From Vicinamibacteria bacterium (lineage in GTDB: Bacteria; Acidobacteriota; Vicinamibacteria; Fen-336): a DNA stretch of 64,000 bases. A program made the position numbers and the translations under genes. Location: NCBI GenBank assembly GCA_035570235.1, contig DATMML010000015.1, forward strand, positions 1-64,000. Reading direction: 5' to 3'. The notes below the pieces were generated by a model. It was not told the DNA's origin. It made no database searches and saw nothing but the letters and a program-made list of their open reading frames with translations. Position 1 is the first letter of the stretch. The number at the start of each line of letters is the position of its first letter. Shown here one piece after another: positions 1 to 64,000 of this stretch.

Positions 1-151
1 CCGCAGTCTCACGCCAACTCAAGACTCTCTCTCAAGGAAGCTCCGTCCCCCCCGGCCGTCCTGGCCGGAGGACAGTCAGGGCAGAGGGCCGTCCGCCTAG
101 GCCCCGCTCCTGCAGCGGCATAGCGTCGCCCAAGAGTGGCACCATTTCTGC

Positions 152-180
152 TTAGTGCAGGAGTGAGCGGCCGGTATCGT
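152..180 (+). promoter_or_regulatory. Candidate promoter of the first beta-barrel gene
   Basis: TTAGTG (152-157) and TATCGT (175-180) are separated by 17 bases, the spacing of a housekeeping sigma promoter. A start near 187 would leave a short leader carrying the AAAGGAGG ribosome site at 193-200. Only the -10 is convincing. The first 150 bases hold no gene I can support, only a small GC hairpin (52-57 with 63-68). Confidence 0.35.
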
Positions 181-205
181 GCTTCCGCCGCGAAAGGAGG
201 CGTCC

Positions 206-916
206 GTGCAACGAGCCATGGCGGTCCTCACCTTGGCCCTTGTGGCGGCCGTGCCGGCGTCCGCGCGTGCAGGCGGTCTGGACCTGCGGCTGGGCGCGTT
301 TTTTCCGAGCGGCAACAGCAACCTCTTCGACGACGATAATCAACTCTACCTTCACAATGGTCATCCCGTCACCAAGAGCGACTTCAACGGCATCTACGGC
401 GGCTTGGAGTACAACGCCCGTCTCGCCCGCAATGTGGAGATCGGGTTCAGCGTCGACGGCTACGGCCGCTCGCTGGACACGTCCTACCGTGATTTTGTGT
501 CGCCGAGCGGAGATGAGATCCGGCAGACCCTGCGACTGAACATCGTGCCGGTGGGGGTCTCGATTCGGATTGTGCCCACCAACCGCCGCGCCGCCCTGGC
601 GCCCTACATTGCGGTGGGGGCGGACCTCGTCTTTTGGAACTACGAAGAATTTGGTGACTTCGTGGACTTCTCGGCCCCCGCTCCTCAGCCCATCGTCCCG
701 GACCATTTCAAATCGAGCGGCGTCAGCCCGGGGGCGCACGTGGCGGTGGGCCTGCGGATCGCGCTAAGCCGCGACTTCAGCCTGGTGGGGGAAGGTCGGT
801 ACCTGTGGGCCAAAGCGGACATGGGGGGCGACTTCGCGGCCACCCAACCTGGCCTCGGGAACCGCATCGACCTAGGGGGCGCGAGCGCCACCCTGGGGAT
901 CCACCTCCGCTTCTAG
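206..916 (+). CDS. Outer-membrane beta-barrel protein, unknown function
   Basis: Predicted 236-residue exported protein. A hydrophobic signal peptide (about residues 5-20, ending ASARA) is followed by alternating amphipathic strands and the chain ends in Phe, the usual end of a beta-barrel inserted by BamA. I chose the GTG at 206 because AAAGGAGG lies 5 bases upstream at 193-200; an in-frame upstream start at 179 would put the ribosome site inside the gene. Periodic Gly/aromatic patterns (for example VEGEGRYLW-like near the C-terminus) resemble small 8-stranded OmpW/OprF-type barrels, but I cannot assign a family. Single gene, followed by a hairpin. Confidence 0.7.
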   Translation: MQRAMAVLTLALVAAVPASARAGGLDLRLGAFFPSGNSNLFDDDNQLYLHNGHPVTKSDFNGIYGGLEYNARLARNVEIGFSVDGYGRSLDTSYRDFVSPSGDEIRQTLRLNIVPVGVSIRIVPTNRRAALAPYIAVGADLVFWNYEEFGDFVDFSAPAPQPIVPDHFKSSGVSPGAHVAVGLRIALSRDFSLVGEGRYLWAKADMGGDFAATQPGLGNRIDLGGASATLGIHLRF

Positions 917-943
917 CCCTTCGGCGACCAGACGCCCGCCTTG

Positions 944-962
944 GCCCGGGACCGTCCCGGGC
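944..962 (+). terminator. GC-rich hairpin after the beta-barrel gene
   Basis: GCCCGGGA (944-951) and TCCCGGGC (955-962) form a perfect 8-bp stem with a 3-base loop, 28 bases after the stop codon. There is no T-tract, so it is terminator-like rather than a classic intrinsic terminator. The rest of 963-1124 holds no gene I can see. Confidence 0.4.
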
Positions 963-1139
963 GAGGCGGGGCCGCCCTCCCGGGACTCGTCGCGACCTTC
1001 GCGGCTCGCGGGCACACTGCCGACCGTCTCTTTTCTAAGATCGCCGGCTCCAAAACGGGCGGTCGGGCGGGCCTGGGCCCGGAGGCCGGCGCGACGCTTT
1101 TGCCCTTCTGCCGCGCGAGCCGGTTAAACTATTAGGACC

Positions 1140-1772
1140 GTGTACGGATTCGTCCTGTGGGTGCAGGAGGTGCTGGTCCCGCTGCTCGGGACGGCGGGGT
1201 TGTTCGTGGCCGCTTTTCTGGACTCCTCGTTCCTGAGCCTGCCCGAAATCAACGATCTGCTGGTGGTGACCGCGGCTTCCGCTCGGCCGGAGACGGCCTG
1301 GTTCGCTGTAACCATGGCCACCTTGGGCTCCTTGACGGGGTGCTCCTTGCTCTGGTGGTTGGGGCGCCGGGGAGGCGAGGCACTCCTCGTGCGGCGCTTC
1401 GGGCCCGAGCGGACGGAGCGGACGCGGGCCGCGTTCCGGCGCTTTGGGGTGCTCTCCCTGGCCGTGCCCGCGCTCTTGCCCCCGCCCATTCCCTTCAAGA
1501 TCTTCGTGCTGTCCGCGGGCGTGTTCGCCTTTCCCTACCGCCGCTTCTTGCTCACCCTCCTCGTGGCCCGGGGGCTTCGCTACACGTTTTGGGGCCTCAT
1601 GGGCATCGTCTACGAGGATGAGGCCTTGAACCTGCTGCACACGATCGATCAATGGACGGCGGAGCACACCCCGATCCTGCTCGCGGTGGTGGCGGCGATC
1701 GCTCTGCTCGCCCTCGCGCGCTACCTCCGCCGTAGAACCCGCCCGGACGCCGGCATTGGTGGGGTCCGGTGA
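1140..1772 (+). CDS. VTT/DedA-type membrane protein
   Basis: 210-residue integral membrane protein of the SNARE-associated/VTT (DedA, YqaA-like) superfamily. These proteins act in the inner membrane; several family members are lipid scramblases or transporters. What is visible: hydrophobic segments near residues 10-32, 55-80, 105-130, 140-160 and 185-200, and the family-like stretch around LLPPPIPFKIFVLSAGVF where re-entrant Pro/Gly residues precede a membrane segment. The GTG start at 1140 has almost no leader if TAAACT (1125-1130) is the -10. It ends 10 bases before the protease gene, so the two may be co-transcribed. Substrate is unknown. Confidence 0.75.
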   Translation: MYGFVLWVQEVLVPLLGTAGLFVAAFLDSSFLSLPEINDLLVVTAASARPETAWFAVTMATLGSLTGCSLLWWLGRRGGEALLVRRFGPERTERTRAAFRRFGVLSLAVPALLPPPIPFKIFVLSAGVFAFPYRRFLLTLLVARGLRYTFWGLMGIVYEDEALNLLHTIDQWTAEHTPILLAVVAAIALLALARYLRRRTRPDAGIGGVR

Positions 1773-1782
1773 GTCTGGTATC

Positions 1783-3489
1783 ATGGCCATCATGAAACCA
1801 GCCCGCTTCACCGCTCTCTGCATGGGGCTCTTGGCCGCATCCACGCTGGCCGGGGGTTTCTTGGGTGACCGGGTGCTCGCGGGGGGCGGCCGCCTCTCCG
1901 ATCACCTGCGTCTGTACACCGCCATGCTGGGAGCGGTGGAAGACGAGTACGCGGAGGAGGTCAAGAGCGATCGCTTGGTTTCGGCTTCCATCCGGGAGCT
2001 GCTCCGGACCCTCGACCCCCACTCGAATTTCTTCGAAGCCAAGGAATACACGAACCTTCAAGAGCGGCAGAAGGGCTCCTACTACGGCCTCGGGATCACC
2101 GTGCAGGCCATCGATGGGAACATCACCGTGGTGGCCCCCTTCGAGGGCACGCCCGCCTTCCGGCTGGGCATCCGGGCCGGGGACGTGATCAGCCGTATCG
2201 AGGGACAAGACGCCCGAGGCATGACCATCGACGACGCCGTGAAGCGGCTGCGCGGCCCGAAGGGGACGCCCATCCACATCACCATCTTGCGCCAGGGCTA
2301 CGAGGCCCCCCTCGAGTTCACAGTGATCCGCGACGCCATCCCCCTCCATTCCGTGCCCTATTACTTCATGGCCAACAAGACGGTGGGTTACGTGCGGCTC
2401 ACCGATTTCAACGAGACCACCGCCTGCCGCCCCGGGGAGGGGACGGACTGCGAGCGGGAGCTGGAGAGAGCCCTGAAGAGTATGCAGCGGAGCGGGGCCA
2501 CGTCGTTCCTGCTGGACATCCGGGACAATCCGGGAGGGCTGCTCGACCAGGCCTTCGCCGTCTCCAACCTCTTCTTGAAGAAGGGCCAGCTCGTGGTCTT
2601 CACTCGCGGGCGGGCGAAGCGGGACGAGTCGAACTACGTCACGGAGGCGGAAAGCCCCTTCGTGGGCGTCCCCCTCGTGGTCCTGACCTCCCGGCACAGC
2701 GCGAGCGCGGCCGAGATCGTGGCGGGGGCCATACAGGATCACGACCGGGGCCTGATTGTGGGGGAGACCACCTTCGGGAAGGGTCTCGTCCAGACCATCA
2801 TGCCCCTGAGGAACGTGCGCGGCTACGCCCTCGCGCTGACCACCGCCCGCTACTACACGCCCTCCGGCCGGTCCATCCAGCGGGACTACGGCTCCACCGC
2901 CCTCGAGGAGTACTACTCCCCGCGTGACCGCAAGCCCTGCGACCAGGGGACGGGGGAGGCCAAGCTGACCGACGCCGGGCGCAAGGTCTACGGGGGCGAC
3001 GGCATCACCCCCGATTACTGCGTGGAGCCGGAGACGCCTTCCAAGTTCGTCGCCGGCCTCATCACCCGCCAGGCCATCCTGAACTTCTCCCGCGCCTACG
3101 AGGCGGCGGAGGGGACGGGGGTCGCCCAGATCGCGGGCACGGGCTCGCGTTCCCAGGCCCAGTCGTCGAAGGTCCGGTTGATCGGGCGTGACTTCAAGGT
3201 GGACGACCGCGTGTTCGCCGAATTCCGGGCCTCCTTGAGCGCCCAGAAGCTGCGCTATACGGAGGAGGAGTTGACGGCGAACAAAGAGGCCCTGTCCCGA
3301 TTGATCCTGGAGGAGGTGCTGCGCCAGGTCTTCGGGGAGGGGGAGGCGCGCAAGCGCACCCTGGCCTTCGACCCCCAGGTCAAGAAGGCCCTGGAGCTCG
3401 CCCCCCGCGCCGAGCGGCTCCTCTCGGACCCCCAGCGCTACGTGGCCGAGCGAGAGGCGGAGAGGCGGCTGGCCTCTCTGGCGAGATAA
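1783..3489 (+). CDS. ctpA: S41 family C-terminal processing peptidase
   Basis: 568-residue periplasmic serine protease of the CtpA/Prc family, which trims or degrades envelope proteins from the C-terminus. An N-terminal signal/anchor (residues 8-28) is followed by a PDZ domain (about 85-165) and the S41 core (about 185-375). The Ser-Lys dyad is visible: SASAAE gives Ser308 and FGKGLVQT gives Lys333, 25 residues apart as in Prc. A C-terminal region (about 400-568) is Lys/Glu rich and of unclear role. I chose ATG 1783; an in-frame start at 1756 would overlap the previous gene, and ATG 1792 is also possible. It lies upstream of pspA, fitting an envelope-stress role. Confidence 0.9.
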   Translation: MAIMKPARFTALCMGLLAASTLAGGFLGDRVLAGGGRLSDHLRLYTAMLGAVEDEYAEEVKSDRLVSASIRELLRTLDPHSNFFEAKEYTNLQERQKGSYYGLGITVQAIDGNITVVAPFEGTPAFRLGIRAGDVISRIEGQDARGMTIDDAVKRLRGPKGTPIHITILRQGYEAPLEFTVIRDAIPLHSVPYYFMANKTVGYVRLTDFNETTACRPGEGTDCERELERALKSMQRSGATSFLLDIRDNPGGLLDQAFAVSNLFLKKGQLVVFTRGRAKRDESNYVTEAESPFVGVPLVVLTSRHSASAAEIVAGAIQDHDRGLIVGETTFGKGLVQTIMPLRNVRGYALALTTARYYTPSGRSIQRDYGSTALEEYYSPRDRKPCDQGTGEAKLTDAGRKVYGGDGITPDYCVEPETPSKFVAGLITRQAILNFSRAYEAAEGTGVAQIAGTGSRSQAQSSKVRLIGRDFKVDDRVFAEFRASLSAQKLRYTEEELTANKEALSRLILEEVLRQVFGEGEARKRTLAFDPQVKKALELAPRAERLLSDPQRYVAEREAERRLASLAR

Positions 3490-3497
3490 CTCTCGGC

Positions 3498-3522
3498 GAG
3501 GCCGGCGGTTTGAGCCGGCCTC
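3498..3522 (+). terminator. Perfect 9-bp hairpin between ctpA and pspA
   Basis: GAGGCCGGC (3498-3506) pairs exactly with GCCGGCCTC (3514-3522) around a 7-base loop, starting 9 bases after the ctpA stop. There is no T-tract. The candidate -35 of pspA (TTGAGC, 3510-3515) sits in the loop, so termination and initiation may be linked. Confidence 0.5.
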
Positions 3523-3538
3523 ACAGGCGTGCTATCCT
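3510..3538 (+). promoter_or_regulatory. Candidate pspA promoter, extended -10
   Basis: TTGAGC (3510-3515), a 17-base spacer, then TATCCT (3533-3538) preceded by TGC, making the extended -10 GTGCTATCCT (3529-3538). The expected start near 3545 leaves a short leader that still includes the GGAGGG ribosome site. Confidence 0.5.
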
Positions 3539-3561
3539 CCCGTCCCCGCGGAGGGCCAATC

Positions 3562-4296
3562 ATGTTCACGCGCATCGGCCGTTTCTTTAAGGCCATCTTC
3601 AACGCCATCCTGGGCGAGGCGGAGGCCCAAGTTCCCCTCTCCATGCTGGAGCAGTCCGTGCGGGAGATGCTCGACAACCTCCGCTCCCTGCGGGAGGCCA
3701 CCGCGACCACCATCGCCTTCGAGACCAAGGCCAAGCGGGACCTGGACGCCCAGAACGCCCGGGTCCGGAACTTGGACAAGCAGGCGGAGGAAGGGCTCCG
3801 CCAGGGGAACGAGAAGCTGGCCCGGCGCGCCCTGCAGCTCCAGGTCGAGGCCAAGGGCACCCGCGAGCGAGCGGATCAGACGTACAAGGCGTCCAAGCTG
3901 CGGGCGGACAACGCGCGCGCCAAGCTGACGGTGGAAGAGGAGCGGGTGCAGGGCAAGATCCGCCAGCTCGGCGAACTCAAAGCCATCCACCAAATGAACG
4001 AGGCCCAGCGGCGCATGCAGGCCATCACCGACGAGTACAACATCGACGGAGCGGTCAACGTGTTCGACAAGACCGCGGGCTCGATCCAGGAGCAGGCGGA
4101 CAAGCTCTCCGCCATGGACACGATTGCGGTTTCGGAGGGCGAGGACCTGGACCGGCAGCTGGCGGCCATCAGCCAGAAGACCGAGGTGGACGCCGCCTTG
4201 GAAGCCCTGAAGAGCCGCCTGGCCGAGGCTCCGACCCCGAGCGCCGCTCCCGCCAAAGAGCGCCAGAAGATCTCCTCCGCCTTCGACGAGAAGTAG
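3562..4296 (+). CDS. pspA: PspA/IM30 family envelope-stress protein
   Basis: 244-residue coiled-coil protein of the PspA/Vipp1 (ESCRT-III-like) family, which binds the inner membrane under stress and forms rods or rings. The amphipathic N-terminal helix ([17 protein letters not shown]) matches the membrane-binding helix 0. It is followed by long Arg/Lys/Glu/Ala helices from about residue 30 to 225 and a low-complexity Pro/Ala linker. The ATG at 3562 is chosen because GGAGGG precedes it; the upstream in-frame ATG lies over the -10 element. No pspF, pspB or pspC is adjacent. Position next to ctpA suggests a shared envelope-maintenance role. Confidence 0.88.
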
Positions 4297-4320
4297 CCCC
4301 CCCGGGCGGCGTTCGCGAAA

Positions 4321-4330
4321 GTGCTAGAAT
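4321..4330 (+). promoter_or_regulatory. Candidate uvrA extended -10
   Basis: GTGCTAGAAT, with TAGAAT at 4325-4330 preceded by TGC. It is identical in layout to the element upstream of pspA. No clear -35 at 17 bases. It argues against the ATG at 4329 as the uvrA start, because that codon overlaps the -10. Confidence 0.45.
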
Positions 4331-4376
4331 GGGAGGTTGCCGCGCCCGGGGAGAGCCCGGGAGGCGGCGGCGCTCC

Positions 4377-7154
4377 ATGCCCGCATCCATCGTCGCCCGC
4401 GGCGTCCGCGTCCACAACCTCAAGGGCATCGATGTCTCCATTCCCACCCGCAAGCTGGTGGTGGTCACGGGCGTCTCCGGTTCCGGCAAGAGCAGCCTGG
4501 CCTTCGACACCCTCTACGCCGAGGGGCAGCGCCGCTACGTGGAGAGCCTGTCCGCCTATGCCCGCCAGTTCCTGGAGAGGATGGAGAAGCCCGCGCTGGA
4601 CGGCGTGGACGGGGTCTGCCCGGCCATCGCCATCCGGCAGCGTTCGCCCGCCCGCAACCCCCGCTCCACGGTGGCCACCGCCACCGAAGTTCATGATCAT
4701 CTGCGGGTCCTGTTCGCCCGTATCGGCCACACGTTTTGCGACTCCTGCGGGAGCGAGGTCGTGCGGGACACCGCGGAGTCCGTGGCGGAGCGGCTCCTCG
4801 GACTCGCCCCCGGGACCCGGCTGCTTCTGGGCTTCCCCGTCTGGGCGGGGGGCACGCCGCCGGCCGACGTCTTCGAGCGCCTCCGCAAGCGTGGGTTCTC
4901 GCGGGTGCTCCGGGGTGAAGAGATCGCGTCCATCGAGGAGGGGGAGGCGGGGGGAGCCGTCCCGGACCCCCTGGTCGTGCTGGTCGACCGGCTGGAGGCA
5001 GGGGGGGCGGCGCGCTCCCGCCTGACCGACTCCGTCGAGACCGCGCTTGCCGAGGGCGGGGGCCAGGCCCAGGTGCAAGTGGTGGGCGGTCCTCTCCTCC
5101 GGTTCTCGGAGAGCTTCTCGTGCGCCCGCTGCGCCCGGTCCTTTCCCGAGCCCCAGCCCAGCCTCTTCTCCTTCAACAACCCGGTGGGGGCATGCCCCAC
5201 CTGCCACGGTTTCGGGAACCTGATCCAAGTGGATCTCGACCTCGTGATTCCGGACAAGGAGAAGAGCCTGGCCGGGGGCGCGGTGGAGCCCTGGAACAAA
5301 CCCCACTATCGGAGCCTGCTCGCCGACCTCAAGCGTTTCGCGCGGCGGCGGGGGATCTCGATCGAGACGCCTTGGTCGCGTCTCGACGAAGCCCACCGGC
5401 GGCTGGTCCTGGAGGGGGACGAGGAGTTCCCCGGGATCCTGGGCTTCTTCCGCTGGCTGGAGGCCAAGAAGTACAAGGTCCAGGTTCGGGTCTTCCTAAG
5501 CCGGTACCGGGGCTACCAGGAATGCCCGACCTGCCACGGCAGCCGCCTGCGGAAGGAGGCCCTGTGCGTCAAGATCGGGGGCCGCAGCCTGGATGAGGTA
5601 TCGGCGTTTTCCGTCCGGGAAGCGCGCGCTTTCCTGGGGAGCTTGGACCTGGAGAAGGGGGAACGTCGGGTCGCTTCCAAGGTGCTCTCGGAGATCAATC
5701 GCCGCCTGGGCTTCCTGGGGGACGTGGGCCTCGACTATCTGACTCTGAACCGGCCGTCGGGCACGCTCGCGGGTGGAGAGGCCCAGAGGATCGCCCTCGC
5801 CACCGCCCTGGGCACGGGGCTGGTGGGAACGCTCTACGTCCTCGACGAGCCCTCGGTTGGTCTGCACCCGCGGGACACCGATCGGCTGATCCGGATCCTG
5901 GGCGCGCTGCGGGACCAGGGCAATACCGTGCTCGTGGTGGAGCACGACCCCGCGATCATGAGAGCCGCGGACTACATCATCGACCTCGGTCCAGGGGCCG
6001 GCGAACAGGGGGGACGGGTGGTGTTCCAGGGCAGCTTCCCGCAGCTGCTGGAGGACGGCCGCAGCCTCACCGGAAAGTATCTGCGGGGCGAGCTGCGGAT
6101 CGGGGTCCCGCCCCGCCGCCGGCGGGGCAACGGCCTCAGCCTCGCCGTGCGGGGGGCCCGCACCCACAACCTCAAGAGCATCGACGTGCGGATACCGCTG
6201 GGGGCGTTCACCTGCGTGACCGGGGTCTCGGGCTCCGGCAAGTCCACCCTCGTCCATGACGTCCTCTGCGGGGCCATCTTGCGGCGTCGCCTGGGGGGCG
6301 AGCGCCCGCCGGGAGGGGAGACCGTCGAGGGCATCGAGTTCGTGGACGAAGTCGAGCTCGTCGACCAGTCGCCCATCGGCCGCAGCCCCCGCTCGAACCC
6401 CGTCACCTACCTCAAGGCCTTCGATGGGATCCGCGAGCTTTTCGCGGGCACCGCCGACGCCCGCCGGCTCGGCCTCACCGCCAGCCACTTCTCGTTCAAC
6501 GTGCCGGGGGGCCGGTGCGAGGCCTGCGGGGGCGACGGCCAGGTGCGGGTGGACATGCAGTTCCTGGCGGATATCTACCTGGTCTGTGAAGCCTGCGGCG
6601 GCCGCCGCTACCGGGCCCCCGTTCTAGAGGTGCGTTACCGGGGCCGGACCATCGATCAGGTCCTGGACATGACCGTGCACGAAGCTCTCCACTTCTTCGC
6701 CGGCCAGCCGCGGGTGGTGCGCCGGCTCAAGGTGTTCGAGCAGATCGGCCTCGGTTACCTCCACCTCGGGCAGCCCGCGAACACCCTCTCCGGGGGAGAA
6801 GCCCAGCGGGTGAAGCTGGCCGCCCACCTTCTGCGACGGCCAGGTTCGAGGGTCCTGTACGTGCTCGACGAGCCCACCACCGGCCTGCACATGGGCGATG
6901 TGAGCGAGCTGCTGAGCTGCCTGCAGCGGCTGCTCGAGGGGGGAGCCACCCTGCTCGTGATCGAGCACAACCTGGACGTGATCAAGCAGGCGGACTGGGT
7001 GATCGACCTGGGGCCGGAGGGAGGGGTGGAGGGTGGCCAAGTGATCTTCCAGGGAACCCCGGAGGGCCTGGCCGCCCATGGTCGGGGGATCACCTCCTCT
7101 TACCTCCGCGCCGCCTTGAACGGCTCGCACGCGCGGGGGGAGGCAGCGAGCTGA
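4377..7154 (+). CDS. uvrA: Excinuclease ABC subunit A
   Basis: 925-residue DNA-damage sensor of nucleotide excision repair; a dimer that loads UvrB on lesions. Two ABC modules are visible: Walker [10 protein letters not shown] near residue 34 and GVSGSGKST near 620; signature LAGGEAQR in the first and LSGGEAQR in the second half; Walker [10 protein letters not shown] and LDEPTTGLH. Zinc modules: CARC...CPTC in the first half and CEAC...CEAC in the second. The UvrB-binding insertion follows the SARNPRSTV-like block. ATG 4377 gives the family-typical start just before the HNLKGIDV block. The first signature has Ala for the usual Ser. No uvrB or uvrC nearby. Confidence 0.92.
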
Positions 7155-7177
7155 TCCCCGGGGGGCCGAAAGGCTTG

Positions 7178-7205
7178 TTGATCGGGGGATTCGATTTGAT
7201 ATCAT
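7178..7205 (+). promoter_or_regulatory. Promoter of the HEAT-repeat gene
   Basis: TTGATC (7178-7183), a 16-base spacer and TATCAT (7200-7205) lie upstream of the gene at 7252. This is among the better two-element promoters in the window and starts a likely two-gene unit with the TPR lipoprotein. Confidence 0.5.
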
Positions 7206-7251
7206 CCCCGCGCATGACGGGCGCGACGAGGGGCAACCGGGGGAGGATGCA

Positions 7252-8580
7252 ATGCGAATGACCCGCGCGCTGGCACCGGCCGTGCTGGCGATCGTGCTTT
7301 TTGTCCCCGACCCCGCGGGGGCGGTCGCCCGTCCTTCCTTCACCGATCTTATCGCCAACCTCAAGAGCCCGGTCGCCAAGACGCGCGAGGAGGCGGCGGT
7401 GGCCCTGGGCAAGAGCCGCCGGCGCGAGGCGGTAGCCCCGCTCTCCGCCCTCATCCGTGACCCCGAGCCCCGGGTGCGGCTGGAGGTGGTGCGGGCCCTG
7501 CGCGAGCTGCGTGATCTCTCCGCCGTGCCCGCGCTGGCGGCGGCGATCGCGGACGGCGACCTGAAGGTTCGGGAAGAGGTGATCGGGACCCTGGTCGAGC
7601 TCTACGCCGACCGCGACCGCAGCGGGCCCGTGGATCGCTTCCTGCAGCTGTTCTCCGACGAATACGACCGTTCCTCCCTCCCGCCCTTCACCACCGTGGA
7701 CCCGAGCGTGGTCCGGGCCCTGGCCACGGCCCTCCGGGAGCAGGACAAGGGCATCCGGGAGGATGCGGCTTACGCGATCGGCATCGTCGACGGCCGCGGC
7801 GCGGTCCGCGACCTGGTGGCCGCGCTCCAGGACGCGGAGGCGCGGGTGAGGGCGGCCGCCGCCACCGCCATTGGCAAAGTGGGAACGGTGGAGGACGGCA
7901 AGGCTTTGATCCCGCTCCTGGGGGATGAGTCCACGGAGGTCCGCAACCGAGTGCTGCAAGCCCTGGGGGTCCTCAAGGTGAAGGAGGCGGGGCCCGCGCT
8001 GCGGGAGCTCTACGAGGCCAACCGGAGGAAGGACTTCGCGGTCAAAGTCCTGGCCTGCCTCAGTCGGATCGGCGACCCGAGCCAGGCCGATCTCTTCCGC
8101 CAGCTGCTGCAGGACCCCGACACGGACACGAGGCGGCTCGCTATCGAGGGCCTGGGGCGAATCTTGGATCCGTCGCTGCTGCCCGCCTTCAAGAAGGACT
8201 ACCAGCGGGAGCGGAGCGACGAGCTGCGTCTGGCCTACAGCTTCGCCCTCACCTTGCTCGGGGACCACGCATTTGTCGACAGCCTCGTGCTCAGCCTGCC
8301 CTCGCGGACGCTCGGCACCCGGGCCCGGAACTACTTGCTCGAGATCGGTCCCAGCCTCCTCCCCGAGCTTTACCCCTACCTCAACGATCCCGAGGCGGAG
8401 ATCCGGGCCAACCTCTGCGACATCATGGCCGAGCTCGGCAACCCGGAGGCCGTCCCCAAGATTGAGCCGCTCCTCAGCGATCCCAGCGCGAACGTGGCCG
8501 ACCGGGCCAACCGAGCGGTGGAGCGCCTGCGCCGGAGCGCAGCCCCCCCCTCTGCCGCCCCTCCCGCCTCGCTCCGTTAA
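7252..8580 (+). CDS. Exported HEAT-repeat protein
   Basis: 442 residues: a signal peptide (about 1-24) followed by tandem alpha-helical HEAT/PBS-lyase-type repeats of about 31 residues through most of the chain. Recurring signatures are visible, for example VRLEVVRALRELRD, VREEVIGTLVEL, VRAAAATAIGKVG, VRNRVLQALGVLK and IRANLCDIMAELGN. Such scaffolds bind proteins; no catalytic motif is present. RBS GGGAGG lies near 7240 before ATG 7252. The next gene starts 21 bases after the stop and has TPRs, so both may form an envelope scaffold pair. Binding partner unknown. Confidence 0.8.
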   Translation: MRMTRALAPAVLAIVLFVPDPAGAVARPSFTDLIANLKSPVAKTREEAAVALGKSRRREAVAPLSALIRDPEPRVRLEVVRALRELRDLSAVPALAAAIADGDLKVREEVIGTLVELYADRDRSGPVDRFLQLFSDEYDRSSLPPFTTVDPSVVRALATALREQDKGIREDAAYAIGIVDGRGAVRDLVAALQDAEARVRAAAATAIGKVGTVEDGKALIPLLGDESTEVRNRVLQALGVLKVKEAGPALRELYEANRRKDFAVKVLACLSRIGDPSQADLFRQLLQDPDTDTRRLAIEGLGRILDPSLLPAFKKDYQRERSDELRLAYSFALTLLGDHAFVDSLVLSLPSRTLGTRARNYLLEIGPSLLPELYPYLNDPEAEIRANLCDIMAELGNPEAVPKIEPLLSDPSANVADRANRAVERLRRSAAPPSAAPPASLR

Positions 8581-8601
8581 GCCGACCCGTCCGGGTGTGC
8601 T

Positions 8602-9594
8602 ATGAGCCCTCGATTCCTGACCCTTCTCGTGATCCTTGCCGGCGTGGGGTGTCAGCGTCCGCCCGCGGGGGGCGGCGAAAGTGCCGGCCCTGCGGCCGCT
8701 GATCCCTGGAGGGAGGCCCGGGCCCTAATCGAGGCCGGGCAGCTCGACGCGGCCCTGGCCAAGATCCCCGGGGACTCCCGCGATCCGGAGGCGCTCGTCC
8801 TGCTCGGGAGGGTGTGGGCGCGGAAGGCGGCCACGGCACCCCTCCCCACACCTCCCCCGCCCCCCTCTCCCCTGGCGCGGGGGACGGCGCCCCCCGCCGC
8901 GCCCGAGTTCAAGCCCGAGGAGCTGCAGGCCCTCGAGTTCTATGAAAGGGCGGTGGGGGCGAGGCCCGACCATGCCGGCGCTCACCTGGGCCTGGCCGAA
9001 CTCCTGGCGCCGCACGCGCATGCCCGGCTCGAGCGCGAGCGCGAGGCTGCGGCCCAGGCGGCCAGCCGGCGGGGCCGCAAGGGAAAGGCGCCCGAGCCCG
9101 CCGCGCCCGTGCCGGAGGGGCCGGACGCGAGCATCGAACGCGTGGTGCGCGAGTACCGCCTGGCCGCCCAGGGCGACCCTCGGGCCAAGGCCCCGGTGGA
9201 GGAGCTCATCACGTTTGCCGAAAACGCGGGGCGCTTGGAGGACGCCAACCTGGCCTTTCAGGAGCTGCTCCGGCGGGACAAGGAGAAGGCGGAGCCGTTT
9301 ATTCGCTACGGGGACTTCCTCCTCCACCAAAAGAAGGACGGGATGGGGGCCATCGGCGAGTACGCCCAGGCTCTGATGTGGAAGCCGGACGACGACGCCA
9401 CCCGGGCCAAAATCGCCGATATTTACTTGGCCATGGCCGCCGAGCATCTCGGCCAGCGCGAATATGCCTCCGCGGAGGCGCGCCTGAAGGACGCCCAGAG
9501 ATACATCACGGATAAGAACTCGCCCCAGGGACTGAAGATCCAGGACGAGCTGTCACAGCTGATGCAGATCCGGGGGCGGCCGCCCGGCCGCTGA
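8602..9594 (+). CDS. TPR-containing lipoprotein
   Basis: 330-residue predicted lipoprotein. The N-terminus has a short hydrophobic stretch ending in a lipobox-like LAGVGC (Cys17). A proline-rich linker (about 83-100, PPPPPSP) follows, then helical TPR-like segments: about 110-140 (ALEFYERAVGARPDHAGAHLGLAELL) and about 195-310 (NLAFQELLRRD, AIGEYAQALMWKPDDDATRAKIADIY). A basic/Ala segment near 150-170 interrupts the repeats. The ATG start lies 21 bases after the HEAT gene, with no strong ribosome site. Likely co-expressed with the HEAT protein; function unknown. Confidence 0.75.
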   Translation: MSPRFLTLLVILAGVGCQRPPAGGGESAGPAAADPWREARALIEAGQLDAALAKIPGDSRDPEALVLLGRVWARKAATAPLPTPPPPPSPLARGTAPPAAPEFKPEELQALEFYERAVGARPDHAGAHLGLAELLAPHAHARLEREREAAAQAASRRGRKGKAPEPAAPVPEGPDASIERVVREYRLAAQGDPRAKAPVEELITFAENAGRLEDANLAFQELLRRDKEKAEPFIRYGDFLLHQKKDGMGAIGEYAQALMWKPDDDATRAKIADIYLAMAAEHLGQREYASAEARLKDAQRYITDKNSPQGLKIQDELSQLMQIRGRPPGR

Positions 9595-9618
9595 GGGGAG
9601 GGCGCCAGCCCCCGTTCC

Positions 9619-10131
9619 TCAGAAGGGGGTATGGCCCTGGCCGTTGTCGTCGATGTAGATGAGACCGCTCTCGCTGGGGGTCCCCGCGGAGTCGAAAGCG
9701 GTGATCACCTGGCCTCCCACGATCAGCCGAGAGGCGGCAACGCCTCCGCTCGCGGTCTCGACCAGATGGGGATCGTAGACCCGCACGAAGTAGGGCTCGT
9801 CGCGGGGAGGAAAGTTGGCGGGTACGCCCGTCACCGTCCCCGACCAGGTGAGGGTGCCGGGGGTGAGGGTGAGCAAGACCCCCGCCTGGATCCCGGGCGG
9901 CGGCTGGCGCATCCAGCTCCCGAAGAAGACTACGGGATTCTCGCAGAGGGCGACGTTGCTGGGGATTACGGCCACGCAGCCCGCGGGCTGGCGATACTCC
10001 AGCCGCACTGAAACCAGGCGGGGCACGGACACCGGGGAGGGCCCCTCCATGGTCTGCACCTGGAAGCAGGCGCTCGTGAGGCTGGCGGCCACCAGCAGCG
10101 CTCCCCGTCCCCCGCGCGCGATGACGGTCAT
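9619..10131 (-). CDS. Small putative lipoprotein
   Basis: 170 residues. N-terminus TVIARGGRGALLVAASLTSACF has a charged start, a hydrophobic core and a lipobox LTSAC (Cys22). The remainder is beta-rich with Gly/Pro/Val and a C-terminal ESGLIYIDDNGQGHTPF. Two internal Cys (near residues 52 and 64) could pair. No known domain is recognised. I place the start at ATG 10131; the open frame continues far upstream antisense to the regulator gene, which I regard as GC-driven. It is convergent with the TPR lipoprotein (stops 24 bases apart) and divergent from the NtrC-type gene. Confidence 0.6.
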   Translation of the reverse strand: MTVIARGGRGALLVAASLTSACFQVQTMEGPSPVSVPRLVSVRLEYRQPAGCVAVIPSNVALCENPVVFFGSWMRQPPPGIQAGVLLTLTPGTLTWSGTVTGVPANFPPRDEPYFVRVYDPHLVETASGGVAASRLIVGGQVITAFDSAGTPSESGLIYIDDNGQGHTPF

Positions 10132-10194
10132 CGTTCTCCCCGGGCCCGCGGGGGATTCGGCCGCCCCGCCGGGCTTCCCGCCATTTCGACCCGA

Positions 10195-10204
10195 TGATAC
10201 CATC
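10195..10204 (+). promoter_or_regulatory. TGATACCATC element before the NtrC-type gene
   Basis: The 10-mer TGATACCATC lies 11 bases before the ATG at 10216. The same 10-mer occurs before the Crp/Fnr gene (23841-23850), and TGATATCATC occurs before the HEAT gene. It contains a TACCAT that could serve as -10. Confidence 0.3.
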
Positions 10205-10215
10205 TCCGCGTTCCC

Positions 10216-11622
10216 ATGGCAGACCGCGCTCAGACCCTGGTCCTCGTCCTCGATGATGACGACGACGTGCGCCGCACGTGCCTGGACCTCTTGCAGGCGC
10301 GCGGTCATCAGGCGGTGGGAGCGGCGTCGGTGGGAGAGGGCCTGCGGCTGTTCGACGAGCGGCGCCCGCAGGCCGTGCTCCTGGACCTGAAGCTCCCGGA
10401 TGGCGCGGGAATCGACGTGCTCCGAGAGATGGAGCGGCGGGCCCCGGGGACGCCGGTGGTGGTCATATCGGGGTATGGCAACGTCACGGAGGCGGTGGAG
10501 TCCATGCGCGTGGGGGCTGCCGACTTCATCGAGAAGCCGGTGGCCCGCGAGCGTCTGTTCCAGGTTCTGGACCGGGTCCTGGATTCGCCCAACCTGGGGC
10601 GGGAGGCGGATCTCGAGAAGCTGGCCGACGGTTCGCGCTATGGCACGGTGGGCCGATCCGATCCCATGCGGCGCATCTATCAACTCGTGGAGATGGCCGC
10701 CCCCACCAAGTGCCGGGTCCTGATCTCGGGGGAGCGGGGGACGGGGAAAGAGCTGATCGCACGCGCCATCCACGCCCTCTCCCCGCGGCGGGACAAGGCC
10801 TTCATCCAGATGAACTGTGCGGCCATCCCCGCGGAGCTCATCGAGAGCGAGATGTTCGGCCACGTTCGGGGGGCCTTCACGGGCGCCCTCGGCGACCGCA
10901 AGGGCAAGTTCGAGAGCGCGGCCCACGGCACCCTGTTCCTGGACGAGATCGGGGACATGAGCCTGATGACCCAGGTGAAGTTGCTCCGTGTCCTGCAAGA
11001 GGGGGAGGTCACCCCGGTGGGGAGCGCGGAGAGCCGGCCCGTCGATGTGCGCATCCTGGCTGCCACCAGCAAGAACCTGGTCGAAGAGATCGAGCGGGGA
11101 GCCTTCCGGGAGGACCTTTACGACCGCCTCAATGTCCTCAACATCGCCGTCCCCCCCCTGCGGGCGAGGCGGGAGGACATCCCCGAGCTGGCCCAGCACT
11201 TCCTGCGCCTGTCCAGCGTGGAAAACGACCTCAAGCCCAAGCGGCTCGCGCCGCGGGCAGTGGACTTCCTGACCCAGCTCCCCTGGCGGGGCAACGTGCG
11301 CGAGCTGCGCAACCTGATGGAGCGGCTGGTGGTGCTGGTGAGCAAGGAGGTCGTGACGCACCGCGATGTGATGGAGGCGCTCCAGATGACGGGGGCGGGG
11401 GCGCCCGCGGACGGCGGCCCCCTGCCCCTGCGCCAGGCGCGATCGCGCTTCGAGCGGCAGTACATCCTGGAGCGGCTCTCTGCGAACCGAGGGAACCTCG
11501 GGGAGACGGCCCGCGACCTCGGGATCGAGCGGACCAACCTCTATCGGAAGATGAAGCAACTCGGCCTCAGCAGCGATAAAGGGGCCCGCACCCACACGGG
11601 GGCTCGGAAGACAACGAGCTAG
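10216..11622 (+). CDS. Sigma-54-dependent NtrC-family response regulator
   Basis: 468-residue activator of sigma-54 promoters. Receiver domain 1-125 with the acidic pocket DDDDD (13-17) and phospho-acceptor Asp57 in VLLDLKLP. AAA+ domain about 143-370: Walker A GERGTGKE, the sigma-54-contact loop GAFTGA (near residue 220) and Walker B LFLDEIGD. A Fis-type helix-turn-helix closes the chain (about 425-460, NRGNLGETARDLGIERTNLYRKMKQLG). No kinase is adjacent; the NtrY-like kinase at 33398-37309 is a possible partner, and rpoN lies at 56181. Target genes are unknown. Confidence 0.92.
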   Translation: MADRAQTLVLVLDDDDDVRRTCLDLLQARGHQAVGAASVGEGLRLFDERRPQAVLLDLKLPDGAGIDVLREMERRAPGTPVVVISGYGNVTEAVESMRVGAADFIEKPVARERLFQVLDRVLDSPNLGREADLEKLADGSRYGTVGRSDPMRRIYQLVEMAAPTKCRVLISGERGTGKELIARAIHALSPRRDKAFIQMNCAAIPAELIESEMFGHVRGAFTGALGDRKGKFESAAHGTLFLDEIGDMSLMTQVKLLRVLQEGEVTPVGSAESRPVDVRILAATSKNLVEEIERGAFREDLYDRLNVLNIAVPPLRARREDIPELAQHFLRLSSVENDLKPKRLAPRAVDFLTQLPWRGNVRELRNLMERLVVLVSKEVVTHRDVMEALQMTGAGAPADGGPLPLRQARSRFERQYILERLSANRGNLGETARDLGIERTNLYRKMKQLGLSSDKGARTHTGARKTTS

Positions 11623-12090
11623 CGACGGTGGTGCCCCCCCGCACGGAACTAACCGGGATCCCCCCCCAGGGGCGAGCCTTCGCCCCACCGGGCCCAGGAG
11701 TTCCAGCAAGGCGCGGACATCGGCGGGGTCGGCGATTCCCATTGCCGAACCGATGTTGCAGGACCGATAGCGGCTAGTTGCAATCACGCAGCATTCTGGG
11801 GGCCCCTTTTTCGGCTACTCGCCCGCAAAGTGCTGATTTATTGGATAATTAGTCATTTGGCTGATCGTTGGCGCGCTTCCTGCTTTAGAGGGTGTGCGAT
11901 TGGGATCGCTTCATCCAGCCCTTTGCCGGCTGGTAGCGTCGGGGCCATCCGAAGCGTTCGACGAGGTTTGGAGGGAGCCGCGTCGGGCGCATCGGGCGTG
12001 GGGGTCACGTCGACCCCGCGGGCATCCGATGACCTCCAGCCGGGCCAGGCGGGTGACAGCGATCCCTTTTTTCTTGCCCTTCCCGCCCCT
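11623..12090. other. Intergenic gap with an AT-rich island
   Basis: No gene is supported in this stretch between the regulator and gmd. About 40 bases at 11829-11868 (for example ATTTATTGGATAATTAG) are strikingly AT-rich against the surrounding high G+C. A small hairpin GGGGTC/GACCCC occurs at 12001-12017. Short open frames on both strands lack any recognisable protein. Confidence 0.5.
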
Positions 12091-12120
12091 TTGACCGCCT
12101 CCCGCCCTGCGGTGTAGATT
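12091..12120 (+). promoter_or_regulatory. gmd promoter
   Basis: TTGACC (12091-12096), an 18-base spacer and TAGATT (12115-12120). Transcription would start near 12127, leaving a leader of about 25 bases with GGGAGA before the GTG at 12153. Confidence 0.6.
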
Positions 12121-12152
12121 CAGCGTTTCGCCCTTCGGCGGGAGATTCACGA

Positions 12153-13118
12153 GTGGCCGCAAAGAAAGCCTTCATCACCGGCATCACCGGCCAGGACGGC
12201 AGCTACCTGGCGGAGCTCCTCCTCGAGAAGGGGTACGAGGTCCACGGGCTGGTGCGTCGGAGCAGCTCGTTCAACACCTGGCGCATCGACCACGTGCGTG
12301 ACCATCTGATCCTTCACTACGGGGACCTCGTGGACCAGAACAGCCTGATCCGCACCCTGGAGGGCGTTTCCCCGGACGAGGTCTACAACCTGGCCGCCCA
12401 GAGCCACGTCAAGGTTTCCTTCGAGATGCCGGAGTACACCGGCAACGTTACCGCGCTCGGGGTCTTGCGCCTCCTCGACGCCCTGCGCGAGCTGGGCTTC
12501 TCCGCCCGCGTGTACCAGGCGGGCAGCTCGGAAATGTACGGCCTCGTCCAGGAGACGCCCCAGACGGAGCGCACGCCCTTCCATCCCCGCTCGCCCTACG
12601 GGGTGTCCAAGGTCTTCGGCCATTGGACCGCGATCAACTACCGGGAAGGCTACGGCATGCACGTCTCCAACGGCATCCTCTTCAACCACGAGTCGCCCCG
12701 GCGGGGGGAGAACTTTGTGACCCGCAAGATCACCATGGGCCTGGCCGCGATCAAGAAGGGGAAGACCCGCGAGCTGCGGCTCGGGAACCTGGAGGCCCGC
12801 CGGGACTGGGGCTTTGCCAAGGACTACGCCGAGGCCATGTGGCTCATGCTCCAGCGCGATAAGCCGGACGACTACGTGGTGGCCACGGGGGAGAACCACT
12901 CCGTGCGGGAGTTCCTGGAGGAGGCCTTTTCCTACGCCGGCCTCGATTGGCGGGAGTACGTGAAGGTGGACCCCAAGTACTTTCGCCCCGCGGAGGTGGA
13001 TCTGCTTCTCGGCGACCCCGCCAAGGCCCAAAAGGTCCTGGGCTGGAAGACCCGGGTCGGATTCCGGGAGCTCGTCCGCCTCATGGTAGACGCGGACATG
13101 GAGGGGCAGGGCCGCTAG
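12153..13118 (+). CDS. gmd: GDP-mannose 4,6-dehydratase
   Basis: 321-residue SDR enzyme converting GDP-mannose to GDP-4-keto-6-deoxymannose, the first step to GDP-fucose/rhamnose-type sugars for surface glycans. The Rossmann motif GITGQDG is at 10-16; the family block [15 protein letters not shown] follows; the catalytic YxxxK is YGVSK near residue 149. C-terminal residues [19 protein letters not shown] match the family end. Length is slightly short of the usual 340-370. GTG start with GGGAGA upstream. No epimerase/reductase (fcl, rmd) follows; the next gene, ispG, is convergent, sharing a CTAG at the two stops. Confidence 0.93.
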
Positions 13119-14272
13119 GCGGCGGGGACGGGGCCGGCCTTGGTCTCGATGAGCGCGTCCAGCTCCTGCTTCAGGCGGCCCAGGATCTCGTCGTAGGTGA
13201 ACATCCCCACCGTCTCCGTCTGGCGCTTCAGGTTGACGTGGGTGGGGCCGCACCAGAGACCGAGGTCCGCGTCGTCGGTCTCTCCGGGGCCGTTCACCCG
13301 GCAGCCCATGACGGCGATGGTGAGGGCGTGCCGCTCGGCGTAGACCGACATCTTCTTCACCGCCTCCGCCAGCTCCACGAATTTCTCGTTCTCCACCCTC
13401 GAGCAGGAGGGGCAGGAGATGATGTTGAGGCGGTCGTCGTCGAAGACAGGGACCGAGCGGTAGCGGCCGGCGGCGATGTCGGCCAGGATTTGCTGGCCGA
13501 CCACCACCTCCTCGTACTTGCGGGGGTTGGGGAGGGTGAGGCTGACCCGCAGGGTGTCGCCGATCCCCCGGGAGAGGAGCTGCTCGAAGGCCACCCGGGT
13601 CTTTATGATCCCCTCGGGAGGGACACCGGCCTCGGTCACGCCCAGGTGGAGGGGGACGTCGGGGCGGAGGGCCGCGAAGCGGGTGTTGGCGTCGATCACC
13701 TTGCGGGGGTGTGAGTCCTTGAGGCTCACCACGTAGCGGTCAAAGCCCAGCTCGTCCAGCATCCGGCAATGGTCGAGGGCCGACTCCACGAGGGCGGCGA
13801 CGTCGTCCTCGGGATGGCGGGCCTTGGTCTCCGGGTCCACGCTCCCGCAGTTGACGCCCACGCGAATCGCGCAATCGTGGTCGCGGGCGACCGCGGCCAG
13901 GAAGCGCACCTTCTCCCGGACCGGCTTCTCCTTCTCGTGATGGTAGAGATGGCCGGGGTTGTAGCGCACCTTGTCCACGTGGGGGGCCACCTGGGCGGCC
14001 AGGCGGTAGTTCTCCTGCAGATCCACGACCAGGTTGGCCGTGGTCTGCCGCCGGATCTCGGCCAGGGCTTCCACGTCCCGGGTGTTGTCGACGGCAATGC
14101 GGACGAGGGCCGCCCCCGCCTGGGCGATGGACTCTGCTTGGGCCACGGTGGCGTCGATGTCCTGGGTGCGGGTGGCGCACATGCTCTGCACCCCCACCGG
14201 GTGGCCTGCGCCCAGGGCCACCTTCCCGATGCGCACGGTGCGGGTCGGGTTCCGCTTCATACCTTCCCGCAT
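13115..14272 (-). CDS. ispG: 4-hydroxy-3-methylbut-2-en-1-yl diphosphate synthase (flavodoxin)
   Basis: About 385 residues. Converts methylerythritol cyclodiphosphate to HMBPP in the MEP isoprenoid pathway using a [4Fe-4S] cluster. Visible: TIM-barrel start [13 protein letters not shown], and the C-terminal cluster ligands in SCPSCSR and [10 protein letters not shown], with Glu of NGPGE as third-type ligand typical of GcpE. Start is ATG 14272 or ATG 14260; a TTG further up is less likely. It is the last gene of a minus-strand run behind an ABC permease (34 bases apart). Its stop codon overlaps the gmd stop on the other strand. Confidence 0.93.
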
Positions 14273-14306
14273 CGTAACAGAGGCGCTCGGCTGCGCCAAG
14301 GCGCCC

Positions 14307-15992
14307 TCATTCCATCTGCTCCAGGGCCCGCACTCCCTGCCGCATGGGAAACCAGAAGGTGGCCAGGCTCGTGGCGAGGGCGGCCACGAGGCAGAGGGCC
14401 ATCAGCACCCGGCGGCCCAGCGCGATCGGCTCCCCCCGGTATTGGTGCCAGAGATAGACGGATGCCGGCCAGGCGAGGAGACCGACCACGACCAGGATGA
14501 AGAGAACGGCGAGGACCATGAAGGCGATGCCCCCGTAGGAGCCCGCGACCTGGGTGAGGTTCTCGGCGGAGAAGCGCGGATACCGCGCCCCCATCCCCGC
14601 GGCCAGGCCCACGAGGGCGAAACTCATAAAGAAGATGGCCACCCCCCCCAGCACCCGCAGAACGGGGGTCACCCCCAGCAACTCGTTGGAGACGAGGGTC
14701 AAGGTCTCGGCCAGGAATAGGATGGGGACGAGGCCGGTCCAGAACTTCGACCACAGGAAGGCCGTCATGGTGACGGGGGAGGCCCGGACCAGCCAAAAGG
14801 CGGAGCCCTCGGCGGACACGGCAGGGAAGACGAAACGCACCGCGACCGCAGAGAGCACGAACGCGGCCATGCCCAGGTTCACAAAGGCGTAGGCGTTCTT
14901 GATCACGCCGCTCATGTAGGGGATCCGCTCCAGGTCCAGGACCCGGAAGTTGTAGACGTAGACCAGGGCCAAGGCCAGGAGGAGCAGGAGCTGCGACCAC
15001 TGGGCGGTGTCCCGCAGGAAGACCTTGAGGTCCTTGAGGAGCAAGTGGCGGGAGACGGGCGTGAGGGGCAGGTAGGAGGCGAGGGTCTCCAGAAGCCGCA
15101 GGCGGGTGAAGCGCGCCTTGCGGGCCTCCTGCGCCTTGCTCCAGGCCGAGAAGTAGTGCCGGGTGAAGGCCAGGCGGGTCAGGATGGTGAAGGCGAGGGC
15201 GGTGGTCCACAGGGACCCCAGGTGCAAGACGTCGATCCCGCCCTGGAGGGCGGTGAAGAGGCTCTCCCCGGCCCAGAAGGAGGGCAGGAGGGGCGTGAGG
15301 GGGGACTGCAGGGTCGCGAAGAAGGCGGTCACGTCGGGGAGGGATTGGACGCTGAGCAGCCGCTCCGGGCGCAGAACCCGAAGGAGCAGGATCAGGCTGA
15401 TGGCAAAGAGCACGCCCATCAGCATCAGGACATCCCGGGCCCGGCGGGCGGGGAAGATGCTGACCAAGAGCAGGGTCAACGCGCAGCCCGCGGCCACGGG
15501 GATGATCACGAAGGGCACGAGCGTCAAGCCGGCGGTCAGGTAGTAGCCAGCCCCCGCACAGCGGGCCAGGCCCACGGCCAAGAGCACGGGCAAGAGGAAG
15601 GTGACCACCATCCAGGAGGATTGGCCCAGGGTCTGGACGTAGCGGGAGTAGAAGAGACGGTGCCGGGGAACCGGGGCCGCCACCAAGAGGCGTAGGTCTT
15701 CGGAGAGGAAGAAGGTGGAGAGGGAGGTGACGAGGGCGCTGAAGGCGAGGAAGGAAAGGAAGGTCAAGAAGAGCCAGGACAGACCCAGGCGCACCAGGTA
15801 GTCCCCGAGTTCCTCGTAGTCCAGGAGCTGCAGGGTGAGGTAGAAGACGACCGCGAAGATGGCGACCCCAACCAGAAGGCCGATGCTCCCGAAGAGCGTG
15901 ACCCGGGCCGCGTCCCCACGCTCCCGGCGGCGCATCCGGTTCCGCAAAGCCAGGAGGACGGGCCGCAGGAGGTAGGGGAAGGCCTCCGTCAC
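14307..15992 (-). CDS. ABC transporter permease, large multi-pass
   Basis: 561-residue inner-membrane protein with many hydrophobic segments (I count at least 12, from about residue 40 to the C-terminus at 555), consistent with ABC-2-type or putative-exporter permeases of about 550 residues. The GTG start at 15992 overlaps the stop of the ATPase gene by 4 bases (GTGA), so translation is coupled and this is the partner membrane subunit. A long loop of Arg-rich sequence near 315-345 ([16 protein letters not shown]) is probably cytoplasmic. Substrate cannot be inferred. Upstream in the same operon is a transglutaminase-like protein; downstream is ispG. Confidence 0.8.
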
Positions 15993-16741
15993 AGCGCCTC
16001 GTCGATCTCCTGCAGGCCGCCGCCGCCGGTCAGCTTCAGGAAGACCGGGGTCAGATGCTCGGCCTCGCCTCCGGCCAGGATGCGCAGCTCGTCCACCGTC
16101 CCCCGGGCGATGATGCGGCCCCCCTGGATAATGCTGATGCGATCGCACATCTCCTGGGCCACCTCCAGGGTGTGGGTGCTCATCAATATGGCCACGCCCT
16201 TCCGGCTCATCACCCGGAACACATCCTTGATGAGCCGCGCTCCGCGGGGGTCAAGACCTACCATGGGCTCATCCACGAGGATGGCCCGCGGCCGATGAAG
16301 AAAGGCCGCGCATAGGACCAGCCGCTGCTTCATGCCGTGGGAAAAGCTCTCGATGAGCTCACCCTCCCAGGGGCCGAGTTCGAAGAGGTCCAGCATCTCC
16401 AGGAGGCGCCCCTGCACGGCCTGGGCTTCGAGGCCGTAGAGGCCCGCGTGGAAGCGAAGGAACTCGCCCGCGGTGAGCTTTTCGTAGAGGAAGGGCCGGT
16501 CGGGGATGAACCCGAGGGCGCTCTTGGCGGCCTCCGGTTCCCGGGACAGGTCGTGCCCGTCAATGACGATGCGCCCGCGGGTGGGCTTGAGCAACCCCGC
16601 GATGATACGGATGGTGGTGGTCTTGCCCGCCCCGTTCGGCCCCAGGAAGCCGTGGATCTCGCCTTTGGGCACCTCCAGACTGACGCCGTCCACGGCCGTG
16701 AACGCTCCGTATCTCTTGACCAGGTCTTGGACCAGGATCAT
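15989..16741 (-). CDS. ABC transporter ATP-binding protein
   Basis: 250-residue ATPase of the ABC-2/CcmA (NatA-like) class. Walker [11 protein letters not shown] (about 35-44), Q-loop near FIPDRPF, a divergent signature SFSHGMKQR, Walker B ILVDEPMVGLD and switch His in MSTHTLEVAQ. The signature has SHGMKQ instead of LSGGQ, common in this class. ATG 16741 is preceded by GGGAG and lies 9 bases after the transglutaminase-like gene. With the coupled permease it forms an exporter or an uptake-independent membrane machine of unknown cargo. Confidence 0.9.
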   Translation of the reverse strand: MILVQDLVKRYGAFTAVDGVSLEVPKGEIHGFLGPNGAGKTTTIRIIAGLLKPTRGRIVIDGHDLSREPEAAKSALGFIPDRPFLYEKLTAGEFLRFHAGLYGLEAQAVQGRLLEMLDLFELGPWEGELIESFSHGMKQRLVLCAAFLHRPRAILVDEPMVGLDPRGARLIKDVFRVMSRKGVAILMSTHTLEVAQEMCDRISIIQGGRIIARGTVDELRILAGGEAEHLTPVFLKLTGGGGLQEIDEAL

Positions 16742-16750
16742 TACCGCTCC

Positions 16751-18367
16751 CTACCGCCTGAGAAAGGACCAGCAGCCCCGTCCGCCGCCGTCCCGACGCG
16801 GGATCGGGATGTCGAGGGGCGGGCGGTCCATGTTTTGGCCAACCAGGACGGGGGTGGATCCGGGCCGTGTCTGGAGCTCGAGGATGCTGAGCCGTGCCCG
16901 GCCGACGATGCCGAGGATGGCGGCCTGACGGTCCAGCCCGCCGCGAGCCAGGCGGATATGGGTGGCATCGGCGGGGAACTGGTTCAGGGTGGGATCCACG
17001 GGCAGCCAGAGCCCGCGCCCGGGGGGCCCCTCCACGTAGACCTCGGGCCAGGCGTGGTAGTAGAAAGCGCCCCGCACGTACACGAGCCCAACCGCGATCC
17101 GGGAGGGGATACGGAGCGAGCGGGCCATGGCCACGTAGAGGACGGTGTGTTCGTTGCAGTCGCCGACGCGGGTGCGCAGGACCTCGAGGGCGTCGGGGAG
17201 GCTCACCGTCGGCTTCTTCTCCAGAATCGCGTGGACGTAGCGAACCAGTTTCTCGGCCCTCTCTCGGGGCCCGCGCGCCTCGGAAGTGGCCCCTTTGGCC
17301 TCGTTCACGATCGCAGGGGCATCGCTCTCCAGGAACGGCTCCGGAGCCAGGAAGCCCGCGGCTTCCGGGTCGGCGGGACCGGGGAGCAAGGTGCGGGCAT
17401 CGACGATCTCGAAGACGTCGCCCGAGACCGACTGCCCGGCGCCTTGGAGCTCGGGGTCGGAGAAGCCCTCCCCCCCCGTGAGCCGCACCCGCAGGCGTTC
17501 CACCGCGGTAGGGTCATCGATCCGTCGGGAGGGGGGGGCCACCACCGGCACCGCGGCCGCCTCCAGCATGTCGGTCTGGATCTGACCGGGGACGGCCAGG
17601 GCGGTGGCCCGCTCCGGGGACTCCCGGACCACGATCATGCCGATCGGGCTCTCCTCGCGGACCACCTCCCCGAGGTCGGTCAGCCAGGAGGTGGACTTCA
17701 CGCCAGCGAAGACCGTCTCCACGCGAAAGGCGGGCACGGGCCGGCCCGCCGACCCCACGATCTCGCGCGCCTTCACCTCCAGGACCATGCGCGCGTTGTG
17801 GAGCGTGGCCGGATCGAAGACCGAGACCTCGAACTTCTTGCCCGGGGCCAAGCCCTCCGCGGCCAACCGGCGGGGCAGGCTCATGGCCAGAGCCGGGGCC
17901 TCGGGAAGGATCCGGGTCTCGGACCGGGTGCCGGACGGCGTGCGCACGGTGAGGGTCAGGCGGAGGCCCTCCAGAACGCCCTCCACCACGGTGGGCCCGG
18001 TGCCGGGGTCGAGGGAGAAGGAAAACCTGCGCAGGGCGAAAGCGGAGTCGACCCGGGCCGTGCTCTGGATGCGGACCGCGGTCGGGGCCCCGAGCAGGTT
18101 CATTTGCAAGCGCGCGTCTTCCTGCAGGTCATAGCCCTCGGGGTTTGGGCTGACCTGGCTCACAGAGAATCCGATCTTCTCGTTGCGATAGTAGATGCCC
18201 CGCCATTGGGCGGTCGAGCCGTAGCGGGCCAGGTCGGCGGCGAGGGCCACGGCGGGCGTCAGGTAGGCCTGGCGAACCAGAAACCCCATCTGCGCGAGCC
18301 AGGCCAGAAGCACGAGCAAAGAGAGGCCGCGCCCCAGAAGGGGAGGGACGGGACGGAGGAACGTCAC
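16751..18367 (-). CDS. Transglutaminase-like membrane-anchored protein
   Basis: About 538 residues. An N-terminal membrane helix (about 8-30, LGRGLSLLVLLAWLAQMGFL) anchors a large extracytoplasmic beta-rich part (40-390) and a C-terminal transglutaminase-like cysteine-protease fold (about 395-500). The catalytic triad is visible: Cys in VGDCNEHT, His in YYHAWPEV and Asp in LPVDPTLNQ. The family includes peptidases and cross-linking enzymes in the envelope. I chose GTG 18367, because the perfect TATAAT (18402-18407, minus strand) overlaps the only upstream ATG (18403). First gene of an operon with the ABC ATPase and permease, so it may act with that transporter. Confidence 0.75.
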   Translation of the reverse strand: MTFLRPVPPLLGRGLSLLVLLAWLAQMGFLVRQAYLTPAVALAADLARYGSTAQWRGIYYRNEKIGFSVSQVSPNPEGYDLQEDARLQMNLLGAPTAVRIQSTARVDSAFALRRFSFSLDPGTGPTVVEGVLEGLRLTLTVRTPSGTRSETRILPEAPALAMSLPRRLAAEGLAPGKKFEVSVFDPATLHNARMVLEVKAREIVGSAGRPVPAFRVETVFAGVKSTSWLTDLGEVVREESPIGMIVVRESPERATALAVPGQIQTDMLEAAAVPVVAPPSRRIDDPTAVERLRVRLTGGEGFSDPELQGAGQSVSGDVFEIVDARTLLPGPADPEAAGFLAPEPFLESDAPAIVNEAKGATSEARGPRERAEKLVRYVHAILEKKPTVSLPDALEVLRTRVGDCNEHTVLYVAMARSLRIPSRIAVGLVYVRGAFYYHAWPEVYVEGPPGRGLWLPVDPTLNQFPADATHIRLARGGLDRQAAILGIVGRARLSILELQTRPGSTPVLVGQNMDRPPLDIPIPRRDGGGRGCWSFLRR

Positions 18368-18401
18368 ACCATGACCTGGAGCGCCCCGCCCGGCATGAGC
18401 C

Positions 18402-18407
18402 ATTATA
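18402..18407 (-). promoter_or_regulatory. TATAAT -10 of the transglutaminase/ABC/ispG operon
   Basis: A perfect TATAAT on the minus strand, about 35 bases upstream of the chosen GTG at 18367. The -35 region is GC-rich with no match. Together with the opposing element at 18454-18463 it makes a compact divergent promoter region of about 100 bases. Confidence 0.5.
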
Positions 18408-18453
18408 CCGCCCGGGGCGGCGGGCCACGGCTCTGCGTCGGCCCTTGGGCGCG

Positions 18454-18463
18454 GTGCTAGACT
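18454..18463 (+). promoter_or_regulatory. trmJ extended -10, leaderless layout
   Basis: GTGCTAGACT with TAGACT at 18458-18463. Only six bases separate it from the GTG start at 18470, so transcription would begin at or next to the start codon. Confidence 0.5.
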
Positions 18464-18469
18464 CCCGGG

Positions 18470-19201
18470 GTGGACCCCTCCGCGGTCGAGATCGTGCTCG
18501 TGCGGCCCGCCCGTCCCGGCAACGTGGGGGCCGCCGGCCGGGCCATGAAGAACATGGGAATCCGCGTGCTCAAGCTGGTGGGTCCCCCCGTGGCGCTCCA
18601 GGGGCCGGAAGCGCGCCGGCTCGCGCACGGCGCCGAGGACGTGCTCGATGGCGCCACCGTTTGGGAAGACCTGGGCGCAGCCGTGGCCCCGAGCACGCTG
18701 GTCGTGGGTACGTCAGGCCGTCCCGCCCCCGGGGCTTGGACGCCCCGTCAGATGGCGCACGAAGCCACCGCCCTGGCCGGGGGGGGACGGGTCAGCCTGG
18801 TTTTCGGCCCCGAGGCCACCGGCCTGACGCGGGAAGAGCTGGCTCTCTGCCACCGGCGCGTACATATCCCGACCGACAGCGCCCAGCCTTCCTTGAATCT
18901 CGCCCAGGCCGTCCTCCTCGTGGCTTATGAGATCCGGCTCTCCTCGATCGGCCCCCGCGAGGAGGAGGCGGAGGCCCGCGCCTCCACGGGCGAGCAGGAG
19001 CAGGCCCTGGACGAACTGCGCCACGCCCTGCTCGGCATAGGCTATCTGAACCCGGACAACCCGGAGGCCATCCTGGCCGAGATCCGGGTCCTGCTCTCGC
19101 GGGCGGGACCGACGCCGCGCGAAGTGTCCCTCCTGCGTGGCCTCGCCCGCCAGATCGGCTGGGCGGCGCGGATTGCGCGCGGGCGGGCGGCGAGCAGATA
19201 A
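18470..19201 (+). CDS. trmJ: tRNA (cytidine/uridine-2'-O-)-methyltransferase, TrmJ-like
   Basis: 243-residue SPOUT (knotted) methyltransferase that modifies the 2'-O of tRNA position 32 with SAM. Motif 1 NVGAAGRAMKNMG (Asn and Arg typical of SpoU), motif 2 LVFGPEATGLTREEL, motif 3 PTDSAQPSLNLAQAVLLVAYE, in the right order for TrmH/TrmJ. A C-terminal helical extension (about 165-243) matches TrmJ rather than TrmH. The GTG start sits immediately after the -10 element, suggesting a leaderless mRNA. First gene of a plus-strand run to pilT and hflX. Confidence 0.85.
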   Translation: MDPSAVEIVLVRPARPGNVGAAGRAMKNMGIRVLKLVGPPVALQGPEARRLAHGAEDVLDGATVWEDLGAAVAPSTLVVGTSGRPAPGAWTPRQMAHEATALAGGGRVSLVFGPEATGLTREELALCHRRVHIPTDSAQPSLNLAQAVLLVAYEIRLSSIGPREEEAEARASTGEQEQALDELRHALLGIGYLNPDNPEAILAEIRVLLSRAGPTPREVSLLRGLARQIGWAARIARGRAASR

Positions 19202-19231
19202 TGTCGAACCGGTGGATCGCGGGAGGCGAGA

Positions 19232-19702
19232 GTGAGCGAGCTGCGGGTCCCTACCGTGGCCCTGAATGCCGAGGTGCTGTGCGGAGACGGTCGCACCTTC
19301 CTCGGCCGCATCTTCGTGCCTGCCTCCGCCCTAGGCCATGCCGGGGCCATGCGTCCTGAGGAGTGGATGAACGAGCCCTCCGACTTCTTCCCCTTCCTGC
19401 CCGACGACGCGGAAGGGCCGGTGATCCTCAACCGGCGGGAGATCCTCATCATCAGCGTCCCCGCATCTGCGGACGCGGACGAGGTCTTGGAAGAGGCCGC
19501 GAACCCCCGCCGGCGGGTGGCCATCGAGTGCGGAGGCCGCCGGTTGGAGGGCGTCATTGTGATCGACATGCCCCAGAACCAGAGCCGGGTCCTGGACTAC
19601 CTGAACCGGGCGGGGGGGTTCCTGACCCTGCGCGCGGGCGAGCGGCACCACCTCATCCGGAAGGGGCGCATCACGCGCGTCCTGGAACTCCAGGGGGAAT
19701 GA
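19232..19702 (+). CDS. Conserved-looking hypothetical protein upstream of pilT
   Basis: 156 residues, no signal peptide, no membrane segment, predicted beta-rich. The sequence alternates short strands (VALNAEVLCGDG, FLGRIFVP, VILNRREILIISVP, RVAIECGGRRLEGVIVIDMP) and ends with a region FLTLRAGERHHLIRKGRITRVLEL. I do not recognise the family with confidence. GTG start 19232 follows GGGAGG (19219-19225). The pilT gene starts 4 bases after its stop, so the two are translationally linked and the protein may assist pilus retraction or its regulation. Confidence 0.7.
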   Translation: MSELRVPTVALNAEVLCGDGRTFLGRIFVPASALGHAGAMRPEEWMNEPSDFFPFLPDDAEGPVILNRREILIISVPASADADEVLEEAANPRRRVAIECGGRRLEGVIVIDMPQNQSRVLDYLNRAGGFLTLRAGERHHLIRKGRITRVLELQGE

Positions 19703-19706
19703 GGCC

Positions 19707-21179
19707 GTGTCCCTGGATCGGCTCATCCAGCAAGCGGCCAAGGCGGGGGGGCAGGAGCTGCGGCTCCTCCCCGGCCGCAGGATCGTGATCCTGACCCCGG
19801 CCGGGGAGCGCGAAGTGCAAGGCCCGCTCCAGACCCCGGCCAGCATCGAGGAGCTGCTCGCCCCCGTCCTCAGCGAGGACTCGAGGAAGAGCCTGGCCGC
19901 CGGCACTCGCGCGGAATGGCGGATGGAGGTGGCGGGGGTGGGAGAGGTACGAGCCCTAGCCGAGCTCCGGCCGGGCTCGACGCGGGCCGTGTTCAGCCTG
20001 GACAACGTTCGGGCCCCCGTCCCCGCCTCCGCCGCGCCCCGGGCCAAGCCCGCCGGCACCGCGGCCGAGATGGAGGAGCTGCTCACCCTGCTCTTCGACA
20101 TGAAGGCCTCCGACCTGCACCTCTCCGTGGGCTCGCCCCCCCTGGTCCGCCACGATGGCGAGATTAAGCCGTTCCCCGGCCGGGCTGTACTGACCCCCGC
20201 CGACACCGAACGCCTGCTCTGGCCCATCGCTCCCGAGCGAAACCGGGACGAGTTCAAGCGGCGCAACGACACCGACTTTGCTTATGAAATCCCGGGGGTG
20301 GCCCGTTACCGCTGCAATTTCTTCCGGGATCGGAAGGGGATGGGGGGGGTCTTCCGCGTCATCCCCACCCAGATCATCACCGCCGAGGAGATGGGCCTCT
20401 CTAGGGAGATTCTCCAACTCTGTCACCTGCCCAAGGGCCTGGTCTTGGTCACCGGCCCCACGGGGTCGGGCAAGTCGACGACGCTGTGTGCGCTCATCGA
20501 CTACATCAACCGCTCCCGCACCGACCACATCATCACCATCGAGGACCCCCTCGAGTTCGTCCACGAGAACAAGAAGTGCCTGATCAACCAGCGGCAGGTG
20601 GGAGACCACACCGCCTCCTTCAAGGACGCCCTGCGCGCGGCCTTGCGCGAGGATCCCGACATCGTGCTGGTGGGGGAGATGCGGGACCTGGAGACGGTGG
20701 CCATCGCCATCGAGACCGCGGAGACCGGTCACCTGGTCTTCGGCACCCTCCACACCTCGTCCGCCCCCTCCACCGTGGACCGGATCATCGACCAGTTCCC
20801 CGCCGATCGCCAGGGACAGATCCGGGTCATGCTCGCGGAGAGCCTGAAGGGTGTCATCAGCCAGATGCTGTGCAAGAAGATCGGGGGCGGCCGCGTGCCC
20901 GTGCTGGAGGTGCTGATCGGGATCCCTTCCGTCGCCAACCTCATCCGGGAGGCCAAGATCTTCCAGATCCCGTCCATCATGCAGACGGGAAAGAAGTACG
21001 GCATGTGCCTCATGAACGAGAGCTTTACCGACCTCGTGAAGAGGAAGATCGTGGATCCCCAGGAAGCCTACGCCAAGACGCTCGACAAGACGGGGTTGCT
21101 CTCCTCCTTCCGGAAGAACGGCATCGACACCTCCTGGGCGCCGGCCGAGCCAGCCACGGGCGCGGCTCCCCACGCATGA
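19707..21179 (+). CDS. pilT: PilT-type pilus retraction ATPase with extra N-terminal domain
   Basis: 490 residues, about 130 longer than typical PilT. The C-terminal 370 residues carry the family features: N-terminal PAS-like domain beginning ASDLHLSVG, Walker A GPTGSGKST, Asp box (IEDPLEF), Walker B VLVGEMRDLET, His box (GHLVFGTLHTSSA) and the PilT-type SVANLIRE near the C-terminus. Type IV pili use PilT to depolymerise pilin. The first 110 residues align by eye with the PAS-like domain itself (see findings), so the protein looks internally duplicated. GTG start. No pilin or pilC genes in the window. Confidence 0.88.
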   Translation: MSLDRLIQQAAKAGGQELRLLPGRRIVILTPAGEREVQGPLQTPASIEELLAPVLSEDSRKSLAAGTRAEWRMEVAGVGEVRALAELRPGSTRAVFSLDNVRAPVPASAAPRAKPAGTAAEMEELLTLLFDMKASDLHLSVGSPPLVRHDGEIKPFPGRAVLTPADTERLLWPIAPERNRDEFKRRNDTDFAYEIPGVARYRCNFFRDRKGMGGVFRVIPTQIITAEEMGLSREILQLCHLPKGLVLVTGPTGSGKSTTLCALIDYINRSRTDHIITIEDPLEFVHENKKCLINQRQVGDHTASFKDALRAALREDPDIVLVGEMRDLETVAIAIETAETGHLVFGTLHTSSAPSTVDRIIDQFPADRQGQIRVMLAESLKGVISQMLCKKIGGGRVPVLEVLIGIPSVANLIREAKIFQIPSIMQTGKKYGMCLMNESFTDLVKRKIVDPQEAYAKTLDKTGLLSSFRKNGIDTSWAPAEPATGAAPHA

Positions 21180-21261
21180 TGGGCTCCGCGATGGCAGGAG
21201 GCGGCCCCCCATAAGCCCGCCCCGGGACGAGGTCAGCGCGGCCGCCGAGCGGGCCCTCCTC

Positions 21262-22482
21262 GTGGGGCTCACCGCAGGGCGAGGGACCCGGGTGCGGACC
21301 GAGTCGTCGGTGGAGGAGCTCGGCCTCCTCGCCCGCTCCGCGGGAGCGCGCGTGGTGGGCAGCCTGATCCAGGAGCGGAAGCGGCAGGACCCCGCCACCC
21401 TCATCGGTCGGGGCAAGGTGCAGGACGTGGTCCGCCTTTCCGAGGAGCGGGACGCGAACCTCCTTCTCTTCAACGACGAACTCACTCCCGCCCAGCAGCG
21501 GAACCTCGAGAAAGCGGTGGGGCGCAAGACCCTCGACCGCACGCAGCTCATTCTCGACATCTTCGCGCGGCGGGCGCGCACCCGGGAGGGCCGGCTCCAG
21601 GTGGAGCTGGCCCAGCTCGACTACCTGCTGCCCCGGCTCACGGGACGTGGCGTTCTGCTCTCCCGCCTGGGGGGCGGGATCGGAACGCGGGGGCCCGGAG
21701 AGACCAAGCTGGAGACCGACCGACGCCGGATCCGACAGCGGATCCAGGCCGTTCGGCGGGAGATCGAGAAGGTGGGGCGTGAGCGCAACACCCGCCGCGA
21801 GGCCCGGCAACGGGGGGCGGTGCCGGTAGTGGCCCTCGTCGGCTACACAAACGCGGGGAAATCCACCCTCTTCAACGCCCTCACCCGGGCACGGGCCCCC
21901 GTCTCGGATCAGCTCTTCCTGACCCTCGATCCCCTGGTGCGGCGGGTGCGGCTGGGGGCGGGCCGGGGGGTGCTGCTCGTGGACACCGTGGGGTTCATCC
22001 AGAAGCTTCCCCATACCCTCGTGCCCGCCTTCCGGGCGACCCTGGAGGAGGTGGTGGCGGCCGACCTCCTCCTCCACGTGGTGGACGGCTCCGCAGACGA
22101 CGTGGAGGAGCGGGAGGGGGCGGTGGAGAAGGCGCTCCGGGAGATCGGAGCCGGCGAGCGTCCCTCCATCCTGGTCCTCAACAAGTGCGACCGCACGCTG
22201 CCCGCCCGATCCGCGGCCCTGAGGGGCGCCCGCCCGGGATCGCTCCTGGTCTCCGCGGAAACCGGCGAAGGCCTCCCCGAGCTCACCGCGGAGTTAGCCG
22301 CCCGCCTCGACCTGCTGCCCCGCAGCGTCCGCTTGCGTTTCCGGGCCGAGGACGCGCGCGGCATCGCCGGCGTCTACGCCTGCAGCCGCGTGCTCTCCCA
22401 CGAGGTGATCGGGGAGGAGGTCCGGATCGACGCCGAGATTCCGGAGCGCCTCCTCCCTCGGTTCCGGGAGCACCTGATTTGA
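21262..22482 (+). CDS. hflX: Ribosome-associated GTPase HflX
   Basis: 406 residues from the first usable start. HflX binds the 50S subunit and splits stalled ribosomes. N-terminal glycine-rich domain (SLIQERKRQDPATLIGRGK) followed by a linker with GTRGPGETKLETDRR, then the G domain: G1 GYTNAGKST, G3 DTVGFIQKLP, G4 NKCD. The frame stays open upstream, and residues before the GTG (AERALL) resemble the family's usual N-terminus. The best ribosome site (AGGAGG, 21195-21200) precedes an ATA codon at 21211. The true start is therefore uncertain. Confidence 0.88.
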   Translation: MGLTAGRGTRVRTESSVEELGLLARSAGARVVGSLIQERKRQDPATLIGRGKVQDVVRLSEERDANLLLFNDELTPAQQRNLEKAVGRKTLDRTQLILDIFARRARTREGRLQVELAQLDYLLPRLTGRGVLLSRLGGGIGTRGPGETKLETDRRRIRQRIQAVRREIEKVGRERNTRREARQRGAVPVVALVGYTNAGKSTLFNALTRARAPVSDQLFLTLDPLVRRVRLGAGRGVLLVDTVGFIQKLPHTLVPAFRATLEEVVAADLLLHVVDGSADDVEEREGAVEKALREIGAGERPSILVLNKCDRTLPARSAALRGARPGSLLVSAETGEGLPELTAELAARLDLLPRSVRLRFRAEDARGIAGVYACSRVLSHEVIGEEVRIDAEIPERLLPRFREHLI

Positions 22483-23786
22483 GGCCGGCCCGGGAAATCG
22501 CAGCCACCCTCCTGGCCGCAGCCGCTCTCTCCTGCGCGCGCCCCACCCCCCCCCGCGTGCCGGAGGGCGAGGACTACGTGTTTCCGGGCGCGCGCCCGGG
22601 AGAGCTGGGGCTGGAGGAGAGCCGCCGGATCGAGAAGGCCTGGCGGAGCCTGACCTCGGGGGACGCGGCCGCAGCCACGGAGAGCTTCCGCCGGCTGCTC
22701 GCGCAGCGGCCGGGCCTCGTCCCCGCGGAAACGGGACTCGGCTACGCGCGGCTGCGGGCCGGCCGCTTCGGGGAGGCCGGTACCGTCTTTGACTCCGTCC
22801 TCGCCCGCGCGCCGGACTATCTGCCCGCACTCCTGGGGGCGGGGTCGGCCGCGTCGCGGCGGGGCGAGGCCCTGGCCGCCCTCGGCTTCTACCGCCGAGC
22901 GCAGGTGGTGGCCCCCCAGGATTCCGTGGCCCGGCGGAGGCTGGCCGAGGTGAAGCTGCAGGTCACGGAGCGGCGGGTGGCGGAGGCCCACGCGGCGCTC
23001 CAGGCCGGGGACGGGGAACGGGCCGTCGAGATGTACCGCCTGGCCTTAGAGGTCGCTCCCGAAGTGGGAGGCCTGCGTCTGGAATTGGCCAACCTGCTTG
23101 TCTCCCGGGGCGAGGCCGCCGCCGCCGCCGCCGTGCTGGAGGCGGATCCGGAGGCGGATCGCCAGGTGCTCATCCGTCTGGGCGAGGTTCTGATCGGCCT
23201 CGGCGAATACCCCCGGGCCCTCGAGGCTTACCGGCGCCTCCTGGCCCGGGACCCCCGGGACCCGGAAGCGCTCCGGCGTTCCCGGGAGGCCCGCGAGGCC
23301 CTGGAGCTCCTCCAGATGCCGGAGGAGTACCGGCTCATCGCGGCCGCCCCTCGCATCACCCGGGCCGACCTCGCCGCCCTGGTGTCCGTGAGAGTGACCG
23401 CGCTTGCCCGGATCACGAATCGCGAGCCGAAAGTGGCGGTCGACATCTCGGGCTCCTGGGCCCGCGAGCACATTGTCACCGTCCTCGCTCTCGACATCAT
23501 GGACGTCTACCCCAACCACACCTTCCAGCCGGGGGCCTTCGTGCGGCGGGGCGACCTCGCCCGCGCCCTAGGCCGCACCCTCGACCTCCTCCGCTACCCC
23601 CGCTCCCCGTCCCCGGCCCTGACCGACATGCCGCCCACCAACCTGTTCCACGACGACGCGGTGAGGGCGGTGGGAGCGGGGCTCCTCGAGCTGAGCCCGA
23701 CCGGGGCTTTCGAGCCGTGGCGCCCGGTCTCCGGCCGCGAGGCCCTGGACGTACTCGAAGCCCTGGTCCGCCTGGTCGGGCCCTGA
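22479..23786 (+). CDS. TPR protein with C-terminal SLH-like module, probable lipoprotein
   Basis: 435 residues. TTG at 22479 overlaps the hflX stop (TTGA). The N-terminus (RPAREIAATLLAAAALSC) is a hydrophobic export signal ending in Cys19. TPRs occupy about 45-290: paired helices such as AAATESFRRLLAQRPGLVPAETGLGYARL and ALAALGFYRRAQVVAPQD. From about 310 to 410 is a region like S-layer homology domains: RADLAALVSV near the start and SWAREHIVTVLALDIMDVYPNHTFQPGAFVRRGDLA, with the D..G.WA / GI..GYPDGTFRP / ITRAE spacing. SLH modules bind cell-wall polymers. The combination suggests an envelope scaffold. Confidence 0.75.
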   Translation: MRPAREIAATLLAAAALSCARPTPPRVPEGEDYVFPGARPGELGLEESRRIEKAWRSLTSGDAAAATESFRRLLAQRPGLVPAETGLGYARLRAGRFGEAGTVFDSVLARAPDYLPALLGAGSAASRRGEALAALGFYRRAQVVAPQDSVARRRLAEVKLQVTERRVAEAHAALQAGDGERAVEMYRLALEVAPEVGGLRLELANLLVSRGEAAAAAAVLEADPEADRQVLIRLGEVLIGLGEYPRALEAYRRLLARDPRDPEALRRSREAREALELLQMPEEYRLIAAAPRITRADLAALVSVRVTALARITNREPKVAVDISGSWAREHIVTVLALDIMDVYPNHTFQPGAFVRRGDLARALGRTLDLLRYPRSPSPALTDMPPTNLFHDDAVRAVGAGLLELSPTGAFEPWRPVSGREALDVLEALVRLVGP

Positions 23787-23840
23787 CCTCTCGGGAACGG
23801 CGCTCCCTTTGGCCCCCGGGTAACACCCGCCCGGGAATGC

Positions 23841-23850
23841 TGATACCATC
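23841..23850 (+). promoter_or_regulatory. TGATACCATC element before the Crp/Fnr gene
   Basis: Identical 10-mer to 10195-10204, 17 bases before ATG 23868. The ribosome site GGAGG (23856-23860) follows. Could contain the -10 (TACCAT). Confidence 0.3.
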
Positions 23851-23867
23851 CGCCTCGGAGGCACCCT

Positions 23868-24542
23868 ATGGACGAGCGTGAGCTCCTGCGCACCGTCCCG
23901 CTCTTCTCGGAACTGAGCGACACCGACATCGCCAGCCTCGGGCGCCTGGCCACGAGGCGAAAGTTCCCCAAGGACACGGTTGTCTTCTTCGAGAACGAGG
24001 AGGGCGACTTCTTCTTCATGATCCTGGAGGGGAGGATCAAGGTCACGATCCTGGGGGACGACGGCCGGGAGATCATCCTCTCCGTGCTCGGGCCGGGCGA
24101 CTTTTTCGGGGAGATGGCGCTCCTCGACAACGAGCCGCGGTCGGCCACCGCCATCGCGGTGGAGGAGAGCGAGCTGCTCTCCCTCCACCGCACGGACTTC
24201 CAAAGCGTGCTCGCCGACAATCGGGCCATCACGACCGCCCTCATCCGGGTCCTCACCGCCCGCCTCCGACATGCAAACCACCAGATCTCAACCCTCGCCC
24301 TTCTAGACGTCTACGGGCGAGTGGCGCGGGTCATCCTGGACATGGCCCGGGAGGAGGGGCGACGGCTCAAGGACGGCCGGATCGCATTCCGGCGGGCCAC
24401 CCACCAGGAGATCGCGAACCGCATCGGGACCACGCGGGAGACCGTGACCCGCATGCTGAAGGACCTAGAGCGCCAAGCCTTGATCCGGGTGGAGGGTCGC
24501 GAGATCGTGCTCCAGCCGGGGTTCGAGAAGGTCTTCGACTAG
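23868..24542 (+). CDS. Crp/Fnr-family transcriptional regulator
   Basis: 224 residues. cNMP-binding beta-barrel about 10-125: GDFFFMILEGRIKV and GPGDFFGEMALLDNEPRSATAIA match the phosphate-binding cassette (here EMALLDNEPRSA, close to the cAMP/c-di-GMP family). Hinge helix about 128-150, winged helix-turn-helix 155-224 with recognition segment THQEIANRIGTTRETVTRMLKDLERQ. No N-terminal cysteines for an Fnr-type Fe-S cluster. Good GGAGG ribosome site before ATG. The gene stands alone: 81 bases after the TPR-SLH gene, with a hairpin directly after its stop. Confidence 0.92.
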   Translation: MDERELLRTVPLFSELSDTDIASLGRLATRRKFPKDTVVFFENEEGDFFFMILEGRIKVTILGDDGREIILSVLGPGDFFGEMALLDNEPRSATAIAVEESELLSLHRTDFQSVLADNRAITTALIRVLTARLRHANHQISTLALLDVYGRVARVILDMAREEGRRLKDGRIAFRRATHQEIANRIGTTRETVTRMLKDLERQALIRVEGREIVLQPGFEKVFD

Positions 24543-24570
24543 CCCGGCCGGGCGCCCGTGCTTGCCGGGC
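24542..24570 (+). terminator. Hairpin directly after the Crp/Fnr gene
   Basis: GCCCGGC (24542-24548) pairs with GCCGGGC (24564-24570) with a 15-base loop that itself contains GGGCGCCC. It starts at the last base of the stop codon. No T-tract. Confidence 0.35.
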
Positions 24571-24685
24571 GCAACCCTTGCCGCATCGTCTTCGCCCCTG
24601 ACCGCTCATCTCCCTCTCATCGGCCACGCCACCGTCCCTTGCCGCGCCTAGGAGGGTGCCTCTCCGCCGGGGCGGCGTCCAGCGC

Positions 24686-24695
24686 GTGCTATGCT
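24686..24695 (+). promoter_or_regulatory. Extended -10 before the CPBP protease gene
   Basis: GTGCTATGCT, with TATGCT at 24690-24695, 20 bases before the TTG at 24716. Same layout as the elements before pspA, uvrA and trmJ. Confidence 0.45.
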
Positions 24696-24715
24696 GATCG
24701 CCCCACTGAGGTCGT

Positions 24716-26353
24716 TTGGCGGCTTTCATCGATCACGAGCGGCGTCTCCGAACACCCTGGCGGATCGCCATCTTCCTGGCCAGCATCATCGGTGTCGAGC
24801 TCGGCGGCGCCCTCGTGGTCGGAATCGGACTCGCGGGTCTGCTCCTCCTGGGCGGGAAGAACCTACAGACGCTGCAGACGCCGGACGGGCGCGTGTGGGG
24901 CCTGATCGCGGCCGCCTTTCCGCTCGCCGCGCTCACCCTGGGCGTGGTCTGGTTCTGCCGGAGGGTGCTCGATCGGCGACCGATGCGGTCTTTAGGCCTG
25001 GGTCGACCGCGGGCCTCGGCCCTCACGGGGTTTGCCGGCGGGCTCGCCCTGATCACGTTACCAGCCGGGCTGCTGATCGGGATCGGTGGCTATCGGTTCG
25101 TCGGAGTATCGGCTTCCCTGCAGACCGCCGCCCTGGTCCCCACGCTGCTGCTGGCCGCCTTCCAGGAGGAGATCGTTTGCCGGGGCTATATCCTGCAAAA
25201 CCTGATCGACATAGGGCGCCCGATCACGGGTGTCCTGGTCTCGTCGGTTCTATTCTGGCTGTCCCACAGCTTCAACGAGGGCGTCTGGTCGTCTCCGCTC
25301 CCCTCGGTGAACTTGCTCCTGGCCGGCGTCCTCCTGGCCCTCGCCTACCAGGTGGGCGGCGACCTGTGGTTTCCCACCACCCTGCACTTCGGCTGGAACT
25401 TCGGACAGGGCGTCCTCCTGCAGTTGCCCATCAGCGGCCTCCGCACCGACGGGCTCTTTGATCTCGAGCTGACGGGGCGGCTCCCCGCCTGGATCACGGG
25501 CGGGGCCTTCGGTCTGGAGTCGTCGGCCGTCGTGGCCTCGGTACAGCTTCTGGCGGTTCTGGCGCTGGCCGGGATTCTCCGGCAGCGACCAAAGAACGAC
25601 CCGCCTGCGGTCGAGCCCCCGCGGACGGACATCCTGCCGCCGCCGGCGCCCGCGGCCCCCCCTCCGGGACGACCCTTTCCTTGGCTCTACGTCGGTTTGG
25701 GCTGTGCGGTCCTGGCCGCAGGCGGGCTGATCCTGGCCGGGATCGTGGTGTACTACGCGGACCGCTCGATCAAACAGTGGGTGAGCGAGGCGAGAGACCC
25801 GGCGGCGCGAGAGGCCAAGGCCAAGCGCCTGTTGGGTGCCGCGGAGCTCCCGGAGGGATATGCCGCCGTGGCCTCAGCTTCCGTCCCGTACCTCTTCGAC
25901 GTGGTCCTGCTGTCCGACTCACGGCCGAGGGCGGGGGGTCGCCCGCTGCTGGGTGAACAGGGCTTCTTATATACGAGGATGCGGTGGGCCCAACCGGCGG
26001 ACCGCGAAGAGCTGCGCGAGGTGGTCGACGGCCGGCGGGGCCAGGCGCGCCTCCTGAGCCAGCAGCAGATCGCCGTCCACGGGAGTGTGTTGCGCCGGGG
26101 CCATCTGACGACGGCCGGAGCCTCCGTCACCTACACGGTGGAACGCGGCGAGTTTTCCTATACGTCGTTCTCGCACTCGGGGCTTCACGCCCTGCTCCTC
26201 ATTGAGTGTGCCGCCGACCCCGGGGCCCGGATCGGCGTCTGGTTCACCCCGGAGGGGGCGGGAAGCGAGGTCTCGCCGCCTGGGCTTGAGGGATCGCCGG
26301 CCGACGATGCTGCGCTGAGCGCCTTCCTCGACCACTTCCGCTTCTGCGGCTAG
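24716..26353 (+). CDS. CPBP intramembrane metalloprotease with C-terminal extracytoplasmic domain
   Basis: 545 residues. Residues 1-285 form a CPBP (CaaX-prenyl-protease/bacteriocin-processing type) membrane domain with about 8 hydrophobic segments and the metal-binding motifs EEIVCRG, HSFNEG and HFGWNF. A Pro-rich linker (about 300-325) leads to one more membrane helix (FPWLYVGLGCAVLAAGGLILAGIVV, written in two halves around the Gly) and a soluble region of about 200 residues (345-545) with no family I recognise. Possible roles: protease or membrane factor. TTG start with GAGGT close upstream. Convergent with hsp20. Confidence 0.82.
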   Translation: MAAFIDHERRLRTPWRIAIFLASIIGVELGGALVVGIGLAGLLLLGGKNLQTLQTPDGRVWGLIAAAFPLAALTLGVVWFCRRVLDRRPMRSLGLGRPRASALTGFAGGLALITLPAGLLIGIGGYRFVGVSASLQTAALVPTLLLAAFQEEIVCRGYILQNLIDIGRPITGVLVSSVLFWLSHSFNEGVWSSPLPSVNLLLAGVLLALAYQVGGDLWFPTTLHFGWNFGQGVLLQLPISGLRTDGLFDLELTGRLPAWITGGAFGLESSAVVASVQLLAVLALAGILRQRPKNDPPAVEPPRTDILPPPAPAAPPPGRPFPWLYVGLGCAVLAAGGLILAGIVVYYADRSIKQWVSEARDPAAREAKAKRLLGAAELPEGYAAVASASVPYLFDVVLLSDSRPRAGGRPLLGEQGFLYTRMRWAQPADREELREVVDGRRGQARLLSQQQIAVHGSVLRRGHLTTAGASVTYTVERGEFSYTSFSHSGLHALLLIECAADPGARIGVWFTPEGAGSEVSPPGLEGSPADDAALSAFLDHFRFCG

Positions 26354-26357
26354 GGCA

Positions 26358-26374
26358 CCGCTCGCGCGGAGCGG
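26358..26374. terminator. Bidirectional hairpin between CPBP gene and hsp20
   Basis: CCGCTC (26358-26363) pairs with GAGCGG (26369-26374) around a 5-base loop in the 60-base gap between two convergent genes. No T-tract on either side. Confidence 0.35.
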
Positions 26375-26413
26375 CGGCCCGATGGGAGGCACGATTTTCG
26401 GGCGCCCCTGAGG

Positions 26414-26854
26414 CTAGTCGAGCCCGCCCCTCCCCCCGGCTCGGGTGCGGGCCTTGGGGGCTTCCAGTCGGAGCAGGCCGTCGCGAAAGGTGGCGGTGAC
26501 GCGAGCCGGGTCCACCTCCTCTCCTAGGCGGAAGGTGCGGGAGAAGGACCCGTAGCTGCGCTCCATGCGGTGAAAGGACTCGGGCCGCGTGCCTCCCGCC
26601 CGCCGCTCGCCCTTCACGGCCAGGGTGTCGCCGTCGACCTGGATCTCGATATCGTCCTGCCCCATCCCGGGCAGCTCGATCTCCACCACGAAGGCCTCTC
26701 CCGTCTCGTACACGTCGGCGAGCGGGACCCAGCATCCGGAGAGGGTAAAGGAGTCCTCCATCCGGCCCCGGTCCAGGGATGCCTCGAACAGGCGGTTCAT
26801 GCGTTCCTGGAGATTCAGGAGGTCCTGGAGGGGGTCGGACCGGTGAAGGGGCAC
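26414..26854 (-). CDS. Hsp20 family small heat-shock protein
   Basis: 146-residue alpha-crystallin-domain chaperone that binds unfolding proteins. Domain about 40-140: VPLADVYETGEAFVVEIELPGMGQDDIEIQVDGDTLAVKGER and the second half with YGSFSRTFRLGEEVD. The last strand's I-x-I is weak, replaced by RLEAPKA. A basic tail closes the protein. GTG start 26854; no strong ribosome site seen. It follows mutS after 40 bases on the same strand, so it may ride on that transcript; no heat-shock promoter or HrcA-type inverted repeat was seen. Confidence 0.9.
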   Translation of the reverse strand: MPLHRSDPLQDLLNLQERMNRLFEASLDRGRMEDSFTLSGCWVPLADVYETGEAFVVEIELPGMGQDDIEIQVDGDTLAVKGERRAGGTRPESFHRMERSYGSFSRTFRLGEEVDPARVTATFRDGLLRLEAPKARTRAGGRGGLD

Positions 26855-26894
26855 GCCCCAAGTGTACGGCGGTCCGGGGGGCCGGGCAACGGGC

Positions 26895-29537
26895 TCACCC
26901 GCCCAGGCGCTTCTTCAACTCGGCCAGTAGGGCCAGGGCCTGGAGGGGGGTCAGCAGGTCGGGGTCCGCCCGGCGGAGTTCGTCGAGGACCGACTCATCC
27001 TGCCCGGAGAAGAGGGCGAGCTGGCGCCCCGTGGCCGTCGCTCCCCCCTCCGCGTGGGCGAGGCGGGGCCGGCCCTCGCGGTCGAATTCCGTCCGCTCCA
27101 GGTTGGCCAGGATCTCCTGGGCCCGAACCACCACGGGGGCGGGGAGGCCGGCCAGCCTCGCCACATGGATCCCGAAGGACCGGTCGGAGCCGCCGGGCTC
27201 GATCTTGCGGAGGAAGATTACGCTGTCGCGCCACTCGCGGGCGGAGACGTGGAGGTTGCCAACCCCGGGGCGGTCGGCCGCGAGATCGGTCAGCTCGTGG
27301 TAGTGGGTGGCGAAGAGGGTCTTGGCCCCCGCCTTCTCCGCGATGTGCTCGGCTACCGCCCAGGCGATGGAGAGGCCGTCGAAGGTGGCCGTGCCCCGGC
27401 CAATCTCGTCGAGCAGGATCAGGCTGCGGGGAGTGGCATGCCGGAGGATGTGGGCCGTCTCCTGCATTTCCACCATGAAGGTGGATTGTCCGCGCAGGAT
27501 CTGGTCGGTGGCCCCCACCCGCGTGAAGATGCGGTCCAGCACTCCCACCTTGGCCTCGCGGGCGGGAACGAAGCTGCCCATCTGGGCCATGAGGGCGATG
27601 AGAGCGGTCTGGCGGAGGAAGGTGGACTTTCCGCCCATGTTGGGGCCGGTGAGAATGAAGAGACGGGGGCTGCCCTCCCCCTGAGCGAGGTCGTTGGCCA
27701 CGAACGGCTCGGGGAGGACCCGTTCCATCACCGGGTGGCGGCCGTCCGCGTAGGTCAGCTCGTCCCCCCGCGAGACCCTGGGCTTCACGTAGTCGTAGCG
27801 GCAGGCCGCCTCCGCGAGGGCGGCCAGGACGTCCAGGCCGGCCGCGGCCCGCGACGTGGCCTGAAGGCCGCGCCCGGCCGCCGCCACCCGGCCGCGCAGG
27901 GCCTCGAAGAGCTCCTCTTCGCGCGCTTGGATCCGCTCGTCGGCGCGGAGGACCTTGTCCTCGTATTCCTTAAGCTCCGGGGTAATGAAGCGTTCGCCGC
28001 CGGCGATGGTCTGCTTGCGGATGTAGTCCGAGGGTACGAGGCCGAGGTTGGGCTTGCTGACCTCGAGGTAGTAGCCGAAGACACGGTTGAAGCGCACTTT
28101 CAGGGAGCCGATCCCGGTCCGGATCCGCTCCCGCTCCTCGATTCCGGCGATGGTGGTGCGCCCCCCGCGGCTGATCCCTCGCAGCTCATCCAGCTCGGGG
28201 TCCACCCCGTCGCGCACCACGCCGCCGTCCGCGAGCGAGGCGGGCGGAGCGTCCACGAGCGTGGCCTCGATGTCGGCCGCGACCTCCAGGGGAGGGTCCA
28301 CCTCCTTGGCCAGGCGGCGGGAGAGGGGGGCCTGGCATTCCCCCAGGGCCTCCTGCGCGGCGGGGAGCGCGCGCAGGGATGCGGCCAACGCGATCAGATC
28401 GCGCGGCCCGGCCGTCCCCAGGGCCACGCGGCCGAGGATGCGATCCAGGTCCTGGACCCCACCCAAGGCCTCGCGCAGACGGCCGCGTTCCAGGGTGCGG
28501 AACGCCATTTCCTCCACCGCGTCCAGCCGGTCTTGGATCCGCTCCACCTCCAGCAAGGGGCGGAGGATCCACTCCCGCAGGAGGCGGGAGCCCATGGCGG
28601 TGCCCGTCTGGTCCAGGACCTCCAGGAGGGTGCCCTGGCGGCCCCCGTCCGCGAGGTTCTCTACGATCTCCAGGTTGCGGCGGGTGAGGCCGTCGATGAC
28701 CAGCACCTCCGAGGGCCCCCGGGTGACGAGACCCGTCACGTGGGTGAGGTCCCGCTTCTGGGTCTCCTGGACGTAGCGGAGGGCAGCCCCCGCAGCCGCG
28801 GTGGCGCGGGGCCGGCCCTCGCAACCAAAGGCCTCCAGGGTCAGGACCCCAAATTGGGCGAGGAGCTGGCGCCGGGCAGCCCCGGGATCGAAGGCGCGCT
28901 CCTCCATCTCCGCGCGCGGGATTGAGGCCTCGGGCTGGACCGGGTCCGTGAGCCAGGAGGGGAGGGTCACGCCCCGCGGCACCAGGATTTCGCGGGGCCG
29001 GGTGGCTCCGATCTCATCCCGGAGACGCTCCCAGTAGCCCGGCGCCTCCCACTCCGCAACGAAGAACTCGCCCGTGGTGGGCTCGAGCCAGGCGGCCCCC
29101 AGGGTGGCGGGCCCGGGATCGAGGGCGAGCACGAAGGAGGTCTCGCGCGCCTCCAGGGCGGAGGCCTCCAGCTGCGTGGCGGGGGTGATCACGCGCACCA
29201 CCTCCCGCTTGACCACGCCCTTGGCCAGCCGGGCATCCTCCATCTGCTCGCAGAGGGCGACCCGGAAGCCCCTCTTGACCAGACGGGCGATGTAGGTCGA
29301 GGCCGCATGGTAGGGAACGCCGCACATGGGCACCGGTGCTCCCTCCTTGTCCTTGGAGCGGGAGGTGAGGGCGATCTCGAGGGTCTTGGCCGCCACCACC
29401 GCATCCTCGAAGAACATCTCGTAGAAGTCCCCCATGCGGAAGAAGAGCAAGGCGTCGGGATGTTCCGCCTTGAGGCGGTGGTACTGCAGCATGGCCGGGG
29501 TGGGGACGGCAGCAGAGGCGGGCAAGGGGTGATCCAA
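26895..29537 (-). CDS. mutS: DNA mismatch repair protein MutS
   Basis: 880 residues. Recognises mismatches and starts repair. N-terminal mismatch-binding domain has the Phe-x-Glu wedge in the stretch GDFYEMFFED (residues about 36-45). The ATPase domain has Walker A GPNMGGKST, Walker B LILLDEIGRGT and the ABC signature-like STFMVEM. C-terminal dimerisation helices end with LAELKKRLGG. TTG 29537 is chosen since it adds a stretch (TPAMLQYH) like family N-termini; ATG 29492 is the alternative. No mutL in view. Divergent from tsaB with 117 bases between. Confidence 0.93.
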   Translation of the reverse strand: MDHPLPASAAVPTPAMLQYHRLKAEHPDALLFFRMGDFYEMFFEDAVVAAKTLEIALTSRSKDKEGAPVPMCGVPYHAASTYIARLVKRGFRVALCEQMEDARLAKGVVKREVVRVITPATQLEASALEARETSFVLALDPGPATLGAAWLEPTTGEFFVAEWEAPGYWERLRDEIGATRPREILVPRGVTLPSWLTDPVQPEASIPRAEMEERAFDPGAARRQLLAQFGVLTLEAFGCEGRPRATAAAGAALRYVQETQKRDLTHVTGLVTRGPSEVLVIDGLTRRNLEIVENLADGGRQGTLLEVLDQTGTAMGSRLLREWILRPLLEVERIQDRLDAVEEMAFRTLERGRLREALGGVQDLDRILGRVALGTAGPRDLIALAASLRALPAAQEALGECQAPLSRRLAKEVDPPLEVAADIEATLVDAPPASLADGGVVRDGVDPELDELRGISRGGRTTIAGIEERERIRTGIGSLKVRFNRVFGYYLEVSKPNLGLVPSDYIRKQTIAGGERFITPELKEYEDKVLRADERIQAREEELFEALRGRVAAAGRGLQATSRAAAGLDVLAALAEAACRYDYVKPRVSRGDELTYADGRHPVMERVLPEPFVANDLAQGEGSPRLFILTGPNMGGKSTFLRQTALIALMAQMGSFVPAREAKVGVLDRIFTRVGATDQILRGQSTFMVEMQETAHILRHATPRSLILLDEIGRGTATFDGLSIAWAVAEHIAEKAGAKTLFATHYHELTDLAADRPGVGNLHVSAREWRDSVIFLRKIEPGGSDRSFGIHVARLAGLPAPVVVRAQEILANLERTEFDREGRPRLAHAEGGATATGRQLALFSGQDESVLDELRRADPDLLTPLQALALLAELKKRLGG

Positions 29538-29654
29538 AGCATAACCTAGCTCGCGCGCGAGCGTGAGACGCGGGGGCGCGCGACCAAAGTCTGGTTTGGA
29601 TTGGTCTAAGCTTAGCTCGGCGCGCCTGGTCCATCTGGCCAGCGGGGAGGAGGC
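29538..29654. promoter_or_regulatory. Divergent mutS/tsaB region with two palindromes
   Basis: 117 bases between divergent start codons. GCTCGCGCGCGAGC is a 14-bp perfect palindrome at 29549-29562; CTAAGCTTAG is a 10-bp palindrome at 29606-29615. Candidate -10 for mutS: TATGCT (minus strand, about 29538-29543). Palindromes could bind a dimeric regulator. Confidence 0.35.
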
Positions 29655-30317
29655 TTGCGCATCCTGGCCGTTGACACCAGCACCCCCTGGGGGAGCGTGG
29701 CGCTCCGCGAGGGGACAAAGACCCGGGGCGAGGTCCGCCTCCAGGGGGGCGAGGGCCACTCCCGGTGGCTCTTGCCCGCCATCGATTCCTTGCTCGGCGG
29801 GCTCGGCCTCGCGGCCTCCGATGTGGAGGCTTACGCCGTGGCCACCGGCCCCGGCTCTTTTACCGGACTCAGGGTGGGCATCAGCACGATCCAGGGCCTG
29901 GCCTTGGCCTCCCCTCGGCCCTGCCTCGGTCTTTCCACCCTCGATGCCCTCGCCGCGCTCGTCACGGAGGGTGTCGACCCCCGCCTGGCGATGATGGACG
30001 CGGGGCGGGGCGAGGTCTACGCCGCCCTCTACGAAGCCAGCGGCCCCCTCCGGGGGGAGCGGCGGGTGGGGGCGGTGGAAGCGTTCCTGGACGAAATCAA
30101 AGGCGAGGTCATCTTCGTGGGCGACGGCGCCGAGCTTCACCGCGCGCAGATCCAGGCCGCCCTGCCGGGGGCCCGCTTCGCCCCCGGCCCCTGGTTCGTG
30201 GCCGCCGCGCTGGGACGGCTGGCCGAGCCCCGTCTGGCCGCGGGCGAGGGGCAGGGCCCGGAAGCGCTGCGGCCCCTCTACCTGCGCCAGGCGCAGATCC
30301 GGAAGGCATCGCCTTGA
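29655..30317 (+). CDS. tsaB: tRNA threonylcarbamoyladenosine biosynthesis protein TsaB
   Basis: 220 residues. TsaB partners with TsaD and TsaE in t6A37 formation on ANN-decoding tRNAs. ASKHA-fold start ILAVDTSTPWGSVAL with DTST, then GPGSFTGLRVGIS near residues 75-87, a hallmark block. TTG start with a GGGGAGGAGG ribosome site at about 29643-29652. The stop overlaps rimI by TTGA, so the pair is coupled; tsaB-rimI adjacency is common in bacteria and supports both calls. Confidence 0.92.
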   Translation: MRILAVDTSTPWGSVALREGTKTRGEVRLQGGEGHSRWLLPAIDSLLGGLGLAASDVEAYAVATGPGSFTGLRVGISTIQGLALASPRPCLGLSTLDALAALVTEGVDPRLAMMDAGRGEVYAALYEASGPLRGERRVGAVEAFLDEIKGEVIFVGDGAELHRAQIQAALPGARFAPGPWFVAAALGRLAEPRLAAGEGQGPEALRPLYLRQAQIRKASP

Positions 30318-30820
30318 CCCTGCCTCCTCTCTTTTTGGAGCGGGCTCGCGAGGACGACCTCGACGCCCTCCTCGACCTGGAGCGCCGCTCCTTCACGCAT
30401 CCCTGGACCGCGCAGCACTTCCGGGAGGAGCTCGCCCCGCCCGGGACCCTGCTCGTCCTGCGCGGGCCCGCCCCGTCCCTGGCGCCCGGGCGGGGGATCG
30501 CGGCCTACAGCGCCCATCGGCTGGTGGGGGAGGAGCTGAGCGTCCTCAACCTGGCGGTGTCGGCTCCCCACCGCCGGCGCGGCTTGGCCCGCTGGCTGCT
30601 ATCCTTCGCGTTGGACACGGGCTCCCGTCGCGGTGCCCGGCGCGCCTTCCTGGAAGTGCGGCGCAGCAATAGGGCCGCTCTCGCCCTGTACCAGGGGCTG
30701 GGCTTCCAGGTCCAATCCATACGCCGCGGCTACTACGCGGACCCCGGGGAGGACGCCCTCGTCCTCGTGCACTCCCTGCTCCCCCGGGGGCTCCCACGGG
30801 GCCTCGGGGATGATCCTTGA
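30314..30820 (+). CDS. rimI: Ribosomal-protein-alanine N-acetyltransferase RimI
   Basis: 168-residue GNAT acetyltransferase that acetylates the N-terminal Ala of ribosomal protein S18. The acetyl-CoA loop HRRRGLARWLL (Q/RxxGxG/A type) is clear, preceded by LSVLNLAVSA and followed by FLEVRRSNRAALALYQGLGFQ, the usual C-terminal part. TTG 30314 overlaps the tsaB stop as TTGA. N-terminal ERAREDDLDALLDLERRSF matches the family start. The C-terminal Pro/Gly tail is not conserved. Confidence 0.9.
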   Translation: MTLPPLFLERAREDDLDALLDLERRSFTHPWTAQHFREELAPPGTLLVLRGPAPSLAPGRGIAAYSAHRLVGEELSVLNLAVSAPHRRRGLARWLLSFALDTGSRRGARRAFLEVRRSNRAALALYQGLGFQVQSIRRGYYADPGEDALVLVHSLLPRGLPRGLGDDP

Positions 30821-31160
30821 AATCCGGGAAACCGCGTGTTACCGTCTCAGAAAAGGGGGAGAACGGCTCCGGTTCGTCGCCCAATGCCCCCGACCCAGTG
30901 TCTGGTTTCACCTTTGGAGCACTTGACCGACCGCGAGCCCGGCCGCCGGTTGCTACGAAGCAGGGGCGGCCCCAGGCGAGTGGATCCGACTCGGTGCCGT
31001 TCGTGGTACCGTGGCCCCCTGCCCCGCACATGACGGGCGCTGCGGCCAGGAGGGCAGGTAGACGTACGTGGAGCGGCCGGACTCCGCCGACGAATGGCGG
31101 ACCGCCGCCGGAATCGTGAACGGCACGTCGAGGACGCCGACCCCGACTCAAGACAGCGAC
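30821..31160. other. Intergenic region without supported genes
   Basis: About 340 bases between rimI and the small YdcH-like gene. Short open frames on both strands do not look like known proteins. I see no tRNA, hairpin with T-tract, or clear promoter pair here. Confidence 0.4.
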
Positions 31161-31171
31161 AGGAGGTGCCG

Positions 31172-31402
31172 ATGTCCCAGGACCCGGTCAGGGACGATCT
31201 CCTCAGGCACAACGAGGAGTACCGCCGTCTGGACGAGCAGCACCATGAGTACGAGACCCGCCTGAACACCTTGACACAGAAGGCGGTCTTGACCGACGAA
31301 GAGCAGGTCGAAGAGATAACCATCAAGAAGAAGAAGCTGCAAGTGAAGGACCGGATGCAGGCCATTGCCCGTCAGGTCCGAGAAGGAGCCGTTCACCCCT
31401 AG
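31172..31402 (+). CDS. Small YdcH/DUF465-like protein
   Basis: 76 residues, charged helical hairpin: LLRHNEEYRRLDEQHHEYETRL then VEEITIKKKKLQVKDRMQAIARQ. The H-x2-Y-x3-E pattern, the spacing of two helices and the KKKKLxxKDxM segment match the DUF465 (YdcH) family of unknown function. ATG 31172 has a strong AGGAGGTG at 31161-31168, which decides the start against an upstream in-frame ATG at 31094. The neighbouring genes are psd and pssA 130 bases downstream; relationship unknown. Confidence 0.75.
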   Translation: MSQDPVRDDLLRHNEEYRRLDEQHHEYETRLNTLTQKAVLTDEEQVEEITIKKKKLQVKDRMQAIARQVREGAVHP

Positions 31403-31531
31403 GTCCTCCCGGCCCGTGGCTCGCACGGGCGGGGGGATCGGCACGACGACGATGTTTTGGGCGGAGGGCCCCGCACGGGCCCTTTGCCTTTCTCCCGCGG
31501 GCCGTCCGCGGGCGGAGGAGCCGGACAAGAG

Positions 31532-32164
31532 ATGGCGATCGCCCGCGACGGATGGCCCTTCATCCTGATCCCCCTCCTGGTGAGCGCCGTCCTGTTCGGA
31601 TTGCGGTTCCCCGGGCCGGGGACGGCGCTCGCCGCCCTCGGCCTCTTCACCGCCTTCTTCTTCCGCGACCCCGAGCGTCAGGTGCCGCAGGACCCGCGGC
31701 TCGTGCTCTCTCCGGCCGACGGCAAGGTGGTCGTCCTGGCGGAGGCGCCCCCCGGCCACCCCTTGGGCCCCGGGGCCTGGCAGCTCTCGATCTTCCTCTC
31801 CATCTTCGACGTCCACGTGAACCGGGCCCCGGTGGGAGGCCGGATCGTGGAGGTGGACTATCACAAAGGCGAGTTCCTGCCCGCCTTCGACGACAAGGCT
31901 TCCCTGCGCAACGAGCAGAATGCGGTCACCATCCAGGAGAGGCAGACGCGCGTGATCTTCAAGCAGATCGCCGGCCTCATCGCCCGGCGGATCGTGTTCG
32001 AGAAGCGCGTGGACGACCTCGTGACCCCCGGCGAGCGGGTGGGGCTCATCCGCTTCGGCAGCCGGGTGGACGTGTTTCTGCCCCGCGAGTTCAAGGCTCG
32101 GGTCAAGGTGGGAGAGAGGGTGCGGGGGGGCACCTCCATCCTCGCCGAGCGGTCCGCCCCATGA
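31532..32164 (+). CDS. psd: Phosphatidylserine decarboxylase, short form
   Basis: 210 residues. Makes phosphatidylethanolamine from phosphatidylserine; self-cleaving pyruvoyl enzyme. N-terminal membrane helix (about 10-40), LSPADGKVV, FLSIFDVHVNRAPVGG and the cleavage site FGSRVDVF where the pyruvoyl group forms from Ser (GS in place of the LGST of the longer form). ATG 31532 preceded by GGAGGAG. The length matches the short Psd class found with pssA. Stop overlaps pssA by ATGA, so the two enzymes are coupled. Confidence 0.92.
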   Translation: MAIARDGWPFILIPLLVSAVLFGLRFPGPGTALAALGLFTAFFFRDPERQVPQDPRLVLSPADGKVVVLAEAPPGHPLGPGAWQLSIFLSIFDVHVNRAPVGGRIVEVDYHKGEFLPAFDDKASLRNEQNAVTIQERQTRVIFKQIAGLIARRIVFEKRVDDLVTPGERVGLIRFGSRVDVFLPREFKARVKVGERVRGGTSILAERSAP

Positions 32165-32961
32165 GCGCGGTCCCGCCCGACCGACTCCTGCAGGGCCCGC
32201 CCCGGCCGCGCCGCTTTCGGCGCGGGGCCTCCATCCTGCCCAGCCTCTTCACGACCGGAAACCTCTTCCTTGGCTTCTGGGCCATCATCAAGACCCTGGA
32301 CGGGCGGTACGGGGAGGCCGCGCCCCTGATCGGGGTGGCCATCGTGCTCGACATGCTGGACGGGCGCATTGCCCGCCTGACCGGGACCACCAGCGAGTTC
32401 GGGGGAGAATTCGACAGCCTGGCCGACGCCATCTCCTTCGGGGTGGCCCCCGCGCTCCTCGCGTACCGCTGGGCCTTGGAGCCCCTCCCCCGGGTGGGCT
32501 GGCTGGCCGCCTTTCTCTTCGTGGTCTGCGGCGTCCTGCGCCTGGCCCGCTTCAACGTCCAGCGACACGCCGTGGACGGCCGCTTTTTCGTGGGCCTGCC
32601 CATCCCGGCCGCAGCCGGACAGATCGCGGCCATCGTCTACTTTGCCCCCGAGGCGGTCGGCTCCCGCCTCCACGGCTCGCTGGTCCTGACCCTGGTCGTG
32701 ATCCTGGCCTTCTTGATGGTGAGTACGCTGCGTTACCGCTCCTTCAAGGGCCTCGACCTCCGCCAGCGCCGAAGCTACATCATCATCCTCCCCATCGCGG
32801 TGGTGTTCGTGTCCATCGCCACCCATCCCGGGTTCTCGCTGCTGGCCTTGGCGAGCCTGTATACGGTGTGGGGCCCCACCCTGTACCTGCTGGGTGCGCT
32901 CCGGCGCCGGCACGAGCCGCCGGCGGCGGTGGCCACGGGCGAAGCCCACTCCTCGCCGTGA
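32161..32961 (+). CDS. pssA: CDP-diacylglycerol--serine O-phosphatidyltransferase
   Basis: 266-residue membrane enzyme of the CDP-alcohol phosphatidyltransferase family, giving phosphatidylserine for Psd. The catalytic motif is VLDMLDGRIARLTGTTSEFGGEFDSLAD (D-x2-DG-x2-AR-x8-G-x3-D-x3-D), written across residues about 55-85. About 7-8 hydrophobic segments. ATG 32161 overlaps the psd stop; the stop overlaps the Nudix start as GTGA. Confidence 0.93.
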   Translation: MSAVPPDRLLQGPPRPRRFRRGASILPSLFTTGNLFLGFWAIIKTLDGRYGEAAPLIGVAIVLDMLDGRIARLTGTTSEFGGEFDSLADAISFGVAPALLAYRWALEPLPRVGWLAAFLFVVCGVLRLARFNVQRHAVDGRFFVGLPIPAAAGQIAAIVYFAPEAVGSRLHGSLVLTLVVILAFLMVSTLRYRSFKGLDLRQRRSYIIILPIAVVFVSIATHPGFSLLALASLYTVWGPTLYLLGALRRRHEPPAAVATGEAHSSP

Positions 32962-33392
32962 CGAGGGCGGCGGTCTCCCACCCCTCGATTGGCGTGGGGG
33001 GTGTGCTCATCCATGAGGGTCGGGTGCTCCTCATACGCCGGGGCAAGGAGCCCTTGCGCGGCCGCTGGGTGGTGCCGGGGGGGACGGTCGAGGTGGGGGA
33101 GACGCTGGAGACGGCCCTGGTACGCGAGATGGAGGAGGAGACGGGGATTCGGGTGAGGCCGTCAGACCTGCTCACCGTCTTCGACCGCATCCAGCGCGAG
33201 GGCAGCCGGGTGCTTTATCACTACGTGATCGTGGACTACCTCTGCGACTACCTGTCGGGGGCGCCCCGCGCGGGCTCGGACGCGGAGGCCGTGGCCCTGG
33301 TGAGCCCCGAGGAGCTCCCCGCCTACGACTTGCCCCCGAAGGCCTTGGAGGTCGTCCAGGACGCGTTCAAGAGGCGGTCCGGGTCCCCCTGA
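32958..33392 (+). CDS. Nudix hydrolase
   Basis: 144 residues. The Nudix box GGTVEVGETLETALVREMEEETGI (G-x5-E-x7-REUXEEXGU) is complete, in residues about 38-60. It hydrolyses nucleoside-diphosphate-linked or related molecules; the exact substrate cannot be told. N-terminal HPSIGVGGVLIHEGRVLLIRRGKEPLRGRW is typical of ADP-ribose/ADP-sugar hydrolases. GTG 32958 is coupled to pssA. The gene ends 5 bases before the convergent kinase gene. Confidence 0.85.
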   Translation: MTRAAVSHPSIGVGGVLIHEGRVLLIRRGKEPLRGRWVVPGGTVEVGETLETALVREMEEETGIRVRPSDLLTVFDRIQREGSRVLYHYVIVDYLCDYLSGAPRAGSDAEAVALVSPEELPAYDLPPKALEVVQDAFKRRSGSP

Positions 33393-33397
33393 CCGGC

Positions 33398-36300
33398 TCA
33401 GGGAGCGCCCTCCATGGGAAGCCACAGGATGGCGCGGGTGGGCGTGCCGGGCGCGCTCGTGAGGGAGACGCCCCCTCCGTGGTCCTCGGCGATCTTCTTG
33501 ACGAGGGCGAGGCCGAGGCCGCTGCCGCTGGTCTTGGTCGAGAAGGAGGGCTCGAAGATCCGGTCTCGAGCCTCCGGCTCCAGCCCGGGGCCGGAATCCT
33601 CCACCTCTATCTCCACCCGGCCGGGCCCCGGACGCACGTGGACGGTGATCGTCCCCCTCTCGCCCACCGCCTGGAGGGCGTTCTCGACCAGGTTGAGGAG
33701 GGCCCGCTCCACCAGCCGGCGGTCCAGGCGGACGGGGAGGAGTGAGGGGGCGACGTCTAAGGTGAGGCGAACCCCCGGGGGCAGGCCGGCCAGGTAGGGA
33801 TCGACCGCGTCCCGGGCCAGGGCGGCCAGATCCTGGGGCTCCAAGCGGGGGGCGGGAGGGCGGGCGAAGGCGGAAAACTCGGTCACGATTCCGCGCAGGG
33901 TTCGCACCTGCTTCAGGATGGTGTCCGTGCATGCGGCCAGGGTGGCCGCGAAGTCCACGCCGGGGTCATGGAAGACCCGCCGCAGGTGTTCGGCCGAGAG
34001 CTGGATGGGGGTGAGGGGGTTCTTGACGTCGTGGGCGACCTGGCGGGCCATCTCCGCCCATGCGGCCAGGCGGTTGCTGCGCTCCAGGTCTCGGCGCTGC
34101 CGGTCCAGGTCCCGCGCCATCTGGTTGAAGGATTCCACCAGCTCATGCAGCTCGTCGCGGCTGCTCGTGGTCACCCTCGTCTCCAGGTCCCCCGCGGCCA
34201 CGAGCCGGGTGGCCCGGGTGAGGTCGCGGATCGGCCCCGAGATCCGCCGGGCCATCGACTGGGCGAGGGCCGCGGCCAGGACCAGGAACGCGACCGAAGC
34301 CAGGCGAATGGTCCGGTCCAACTCCTCGAGCGTGGTCTGCACCTCCTTCTGACCCAGGGCCAGGGGAATGGAGAGGACGCCGGGCTCGAGATCGTCGAGG
34401 TGCACCGGCACCGAGACCACCAGGGTGGAGAAACTGCCGATCCTCTCCGTGCCCACGACGGAAGGCATCTGGTCCAGGATCAAGGCCCGGAACACCGAGC
34501 CCGAGACGCGGGGCGGGAGAAGGCCCGAGGCATAGAGCTCGCGCTTGCTGGAGGCCAGGAGGCGCCCCCGGCCGAAGACGTCGAGGTCGTTGCGGATGAG
34601 GCTCGATACCCAGACGAGGGCGGCGTCGGTCACGGGCTCCTTGCCGGGGGCCTCGCCGCGCTGGAAGAACGCGAAGTCCTCCACCGCCTTCTTGGCCACC
34701 GCGGCTCGCTCCAGGGCCTGGTCCTCGGATTCCCGATGCAGGCGTTCGACCAGGAAGCGCCGCACCACCACCTCCAGCACGGTCACGGGGACGATGGACA
34801 CCGCGATGAAGGCGAGAAAGAGGCGGAGCGCGAAACGACCCCGGATGGTCTCCCGCACCGAGGACAGCGAGAGGGTCGGCCTCCGGGCCAGGCTCCGGAC
34901 GAAGATCAGGAGCAGGAGGACGAGGAGGGCGAGGAGGGTGAGGCCCGCGCAGGCCTCCACGAGATCGGCGGCGTAGCGCCCGGCGGCCAGCTGCGGGAAG
35001 GCGAGGCCATAGGTAGCCTGTCCGTCCGAGAACAGAAAGGTGTGGTGGGGTTGGCCGTCCAGCGGCAACGTGACCCAGAGCCCGGTCGGGTTCTGCCCCA
35101 CGCGCGCCGCGAGCTCCGGGTGCAGGGCGGGTGGCCGGTCGGCGGAGCTGAAGGCGACGCGGCCCTGGCCATCGTAGACGAGGAGGCTCGCCGATGGGTC
35201 GCGGGCCGCGCTTCGCCCCCCCGTCCGGAAGAGGAGCGAATAGGGGTCGCGCCCGGGAATGAAGGGAAGGTTCCAGAAGTCCTCCGCCACGTACACGTGG
35301 ACCGCCCCGTGGGCCGCACCGTGATAGGAGAGCCGTCGCCGTGCGTGCCGCACGTGCCGCTCCGCGCTGGCCAGGGTCATGCGCTCGTCCTCGACCCGCC
35401 AGGCATCGTCGGGGGGGAGGGGCCGCGGAGGGCCTGCCACGGAAAGGGTGGGCAGGTTGAGCGCGAAGCGGCTGATCACCACCCCCCCGCTGTCCTGGAT
35501 CTCCACCGCCGAGGAGAAGGAGAAGGTGGCGAGGTCCGTGGCCGACCAGACCGCGAAGGCGAGCTCCTCGACGCCGGCGGGGCTGGGCCCGGGCGGGGTG
35601 TCCTCCAGCAGGTTCAGAGCGTCGATGCGCCGCTGGCTCTCCGCGAGCACGTACTCCCGCCATTGGGGCTGCCGCCGGATGAGGGGCGCATGGTCGCGCT
35701 CGATTTGTAGCCGGGTGTTCTTCTCCGCCAAGTGTACGAGGCTGGGATAGAGCAAAAGGCCGAGGAGCCCGACCGCGGCCACCGCCAGCCCGGCCCGCGC
35801 TCCCGCGGAGGCGACCCGGAGCGGGGGCTCCCAGAGATGCCGCCCCCAAGCGAGGGCGGCGGTGAGCAGCAACATCGCCGTTCCCGGAAAGAGGGGAAGG
35901 CCCACGAAGTCCCGCGGCCACGCCCGAAGCGCGAAGAAGAGGAGCCCGGCCCCCACCAGGAGGTAGCCCGCCCGCGCTCGCCGGCCGGGAGGCCAGGGAC
36001 CGCCGAGGCTGAACAGCGCGGTCAGGAGGAGGAGGCCGGCGCTGAGCATAAAGAGAAGGGAGATCTGGATCACGAGGTGGGAGGCGCTGGCGGGAAAGAG
36101 GGAGATGGTCTCGAGGTCCAACGAGCAGTTGGCGGAGGTGTCGGAGACCCAGGCGAACACCCCGCCGAGGAGGGGCAGGGCGAGAAGCCCGCTGATGAGG
36201 GCCCGCAGGGCCGAGGGAGAGGCCGGCGCGAGCGCGAGCGCCCGCGCGAGTAGAAGCCCCGCCGCCACCAGCACCCAGAGAGAGGTCGCGAGGAGGTCGA

Positions 36301-37309
36301 GCGGGCTCTTCAGGAGGGGGCCGAGGAGGGTCGAAGCGTACACGTCTGGGGAGAGGAGGGGGGACAAGGGGGAGGGCAAGGGCGGGCCCAAGGCGAGCAG
36401 GACCAGCCGCAAGGCCGTGGTCGCGAGCAGGAGGCGCCACCCGAGGCGCGGTCGTCCCCCCGGGGGGGCCAGCGTCCAGAAGAGGATCGCCGCGCAGGCC
36501 AGAGCCGAGATCGCACGCCGGTAGAGCAGGCCCAAGGCGCGGCTGGTCTCCTCCCGGCCCTGGGCCGTGACGCGTAGGGCTCCGAGCAGCCCCGAGGGGC
36601 CCTTGAGCAGCGCCTCTCGGGAGGGAAGGCCGGCCGGGGGGGGAGGAAAGCCCCGCGGGCCCTCGTCCCGCGCATCCACGTAGTGGATGTCGATACCGGG
36701 ATCACCGCCCGCCAGGCGGTCGAAGTCGCTCAGGTACTCGTTGTGAATGTTCCGCTGCACCTTGACGGGGATCTCGGCGGTGGCGAGGCCAAGGACCTGC
36801 CCACCCGGGCCCGAGACGGGGGCGGTGGCAACCAGGGTGGTGGTCACGCTCCCGGCGAGGACGAACACCCCACGCCGGATGCCGGCCACGGCCTCCAAGC
36901 CGCGTAGGTCGGCGGTACGGCTGGTCCAGGCGAGGGTAGCGAAGGGCAGGGCGTGAAGGGCGAGCGCGGGCCGCTCGTCGCGGTCTTCGCCGAGGGCGTC
37001 CAGGGCCCGGAAGAGCCGAGCCAGGCCGGCCCGGTCCCCGCCCAGGGCGGGGACGGCGTCGGGCAGGGCGGCCACGCGGTCGGCCGCAACCTCCAGCTCC
37101 GAGACCAGCCGCCGCGTGCGCTCTTGCACCCTCTCCAGGCGGGCCTGGAGCCGGAGGTCGACCTCGCGGTCCCAGGCCCGCTCCTGGAAGCGGACGTGCA
37201 GGCGGCCGATCCCACCCAAGAGGAGAGCCGCGGCCAGGAAGAGGAAGGGGAGCCGCCGCGGCCAGGGCCGGGCGGGGGGCGGCGGCCCGGTCGCCTCGTG
37301 CGCGGTCAC
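33398..37309 (-). CDS. Giant NtrY-like sensor histidine kinase
   Basis: 1303 residues. Membrane helix 1 (about 20-40), extracytoplasmic segment to about 255, a block of roughly eight membrane helices (about 260-500), a second extracytoplasmic region (about 510-750), helices near 765-790 and 810-835, a third sensory segment, a last helix and HAMP (about 985-1060). Kinase core: DHp with QVAHDVKNPLTP (His about 1092), N-box NLVENALQAVG, G1 DSGPGLEPE, F/G2 STKTSGSGLGLALVKKI. All residues for autophosphorylation are present. GTG start; lies next to an NTF2-like gene. Most like NtrY class, far larger than the usual 700-800 residues. Confidence 0.82.
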   Translation of the reverse strand: MTAHEATGPPPPARPWPRRLPFLFLAAALLLGGIGRLHVRFQERAWDREVDLRLQARLERVQERTRRLVSELEVAADRVAALPDAVPALGGDRAGLARLFRALDALGEDRDERPALALHALPFATLAWTSRTADLRGLEAVAGIRRGVFVLAGSVTTTLVATAPVSGPGGQVLGLATAEIPVKVQRNIHNEYLSDFDRLAGGDPGIDIHYVDARDEGPRGFPPPPAGLPSREALLKGPSGLLGALRVTAQGREETSRALGLLYRRAISALACAAILFWTLAPPGGRPRLGWRLLLATTALRLVLLALGPPLPSPLSPLLSPDVYASTLLGPLLKSPLDLLATSLWVLVAAGLLLARALALAPASPSALRALISGLLALPLLGGVFAWVSDTSANCSLDLETISLFPASASHLVIQISLLFMLSAGLLLLTALFSLGGPWPPGRRARAGYLLVGAGLLFFALRAWPRDFVGLPLFPGTAMLLLTAALAWGRHLWEPPLRVASAGARAGLAVAAVGLLGLLLYPSLVHLAEKNTRLQIERDHAPLIRRQPQWREYVLAESQRRIDALNLLEDTPPGPSPAGVEELAFAVWSATDLATFSFSSAVEIQDSGGVVISRFALNLPTLSVAGPPRPLPPDDAWRVEDERMTLASAERHVRHARRRLSYHGAAHGAVHVYVAEDFWNLPFIPGRDPYSLLFRTGGRSAARDPSASLLVYDGQGRVAFSSADRPPALHPELAARVGQNPTGLWVTLPLDGQPHHTFLFSDGQATYGLAFPQLAAGRYAADLVEACAGLTLLALLVLLLLIFVRSLARRPTLSLSSVRETIRGRFALRLFLAFIAVSIVPVTVLEVVVRRFLVERLHRESEDQALERAAVAKKAVEDFAFFQRGEAPGKEPVTDAALVWVSSLIRNDLDVFGRGRLLASSKRELYASGLLPPRVSGSVFRALILDQMPSVVGTERIGSFSTLVVSVPVHLDDLEPGVLSIPLALGQKEVQTTLEELDRTIRLASVAFLVLAAALAQSMARRISGPIRDLTRATRLVAAGDLETRVTTSSRDELHELVESFNQMARDLDRQRRDLERSNRLAAWAEMARQVAHDVKNPLTPIQLSAEHLRRVFHDPGVDFAATLAACTDTILKQVRTLRGIVTEFSAFARPPAPRLEPQDLAALARDAVDPYLAGLPPGVRLTLDVAPSLLPVRLDRRLVERALLNLVENALQAVGERGTITVHVRPGPGRVEIEVEDSGPGLEPEARDRIFEPSFSTKTSGSGLGLALVKKIAEDHGGGVSLTSAPGTPTRAILWLPMEGAP

Positions 37310-37318
37310 ATCAAGCGA

Positions 37319-37768
37319 TCAGCGCGAGGAGCGGATCTCGAGGATGCGCCAGTCCCCGCCCTCCTCGCACAAGGTGAAGGTGAGGATGTCCGTCGAGTCG
37401 GGACCGCCGTGCCGGGGCCGGCGCAGCCAGCGGGCCCGGGCGAAGGCGGTTCCCGCCGACGAGAGGGTGACGTCGGTCTTAGGGAAGGCGAGCTCGCGCG
37501 TCGAGTATTGATCGAAAATCTGGGCGAAGATCACCTGGAGCTGGCTGGGGGCGTACCACCTCTGTCCGCCAGGCACGTCCTTGAGCTCCACCCGGACCTT
37601 GCCCGCGGTGGAGAAGGAGAGGCGGAGGGCGGTGGCATCCCCCTGCCGGAAGGCGTTCTCGATGCTGCGGAGCCGAGACCAGACCGCCTCGTTGGCTTGC
37701 GCGTGGCCGGTGGCCGCCACGAGGATCAGGGCGAACGCCCGGATCCCCACGCCGAGCCGATAGCACAT
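37319..37768 (-). CDS. Exported NTF2-like protein
   Basis: 149 residues. Signal peptide about 1-25 (IRAFALILVAATGHAQA) then a helix-then-curved-sheet pattern (IENAFRQGDATALRLSFSTAG...FARARWLRRP...TFTLCEEGGDWRILEIRS), similar to DUF4783/NTF2-like fold proteins. ATG 37768 is chosen, though GTG 37750 after it would keep the signal. The gene is 10 bases upstream of the giant kinase gene on the same strand, so it might supply or modulate a periplasmic signal to that kinase. Function unknown. Confidence 0.6.
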   Translation of the reverse strand: MCYRLGVGIRAFALILVAATGHAQANEAVWSRLRSIENAFRQGDATALRLSFSTAGKVRVELKDVPGGQRWYAPSQLQVIFAQIFDQYSTRELAFPKTDVTLSSAGTAFARARWLRRPRHGGPDSTDILTFTLCEEGGDWRILEIRSSR

Positions 37769-37911
37769 CCGTCCTTGATCGTAGACCCGCACACGAATCC
37801 CCGTCAACGGAGGTGCAGAAGTGGTGCCGGGCCCAGCGGGCTCAAGCACAGTCAGTTGCGGGGAAGGCCTCGTCCTCGCCGGGGGACGCCCTGTCCCTGG
37901 GGGAGGCCGGC

Positions 37912-38325
37912 TCAGAGACGGTAGAGCATCCAGTAGATCACAACCCCGGTAACCGAGACGTAGCCCCAGAGGGGGAGGGTCACGCGAGCGACCCGGCGGT
38001 GGGCGTCGAAGCGCTCGCGGAGGGCCCGCACCAGGGTCACGAGCACGAGGGGCACGATGGCCACGGCAAGGAGGGTGTGGCTGAGCAGGATGGCGAAGTA
38101 GGCGGCGCGCAGGATCCCGCGGCCCCCGAAGGGCACCGAGCCCACGCGGGCGTGGTAGACGAGGTAGGACACGAGGAAGAGGCTGGAACTCACGACGGCG
38201 GCCAGCATGCAATTGCGGTGGGCGGAGCGGCGGCCGGTGCGGATGAAGCCGTAGCCGGTGGCCAGAAGAACCGCGCTCGTCGCGTTCAAGGTGGCGTTAA
38301 GGGCGGGAAGGTCGGCCACGCTCAT
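37912..38325 (-). CDS. DUF420 membrane protein of the oxidase operon
   Basis: 137 residues, four hydrophobic segments (about 12-30, 42-62, 80-105, 115-132). The conserved His (HRNCMLAA, LSHTLLA, YLVYHA) pattern matches DUF420/CtaM, which takes part in heme-copper oxidase assembly or activity. It lies at the downstream end of the cytochrome oxidase operon, which supports the assignment. ATG start. Confidence 0.82.
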   Translation of the reverse strand: MSVADLPALNATLNATSAVLLATGYGFIRTGRRSAHRNCMLAAVVSSSLFLVSYLVYHARVGSVPFGGRGILRAAYFAILLSHTLLAVAIVPLVLVTLVRALRERFDAHRRVARVTLPLWGYVSVTGVVIYWMLYRL

Positions 38326-38371
38326 GTGCCCGTCCGGCCCCCCGCGGGAAGGGGGAGAGGACCGGGCGACT

Positions 38372-38650
38372 TCACCTGAGGAGCAGCAGGAGCCGGGCCC
38401 AGCGGGCGATCTCGCGCGTGATGCGTACTCGGAAGAGGATGACGGCCAGGGAGCCGAAGACCAGGTAAGGAGCGAAAAGCATGACCAGGATCGCGGTATT
38501 GACGGTGCCCCCGATCTGACGGCCCTCGGGCGACTGGGTGAGGACGGTCTTACAGATGGAGCACTGGGCGGCGGCGGGCCCCCCGGCTAGCATCAGGACA
38601 CCCAGGACCAAGAGGCCCAGGGCCAAGCGGCGTCCGGCCCGCCCCCTCAT
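38372..38650 (-). CDS. Small membrane protein with CxxC in the oxidase operon
   Basis: 92 residues: signal-like hydrophobic segment (about 9-28, ending PAAAQ), then CSICKTVLTQSPEG with a CxxC, then a second hydrophobic segment (about 48-72) and an Arg/Leu tail. The CxxC sits on the external side in this topology, so a role in copper or thiol delivery is possible. ATG overlaps the stop of the preceding subunit IV gene (ATGA). I do not recognise the family. Confidence 0.65.
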   Translation of the reverse strand: MRGRAGRRLALGLLVLGVLMLAGGPAAAQCSICKTVLTQSPEGRQIGGTVNTAILVMLFAPYLVFGSLAVILFRVRITREIARWARLLLLLR

Positions 38651-38952
38651 CGCAGCGTCTGGTGCATCACGTTCCAGCTCTCGGGCGTGATGAAGGCCAG
38701 AAGGATCAGGGAGGTGACCATGATGCCCGTGAAGACCATCACCGCCAAATTGGCCTTCTCGTACCGGAGGTGCATGAAATTCCCCCCGATCATGAGGGCC
38801 TTGACCATCATGAAGGAGACGAGGAACCCGATCAGGAACCAGCGGGGCAGGTGGAGGAGCTCCGCGGCCAGCATGGACACGGTGATGACGAGCAGTATCC
38901 CCCAGGTCACCCAGTAGACCCGGTAGGGGTTGGCATGGCTGGTATCGCTCAT
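38647..38952 (-). CDS. Cytochrome c oxidase subunit IV-like protein
   Basis: 101 residues, three hydrophobic segments. Matches the prokaryotic subunit IV (COX4_pro/CtaF/CaaD type): PRWFLIGFLVSFMMVKALMIGGNFMHLRYEK, with the characteristic VKA...FMHL pattern. ATG 38952, 16 bases after the subunit III gene. Structural subunit for oxidase stability. Confidence 0.85.
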   Translation of the reverse strand: MSDTSHANPYRVYWVTWGILLVITVSMLAAELLHLPRWFLIGFLVSFMMVKALMIGGNFMHLRYEKANLAVMVFTGIMVTSLILLAFITPESWNVMHQTLR

Positions 38953-38968
38953 GGCTCTCCTTCCTATC

Positions 38969-39610
38969 CTACAGCAGGTAGAAGAGGGTGAAGATGAACA
39001 CCCACACCAAGTCCACGAAGTGCCAGTAGAGGCCCGCCATCTCCACCCCCTGGGCGGGGGTCTTGCCCAGGGCGGTGCGGATGGCGGTGATGGTGAGGAT
39101 CACCAGCCCGGAGAAGACGTGGGAACCATGAAAGCCGGTGAGCACGAAAAACGTCGCGGGAAACTGGGGCGGCACGCCGAGATGCCCGAGCTCGCTACCG
39201 GCCAAGGCGCCCGCAAGCCGGGCGCCCTCGCCGATGAAGTGGGTCCACTCGTAGGCCTGGCAGCCCAGGAAGGCCGCCCCCCCCAGGATGGTGAGGAAGA
39301 GGAACCGCGTCGCCGTCTTGCGGTCCCCCAGCTTCGAGGCGCCCACCGCCGTGCCCATGGTCGCGCTGGAAGTGATCAGGATGAAGGTCATGAGCGCGAT
39401 GAAGGGCATGCTGAAGACCTCGGTCTGCTTTGGCCAGGGGAGCGGGCTCGCCATGCGTAGGAAGGCGTAGCCGCAAAGCAGGCCGGAGAAGAGCAGGCCG
39501 TCGGTGACGATGAAGATCCACATCATCGTCTTCTGCCAACTCGCGCCGAAGGGCGCGGCCCCTCCGCCCCAGTGGGCTTCCATCACGGCGGCGTGCGAGG
39601 CGTCCGACAT
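38969..39610 (-). CDS. ctaE: Cytochrome c oxidase subunit III
   Basis: 213-residue subunit III. The conserved Glu/His features (ETHF-type WTHFIGEG, TGFHGSHVFSGLVIL and WHFVDLVWVF) match COX3. Six-seven membrane helices. RBS GGAGGA precedes ATG 39610. A second subunit III-like gene lies immediately upstream. Confidence 0.92.
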   Translation of the reverse strand: MSDASHAAVMEAHWGGGAAPFGASWQKTMMWIFIVTDGLLFSGLLCGYAFLRMASPLPWPKQTEVFSMPFIALMTFILITSSATMGTAVGASKLGDRKTATRFLFLTILGGAAFLGCQAYEWTHFIGEGARLAGALAGSELGHLGVPPQFPATFFVLTGFHGSHVFSGLVILTITAIRTALGKTPAQGVEMAGLYWHFVDLVWVFIFTLFYLL

Positions 39611-39622
39611 CGTTCTCCTCCT

Positions 39623-40270
39623 TCAGAGCACGAAGAGCAGGAACAAGAGGTAGACCCAGAGGGCGTCCAGGAAGTGCCAGTAGGTGGCGAACAGGCGCAG
39701 GCCGTCCCCGCCCGGCAGGTAGGTCAAGCGGCGCAGACCCAGGAACGCCACCGCGAACCAGGCCAGGCCCCCGAGGAGGTGGGCCCCGTGGACGCCGGTC
39801 AACAGGTAGAAGAAAGAACTGTGGGGGTTGAAAGCCAGAAAAATGCCGCGGGCGGCCAGCTCCCGCCACGCCATGACCTGCCCGGTCAGAAAGAGACCGC
39901 CCAGAAGCCCGGTCACGCCGAGCAGGGCTTGGGCCGACCGCGCATCCCAGGCCCGCAGCCGGCGCCGGGCTGCCTCCAGGGTGGCACTGCTGGCGAGAAG
40001 GGCGGCGGTGTTGAGCCAGAGGACGGAGGGGGCGGGGAGGGGTCGCCAATCCCCCGAGGCCCGGCGCAGGATGACGGCGCTCGTGAAACCGATGAAGAGC
40101 ATGCTGACCGTGCCCAGGAACGCCCAGAGACCGAAGCGCTCGGGGTCACCGAGGAGGCCCGCCGAGCCCTCGCCGGAGGGTCCGCCCTCCCCGCCCGCGC
40201 GTACCCCGCCTCCCCCCGGGCCACCGGGGCCGGAGAGGGCGGGCGCTTTCTCTAGGAGCTCCGCGGGCAT
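39623..40270 (-). CDS. Second cytochrome c oxidase subunit III-like protein
   Basis: 215 residues, with family blocks FLTGQVMAWREL, FFYLLTGVHGAHLLGGLAW and FATYWHFLDALWVYLLFLL. A Gly/Pro-rich N-terminus (about 10-35) is unusual. It is divergent from the next subunit III but has the same fold, giving tandem COX3 genes. ATG start 3 bases from the subunit I stop. Confidence 0.88.
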   Translation of the reverse strand: MPAELLEKAPALSGPGGPGGGGVRAGGEGGPSGEGSAGLLGDPERFGLWAFLGTVSMLFIGFTSAVILRRASGDWRPLPAPSVLWLNTAALLASSATLEAARRRLRAWDARSAQALLGVTGLLGGLFLTGQVMAWRELAARGIFLAFNPHSSFFYLLTGVHGAHLLGGLAWFAVAFLGLRRLTYLPGGDGLRLFATYWHFLDALWVYLLFLLFVL

Positions 40271-40273
40271 GGA

Positions 40274-42082
40274 TCAGTGGCCGGCCACGGCCCCGATGGG
40301 CGCGGGGTCGGTCTGCAGGACGTGATCGCGGGGGGCGTCGGGCACGCTGTAGTCATAGGGCCACCGGTGGACCTCCGGGATCGCCCCCGGCCAGTTCCCG
40401 TGGGGGGGCGGAGAGGGGGTCGTCCATTCCAGCCCGTTGGCTTGCCAGGGATTCTCCCCCGCCTTCTCTCCCTTGAATGCGCTCCAGAAGAAGTTGATGA
40501 AGAAGAGGACCTGGGAGGAGCCCAGCACGAACGCGCTGATGGTGATGAACTGGTTGATGGGCTGAAGGTCCTTCAGGAACGGGTACTGATAAGGGTCGTA
40601 GAGCCGCCGCATTTGCCCGGCCAGGCCCAGGTAGTGCATGGGGAAGAACGTGCAGTAGTAGGCCACGAAGGTGAACCAGAAGTGGACCTTGCCCAGGCCG
40701 TCGTTCATCAGTCGCCCGAACATCTTCGGAAACCAGAAGCTCGTGGCCCCGAAGACGCCAAACAGCGCCGCCCCCGCCATGATCAGGTGGAAATGGGCGA
40801 CAACGAAATAGGTGTCGTGCACGTGGATGTCGACCGCGGACTGGGCCAGCCAGGGGCCGGAGAGACCCCCGCTGATGAAGAGCGAGACCACGCCCATGGC
40901 CCACAGCATCGGGGTTTTGTATTGGATGCGAGACCGCCAGAGGGTGGCCAGCCAGTTGAAGACCTTCACCGCGGAGGGAACCGCGATGAGCACGGTACCC
41001 ACCGCGAAGGCCATGCCCAGGTAAGGGCTCATCCCGCTCACGAACATGTGGTGCCCCCACACCACGAAGCTCAGGCCCGCGATCGCCACCATGGCCCCCA
41101 CCATGCTCCGGTAGCCGAAGATCGGGCGGCGGGAGAAGACAGCGATGATATCGGAGGTGAAGCCCAGAGCGGGCAGCATGAGGATGTAGACCTCGGGGTG
41201 GCCCAGGAACCAGAAGAGGTGCTGCCAGAGAAGCGGCGACCCCCCCTGGTGGAGGGGCGAGCCGTCGGGCGCGAGCAGAGGCACTCCCGAGAGAACGGTG
41301 CCGGCGGGAATGAAGAAGCTGGTCCCGAAGTGGCGGTCGAAGATCAGCATCAGGCAGGCCGCGGTCAGGGCCGGGAAGGCGAGCAGGCCCAGGATAGCCA
41401 CCAGCATCATCGACCACATGGTGAGGGGCATGCGCATCATGGACAGGCCCTTGGTGCGCAGGTTCAGGATCGTGGTGAGAAAGTTCAGGCCCCCCATGGT
41501 GAAGGCGGCTATGAAGAACACCATCCCGATGATCCAGAGGGTCTGGCCGGTCTCCGACCCGGGCACCGCGTGCCGGAGGGCGGAGAGCGGAGGATAGGAG
41601 GTCCAGCCGCCGGCCGCCGCCCCCGCCCCCACGAAGAAGGAGCTCAGGATGACCAGGCAGCCGACCAGGAACGTCCAGTAGGAGAGGCCGTTCAAGAAGG
41701 GAAAGGCCATGTCGCGGGCCCCCGCCTGGAGCGGGATCAGGAGGTTCCCGAAACCGCTCACGGGAGCGGTGGAGAGCACGAAGAAGACCATGATCGTGCC
41801 GTGCATGGTGAAGAGCATGGCGTAGAACTCGGGGTTCATGACGCCGTCGGTGTAGCCGCTGGGGAGGATGCGAGTGAGCAGGGGCCAGGCTTTTTCCGGC
41901 CAGGCGAGCTGGAGCCTGACCATCATGGCGAGGAGGCCTGCCACCAGGGCCATGACCATGGCCGTGACGTAGTACTGGATGGCGATGACCTTGTGGTCCT
42001 TGCTGAAAACGTAGCGCCAGATGAAGGCCTGGGGCGCGTGGGCGTGGGCTTCCTCGGCGTGAGCCTCGGGGGCATGGGCCAT
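40274..42082 (-). CDS. ctaD: Cytochrome c oxidase subunit I
   Basis: 602 residues, the catalytic subunit holding heme a, heme a3 and CuB. Ligands visible: TMHGTIMVFF (heme a His), FLGHPEVYIL (CuB His with Glu), WGHHMFVSG (CuB pair), and VVAHFHLIMAG (heme a3 and heme a His). His/Glu-rich N-terminus (AHAPEAHAEEAHAHAPQ). 12 helices expected; C-terminal segment matches long subunit I. ATG 42082 with AAGGAGA before it. K-channel region is present (SDIIAVFSRRP). A-type family. Confidence 0.96.
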   Translation of the reverse strand: MAHAPEAHAEEAHAHAPQAFIWRYVFSKDHKVIAIQYYVTAMVMALVAGLLAMMVRLQLAWPEKAWPLLTRILPSGYTDGVMNPEFYAMLFTMHGTIMVFFVLSTAPVSGFGNLLIPLQAGARDMAFPFLNGLSYWTFLVGCLVILSSFFVGAGAAAGGWTSYPPLSALRHAVPGSETGQTLWIIGMVFFIAAFTMGGLNFLTTILNLRTKGLSMMRMPLTMWSMMLVAILGLLAFPALTAACLMLIFDRHFGTSFFIPAGTVLSGVPLLAPDGSPLHQGGSPLLWQHLFWFLGHPEVYILMLPALGFTSDIIAVFSRRPIFGYRSMVGAMVAIAGLSFVVWGHHMFVSGMSPYLGMAFAVGTVLIAVPSAVKVFNWLATLWRSRIQYKTPMLWAMGVVSLFISGGLSGPWLAQSAVDIHVHDTYFVVAHFHLIMAGAALFGVFGATSFWFPKMFGRLMNDGLGKVHFWFTFVAYYCTFFPMHYLGLAGQMRRLYDPYQYPFLKDLQPINQFITISAFVLGSSQVLFFINFFWSAFKGEKAGENPWQANGLEWTTPSPPPHGNWPGAIPEVHRWPYDYSVPDAPRDHVLQTDPAPIGAVAGH

Positions 42083-42107
42083 GGGATGGAGTCTCCTTGT
42101 TCTCCCG

Positions 42108-42902
42108 CTACTCGGCCAGGGACTGCTTGATCCGGGCCTCCAGCTCCTCGGGGGGCACCACGTGGACCTGGCCGCGCATGCGGTAGTGGCCGAGGCCGCA
42201 ATGCTGGGCACAGGCGATGTCGAAGTCCCCCGTCTGGGTGGGCACGAACCAGGTCTCCACCGTCATTCCCGGCATGGCGTCCTGCTTCACGCGGAAGTTG
42301 GGCAGGAAGAAGCTGTGGATCACGTCCAGAGAGCGGATGAGGACCCGCACCGGGCGCCCCGCGGGCAGGAAGAGCTGGTTCTGCATCATGATGTCGTCGG
42401 CCGCGTTGGGGTCCGAGCGGTCCAACCCGATGAAGTTGAAAGCCTCAGGGCTGACCAGTTTGGGGTCGGTCCGGCCGAAGATCCCGTCCTTGCCCGGATA
42501 GCGGATGTTCCAGGCGAACTGCTGGCCCGTGACCTCCACGACGAAGGCGTCCGCGGGGGGGGCGGACGTGATCTGGGCCCACAGCCCGAGGGCGTTGAAC
42601 AGGAGCACGGTCATGATGCCGGCCGTAATCAGCGTCCACGTCCACTCCAGGCGGGAGTTGTGGTGCCAGTAGATGGCGCGCGCTCCCTCCCCGTCCTGGT
42701 AGCGAAAGCTGAACCACGCCAGGAGCAGGTTGGTGCCGATGAAGACCACCCCCGTCAGCACCAGGGAGACCCCGATGGCGTGATCGATAGCCCCTCGGTC
42801 GGAGTTGAGCGGGGGCAGCCACGTCTTGGTGAAAAAGAAGGTGGCCAGGGCCACCAGAGCGACGGTGGCTAGACCGAAAAGCAGGCCCGGCAGCTTTGCC
42901 AT
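42108..42902 (-). CDS. ctaC: Cytochrome c oxidase subunit II
   Basis: 264 residues. Receives electrons at the CuA site; two N-terminal membrane helices (about 8-28, 42-65), then a cupredoxin domain. CuA ligands: His in SLDVIHSFFLPNF, Cys-x3-Cys in CAQHCGLGHYRM, plus the His and Met following. The common CSELCG motif is CAQHCG here, with Gln for Glu. No cytochrome c domain is fused. ATG 42902 with GGAGG seven bases before. Confidence 0.95.
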   Translation of the reverse strand: MAKLPGLLFGLATVALVALATFFFTKTWLPPLNSDRGAIDHAIGVSLVLTGVVFIGTNLLLAWFSFRYQDGEGARAIYWHHNSRLEWTWTLITAGIMTVLLFNALGLWAQITSAPPADAFVVEVTGQQFAWNIRYPGKDGIFGRTDPKLVSPEAFNFIGLDRSDPNAADDIMMQNQLFLPAGRPVRVLIRSLDVIHSFFLPNFRVKQDAMPGMTVETWFVPTQTGDFDIACAQHCGLGHYRMRGQVHVVPPEELEARIKQSLAE

Positions 42903-42915
42903 CCCGGTCCTCCGT

Positions 42916-42965
42916 TGCCCCCGGTTCTTGCGCCGGCCGACGGCCCCGAAGAGGAGCCGGGGGCA
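42916..42965 (-). promoter_or_regulatory. Stem-loop in the ctaC leader, beside the ribosome site
   Basis: Arms TGCCCCCGGTTC (42916-42927) and GAGCCGGGGGCA (42954-42965) match at 11 of 12 positions as an inverted repeat around a 26-base loop. On the minus-strand transcript it lies immediately upstream of the GGAGG ribosome site of ctaC, so it could affect translation or RNA stability. Confidence 0.45.
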
Positions 42966-43028
42966 CCTTCGCGGGCGGGTGAGAAGGAAAGAAGAAGAGG
43001 AAGTGGAAGCACGGTTGTGATGCGGCGA

Positions 43029-43057
43029 ACACTACTCCAGGAGGGCGAGCCCGTCAA
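43029..43057 (-). promoter_or_regulatory. Oxidase operon promoter (ctaC)
   Basis: Minus strand TTGACG (43052-43057), a 17-base spacer, TAGTGT (43029-43034). Good consensus on both elements. Start near 43022 gives a leader of about 120 bases with a stem-loop and a pyrimidine-rich stretch. Confidence 0.65.
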
Positions 43058-43077
43058 TACCGCTCCCCGCGTGTCCC

Positions 43078-43959
43078 TCAACGCCGATCGGCCAGCAGAA
43101 GGAGGAAGAGCGCCGGCAAGTAGGTGACGGAGGCCAGGAAGAGGCCACGCGCCGCGGCCAGGCTGCGGAGCACGGCCAGGCGGACGGCGAACCCGAGAAG
43201 CACCACTCCCATGGCGGCCGCGCCCGCCAGGTAGACCACGCCCGCGCGACCGGCTACGGCCGGGGCCAAGCTCACGAGGAGAAGGGCGAGGCAGTGGAGG
43301 ACGGCCTGTCGTCCGGTCAGGTGTCCCTCTCGATCCAGGACCGGGAGCACGGGCAGCCCTCCGCGCGCGTAGTCGTCGCGGTAGATCCAGGCAATGGCCA
43401 GGGTGTGGGGAACCTGCCAGAGAAACACGATCGCGAAGAGAGCGTAAGCGCCCGGTTCGAGGCCAGCGCCCGTGGCGGTCCAGCCGATCACAGGGGGCAG
43501 CGCCCCCGGCACGGCGCCCACCAAGGTGGAGAGCGAGGTCCGCCGCTTCAGGGGCGTGTAAAGAAAGAGGTAGCTCGCCCAGGTAGCCAGGGCCACGGCT
43601 GCGCAGAGCCACCCCGAGAGCCAGGCCAGCGTCCCCAGCCCCAGCCCGCTCAGGATCAGGCCAAAGAGCAGCGCTTCGACCGGGCGCAGACGCCCGGCCG
43701 GCAAGGGGCGCGGGCGGGTGCGCTGCATGAGGGCGTCGGTATCCCGCTCCAGGAGCATGTTGAGCGCGCTCGCGCCCCCCGCTACGAGCGCGATCCCCAA
43801 GAGCGCGGGGGTGAGAACGGCCCCCGACACCCGGCCGGGCGAGGCCATCACGAAGCCGACCAAAGCGGTAAAGACCACAAGGAGGGTGATCCGGGGCTTC
43901 GTCAACTCCAGGTAGTCGGCGGCCGAGGCTCGGCTGGCGGCGAGAGCGGGGCTGCTCAT
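43078..43959 (-). CDS. ctaB: Protoheme IX farnesyltransferase
   Basis: 293 residues, UbiA-family enzyme converting heme B to heme O. First Asp-rich motif NMLLERDTDALMQRTRPRPLP (N-x3-D-x2-D-x2-M-x-R-T). Second loop YRDDYARGGLPVLP with the second D/Y motif. Nine hydrophobic segments. ATG 43959 overlaps the ctaA stop (ATGA). Supplies the a-type heme pathway to the oxidase genes just downstream. Confidence 0.94.
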   Translation of the reverse strand: MSSPALAASRASAADYLELTKPRITLLVVFTALVGFVMASPGRVSGAVLTPALLGIALVAGGASALNMLLERDTDALMQRTRPRPLPAGRLRPVEALLFGLILSGLGLGTLAWLSGWLCAAVALATWASYLFLYTPLKRRTSLSTLVGAVPGALPPVIGWTATGAGLEPGAYALFAIVFLWQVPHTLAIAWIYRDDYARGGLPVLPVLDREGHLTGRQAVLHCLALLLVSLAPAVAGRAGVVYLAGAAAMGVVLLGFAVRLAVLRSLAAARGLFLASVTYLPALFLLLLADRR

Positions 43960-44906
43960 GCGGGGTCGCCGAGGGCGGCCATCCGGACCGCGTGGGCCTC
44001 GCGGGGGGGGCGAAGGAGGCGAAACGCCCGCAGAGCCGTGAACCAAACGACTCCGAGCAGGGCCGCCCCCACGGCCACGTGGGCGGTGGTGGGCAGAACG
44101 GCCTTCCCCGAGAGCACGGTCGTCGCCCCCAGGCCGATCTGGGCGACCACGAGGGCGAAGGCCAGTGCGGCGGGGCGCTGGAAGCGAGGATCCGCCGAGC
44201 GCCAGCTCCGCCCGAGGAGCCACAAGACCGTGCCCAGCACCATCAGGGCGCCTAGGCGGTGGGCGAAGTGCACCGCCACTCCGGGCCGATCGAACGCGGG
44301 CCAGAGGCGGCCGAAGGCGAGCGGGAAGTCGGGGATGGCGAGGCCGGCGCCCGTGTGGCGGAGGACCGCGCCCAGGATGAGCTGGCCGTAAGCCACAACC
44401 GCGGCAACCAGCGCGGCCCCCCGCAGGCCGACCTCGTCGGTCGTAACCCCCGCGGTGCGCCATTCGCGCGAGGTGGAGTAGGCGAGGGCGACGATGAGGC
44501 AGAAGAACGTCTGGGCCAGGCAGGCGTGCAGCACGGAGATGGCGGGGGGGAGGAGGTAGAGGACGGTCAGGCCCCCGAGCAACCCCTGGGCGGCGACCGC
44601 GGCCAAGGCGCCCCAGGCCAGCCCGCGAACCCCTCTCCGCCGCTCGTCCACCGTCGTCCAGACCGCGAGGACGAGGGTCAGGAGGCCGACCGTGGCCGCG
44701 GCCATGCGGTGCCCGTGCTCGTAGAAGACTCCCCCCACCATGGGAGGCATCAGCATCCCGTAAGAGAGCGGCCAGTCGGGGACAGCAAGGCCGGAGCCGG
44801 TGCTGGTCACGAGACCGCCGATGAAGATCAGGGCCAGGGTGGCGGCCAGGGTGAGCAGACACCACCGGTGGCGCCACGGATTGACCGCGACCGGTTGCAT
44901 GCTCAA
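43956..44906 (-). CDS. ctaA: Heme A synthase
   Basis: About 316 residues, eight membrane helices of the COX15/CtaA family. His residues in each half (YEHGHRMAAA in the first half, HFAHRLGALM in the second) are the expected heme/catalytic ligands. Opening helix LALIFIGGLVTSTGSGLAVPDWPLS is a family hallmark. Start is TTG 44906 (GAGGAG 10 bases away) or ATG 44900. Converts heme O to heme A for the oxidase. Followed by ctaB with coupled translation. Confidence 0.94.
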   Translation of the reverse strand: MSMQPVAVNPWRHRWCLLTLAATLALIFIGGLVTSTGSGLAVPDWPLSYGMLMPPMVGGVFYEHGHRMAAATVGLLTLVLAVWTTVDERRRGVRGLAWGALAAVAAQGLLGGLTVLYLLPPAISVLHACLAQTFFCLIVALAYSTSREWRTAGVTTDEVGLRGAALVAAVVAYGQLILGAVLRHTGAGLAIPDFPLAFGRLWPAFDRPGVAVHFAHRLGALMVLGTVLWLLGRSWRSADPRFQRPAALAFALVVAQIGLGATTVLSGKAVLPTTAHVAVGAALLGVVWFTALRAFRLLRPPREAHAVRMAALGDPA

Positions 44907-44967
44907 GAGGGTCGGACTCCTCGAGTCAGGGCTCCCCGGGAGCGGCAGCCCCGTTGGCCCTGGGGAC

Positions 44968-45756
44968 TCAGCCTTTGAACGAGAAGTTCAGCTTGGCCGC
45001 CTCGCCGTCCTTCACCGTGAGCTTCAGATCTTGGGTCTTCAGCTTGCCGTGGTAGGCCTCGACTTCGTACTCCCCCGCGGGAAGGCCCTTGATCTCGAAC
45101 GTGCCGTCCTCCTTGCTGACGGTGAAAAAGGGGTGGTCGAAGACAGAGATGAAGGCGCGCATCCAGGGGTGCACGTCGCAGCCCACGGGGATCATGATCT
45201 CCGGCTTCTCCATAGTCCTCTTGGATTCCATGCCCTGGTGGGGCTGTCCGATGTTGAACTCGGGGTTCACCTGCGGGCGGGGGTGGATGTTGTGGAGGGT
45301 ATCGTCGCTGTTCCGGATGACCAGGGGCTGGCCCACCATCTTCACCACCATGTGTGGCCAATAGTCGCAGCCTTTCTGATCGAGGAGGACGGGCTCGCTG
45401 GAAGAGGGGTAGGTGCCGTGGAGACCGCTCTTCACGTAGACGAGCACGTCCGCCAGGCCGCCGTCCTTCACCCGCAACTGCCACCTCTCCAGACCCTCCT
45501 TGTGCATGGCCGCGCACTTGGGATCCGCGTTCAGCTTCACCCTCTCCGCGGGGGGGACCGTCCCCTCGAACGCGACCTTGCCGGAGACGGAGGCCGTCCC
45601 CGTGCTTGCCCCGGAAGCGGCGGTGGAGGCCGCGGCTCCCGTCGTGGCCGCCGCGGGGGCGGAGGCTTCCGACTTGGGGGACTCACCGCCCCCGCAGGCG
45701 ACGCTGACCCCGAGGAGGCAGAGGGCCAAGAGGGCGAGGAAATTTCTCGTAATCAT
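44968..45756 (-). CDS. Cupredoxin-like lipoprotein near oxidase assembly genes
   Basis: 262 residues. Signal ends in a lipobox LLGVSVAC (Cys about 21), then a Ser/Ala-rich linker (30-55). A VSGKVAFEG beta-domain precedes a cupredoxin-type domain with candidate copper ligands: DTLHNIHP, GCDVHPWM. A carboxypeptidase-regulatory-like tail (EDGTFEIKGLPAGEYEVEAYHGKL) closes it. This class is often called methylamine-utilisation-like. ATG 45756 with GAGGAG. Placed as first gene before ctaA and ctaB, so copper storage or electron transfer for the oxidase is plausible. Confidence 0.75.
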   Translation of the reverse strand: MITRNFLALLALCLLGVSVACGGGESPKSEASAPAAATTGAAASTAASGASTGTASVSGKVAFEGTVPPAERVKLNADPKCAAMHKEGLERWQLRVKDGGLADVLVYVKSGLHGTYPSSSEPVLLDQKGCDYWPHMVVKMVGQPLVIRNSDDTLHNIHPRPQVNPEFNIGQPHQGMESKRTMEKPEIMIPVGCDVHPWMRAFISVFDHPFFTVSKEDGTFEIKGLPAGEYEVEAYHGKLKTQDLKLTVKDGEAAKLNFSFKG

Positions 45757-45813
45757 TGCGGGGCTCCTCAATTAGGAATGACTTCGGCTAGGGACATCGG
45801 CGACGCAGGCCTT

Positions 45814-45841
45814 AGTGTAGCCACGCCTCCCGCCTTGTCAA
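45814..45841 (-). promoter_or_regulatory. Strong promoter of the cupredoxin-ctaA-ctaB operon
   Basis: Minus strand TTGACA (45836-45841), a 16-base spacer and TACACT (45814-45819). The TGA within TTGACA is the stop codon of the upstream propeller gene (45838-45840). This is the best -35 in the window. Confidence 0.7.
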
Positions 45842-46962
45842 GGTTTGGAGGGAGACGGAGATGGAGAGGGAGCGGGGGATGGAGATGGAGAGGGAGGGGG
45901 ACCGCCGGGTTCCCCCGGCTCCGCGAGCTTCAAGGCCACGACGGACCGGTTGCGGAGGCCCAGATAGAGCCGCCCGTCCAGGAGAAGCGGAGGAGTGCGG
46001 ATCTGCGCGGTGGTCTTGAGGCCGCCGTGGCGGGCCCCCGTCTTCAGGTCGAAGCCCAGGATCTCGTTCTCGTGGCAGGCCACGAGCACGGCCGTCCCCA
46101 CCGGCATCGGGCTGCAAAGGGGCCGCGAAGGGAGGGGCGCGCGCCAAGCCAAGTTGCCGTTGCTGCGGTTGATGGCGTAGAGGACAGCGTCGAAGGCGGC
46201 GACCAGGACCAGGTTTCCCTGCAGCGCGGGCGCGCTCTGGACGTCCGCCCCCACCTTCCAGCGCCAGGCAAGCCGGCCTTTCTCCAGGCTCAGGGCCACG
46301 ACTCGGCGGTCAGTGGTGCCGAGGAAGATCCGGTGGTCCCCGGCCACCCGGGGGGGGGCCAGCAGGGTGGAGGCGGTGCGAAACGTCCAGAGGGAGACCC
46401 CGGTCGCGCGGTCGCGGCAGCGCAGGGTACCGTCCTGCTCTCCCACCAGCAAGCGCGCCCCAAAGACCTCGGGGAGGGAGCTCGCGGCCGTTCCTCCTCC
46501 CACCGACCACAAGACGGCACCCGTCTGGGCGTCGAGCGCGGCCAGCCCGTTGCCCGCCACCAGTATCCGGTCCCCATCCACGACCGGAGCCAGCCCGCCC
46601 GAGACCGCGGAGTTCGCGCGCCAGAGGACGGAGCCCGACTCCGGGTGGAGGCGCAACACGGTGCCGTCGGCCTGACGTAGCACGAGAGCGGTCGGCCCGC
46701 CGGCCACAAGCCCGGCCAGCCCGCTAACCTTCCAGGCCGGAGCCCCTGTGTCGCGGTCGAGAGCGAGCACCGTGCCGTCGCGGGTGGTGACGAAGATCCG
46801 CTTCTCGTCTGCGGCCAACGGTCCCTCCACGAGGTCCTCCAGGGCCGCGGTCCAAAGGGTGGTCATGGGAAAAAGGGCGGGGGAGGGGGGAGGCTTGAGG
46901 CGGCCGCCGCAGGCCACGAGCGAGGGGAGGAGGAGCAGGGAGGCGAGCCCGCGGACTCTCAA
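45838..46962 (-). CDS. PQQ-type beta-propeller lipoprotein, BamB-like
   Basis: 374 residues. Short signal with lipobox LPSLVAC (Cys about 16), then PQQ/WD-type propeller blades with repeating D-x-TG-x2-[56 protein letters not shown], and [10 protein letters not shown]. No pyrroloquinoline enzyme ligands. A low-complexity PSPSPS tail closes the chain. TTG 46962, 9 bases after a TATAGT -10, is the best start. BamB-like proteins help outer-membrane protein insertion; however no other Bam genes are here, so function is open. Confidence 0.82.
45857..45896 (-). repeat. Direct repeat encoding a Pro-Ser tail
   Basis: The 16-mer GGAGATGGAGAGGGAG occurs at 45857-45872 and again at 45881-45896 (24-base period). 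On the minus strand it encodes the alternating Pro-Ser tail of the propeller lipoprotein, a simple-sequence expansion likely to vary between strains. Confidence 0.7.
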
Positions 46963-46971
46963 AGCGTCCGC

Positions 46972-46977
46972 ACTATA
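46972..46977 (-). promoter_or_regulatory. TATAGT -10 of the propeller gene
   Basis: Minus strand TATAGT, 9 bases before the TTG start, predicting a leader of only a few bases. Confidence 0.4.
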
Positions 46978-47019
46978 CCACCCAGCCGTGCGCGGACCCG
47001 ATCCGCGCCGCGGGGAAGG

Positions 47020-47025
47020 TATAAT
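47020..47025 (+). promoter_or_regulatory. Perfect TATAAT -10 of guaA
   Basis: TATAAT 30 bases before ATG 47056. The spacer/-35 region is GC-rich without a match. It faces the propeller gene's -10 about 45 bases away. Confidence 0.5.
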
Positions 47026-47055
47026 CCCCGTTTCCTGGGGGGCCGCGCTTCGTTC

Positions 47056-48585
47056 ATGGAACGAGACACCATCGCCATCCTCGATTTCGGCTCGCAATAC
47101 ACGCAACTCATCGCACGCCGCTTTCGCGAGCTGCAGGTCTATTCCGAGATCCTGCCCCCCAACATCCGCGCGTCTCGGCTCCGGGCACGGCCTCTGCGCG
47201 GAATCGTGCTCTCGGGGGGCCCGGACAGCGTCTATGCCCGAACCGCGCCCCGCTGCGATAAGGCCATCTTCGACCTGGGCGTGCCCGTGCTCGGGATCTG
47301 CTACGGCATGCAGCTCATGGCCCATACGCTCGGCGGCGACGTGCGGCGGGCGGGGGGGAGCGAGTACGGCCACGCCCTCTTCGAGCCCCGGGGCGACGGG
47401 CCCCTGCTGCGGGGGCTGAGGTCGCCGACCCGGGTCTGGATGAGCCATGGGGATTCCATCCTGCAGGCTCCCCCGGGCTTTCGGGTCATGGGGTCGAGCG
47501 GGGCCAACCCGGTGGCGGCCATGGAGGCTCCGGAGCGGCGCCTTTTCGGCATCCTCTTTCATCCCGAGGTCGTCCACACCGAGGAGGGAATGACCGTTCT
47601 CACCAACTTCCTCGACATCTGTGGCTGCGACCGGCACTGGAACGCGGCCTCCTTCATCGAGGATGCGGTGTCCAGGATCCGGGCCACGGTCGGTGAGGGG
47701 CGGGTGATATGCGCGCTCTCCGGGGGCGTGGACTCCGCGGTGACCGCCCTCCTCGTGCACCGCGCGGTGGGGGACCGGCTCACTTCCGTCTTCGTGGACA
47801 ACGGCCTTCTCCGCCTCGACGAGGCGGCCCAGGTTCGGCAGCGCTTCGCCCAGAGGTTGAAGCTGAAGGTGGTCTTCGTGGACGCGGCCCGCCGGTTCCT
47901 GGCCCGGCTCAAGGGAGTCGCGGATCCCGAACAGAAGCGCAAGATCATCGGCCGGGAATTCATCGAGGTCTTCAAGGCCGCCAAGGCGGGCAAGGCCGAC
48001 TTTCTGGCCCAGGGCACCCTCTACCCGGACGTGATCGAGTCCACGTCCGTGCGCGGCCCCTCGGTCGTCATCAAGAGCCACCACAACGTGGGGGGCCTTC
48101 CCAAGGGGCTGAAGTTCAAGCTGGTGGAGCCGTTGCGGGAGCTTTTCAAGGACGAGGTGCGGGCGGTGGGCCTGCGCCTGGGGCTGGACGAGGAGTTCGT
48201 CTATCGGCAGCCGTTTCCCGGCCCTGGCTTGGCCGTGCGCTGCCTGGGCCCGGTCAGTCGGAAGCGGCTCGACCTGCTGCGGGCTGCGGACGCCGTGCTC
48301 GTGCAGGAAATCAAGGCCGCCGGCCTTTACCGCTCCCTCTGGCAGTCGTTCGCGGTCCTCTTGCCCGTGCGCTCGGTGGGGGTGATGGGAGACGACCGCA
48401 CCTACCAGTTCACCGCCGCCATCCGGGCGGTGGACTCCAAAGATGGCATGACCGCGGACTGGGCCCGCCTGCCCCACGACCTCTTGGCCCGGATTTCGAG
48501 TCGGATCGTCAACGAGGTGCGGGGGATAAATCGCGTGGTCTATGACGTGAGCAGCAAGCCTCCTTCCACGATCGAATGGGAATGA
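47056..48585 (+). CDS. guaA: GMP synthase (glutamine-hydrolysing)
   Basis: 509 residues. Amidates XMP to GMP. Class I glutamine amidotransferase domain about 5-190 with nucleophile Cys in [11 protein letters not shown] and the His/Glu pair in [14 protein letters not shown]-pyrophosphatase domain with [16 protein letters not shown] (P-loop) about 222-240. C-terminal dimerisation domain with [14 protein letters not shown] and the end [21 protein letters not shown]. Full length. The ribosome site is weak. Confidence 0.97.
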
Positions 48586-48600
48586 CGGACGGACGGACGG
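48584..48600 (+). repeat. GACG tetranucleotide repeat at the guaA stop
   Basis: GACGGACGGACGGACGG begins within the guaA stop codon (TGA) and continues into the 85-base gap. A four-unit simple repeat; may be slippage-prone. Confidence 0.6.
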
Positions 48601-48670
48601 GTGCGGGGAGGGCGTGTCGCTCGCGCCGGCCCCCAGCTCTTGATCTCTCGCCCCCCGCGCGGACATCGGC

Positions 48671-52161
<3,491 letters not shown>

Positions 52162-52162
<1 letters not shown>

Positions 52163-53127
52163 TGGCCAACGGCGACTTTGAAGCTCCCCTCCTGGATCTG
52201 CAGAAGCGGATCGACGCTCTGGCCGCGTTCCCCGGGGACGAAGCCAAGGAGAAGGAAGCCAAGCGCCTGCGCGCCGAGCTCGACGAGAAGCGCCGCGACG
52301 TCTTCGCCCGACTCACGCCCTGGCAGAAGACGCTGGTAGCCCGGCATCCGAACCGGCCCTACACCCTCGACTACGTCCAAGCCCTCTTCACGGAGTGGAC
52401 GGAGGTGCACGGGGACCGGAGATACGCGGATGACCCGGCCCTGGTTTGCGGCTTCGCGCTCTACAAGGATCGACCCGTGGCCGTGATCGGCCACCAGAAG
52501 GGTCGCGACACCAAGCAGAAGATTTATCGCAACTTCGGCATGCCCAAGCCGGAGGGCTACCGGAAGGCGCTCCGCGTGATGCGATTGGCGGAGAAGTTTT
52601 CGCGTCCCCTCATCAGCCTGGTGGACACCCCGGGGGCCTACCCGGGGGTGGACGCGGAGGAGCGGGGGCAGGCGGAGGCCATCGCCTTCAACCTGCGCGA
52701 AATGGCGGGCCTGCGGACACCCATCGTGGTCACCATCACCGGGGAAGGGGGCAGTGGGGGCGCCCTCGCCATCGCGGTGGGCGACCGCGTGAACATGCTT
52801 GAGCACGCCGTGTACTCGGTCATTTCCCCCGAAGGCTGCGCGTCCATCCTCTGGCGCGATGCGGGGCGGGCGGAAGAGGCGGCTACCGCAATGAAGATCA
52901 CGGCCGGGGACCTGAAGCAGCTCGGCCTCGTGGACCAGATCGTGCCCGAACCCCCGGGAGGCGCCCACGTGGCCCCCGAGATGCTCTTCAAGAACCTCGA
53001 CGCCGTGCTGTCGGCCCAGCTCGGGGAGCTCACCGCCTTGAGCCCCGAGGCCCTGCTGGAGGCCCGCTACCAGAAGTTCCGGAACATGGGCCGCGCGGGT
53101 CGGGAGTTCCTGGAGGCCCCGCCCTGA
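52162..53127 (+). CDS. accA: Acetyl-CoA carboxylase carboxyltransferase subunit alpha
   Basis: 321 residues. Transfers carboxyl from biotin to acetyl-CoA for fatty-acid synthesis, with AccD. Family blocks VHGDRRYADDPALVCG, RNFGMPKPEGYRKALRVM, TPGAYPGVDAEERGQAEAIA, GEGGSGGALAI and VISPEGCASILWRD are complete. ATG overlaps the dnaE stop as TGATG. No accD, accB or accC in the window, as is common for separated accA. Confidence 0.96.
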
Positions 53128-53222
53128 ACGTCCTCCGCCGGGTCCCCCGGGCCCGGACAATCGCGGCCCCCGGGGCCACCCCCGGGCGTGCCCGCCGCTA
53201 ACCCCCTAAACACCGCCGCCGG

Positions 53223-53228
53223 TAGAAT
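53223..53228 (+). promoter_or_regulatory. -10 element before the Lpt operon
   Basis: TAGAAT, six bases before a GTG (53235) and about 174 bases before the Lpt ATG. Spacing allows a leaderless reading frame. No -35 match. Confidence 0.35.
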
Positions 53229-53234
53229 GATCGA

Positions 53235-53405
53235 GTGGAGGCGCATAATTGCGGTCGTCATTCCGCCCGCGTCGTGCCCCTCGCGCCCGGAGCCACGGGC
53301 TCGGGCGACGAACGCCGACGAACACCTAAGAGAGCCCCCAGCCCCGGGGAGCCGCTGATCGCGCGCGGGTCGTCCCGCACGGCTTTCCCCTTCCCGCTTT
53401 CATGA
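53235..53405 (+). CDS. Candidate leaderless leader peptide before the Lpt fusion
   Basis: 56 codons from GTG. The stop TGA (53403-53405) overlaps the Lpt ATG (53402) as ATGA, the same coupling used by real gene pairs here. The protein (basic, Pro/Arg/Ser rich) is like nothing known, and third-codon GC is only about 73%, below neighbours. It may be a coupling leader or chance. Confidence 0.2.
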   Translation: MEAHNCGRHSARVVPLAPGATGSGDERRRTPKRAPSPGEPLIARGSSRTAFPFPLS

Positions 53406-55402
53406 CCCCCGACGCCACGCGTACGTTGCGGAGGGCTCTCCTGGGCCTCCTGGTGGTGGTGACGGCCGCGGTGGCCTGGAGCCTGCGCCGGCCGCCGCCA
53501 CCCCCTCCGGCGGCCGGTCCGACCGGCACCCAGTCCTCGGGGGCCAGCTTCGGGGGGCTCGTCTATCGGAGCTTCCAGGAAGGGAAGGAAAACTACGTCG
53601 TCCGCGCTCGGGCCAGTGCGGGTCAGGACCAAGAGGGAATGCATCTTCAAGGTGTCGAGGTGACTTTCCCCCGCATGGTCGACGGAAAGCCGGCCGACTC
53701 CACCGTCTCCTCCGAGGAGTGCCTCTACGATCCCGTCCGCCAGAAAGCGTTCTTCCACGGTCACGTGCGGGTGGTGACGGGGGAGGGGCTCGAACTGGAG
53801 ACGGAGTCCTTGAGCTACCGGGGCGATCAAGGACGGGCGGAGAGCAAGGAAGCCGTCCGGTTCAAGCGCAACACCCTCTCCGGAAGCTCCACCGGCCTCG
53901 TTTATCAAGCGGGGGAGGGCCGAATCGAACTCCTGGCCGACGCCGTCCTGCACATCGAGAACGGCGGCGACCGTCCCCCCACCGAGATCCGAAGCGCCTA
54001 CGCCTCCGCCATGCGTGACCAGTCCGCGGTGCGCTTCGACGGCGACGTGCAAGTCACCCAGGACGCGGACAGCCTCCGAGCCGACCACCTCACCCTCGAC
54101 CTGACCTCCGACCGCGAGGCTATCGACCACGCGCTGGCCCTCGACAACGTCGAGGCGCGGACGGGCGCCGCCTCCGCGCTGCCCGGGGTTCCCTCCACCG
54201 CGGGCCGGGGCCCGCGCATCCTGCGTTGCCGCCGCCTGGCCATTTGGTTCCGCGAGAACCGTCAGCCGCAGGAGGCGACCGCGGTTCGGAACGCGGAACT
54301 CGAGGCCTTCCCCGGCCCCGGCGAGCCCCCCGAGCACCGCCGCCTCCAGGCCCACGCCATCACCTTCCGCTTCGACGAGGAAGGGCGGCTCCAGCAGGTG
54401 GAGGCCGGGGTGGGCGTGCTCCTGAGCGCGGAGCCCATTCCCCCCGCCCAGGCCCTGCCCCGCACCGTACGCTGCGAAAGCCTCACGGCCATTATCGACC
54501 CTCTTCTCGGTGACCTGCGGACGGCCGACTTCGCGGGCTCCGTGGAGTTCACGCAGGGGAAGCGGCGGGCCACCAGCCAGACCGCGCGGTACGACCAGGC
54601 CCTGTCCACCCTCAACCTCAGCCTCCAGCCCCGCCTCGTGGACGAGGAGCAGGGGAGCGATCTCCGGGCCGACGGCATCGACCTCGGCACCCAGAACGGA
54701 AACCTGGCCGCGCGTGAAAACGTGCGCCACCTCTTCGCGGGCAAGCACGGTCCCCTGCGCTCGGGCGCCCTGGCCCGCGACACCCCGACCGTGATCATCG
54801 CGGACAAACTCGACTACGACGGGGCCTCCCACACCGCCCGCTACCAGGACAATGCCCTCCTCCGCTCCGGTCAGGACGAGACCCGCGCGCCCCTGATCAT
54901 CCTGGAGGAGCCGGTGGGCGCTCCGCGCCGCCTCCGCGCGCGGGGAGGGGTGGTCTCAGTCCTGAACCCGCACTCCTCCTCAACCCCGGGGAAGCCGCCC
55001 GCTCCCGTGGAGGTGCGGGGGCGGGAAATGGTCTATGAGGAAGCGAAGCAACGGATCGTCTACACCGGGGAGGTCGCCATCCGCCAGGGGGACATCCGGT
55101 CGAAGAGCCCCGAGGCCACCGTGTTCCTGTCCCCGGACGGCTCGGCCGTTAAGACGGTGGTGGCGGGGGAGCCGGTGGAGGTGGTGCAGGGGGAGCGCAA
55201 GGGTGTGGGGGCGCGTGGCACCTACACCCCGGACACCGAGACCTTCAATCTGGTCGGAGAGAAGGTGACCGTCAACGACCCCACCCAGCAGGTGGAGGGC
55301 CGATCTTTGACCTTCCATGTGGGCGACGATAGGATCCTCGTCGATGGCCGGGAGGAGGTCCGCACCGAGTCCATCTTCAAACGGGCTCCCCCGAAGAAAT
55401 GA
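53402..55402 (+). CDS. Fused LptC/LptA-type lipopolysaccharide transport protein
   Basis: 666 residues. One N-terminal membrane helix (about 9-28), a Pro-rich linker, then an LptC-like beta-jellyroll (about 50-190). Further jellyroll repeats run to the C-terminus with OstA/LptA-like strands: [88 protein letters not shown] and a final [15 protein letters not shown]. Normally LptC (about 190 residues) and LptA (about 180) are separate. The gene starts the operon with lptB and rpoN. Either a built-in periplasmic bridge or an LptC with extra repeats. Confidence 0.82.
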
Positions 55403-55403
55403 G

Positions 55404-56147
55404 ATGACGATCCTCCGAGCCGCCGCTCTGACCAAGTCCTACGGCCGGCGCGTCGTGGTGGGAGAGGTGAACCTCGACATCCAGAACGGGGAGGTGGTGG
55501 GCCTTCTGGGCCCGAACGGAGCGGGTAAGACCACCACCTTCTACATGGTCGTGGGCCTGACCCGGCCCGACCGCGGCCAGGTCTTCCTGGGCGACGAGGA
55601 CATCACCGCCCTTCCCATGTACCTGCGCGCGAGGGCGGGAATCGGCTATCTGCCCCAGGAGGCCAGCGTCTTCCGCCGGCTGACCACGGAGGAGAACGTG
55701 CTCGCCATCCTGGAGATGCTGGGCCTGCCCGCTTCCCAGCGCCGGCCGCGCGCGCGGAGCCTGCTCGAGGAGCTGGGCATCCTGGCCAAGGCCCGTCAGC
55801 CCGCCTACACCCTCTCCGGGGGGGAGCGCCGGCGGCTCGAGATCTGCCGCGCCCTGGCCACCTCCCCCTCTTTCATCCTCCTGGACGAGCCCTTTGCCGG
55901 CATAGACCCCATCGCGGTCATCGACATCCAGAAGATCATCGCCCACCTGAAGGATCGCGGGATCGGTGTCCTGATCACGGACCACAACGTCCGCGAGACC
56001 TTGAAAATCACGGACCGGGCCTATATTCTGAGGGACGGCAATGTATTCCGTTCCGGGACCCCTCGCGCGCTGGCCTCCGATCCGGAGGTACGCCGGGTTT
56101 ACCTCGGCGAGGCCTTCCATCTCGACGACCGTGGCCCCGAGGCCTGA
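55404..56147 (+). CDS. lptB: LPS export ABC transporter ATP-binding protein
   Basis: 247 residues. ATPase of the LptB2FG complex. Walker [12 protein letters not shown]-loop [12 protein letters not shown], signature [10 protein letters not shown], Walker [14 protein letters not shown], switch [10 protein letters not shown]. These blocks are LptB-specific ([10 protein letters not shown] and [10 protein letters not shown]). ATG one base after the previous stop. No lptF/lptG in the window. RpoN follows 33 bases later, as in many bacteria. Confidence 0.97.
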
Positions 56148-56180
56148 GGACAGCGGAGCGCGACGCTCCGGGGTCTGAGC

Positions 56181-57608
56181 TTGGCCATCCACCAGAAGTT
56201 GGGGCTCTCCGCCCGCCTCTCCCAGAGGCTCATCCTCACCCCCTCCCTCCAGCAGGCCATCAAGCTGCTCCCCCTGACCACCCTGGAGCTGGCGGAGGTC
56301 CTGGAGCAGGAGGTGATGGAGAATCCCCTGCTGGAGGAGGTGCCCGCCCAGGAGGTCGCCGCGGAGGAGGTGGCCCAGGAGGAAGCCAAGGAGGAGCAAG
56401 CCCGGACCGATCCCCTGAAGGACATCGAGATCGAGAAGTTCTTCGAGGATTACTTCGACGACGGGGCAGCGCGGCGCAGCCGGCCCTCCGAGGTGCCGGA
56501 GATGCCCCCCATCGAGAACACCCTCACCGAGTCCCCCGACCTCTACGACCACCTCCTTTGGCAACTCCACATGTCGCCGTCGGACGAGCTCACGGTCGAG
56601 ATCGCGGAAGCGATCATCCACAACCTGGACGAGGACGGGATGTTGCAGGCCTCCCTGGAGGAAATCGCGAACATGGGCCCCTACCCGCCGGAGGAGGTTC
56701 AGAAGGCCCTGGACGCGGTCCAGGCCCTGGACCCGCGGGGGGTCGCCGCCCGGGACCTCACGGAATGCCTCCGCCTCCAGCTTAAGTTCCTCGGGTTGGA
56801 GGGCTCTCCCGCCGACGTCATGGTCCGCGACTACCTGAAGCAGCTCCAGAGCCATCAGTACGCCGAGATCGGCCGCCAGATGGCGCTCACCCCCGAGGAG
56901 GTGTCCCAGCACCTGGAGATCATCCGTCGCGAGCTGGACCCCAAGCCGGGCAGCAAGTACTGCCCCGACCGCGCGACCTACATCCTGCCTGACGTGTTCG
57001 TGGTCAAGGAGGGCGACGACTACAAGATCGTGCTGAACGACGACGGGCTGCCCAAGCTGCGAATCAGCCCCACCTACCGGAGGATGCTGGACGAGAAGGA
57101 GGCGGGCTCGGAGGAGACGCGGAACTACGTGAAGGACAAGCTCCGCAGCGCGCTCTGGCTGCTCAAGAGCGTCGACCAGCGCCAGCGCACCATATACAAG
57201 GTCGCGGAGTCCATCGTGCGCCACCAGCGCGCCTTCCTGGACCACGGCGTCACGCAGCTGAAGCCGCTGGTCCTGCGCGATGTGGCCACCGACATCGGCA
57301 TGCACGAGTCCACCGTCTCCCGGGTGGTGGCCAACAAGTACATGCACACTCCGCGCGGGGTCTACGAGCTGCGCTTCTTCTTCCACAGCGGGATCACCTC
57401 CACCATGGGGGAAGCCATAAGCTCCGTGACCATCAAGGACCGAATTCGCAAGATGATCGACAACGAGGACACCGCCCATCCCCTTTCCGACTCCCGCATT
57501 GCCGAAGTGCTGGAGGCGGACGGCCTGCCGCTGGCCCGGCGGACGGTGGCCAAGTACCGGGAGGAGTTGCGCATCCCCCCCTCCAACCTGCGCAAGGCGG
57601 TCCACTGA
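56181..57608 (+). CDS. rpoN: RNA polymerase sigma-54 factor
   Basis: 475 residues. Region I (activator-interacting, about 1-50, LSQRLILTPSLQQAIKLLPL) is Gln/Leu rich; acidic region II; core-binding domain; C-terminal HTH and the RpoN box ARRTVAKYRE near residue 455. Region III contains SRVVANKYM, a DNA-contact block. TTG start. Works with the NtrC-type activator at 10216, and with other activators outside. Placed between lptB and hpf as in Proteobacteria. Confidence 0.97.
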   Translation: MAIHQKLGLSARLSQRLILTPSLQQAIKLLPLTTLELAEVLEQEVMENPLLEEVPAQEVAAEEVAQEEAKEEQARTDPLKDIEIEKFFEDYFDDGAARRSRPSEVPEMPPIENTLTESPDLYDHLLWQLHMSPSDELTVEIAEAIIHNLDEDGMLQASLEEIANMGPYPPEEVQKALDAVQALDPRGVAARDLTECLRLQLKFLGLEGSPADVMVRDYLKQLQSHQYAEIGRQMALTPEEVSQHLEIIRRELDPKPGSKYCPDRATYILPDVFVVKEGDDYKIVLNDDGLPKLRISPTYRRMLDEKEAGSEETRNYVKDKLRSALWLLKSVDQRQRTIYKVAESIVRHQRAFLDHGVTQLKPLVLRDVATDIGMHESTVSRVVANKYMHTPRGVYELRFFFHSGITSTMGEAISSVTIKDRIRKMIDNEDTAHPLSDSRIAEVLEADGLPLARRTVAKYREELRIPPSNLRKAVH

Positions 57609-57643
57609 AACCCGCAGGGAAGCGCCGGCCGGGAGGTGAGGGG

Positions 57644-58174
57644 ATGAGGATCGAGTTCACGGGGCGTCATGCGGAGGTACCCCCGGAGATAAAGAGGCTG
57701 GCAGAGCGAAAGCTCGCGAAGCTGGCCCGGGTGCTTCCTAGCGGCATCATCCGCGCCCACGTGATCGTGACCACGGACAAGCACCGGCAGATCGCGGAGG
57801 TCAGCGTTCACTCCAAACACCTGGACCTGACCGCCGAGGAGGCGAGCTCGGATCTGGGAGCCTCGCTCTCCACCGTAATCGACAAGCTGACGCGTCGGGC
57901 CCAGCACCAGGTGGGCAAGTGGCGGACGCGCAAGCGGGCGGGGCCGGACCGCACCCGACTCCGCCCCCCCGAGGAGCAGCCGGCGGAACTCGGGCCCCGG
58001 GTCATCCGCAGCCGTCGCTTCCCGTTGAAGCCAATGACCCTGGACGAAGCGGCCCTCGAGGTGGGCCACAGCCCGGAGGGCTTCCTGGTCTTCCGCGACG
58101 CCGCCACCGAGCGGGTGAGCGTGCTCTACAAGCGGAAGGACGGAAACCTGGGCCTCATAGAGCCCGAGGCCTGA
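57644..58174 (+). CDS. hpf: Ribosome hibernation promoting factor, long form
   Basis: 176 residues. N-terminal S30AE/YfiA domain (about 1-100, EIKRLAERKLAKLARVL, LTAEEASSDLGASLSTVIDKLTRR) binds the 30S decoding site; C-terminal dimerisation domain (about 118-176, RSRRFPLKPMTLDEAALEVGHSPEGFLVFRDA) links 70S into 100S. RBS GGGAGGTGAGGGG precedes ATG. The stop overlaps the hprK start as TGATG. Confidence 0.95.
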   Translation: MRIEFTGRHAEVPPEIKRLAERKLAKLARVLPSGIIRAHVIVTTDKHRQIAEVSVHSKHLDLTAEEASSDLGASLSTVIDKLTRRAQHQVGKWRTRKRAGPDRTRLRPPEEQPAELGPRVIRSRRFPLKPMTLDEAALEVGHSPEGFLVFRDAATERVSVLYKRKDGNLGLIEPEA

Positions 58175-59274
58175 TGCGCGGGGTAGCCTCCCCGCGCCCC
58201 CGGTCGGCGGAGTCGGCCCGGAAGGGGAAGGGTCGGCGGGGGGGGAAAAGGGGGCGGGCTCTCCCCGCCCCCGCCGGGACCGCGGTCTCGGTGCGGGACC
58301 TCCTGGGACCGGAGGCCGCGGCCCTGCAGCTCCGCATCGCGGCGGGGCGGGCGGGCCTCGATCACGAGGTCCAGCAGTCCCGGGTCCAGCGGCCCGGCCT
58401 CGCCCTCACCGGCTACACGGACTACGTCCGCTACGGCCGCGTGCAGATCATGGGGGCGAGCGAAATCGGATACCTGCGCAAGCTCAGCCCCCGGCGCCGG
58501 GCGGCCATCCTGGCCAAGCTCGCCCGCTGCCGGATTTCCTGCTTCGTGGTGACCAAAGGGCTCGCCCCGCCCCCGGAGCTGCTGGCCGCCGCCGAGGCCC
58601 GCGGCATCCCGCTGCTCCTCACCCCCCTGGAGTCCACCCCCCTCATCAAGCACCTCTCGAGCTTTCTGGACGAGCGGCTGGCCCTGCGGCTGCATCTCCA
58701 CTCGGTGCTGATCGATGTGTTCGGCCTGGGCGTGCTGATCATGGGCGAGAGCGGGATCGGAAAGTCGGAATGCGCGCTCGACCTCATCGACCGCGGCCAC
58801 CGCCTGGTGGCCGACGACGTGGTGGAGATCAAGCGCATGGCGGACACCTTGGTGGGATCCTCCCCCGACCTCACCCGGTACCACATGGAACTGCGCGGGC
58901 TGGGGGTGATCAATATCAAGGACCTCTACGGCGTCTCCTCGATCCGCCTCTCTAAACGGGTGGAGCTCGTGCTGAACCTCGAGCGCTGGGAAGCGGGCAA
59001 GGAGTACGACCGCTTGGGGCTCCAGGGCGAGACCTTTCTGATTCTCGGGGTGGAGGTTCCCCTCCTCCGGATGCCGGTGGCCCCCGGGCGCAACATAGCC
59101 ATCCTGGCCGAGGTCGCCGCCCGCAACCAGCTCCTCAAGGAGCGGGGCTATGACGCTGCCCGGCGCTTCGCGGATCGGGTGGACGAGATGATTGAGGGGG
59201 AGGGAGAGCCGGTCCTGGGGCGGGCGGCGGGTGCGCGCCCGCGGCGGAGGGCGCGCGCGAGGAGCCGGGCGTGA
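58174..59274 (+). CDS. hprK: HPr kinase/phosphorylase
   Basis: 366 residues. Phosphorylates HPr at the regulatory Ser and reverses it. N-terminal domain (about 50-170) and catalytic domain: Walker A GESGIGKSE (about 205), acidic RLVADDVVEI, signature MELRGLGVINIKDLYG. A basic extension of about 45 residues (SARKGKGRRGGKRGRA) precedes the usual start. C-terminus is also Arg-rich (ARPRRRARARSRA). ATG overlaps hpf; stop overlaps rapZ as GTGA. Confidence 0.95.
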   Translation: MRGVASPRPRSAESARKGKGRRGGKRGRALPAPAGTAVSVRDLLGPEAAALQLRIAAGRAGLDHEVQQSRVQRPGLALTGYTDYVRYGRVQIMGASEIGYLRKLSPRRRAAILAKLARCRISCFVVTKGLAPPPELLAAAEARGIPLLLTPLESTPLIKHLSSFLDERLALRLHLHSVLIDVFGLGVLIMGESGIGKSECALDLIDRGHRLVADDVVEIKRMADTLVGSSPDLTRYHMELRGLGVINIKDLYGVSSIRLSKRVELVLNLERWEAGKEYDRLGLQGETFLILGVEVPLLRMPVAPGRNIAILAEVAARNQLLKERGYDAARRFADRVDEMIEGEGEPVLGRAAGARPRRRARARSRA

Positions 59275-60146
59275 GCCCGCGGCCGGGGGCCGGTCCCCGC
59301 ATCCTCATGATCACCGGCCTCTCCGGCTCCGGGAAGACCCACGTCTCCCGGGCCCTCGAGGACATCTCTTGGTTCTGTGTGGACAACCTGCCGACCCCCC
59401 TCATCCCGCGCTTTGCGGAGCTGATCCGCGGATCCCGCCAGCTCCAGCGCTCGGCCCTGGTCGTGGACGTGCGCGAACCGGGATTTCTGAAGCGCTTCCC
59501 CCAGGTCTACCGGAAGCTCCGCGAGAAGGGGGTAGCGGCCAGCCTCCTCTTCCTGGAGGCAGATGAGAAGGTGCTCGTGCGGCGCTTCAGCGAGACCCGC
59601 CGGCCCCACCCCCTGGCCGTGAACCAGCCCGCCATCGACGGGATCCGGGAGGAGCGGGAGGCCTTGCGCCCGATCCGCAAGATGGCGGATCTCATCCTGG
59701 ACACCTCCCAATACACCGTGCATCAGCTCCGCGACTACATCCGGGAACACTACGACGTGCGCGGGGAGTCCCCTCTGGTGGTCTCCGTGGTCTCCTTCGG
59801 CTACAAATACGGTGTTCCCTCGGAGGCCGACCTCGTGTTCGACGCGCGCTTCCTTCCCAACCCGAACTTCGTCCCCTCCCTGAAGTCCTTGACCGGTCAC
59901 CACCCCCGGGTGGTGCGCTTCCTCCGCCGGCAGAAGGAAACCGCCACCTTCCTCGCCCGGCTAAGGGGCTTCCTGGCCTACGCCCTGCCGCGCTACTTGA
60001 AGGAGGGAAAGACGTACCTCACGATCGGGATCGGTTGCACCGGGGGCCGGCATCGTTCGGTGATGATCGCGAACGCGCTGGGGGCGGCGCTCCCCCGCGG
60101 GCACTACACCATCCACGTTTATCATCGGGATTTGAGGCCCGCATGA
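59271..60146 (+). CDS. rapZ: RNase adapter/nucleotide-binding protein RapZ
   Basis: 291 residues. Walker A GLSGSGKTHVSRALED, followed by WFCVDNLPTPLIP; C-terminal block GIGCTGGRHRSVMIAN, expected for RapZ. In enterobacteria RapZ controls GlmS through small RNAs, but elsewhere its role is less clear. GTG start overlaps the hprK stop. Position between hprK and a PTS EIIA fits a conserved regulatory cluster. Confidence 0.94.
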   Translation: MSPRPGAGPRILMITGLSGSGKTHVSRALEDISWFCVDNLPTPLIPRFAELIRGSRQLQRSALVVDVREPGFLKRFPQVYRKLREKGVAASLLFLEADEKVLVRRFSETRRPHPLAVNQPAIDGIREEREALRPIRKMADLILDTSQYTVHQLRDYIREHYDVRGESPLVVSVVSFGYKYGVPSEADLVFDARFLPNPNFVPSLKSLTGHHPRVVRFLRRQKETATFLARLRGFLAYALPRYLKEGKTYLTIGIGCTGGRHRSVMIANALGAALPRGHYTIHVYHRDLRPA

Positions 60147-60159
60147 GGGGGGCAGGGGA

Positions 60160-60558
60160 ATGATCGGCATCGTGGTGGTGACCCACGGGCGAGTGGCGGA
60201 GGAGCTGGTCCAGGCCGCGCGCGCGATCGTGGGAGAGATCCCCGCCATCGCGGCTGTCTCCATCGGCTGGACCGACGACGCGTCCGTGGCCAAGGAGGCG
60301 ATCGCGCGGGCCCTGGCCGAGGTGGGGGGCGGGGATGCCCTGATTCTCACCGACATGTTCGGGGGGACCCCCACCAACCTCAGCCTGCCTTTCCTCTCCC
60401 CACGCTTGGAGATTGTGACCGGCGTGAACCTTCCCATGCTGATCAAGCTCACGACTCTACGGGAGGGCGATCTCCTGGAGGTGGCGCGGGCCGTGCGCGA
60501 GCAGGGGAAGGGGGCCATCTACGTTACCAGCGAGGTCCTCGAGAAGAAGCCGACTTGA
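60160..60558 (+). CDS. PTS system EIIA component, mannose family
   Basis: 132 residues. The N-terminal VVVTHGRVAEELVQAARAIVG has phospho-acceptor His9 as in EIIA-Man. Middle block ALILTDMFGGTPTNLSLPFL is family-specific. GGGGCAGGGGAATG places a purine-rich ribosome site before ATG. No EIIB, EIIC or EIID follows. Probably a regulatory phosphate acceptor. The stop overlaps the ptsH start as TTGA. Confidence 0.93.
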   Translation: MIGIVVVTHGRVAEELVQAARAIVGEIPAIAAVSIGWTDDASVAKEAIARALAEVGGGDALILTDMFGGTPTNLSLPFLSPRLEIVTGVNLPMLIKLTTLREGDLLEVARAVREQGKGAIYVTSEVLEKKPT

Positions 60559-60824
60559 CCCGGAGAGAGGTCCGGATTACGAACCGGCTGGGGCTGCACG
60601 CGCGGGCGGCCGCGCGGTTCGTACACACCGCGAACCGCTTCTCTTCCCACATCACGGCCAGCCGGGAGGGGAAAACCATGGACGGGAAGTCGATCCTGGG
60701 CATCCTGCTCTTGGCCGCCTCTCAGGGGACGGTCTTGGAGCTGGCCGCGGACGGGGACGACGAGGTGGCGGCGCTAGACGCCCTGGTCAAGCTTGTGACC
60801 AGCGGCTTCGGGGAAGATCGGTGA
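60555..60824 (+). CDS. ptsH: Phosphocarrier protein HPr
   Basis: 89 residues. His in GLHARAAARF (His15) takes phosphate from EI; Ser in MDGKSILGILLLAAS (Ser46 equivalent) is the HprK target. TTG start in TTGA overlap. HPr carries both PTS and kinase control, which fits an hprK gene three genes upstream. Confidence 0.95.
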   Translation: MTRREVRITNRLGLHARAAARFVHTANRFSSHITASREGKTMDGKSILGILLLAASQGTVLELAADGDDEVAALDALVKLVTSGFGEDR

Positions 60825-60846
60825 GCAGGGCACGGGGGTCCGCCGC

Positions 60847-62601
60847 GTGGGAATGATGGAGCTCAAGGGCACGGGGGTCTCGCCCGGGATTGCGGTGGGG
60901 CACGCCCTCATCGTGGAGCGGGACGCCGCCCCCGCCTTCCGCCTCATCCTCGCCCCGGAGGAGGTGGAGCGCGAGGTCGAGCGTCTGACCTCGGCGGTGG
61001 ACGCCTCGCGGGCTCAGGTCCAGGCGGTCAAGGACCGGCTCTCCCGGGAGGCCGGGCTGCCCCACGCTTACATCTTCGACGCCCATCTGCTCATGCTCGA
61101 GGACCCCCTCCTCCGCGACCGCGCGCTGGCAGTCATCCGGGACGACCACGTGAACGCGGAGTGGGCCTTGCGCACGGTTGCCGACCAGCTCCACGCCCTA
61201 TTCAACGAGTTCACGGACGCCTACCTACGGGAGCGGAGCACCGACCTGGACGACGTGCTCGGTCGGGTCCAGCTGAATCTGGCGGGCGAAGCGGACGCGC
61301 TCTCCCTGTCGCGCTTGCCCCGCAACGTCGTGCTGGTGGCTTCCGACCTGACGCCCTCGCAGGCGGCGGAGCTCGACTGGAAGAAGGTCCTGGCCGTGGC
61401 CACGGATGTCGGTTCCTCCACCTACCACACCGCCATAATCGCCCGCTCCCTCGCCATTCCCGCGGTCGTGGGCCTGAAGGATGCCACCCGGCGGATACCG
61501 CCCGGCAGCCTGGTGGTGGTGGACGGAACCCGGGGCGAGGTCGTGGTGGAGCCCTCGGGCCCGACCCTGGCCGGCTTTCGGGCCACCCAGGAGCGGGACC
61601 GCCAAGAGGAGCAACGGCTGCAAGGCACGCGGGGCCTGGCCGCGGTCACCCGCGATGGCGTCACCGTCCGCCTCCAGGCCAACATCGAGTTCCCGGAGGA
61701 GGCGGCGACCGCGCTCCTCTACGGCGCGGAAGGCATCGGCCTCTTCCGCTCCGAGTACCTCCTGGGGCGCGCACAGCGTTGGCCCTCCGAGGAGCGGCAG
61801 CTGGACGTCTACCGACGCCTGTTGGACCAGATGCGGCCCTTTCCGGTGACGGTGCGCACCTGGGACGTGGGCCTCGAGGAGCTGGCCCCGGGGGGGCCGA
61901 GCTGCCCCAACCCCGCGCTCGGAGAACGGGCTCTCCGCCTCCTGCGGCGGTCCCCGGAGCCCTTCCGCGTGCAGCTGCGAGCCCTCCTGCGGGCCGCCGA
62001 GCACGGCCCCCTACGGGTCATGTTTCCCTTCGCGGGCGGCCCCGCCGACCTCCGGCTCGCCCTCGACACTCTGGAGGAAGCGCGCGCGGAGCTCCGTCGC
62101 GAGGGTCTGTCCTTCTGCGAGGACGTGTGCGTGGGTCTGAACCTGGAAGTCCCGAGCGCGGCCCTGACCGCCGACCTCCTGGCCCCTGACGTGGAGTTCT
62201 TCAGCGTGGGCACCAACGACCTCATCCAATACTTGCTGGCCGTGGACCGGGCGGACCCCCGGGTGGCCGCCCTTTACCAGCCGCTCCATCCGGCCGTGCT
62301 GCGCATCATCCACCAGGTCGTGCAGGCGGCGGACGCCCAGGGGGTACCCGTCTCCCTCTGCGGGGAGATGGCCGCCGATCCCCTGGCCGCTCTCCTCCTC
62401 CTCGGTCTGGGGGTGCGCGAGCTCTCCATGACCCCGGCCGCCATTCCCCGGGTCAAGGCCGCCCTGCGCGAGGTCCGCGCGGACCGGGCCCGGGAAGTCG
62501 CCCTCTACTGCCTGTCCATCCGCACCGCGGAGGAGATCGAGGACACGCTTCGACGCGAGCTGGCGGGGGCCCTGCTCCCCGCCGAACTACCAAAGGAGTG
62601 A
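60847..62601 (+). CDS. ptsI: Phosphoenolpyruvate--protein phosphotransferase (EI)
   Basis: 584 residues. N-terminal HPr-binding helical domain, phospho-His in GSSTYHTAIIARSLAIP (about residue 198), PEP-binding barrel with EGIGLFRSEYLL, GTNDLIQYLLAVDR and SLCGEMAADP (catalytic Cys). Divergence: the usual GGRTSHTAI is GSSTYHTAI, and the usual RTLDIGGDK is RTWDVGLEEL, lacking the Lys. GTG 60847 is the longest start; ATG 60853 is an alternative. Starts the phosphorelay EI to HPr to EIIA. Confidence 0.93.
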   Translation: MGMMELKGTGVSPGIAVGHALIVERDAAPAFRLILAPEEVEREVERLTSAVDASRAQVQAVKDRLSREAGLPHAYIFDAHLLMLEDPLLRDRALAVIRDDHVNAEWALRTVADQLHALFNEFTDAYLRERSTDLDDVLGRVQLNLAGEADALSLSRLPRNVVLVASDLTPSQAAELDWKKVLAVATDVGSSTYHTAIIARSLAIPAVVGLKDATRRIPPGSLVVVDGTRGEVVVEPSGPTLAGFRATQERDRQEEQRLQGTRGLAAVTRDGVTVRLQANIEFPEEAATALLYGAEGIGLFRSEYLLGRAQRWPSEERQLDVYRRLLDQMRPFPVTVRTWDVGLEELAPGGPSCPNPALGERALRLLRRSPEPFRVQLRALLRAAEHGPLRVMFPFAGGPADLRLALDTLEEARAELRREGLSFCEDVCVGLNLEVPSAALTADLLAPDVEFFSVGTNDLIQYLLAVDRADPRVAALYQPLHPAVLRIIHQVVQAADAQGVPVSLCGEMAADPLAALLLLGLGVRELSMTPAAIPRVKAALREVRADRAREVALYCLSIRTAEEIEDTLRRELAGALLPAELPKE

Positions 62602-62605
62602 CAAG

Positions 62606-62980
62606 GTGTCGGAGATTCCAAAGAGGGTAGAGAAGCCGTGGGGCCACGAGATTTGGTGGGCCCTCACGGACCGCTACGTCGGCAAGATCCTCCACGTCAA
62701 GAAGGGGGAGAGCCTCTCCCTCCAGTACCACGAGGTCAAGGAGGAGACGATCCGGGTGCAATCGGGACGGCTTCTACTGGAGACCCGGCCCCCCGGCCAG
62801 GAGGGCGAGCTACGGCGGATCGAGATGGAACCGGGCGATGTCTTCCACATCGCGCCCGGCGTCCTCCACCGCATGACGGGCCTGGAGGACTGCGACATTT
62901 TCGAGGTCTCCACCCCCGAGCTGCAGGACGTGGTGCGGCTGGAGGACCGCTACGGTCGGGCGGGAACGAGCAAGCCCTGA
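62606..62980 (+). CDS. Cupin protein, mannose-6-phosphate isomerase-like
   Basis: 124 residues, single beta-barrel cupin. VEKPWGHEIWW start and the metal-ligand pattern (LSLQYHEVKEETIRVQSG, IAPGVLHRMTG) match the type II PMI/GMP-PMI C-terminal cupin domain. GTG start follows AAGGAG inside the end of ptsI (62592-62597). Stand-alone domain. Might epimerise/isomerise sugar phosphates or simply bind a sugar. Last gene in the plus-strand block. Confidence 0.82.
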   Translation: MSEIPKRVEKPWGHEIWWALTDRYVGKILHVKKGESLSLQYHEVKEETIRVQSGRLLLETRPPGQEGELRRIEMEPGDVFHIAPGVLHRMTGLEDCDIFEVSTPELQDVVRLEDRYGRAGTSKP

Positions 62981-63042
62981 CCGGCGGCCGCGAGCGGCTC
63001 GGGGGTCCGCTGCTTCCTGCTCTCCCGGGAGTCGTGCGGAGG

Positions 63043-64000
63043 CTAGTAACGCTTTAGGTCCCGGATCGCCGCCGCGATCGTCGAGACCTGGGGCAGGATG
63101 GCGTCCTCCAGCACCGGGTTGTAGCCGACAAAAGTATCGAGGGCCCCGATGCGTCGAACGGGGGCATCCAGGTTCTCGAACAGCTCGTCCGCGATGCGGG
63201 ACGCGATCTCCGCTCCGTAGCCCCAGGATCGCGCGTCCTCGTGGGCCACGATGACCTTGCCCGTCTTGCGCACGCTCCGGGCCACGCTCTCCCAGTCGTA
63301 GGGTGAGAGCGAGCGCAGGTCCAGGATCTCGGTCTGGATCCCCTCCGCCTCCAGCTGCCGGGCGGCCACCAGCGAACGCTGGACCAAGGCCCCGAAGGTC
63401 ACGACCGTCACGTCCGATCCCGTGCGCTTCACCGCCGCCTGGCCGAAGGGGATCCTGTATTCGGGGCCCGGATACTGGCCCTTGTTGTAGGTCTGGCGGT
63501 AGAGGTGCTTGTGCTCGAGGAATAGGACGGGGTCGTCGCAGCGGATGGCGGTGCGGAGAAGGCCGTTCGCATCCTGGGCGTTGGAAGGTATGACCACGCG
63601 CAGGCCGGGAATGTGGGTGAACAAGACCTCCCCGCACTGACTGTGGTAGATGGCGCCCCCCTGCAGGTAACCCCCGTAGGTGACGCGGATGACGACCGGG
63701 CACTTCCAAGCCCCCGCCGAGCGCCAGCGGATGAGGGCGAGCTCGTTACGGATCTGCTGGAAGGCGGGCCAGATGTAGTCGATGAACTGGATCTCCACCA
63801 CGGGCTTCAGCCCCCGGGTGGCCATGCCGATGGCCCGGCCCACGATGTTGGCCTCTGCGAGCGGAGAGTTGAAGACGCGCTCGGAGCCGAACTTGCGCTG
63901 CAGGTTGTAGGTGACCTTGAAGACGCCGCCCTTGCCCTTCACCAGGGGGAGATTTTCCTCGCGGCTGCAGTCGGCCACGTCCTCCCCGAAGACAACGATG
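63043..64000 (-). CDS. Alpha-keto acid dehydrogenase E1 beta subunit, 5' end beyond window
   Basis: About 319 residues visible, the N-terminus missing at the window edge. Transketolase-type beta subunit: starts [22 protein letters not shown] (in frame from 63999), [54 protein letters not shown], and C-terminal [32 protein letters not shown]. Pattern fits pyruvate or branched-chain 2-oxoacid dehydrogenase E1 beta. The E1 alpha would be expected upstream on the minus strand, beyond the edge. Convergent with the cupin gene. Confidence 0.93.

Follow-up and report, generated by a model that had tools for sequence, protein, structure and literature searches.

The motors of the PilT/PilU family (TIGR01420), such as those of Pseudomonas aeruginosa (PDB 3jvu) and Geobacter metallireducens (PilT4, 6ojx), consist of an N-domain and a motor domain with Walker A, Walker B, Asp box and His box motifs. 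One N-domain followed by the motor is their usual plan, which is typical but not demanded by the family model. The usual PilT-type ring is built of packing units (PMC5424180, PMC6858323), and the closed interface of G. metallireducens PilT includes the N-domain residues D32 and R81 (PMC6858323). The extension ATPases of the PilB/GspE/MshE type carry two serial N-terminal domains, N1D (that is MshEN, PF05157) and N2D, in front of the CTD. The outer of the two is flexibly tethered, and in PilB it is invisible in crystals (PMC5424180).

In this study, a PilT protein with two N-domains was analyzed in a window of 64,000 nucleotides (the whole stretch of DNA under study) from a Vicinamibacteria bacterium (assembly G000, 5.7 Mb in 138 contigs). 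Like the PilT/PilU proteins, it contains an N-domain (N1), the motor and all four of its motifs; unlike them, it has a second N-domain (N0) in front, falls in a clade apart from the canonical PilT that its genome also encodes and, in an alignment with canonical paralogues, has SVANLIRE in the place of the usual AIRNLIRE. Two serial N-terminal domains are a feature shared with PilB, GspE and MshE, but here the outer one duplicates the N2D-type domain, is not an MshEN domain and precedes a motor of the PilT type.

Domain architecture and genomic context

The PilT open reading frame occupies positions 19707-21179 of the plus strand, starts with GTG and encodes 490 amino acids. Four parts were distinguished within it: (i) N0, an extra N-terminal PilT N-domain with a PAS-like fold and a diverged duplicate of N1 (residues 1 to about 98, positions 19707-20006; delimited with hhalign, HMM searches and AF2 with Foldseek), (ii) a Pro/Ala-rich linker of about 20 amino acids (20007-20066; sequence and linker statistics), (iii) N1, the canonical PilT N-domain of the N2D or PAS-like type (residues ~121-218, 20067-20360; N0-only HMM and TIGR01420) and (iv) the RecA-like motor domain (20361-21116; TIGR01420, alignment of the paralogues and PDB match). 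On the same strand, a gene for a SpoU-type rRNA methyltransferase (18470-19201; PF00588, 1.7e-24) and a small gene (19232-19702), whose product is a predicted tandem of two beta barrels of about 60 amino acids, lie upstream. An HflX-type GTPase gene (21262-22482; PF13167, PF16360 and PF01926), the start codon of which is uncertain, follows downstream.

The NCBIfam model TIGR01420 matched residues 122-458 with 451.8 bits (cut-off 319.1), which assigns the protein to the PilT/PilU family, and the best match in the PDB was P. aeruginosa PilT (3jvu, 2e-113). Because of its two N-domains, the protein is nevertheless a variant and not a plain member of this family. Walker A (GPTGSGKST), the Asp box (TIEDP), Walker B (VGEMRD) and the His box (GHLVFGTLHT) are all present, so the motor appears catalytically intact. 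Within the first 120 residues, Pfam searches found no domain and PAS family models gave no match up to E=1; MshEN (PF05157) matched neither this region nor the protein as a whole. An N1D/MshEN domain of the PilB type, or another domain known to Pfam, was thus ruled out for N0.

N0 as a second copy of the PilT N-domain

Compared as a lone pair, N0 and N1 of the window protein appear only marginally alike and near noise: BLASTP aligned them with E=0.046 and in the wrong register, and their Smith-Waterman score was 59, with a maximum of 54 among 5000 shuffles. The family profiles were decisive, and place the likeness far beyond chance. Alignment with hhalign of an N0 profile (22 sequences) against an N1 profile gave a probability of 98.6 and a score of 85.7 over 99 colinear columns, while the reversed profile scored 11.5 and none of 100 column shuffles exceeded 16.5; chance similarity was excluded by these nulls. 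When the 118-amino-acid extension was searched in 60 related genomes, five orthologues were found, followed by seven weak matches (E from 3e-6 to 5e-4), every one of which was the canonical N-domain of a PilT-like protein. Within the window, the N0-only HMM matched N0 itself (19710-20006) and the N1 of the same protein (20067-20360, E=2.7e-10). In the PDB, it retrieved N-domains of PilT/PilU (3jvu with 6.3e-12, then 5fl3, 9n32 and 2gsz; range 6e-12 to 2e-3), and the first non-motor chain appeared at E=0.13.

The structure of N0 alone, predicted by AF2 from an N0-only alignment and without templates (pLDDT 91.6, pTM 0.83), shows the order H-EEE-HH-EEE; this is support and not wholly independent proof, since AF2 was trained on PilT structures. 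The 30 best Foldseek matches of the model in the PDB were all PilT/PilU (TM 0.82-0.88, rmsd 1.4-1.9 A), followed by DotB, GspE and PilB, and on the N-domain of 3jvu the model superposed with a TM of 0.87 and an rmsd of 1.5 A over 97 columns. Although the PilT N-domain is PAS-like in its fold, N0 differs from PAS domains proper in having no PAS family match, and its nearest structures are N-domains of secretion and pilus ATPases only. By profile homology and by structure, N0 belongs to the PilT N-domain fold, and it is almost certainly a duplicate of this domain.

The original prediction, made from the DNA letters, had described residues 1-110 as a diverged duplicate of the PAS-like domain at about 115-215 and the extension as free of motor residues, and on both points the profiles and the predicted structure agree with it. 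The open reading frame, the extension and the three matching blocks all lie where it had placed them; among the letters quoted for the blocks, the positions are right and one slip was found, as the sequence reads EIPGVARYRCNFF and not VPGVARYRCNFF. The structural superposition that it proposed was made in substance, with the N0 model laid on solved counterparts of N1. A disordered extension or one of unrelated fold, named there as the outcome that would speak against a duplication, was ruled out by AF2 and Foldseek.

Distribution of the N0-bearing paralogue in Acidobacteriota

The genomes sampled for N0 were those of Acidobacteriota, in which a contig scan with model A1 reached five close relatives. 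An HMM of six close N0s revealed further N0-bearing PilTs in several families of the phylum, and a broader N0 HMM detected dozens of open reading frames with two serial matches. As the loci of the first motor tree had been picked mostly for having N0, a survey without N0 columns was performed to counter this bias, with a model (A5) of only N1 and the motor of the paralogue clade, in 149 Acidobacteriota genomes with a completeness of at least 90%. Exactly one such paralogue was present in 35 genomes (27 of the 100 genera). N0 was found in 34 of these 35, a proportion that may be somewhat inflated, since we set the cut-off (E 1e-170) ourselves and most of the sequences behind the model came from N0-bearing members. 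In 33 of them it is located in the same open reading frame and in the remaining one (G135) at the end of a second contig; G035 is the sole genome of the 35 whose paralogue is without N0.

In these genomes, the canonical PilTs (the best TIGR01420 loci) are open reading frames of 375-425 amino acids, nearly all without N0, which rules out N0 as a feature of all Acidobacteriota PilTs. Those of the window genome are located on contigs C59, where the gene adjoins a pilB gene, and C104. In a tree with reference sequences, the motor clade of the paralogue was supported with 97/92, and the PilTs of P. aeruginosa, Aquifex and Geobacter fell outside it. Judged from these sequences, N0 is the mark of an additional PilT paralogue that accompanies the canonical PilT and is spread across the Acidobacteriota, and not a local oddity. 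The window genome also encodes a GspE-like protein (G000:C37:143566-144699) with SPPFNGANTSS in its Walker A region, which is therefore a probable non-ATPase homologue of GspE.

Origin, loss and replacement of N0

In a tree of 99 N-domains, inferred from only 108 columns and with long N0 branches, all 41 N0s were placed on one side of a single branch and the 58 N1s on the other (SH-aLRT 95). This grouping of every sampled N0 indicates a single old duplication, and not repeated ones. A recent, species-specific duplication was ruled out, as N0 and N1 form two groups over the whole phylum.

After the duplication, N0 was lost or replaced several times. In two genomes of the family of the window organism (G007 and G008; loci L111 and L112), the PilT carries a zinc ribbon (PF13717, 7e-10 and 7e-8) and a Pro/Ala linker instead of N0; both genes stand behind the same small gene at the orthologous locus and are nested in the clade of the window protein (98/89). 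No N-terminal extension is present in the PilT of G051, G052, G055 and G035. At locus L115 (G006:C169) the PilT gene itself is gone, and the SpoU methyltransferase gene and the small gene are directly followed by hflX. In family f81, N0 is found on a different PilT lineage (L035, L040).

Further PilT-type proteins of the phylum bear other modules at the attachment place of N0. At L019 (G014) and L087 (G246), a PilT-type ATPase carries long arrays of HEAT repeats (PF13646) as an N-terminal fusion, and the PilT-type ATPase at L104 (G310) has an N-terminal MshEN domain (PF05157, 1.7e-6), a module usual in PilB/GspE. At L121 (G004), a repeat-like open reading frame follows the small gene, and the locus ends before any motor. 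A second clade of N0-bearing PilT-like proteins was observed in Vicinamibacteria (L015, L016, L018, L021 and L099). Its members have Pro-rich linkers, longer than 200 amino acids in L016 and L021, and a decayed motor in which the Asp box (TIEDP) and the His box (GTLHT) are altered, e.g. to SLESE and ATMTA; given these changes, they may be pseudo-ATPases. Finally, N0-bearing PilTs with large in-frame internal deletions were noted at L012/L114 (G003:C138), where N1 is joined straight to the late part of the motor, and at L034 and L047 (G367:C139), where a shortened copy lies beside a cut one. These copies could be products of assembly collapse or real remnants.

Residues kept and lost in N0

The hydrophobic core of the domain (L18, L50, F71 and F81, in the numbering of P. 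aeruginosa PilT) and P26 are kept in N0, while S16, D17, H19, R29, G32, D70, R80, R82, N84, F86 and R97 are lost. The lost residues are invariant or nearly so in N1 and comprise nearly all of its invariant polar residues. The interface residues D32 and R81 of the G. metallireducens protein correspond to the D of the RxDG motif and the first R of RFR (the numbering was checked on 6ojx, with the tag taken as 20 residues), and at their counterparts the N0 of the window protein has P31 and E80. The whole set of ring-packing and interface motifs (SDLH, RxDG and RFRxN) is thus lost from N0. The same loss would be expected of a domain that drifts, caps the ring or has another binding partner.

The linker between N0 and N1, compared in 68 proteins, measures from 9 to 259 amino acids (median 54) and is 45% Pro plus Ala, a composition that points to flexibility in all 68 cases. 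Within the family of the window organism, sequence identity is 61-66% in N0, 72-80% in N1 and 87-92% in the motor, so N0 evolves faster than N1 and the rest of the protein. Across the phylum, N0s share only about 20-25% identity, with the frame and the fold kept; L20, G23 and G33 are the only near-invariant residues. In the family of the window organism, 25 columns show no variation; they include the charged R24, R35 and E36 of the beta2-beta3 hairpin.

N0 could be a structural part of the ring, packed on N1 or on the motor domain of the neighbouring subunit and changing the symmetry, stability or speed of the hexamer. Its fold, which is that of the ring-building domain, and its retention in almost every paralogue-bearing genome of the survey would suit such a role. 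Against it stand the loss of the residues by which N1 packs and closes the interface, the existence of close relatives with no N0 or with a zinc ribbon instead, and the linker, whose variable length makes a fixed position in the ring unlikely. Taken together, lost interface residues and a flexible linker make it improbable that N0 takes the place of N1, and the suggestion in the original prediction that the extension may alter hexamer packing is weakened by them. A structural role is therefore considered unlikely, though N0 may have a capping effect on the ring.

Still less likely is that N0 acts as a PAS-like sensor of a ligand or nucleotide that switches the motor. MshEN, the module found in one Acidobacteriota PilT, can bind c-di-GMP in extension ATPases, which lends this idea some plausibility; however, canonical PilT N-domains are not known to be sensors, and Pfam found no sensor domain in N0. 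The description of the PilT N-domain as PAS-like (PMC13142100) also fits a sensory role. With so few residues nearly invariant across the phylum, however, no conserved ligand pocket shows in N0.

The small upstream gene

The stop codon of the small gene lies 4 bases before the start of the PilT gene. Comparison of the two halves of its product with hhalign (prob 96.6, E 5e-10) identified it as a tandem, and AF2 predicted two barrels with a pLDDT of 89.3. Foldseek gave only weak Sm/Hfq-like matches (E 0.16), none of them significant, and the second half resembles DUF6812 below the cut-off.

This gene was found 2-45 bases before an N0-bearing PilT in at least eleven families (f1, f36, f79, f54, f5, f81, f16, f83, f49, f30 and f10); none of about 30 canonical PilT loci had it as a neighbour. 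Together with the PilT paralogue, it forms a real two-gene unit conserved across the Acidobacteriota (L110-L128 and the window). This linkage would favour a reading in which N0 contacts the tandem-barrel protein and both act as a pair. However, the gene also precedes six members of the clade without N0 (L111, L112, L120, L122, L126 and L128; this count is biased, as the search started from the small gene), and many N0-bearing PilTs lack it (families f42, f33, f17 and f69). Because each occurs without the other, the small protein is not tied to N0 in particular. Co-occurrence therefore does not favour the proposed interaction of N0 with the small upstream protein, also part of the original prediction, and a pair of this kind seems improbable. 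If the small protein binds the paralogue at all, it more likely does so through N1 or the motor.

N0 might also be a functionless remnant in decay, in agreement with its fast divergence and its repeated loss or replacement. This is highly improbable, however, for a domain that retains its reading frame and its fold across the phylum at such low identity and whose invariant columns in the family of the window organism include charged residues.

Proposed function of N0 and its meaning

By a slight margin, we favour the reading that N0 is a tethered docking or regulatory module and not an altered part of the ring, with N1 and the motor forming the usual ring. As N0 has lost the ring-building residues, it is probably a docking or control handle outside the motor ring. 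An old duplication placed a copy of the PilT N-domain ahead of the original, and the outer copy kept the fold but lost the residues that pack N1 on the motor domain of the neighbouring subunit. This copy sits on a flexible Pro/Ala linker, evolves faster than the other domains and was replaced at a fixed locus in close relatives; the motor is intact in its catalytic motifs. According to the model, N1 and the motor domain would form the usual hexamer, and six N0s would hang from its N-domain face, in the position that N1D has in PilB/GspE. From there they would direct the motor to one pilus machine or adaptor in particular, or control its access to one, and would take no share in the ATPase ring. 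A plug-in adaptor slot of this kind would fit the zinc-ribbon exchange in the close relatives and the HEAT or MshEN modules in front of other PilTs. Its retention in almost all members of the clade, on the other hand, suggests that N0 may be more integral than a swappable adaptor would be.

The PilT motor and the fold of its N-domain are already known. For a clade of PilT paralogues defined by a duplicated N-domain, with an exchange of modules at the N-terminus, a search of a limited literature library found no description. More speculatively, the paralogue might represent a third kind of type IV pilus motor, spread through the phylum, in which a copied ring domain has become an exchangeable targeting handle. 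Swaps of the outermost module (duplicated N-domain, zinc ribbon, HEAT repeats or MshEN) would then address the motor to a pilus machine or a site in the cell, with the tandem-barrel protein as a dedicated partner; this broader scenario is tentative and is put forward with little confidence.

These findings bear on the question of how a cell distinguishes between its several PilT-like motors and brings them to the pilus machine. PilT lacks the N1D that extension motors carry before their ring, and here a natural PilT paralogue has evolved an outer domain of its own from its ring domain. Its relatives, with a zinc ribbon or with nothing in the place of N0, constitute a ready natural comparison.
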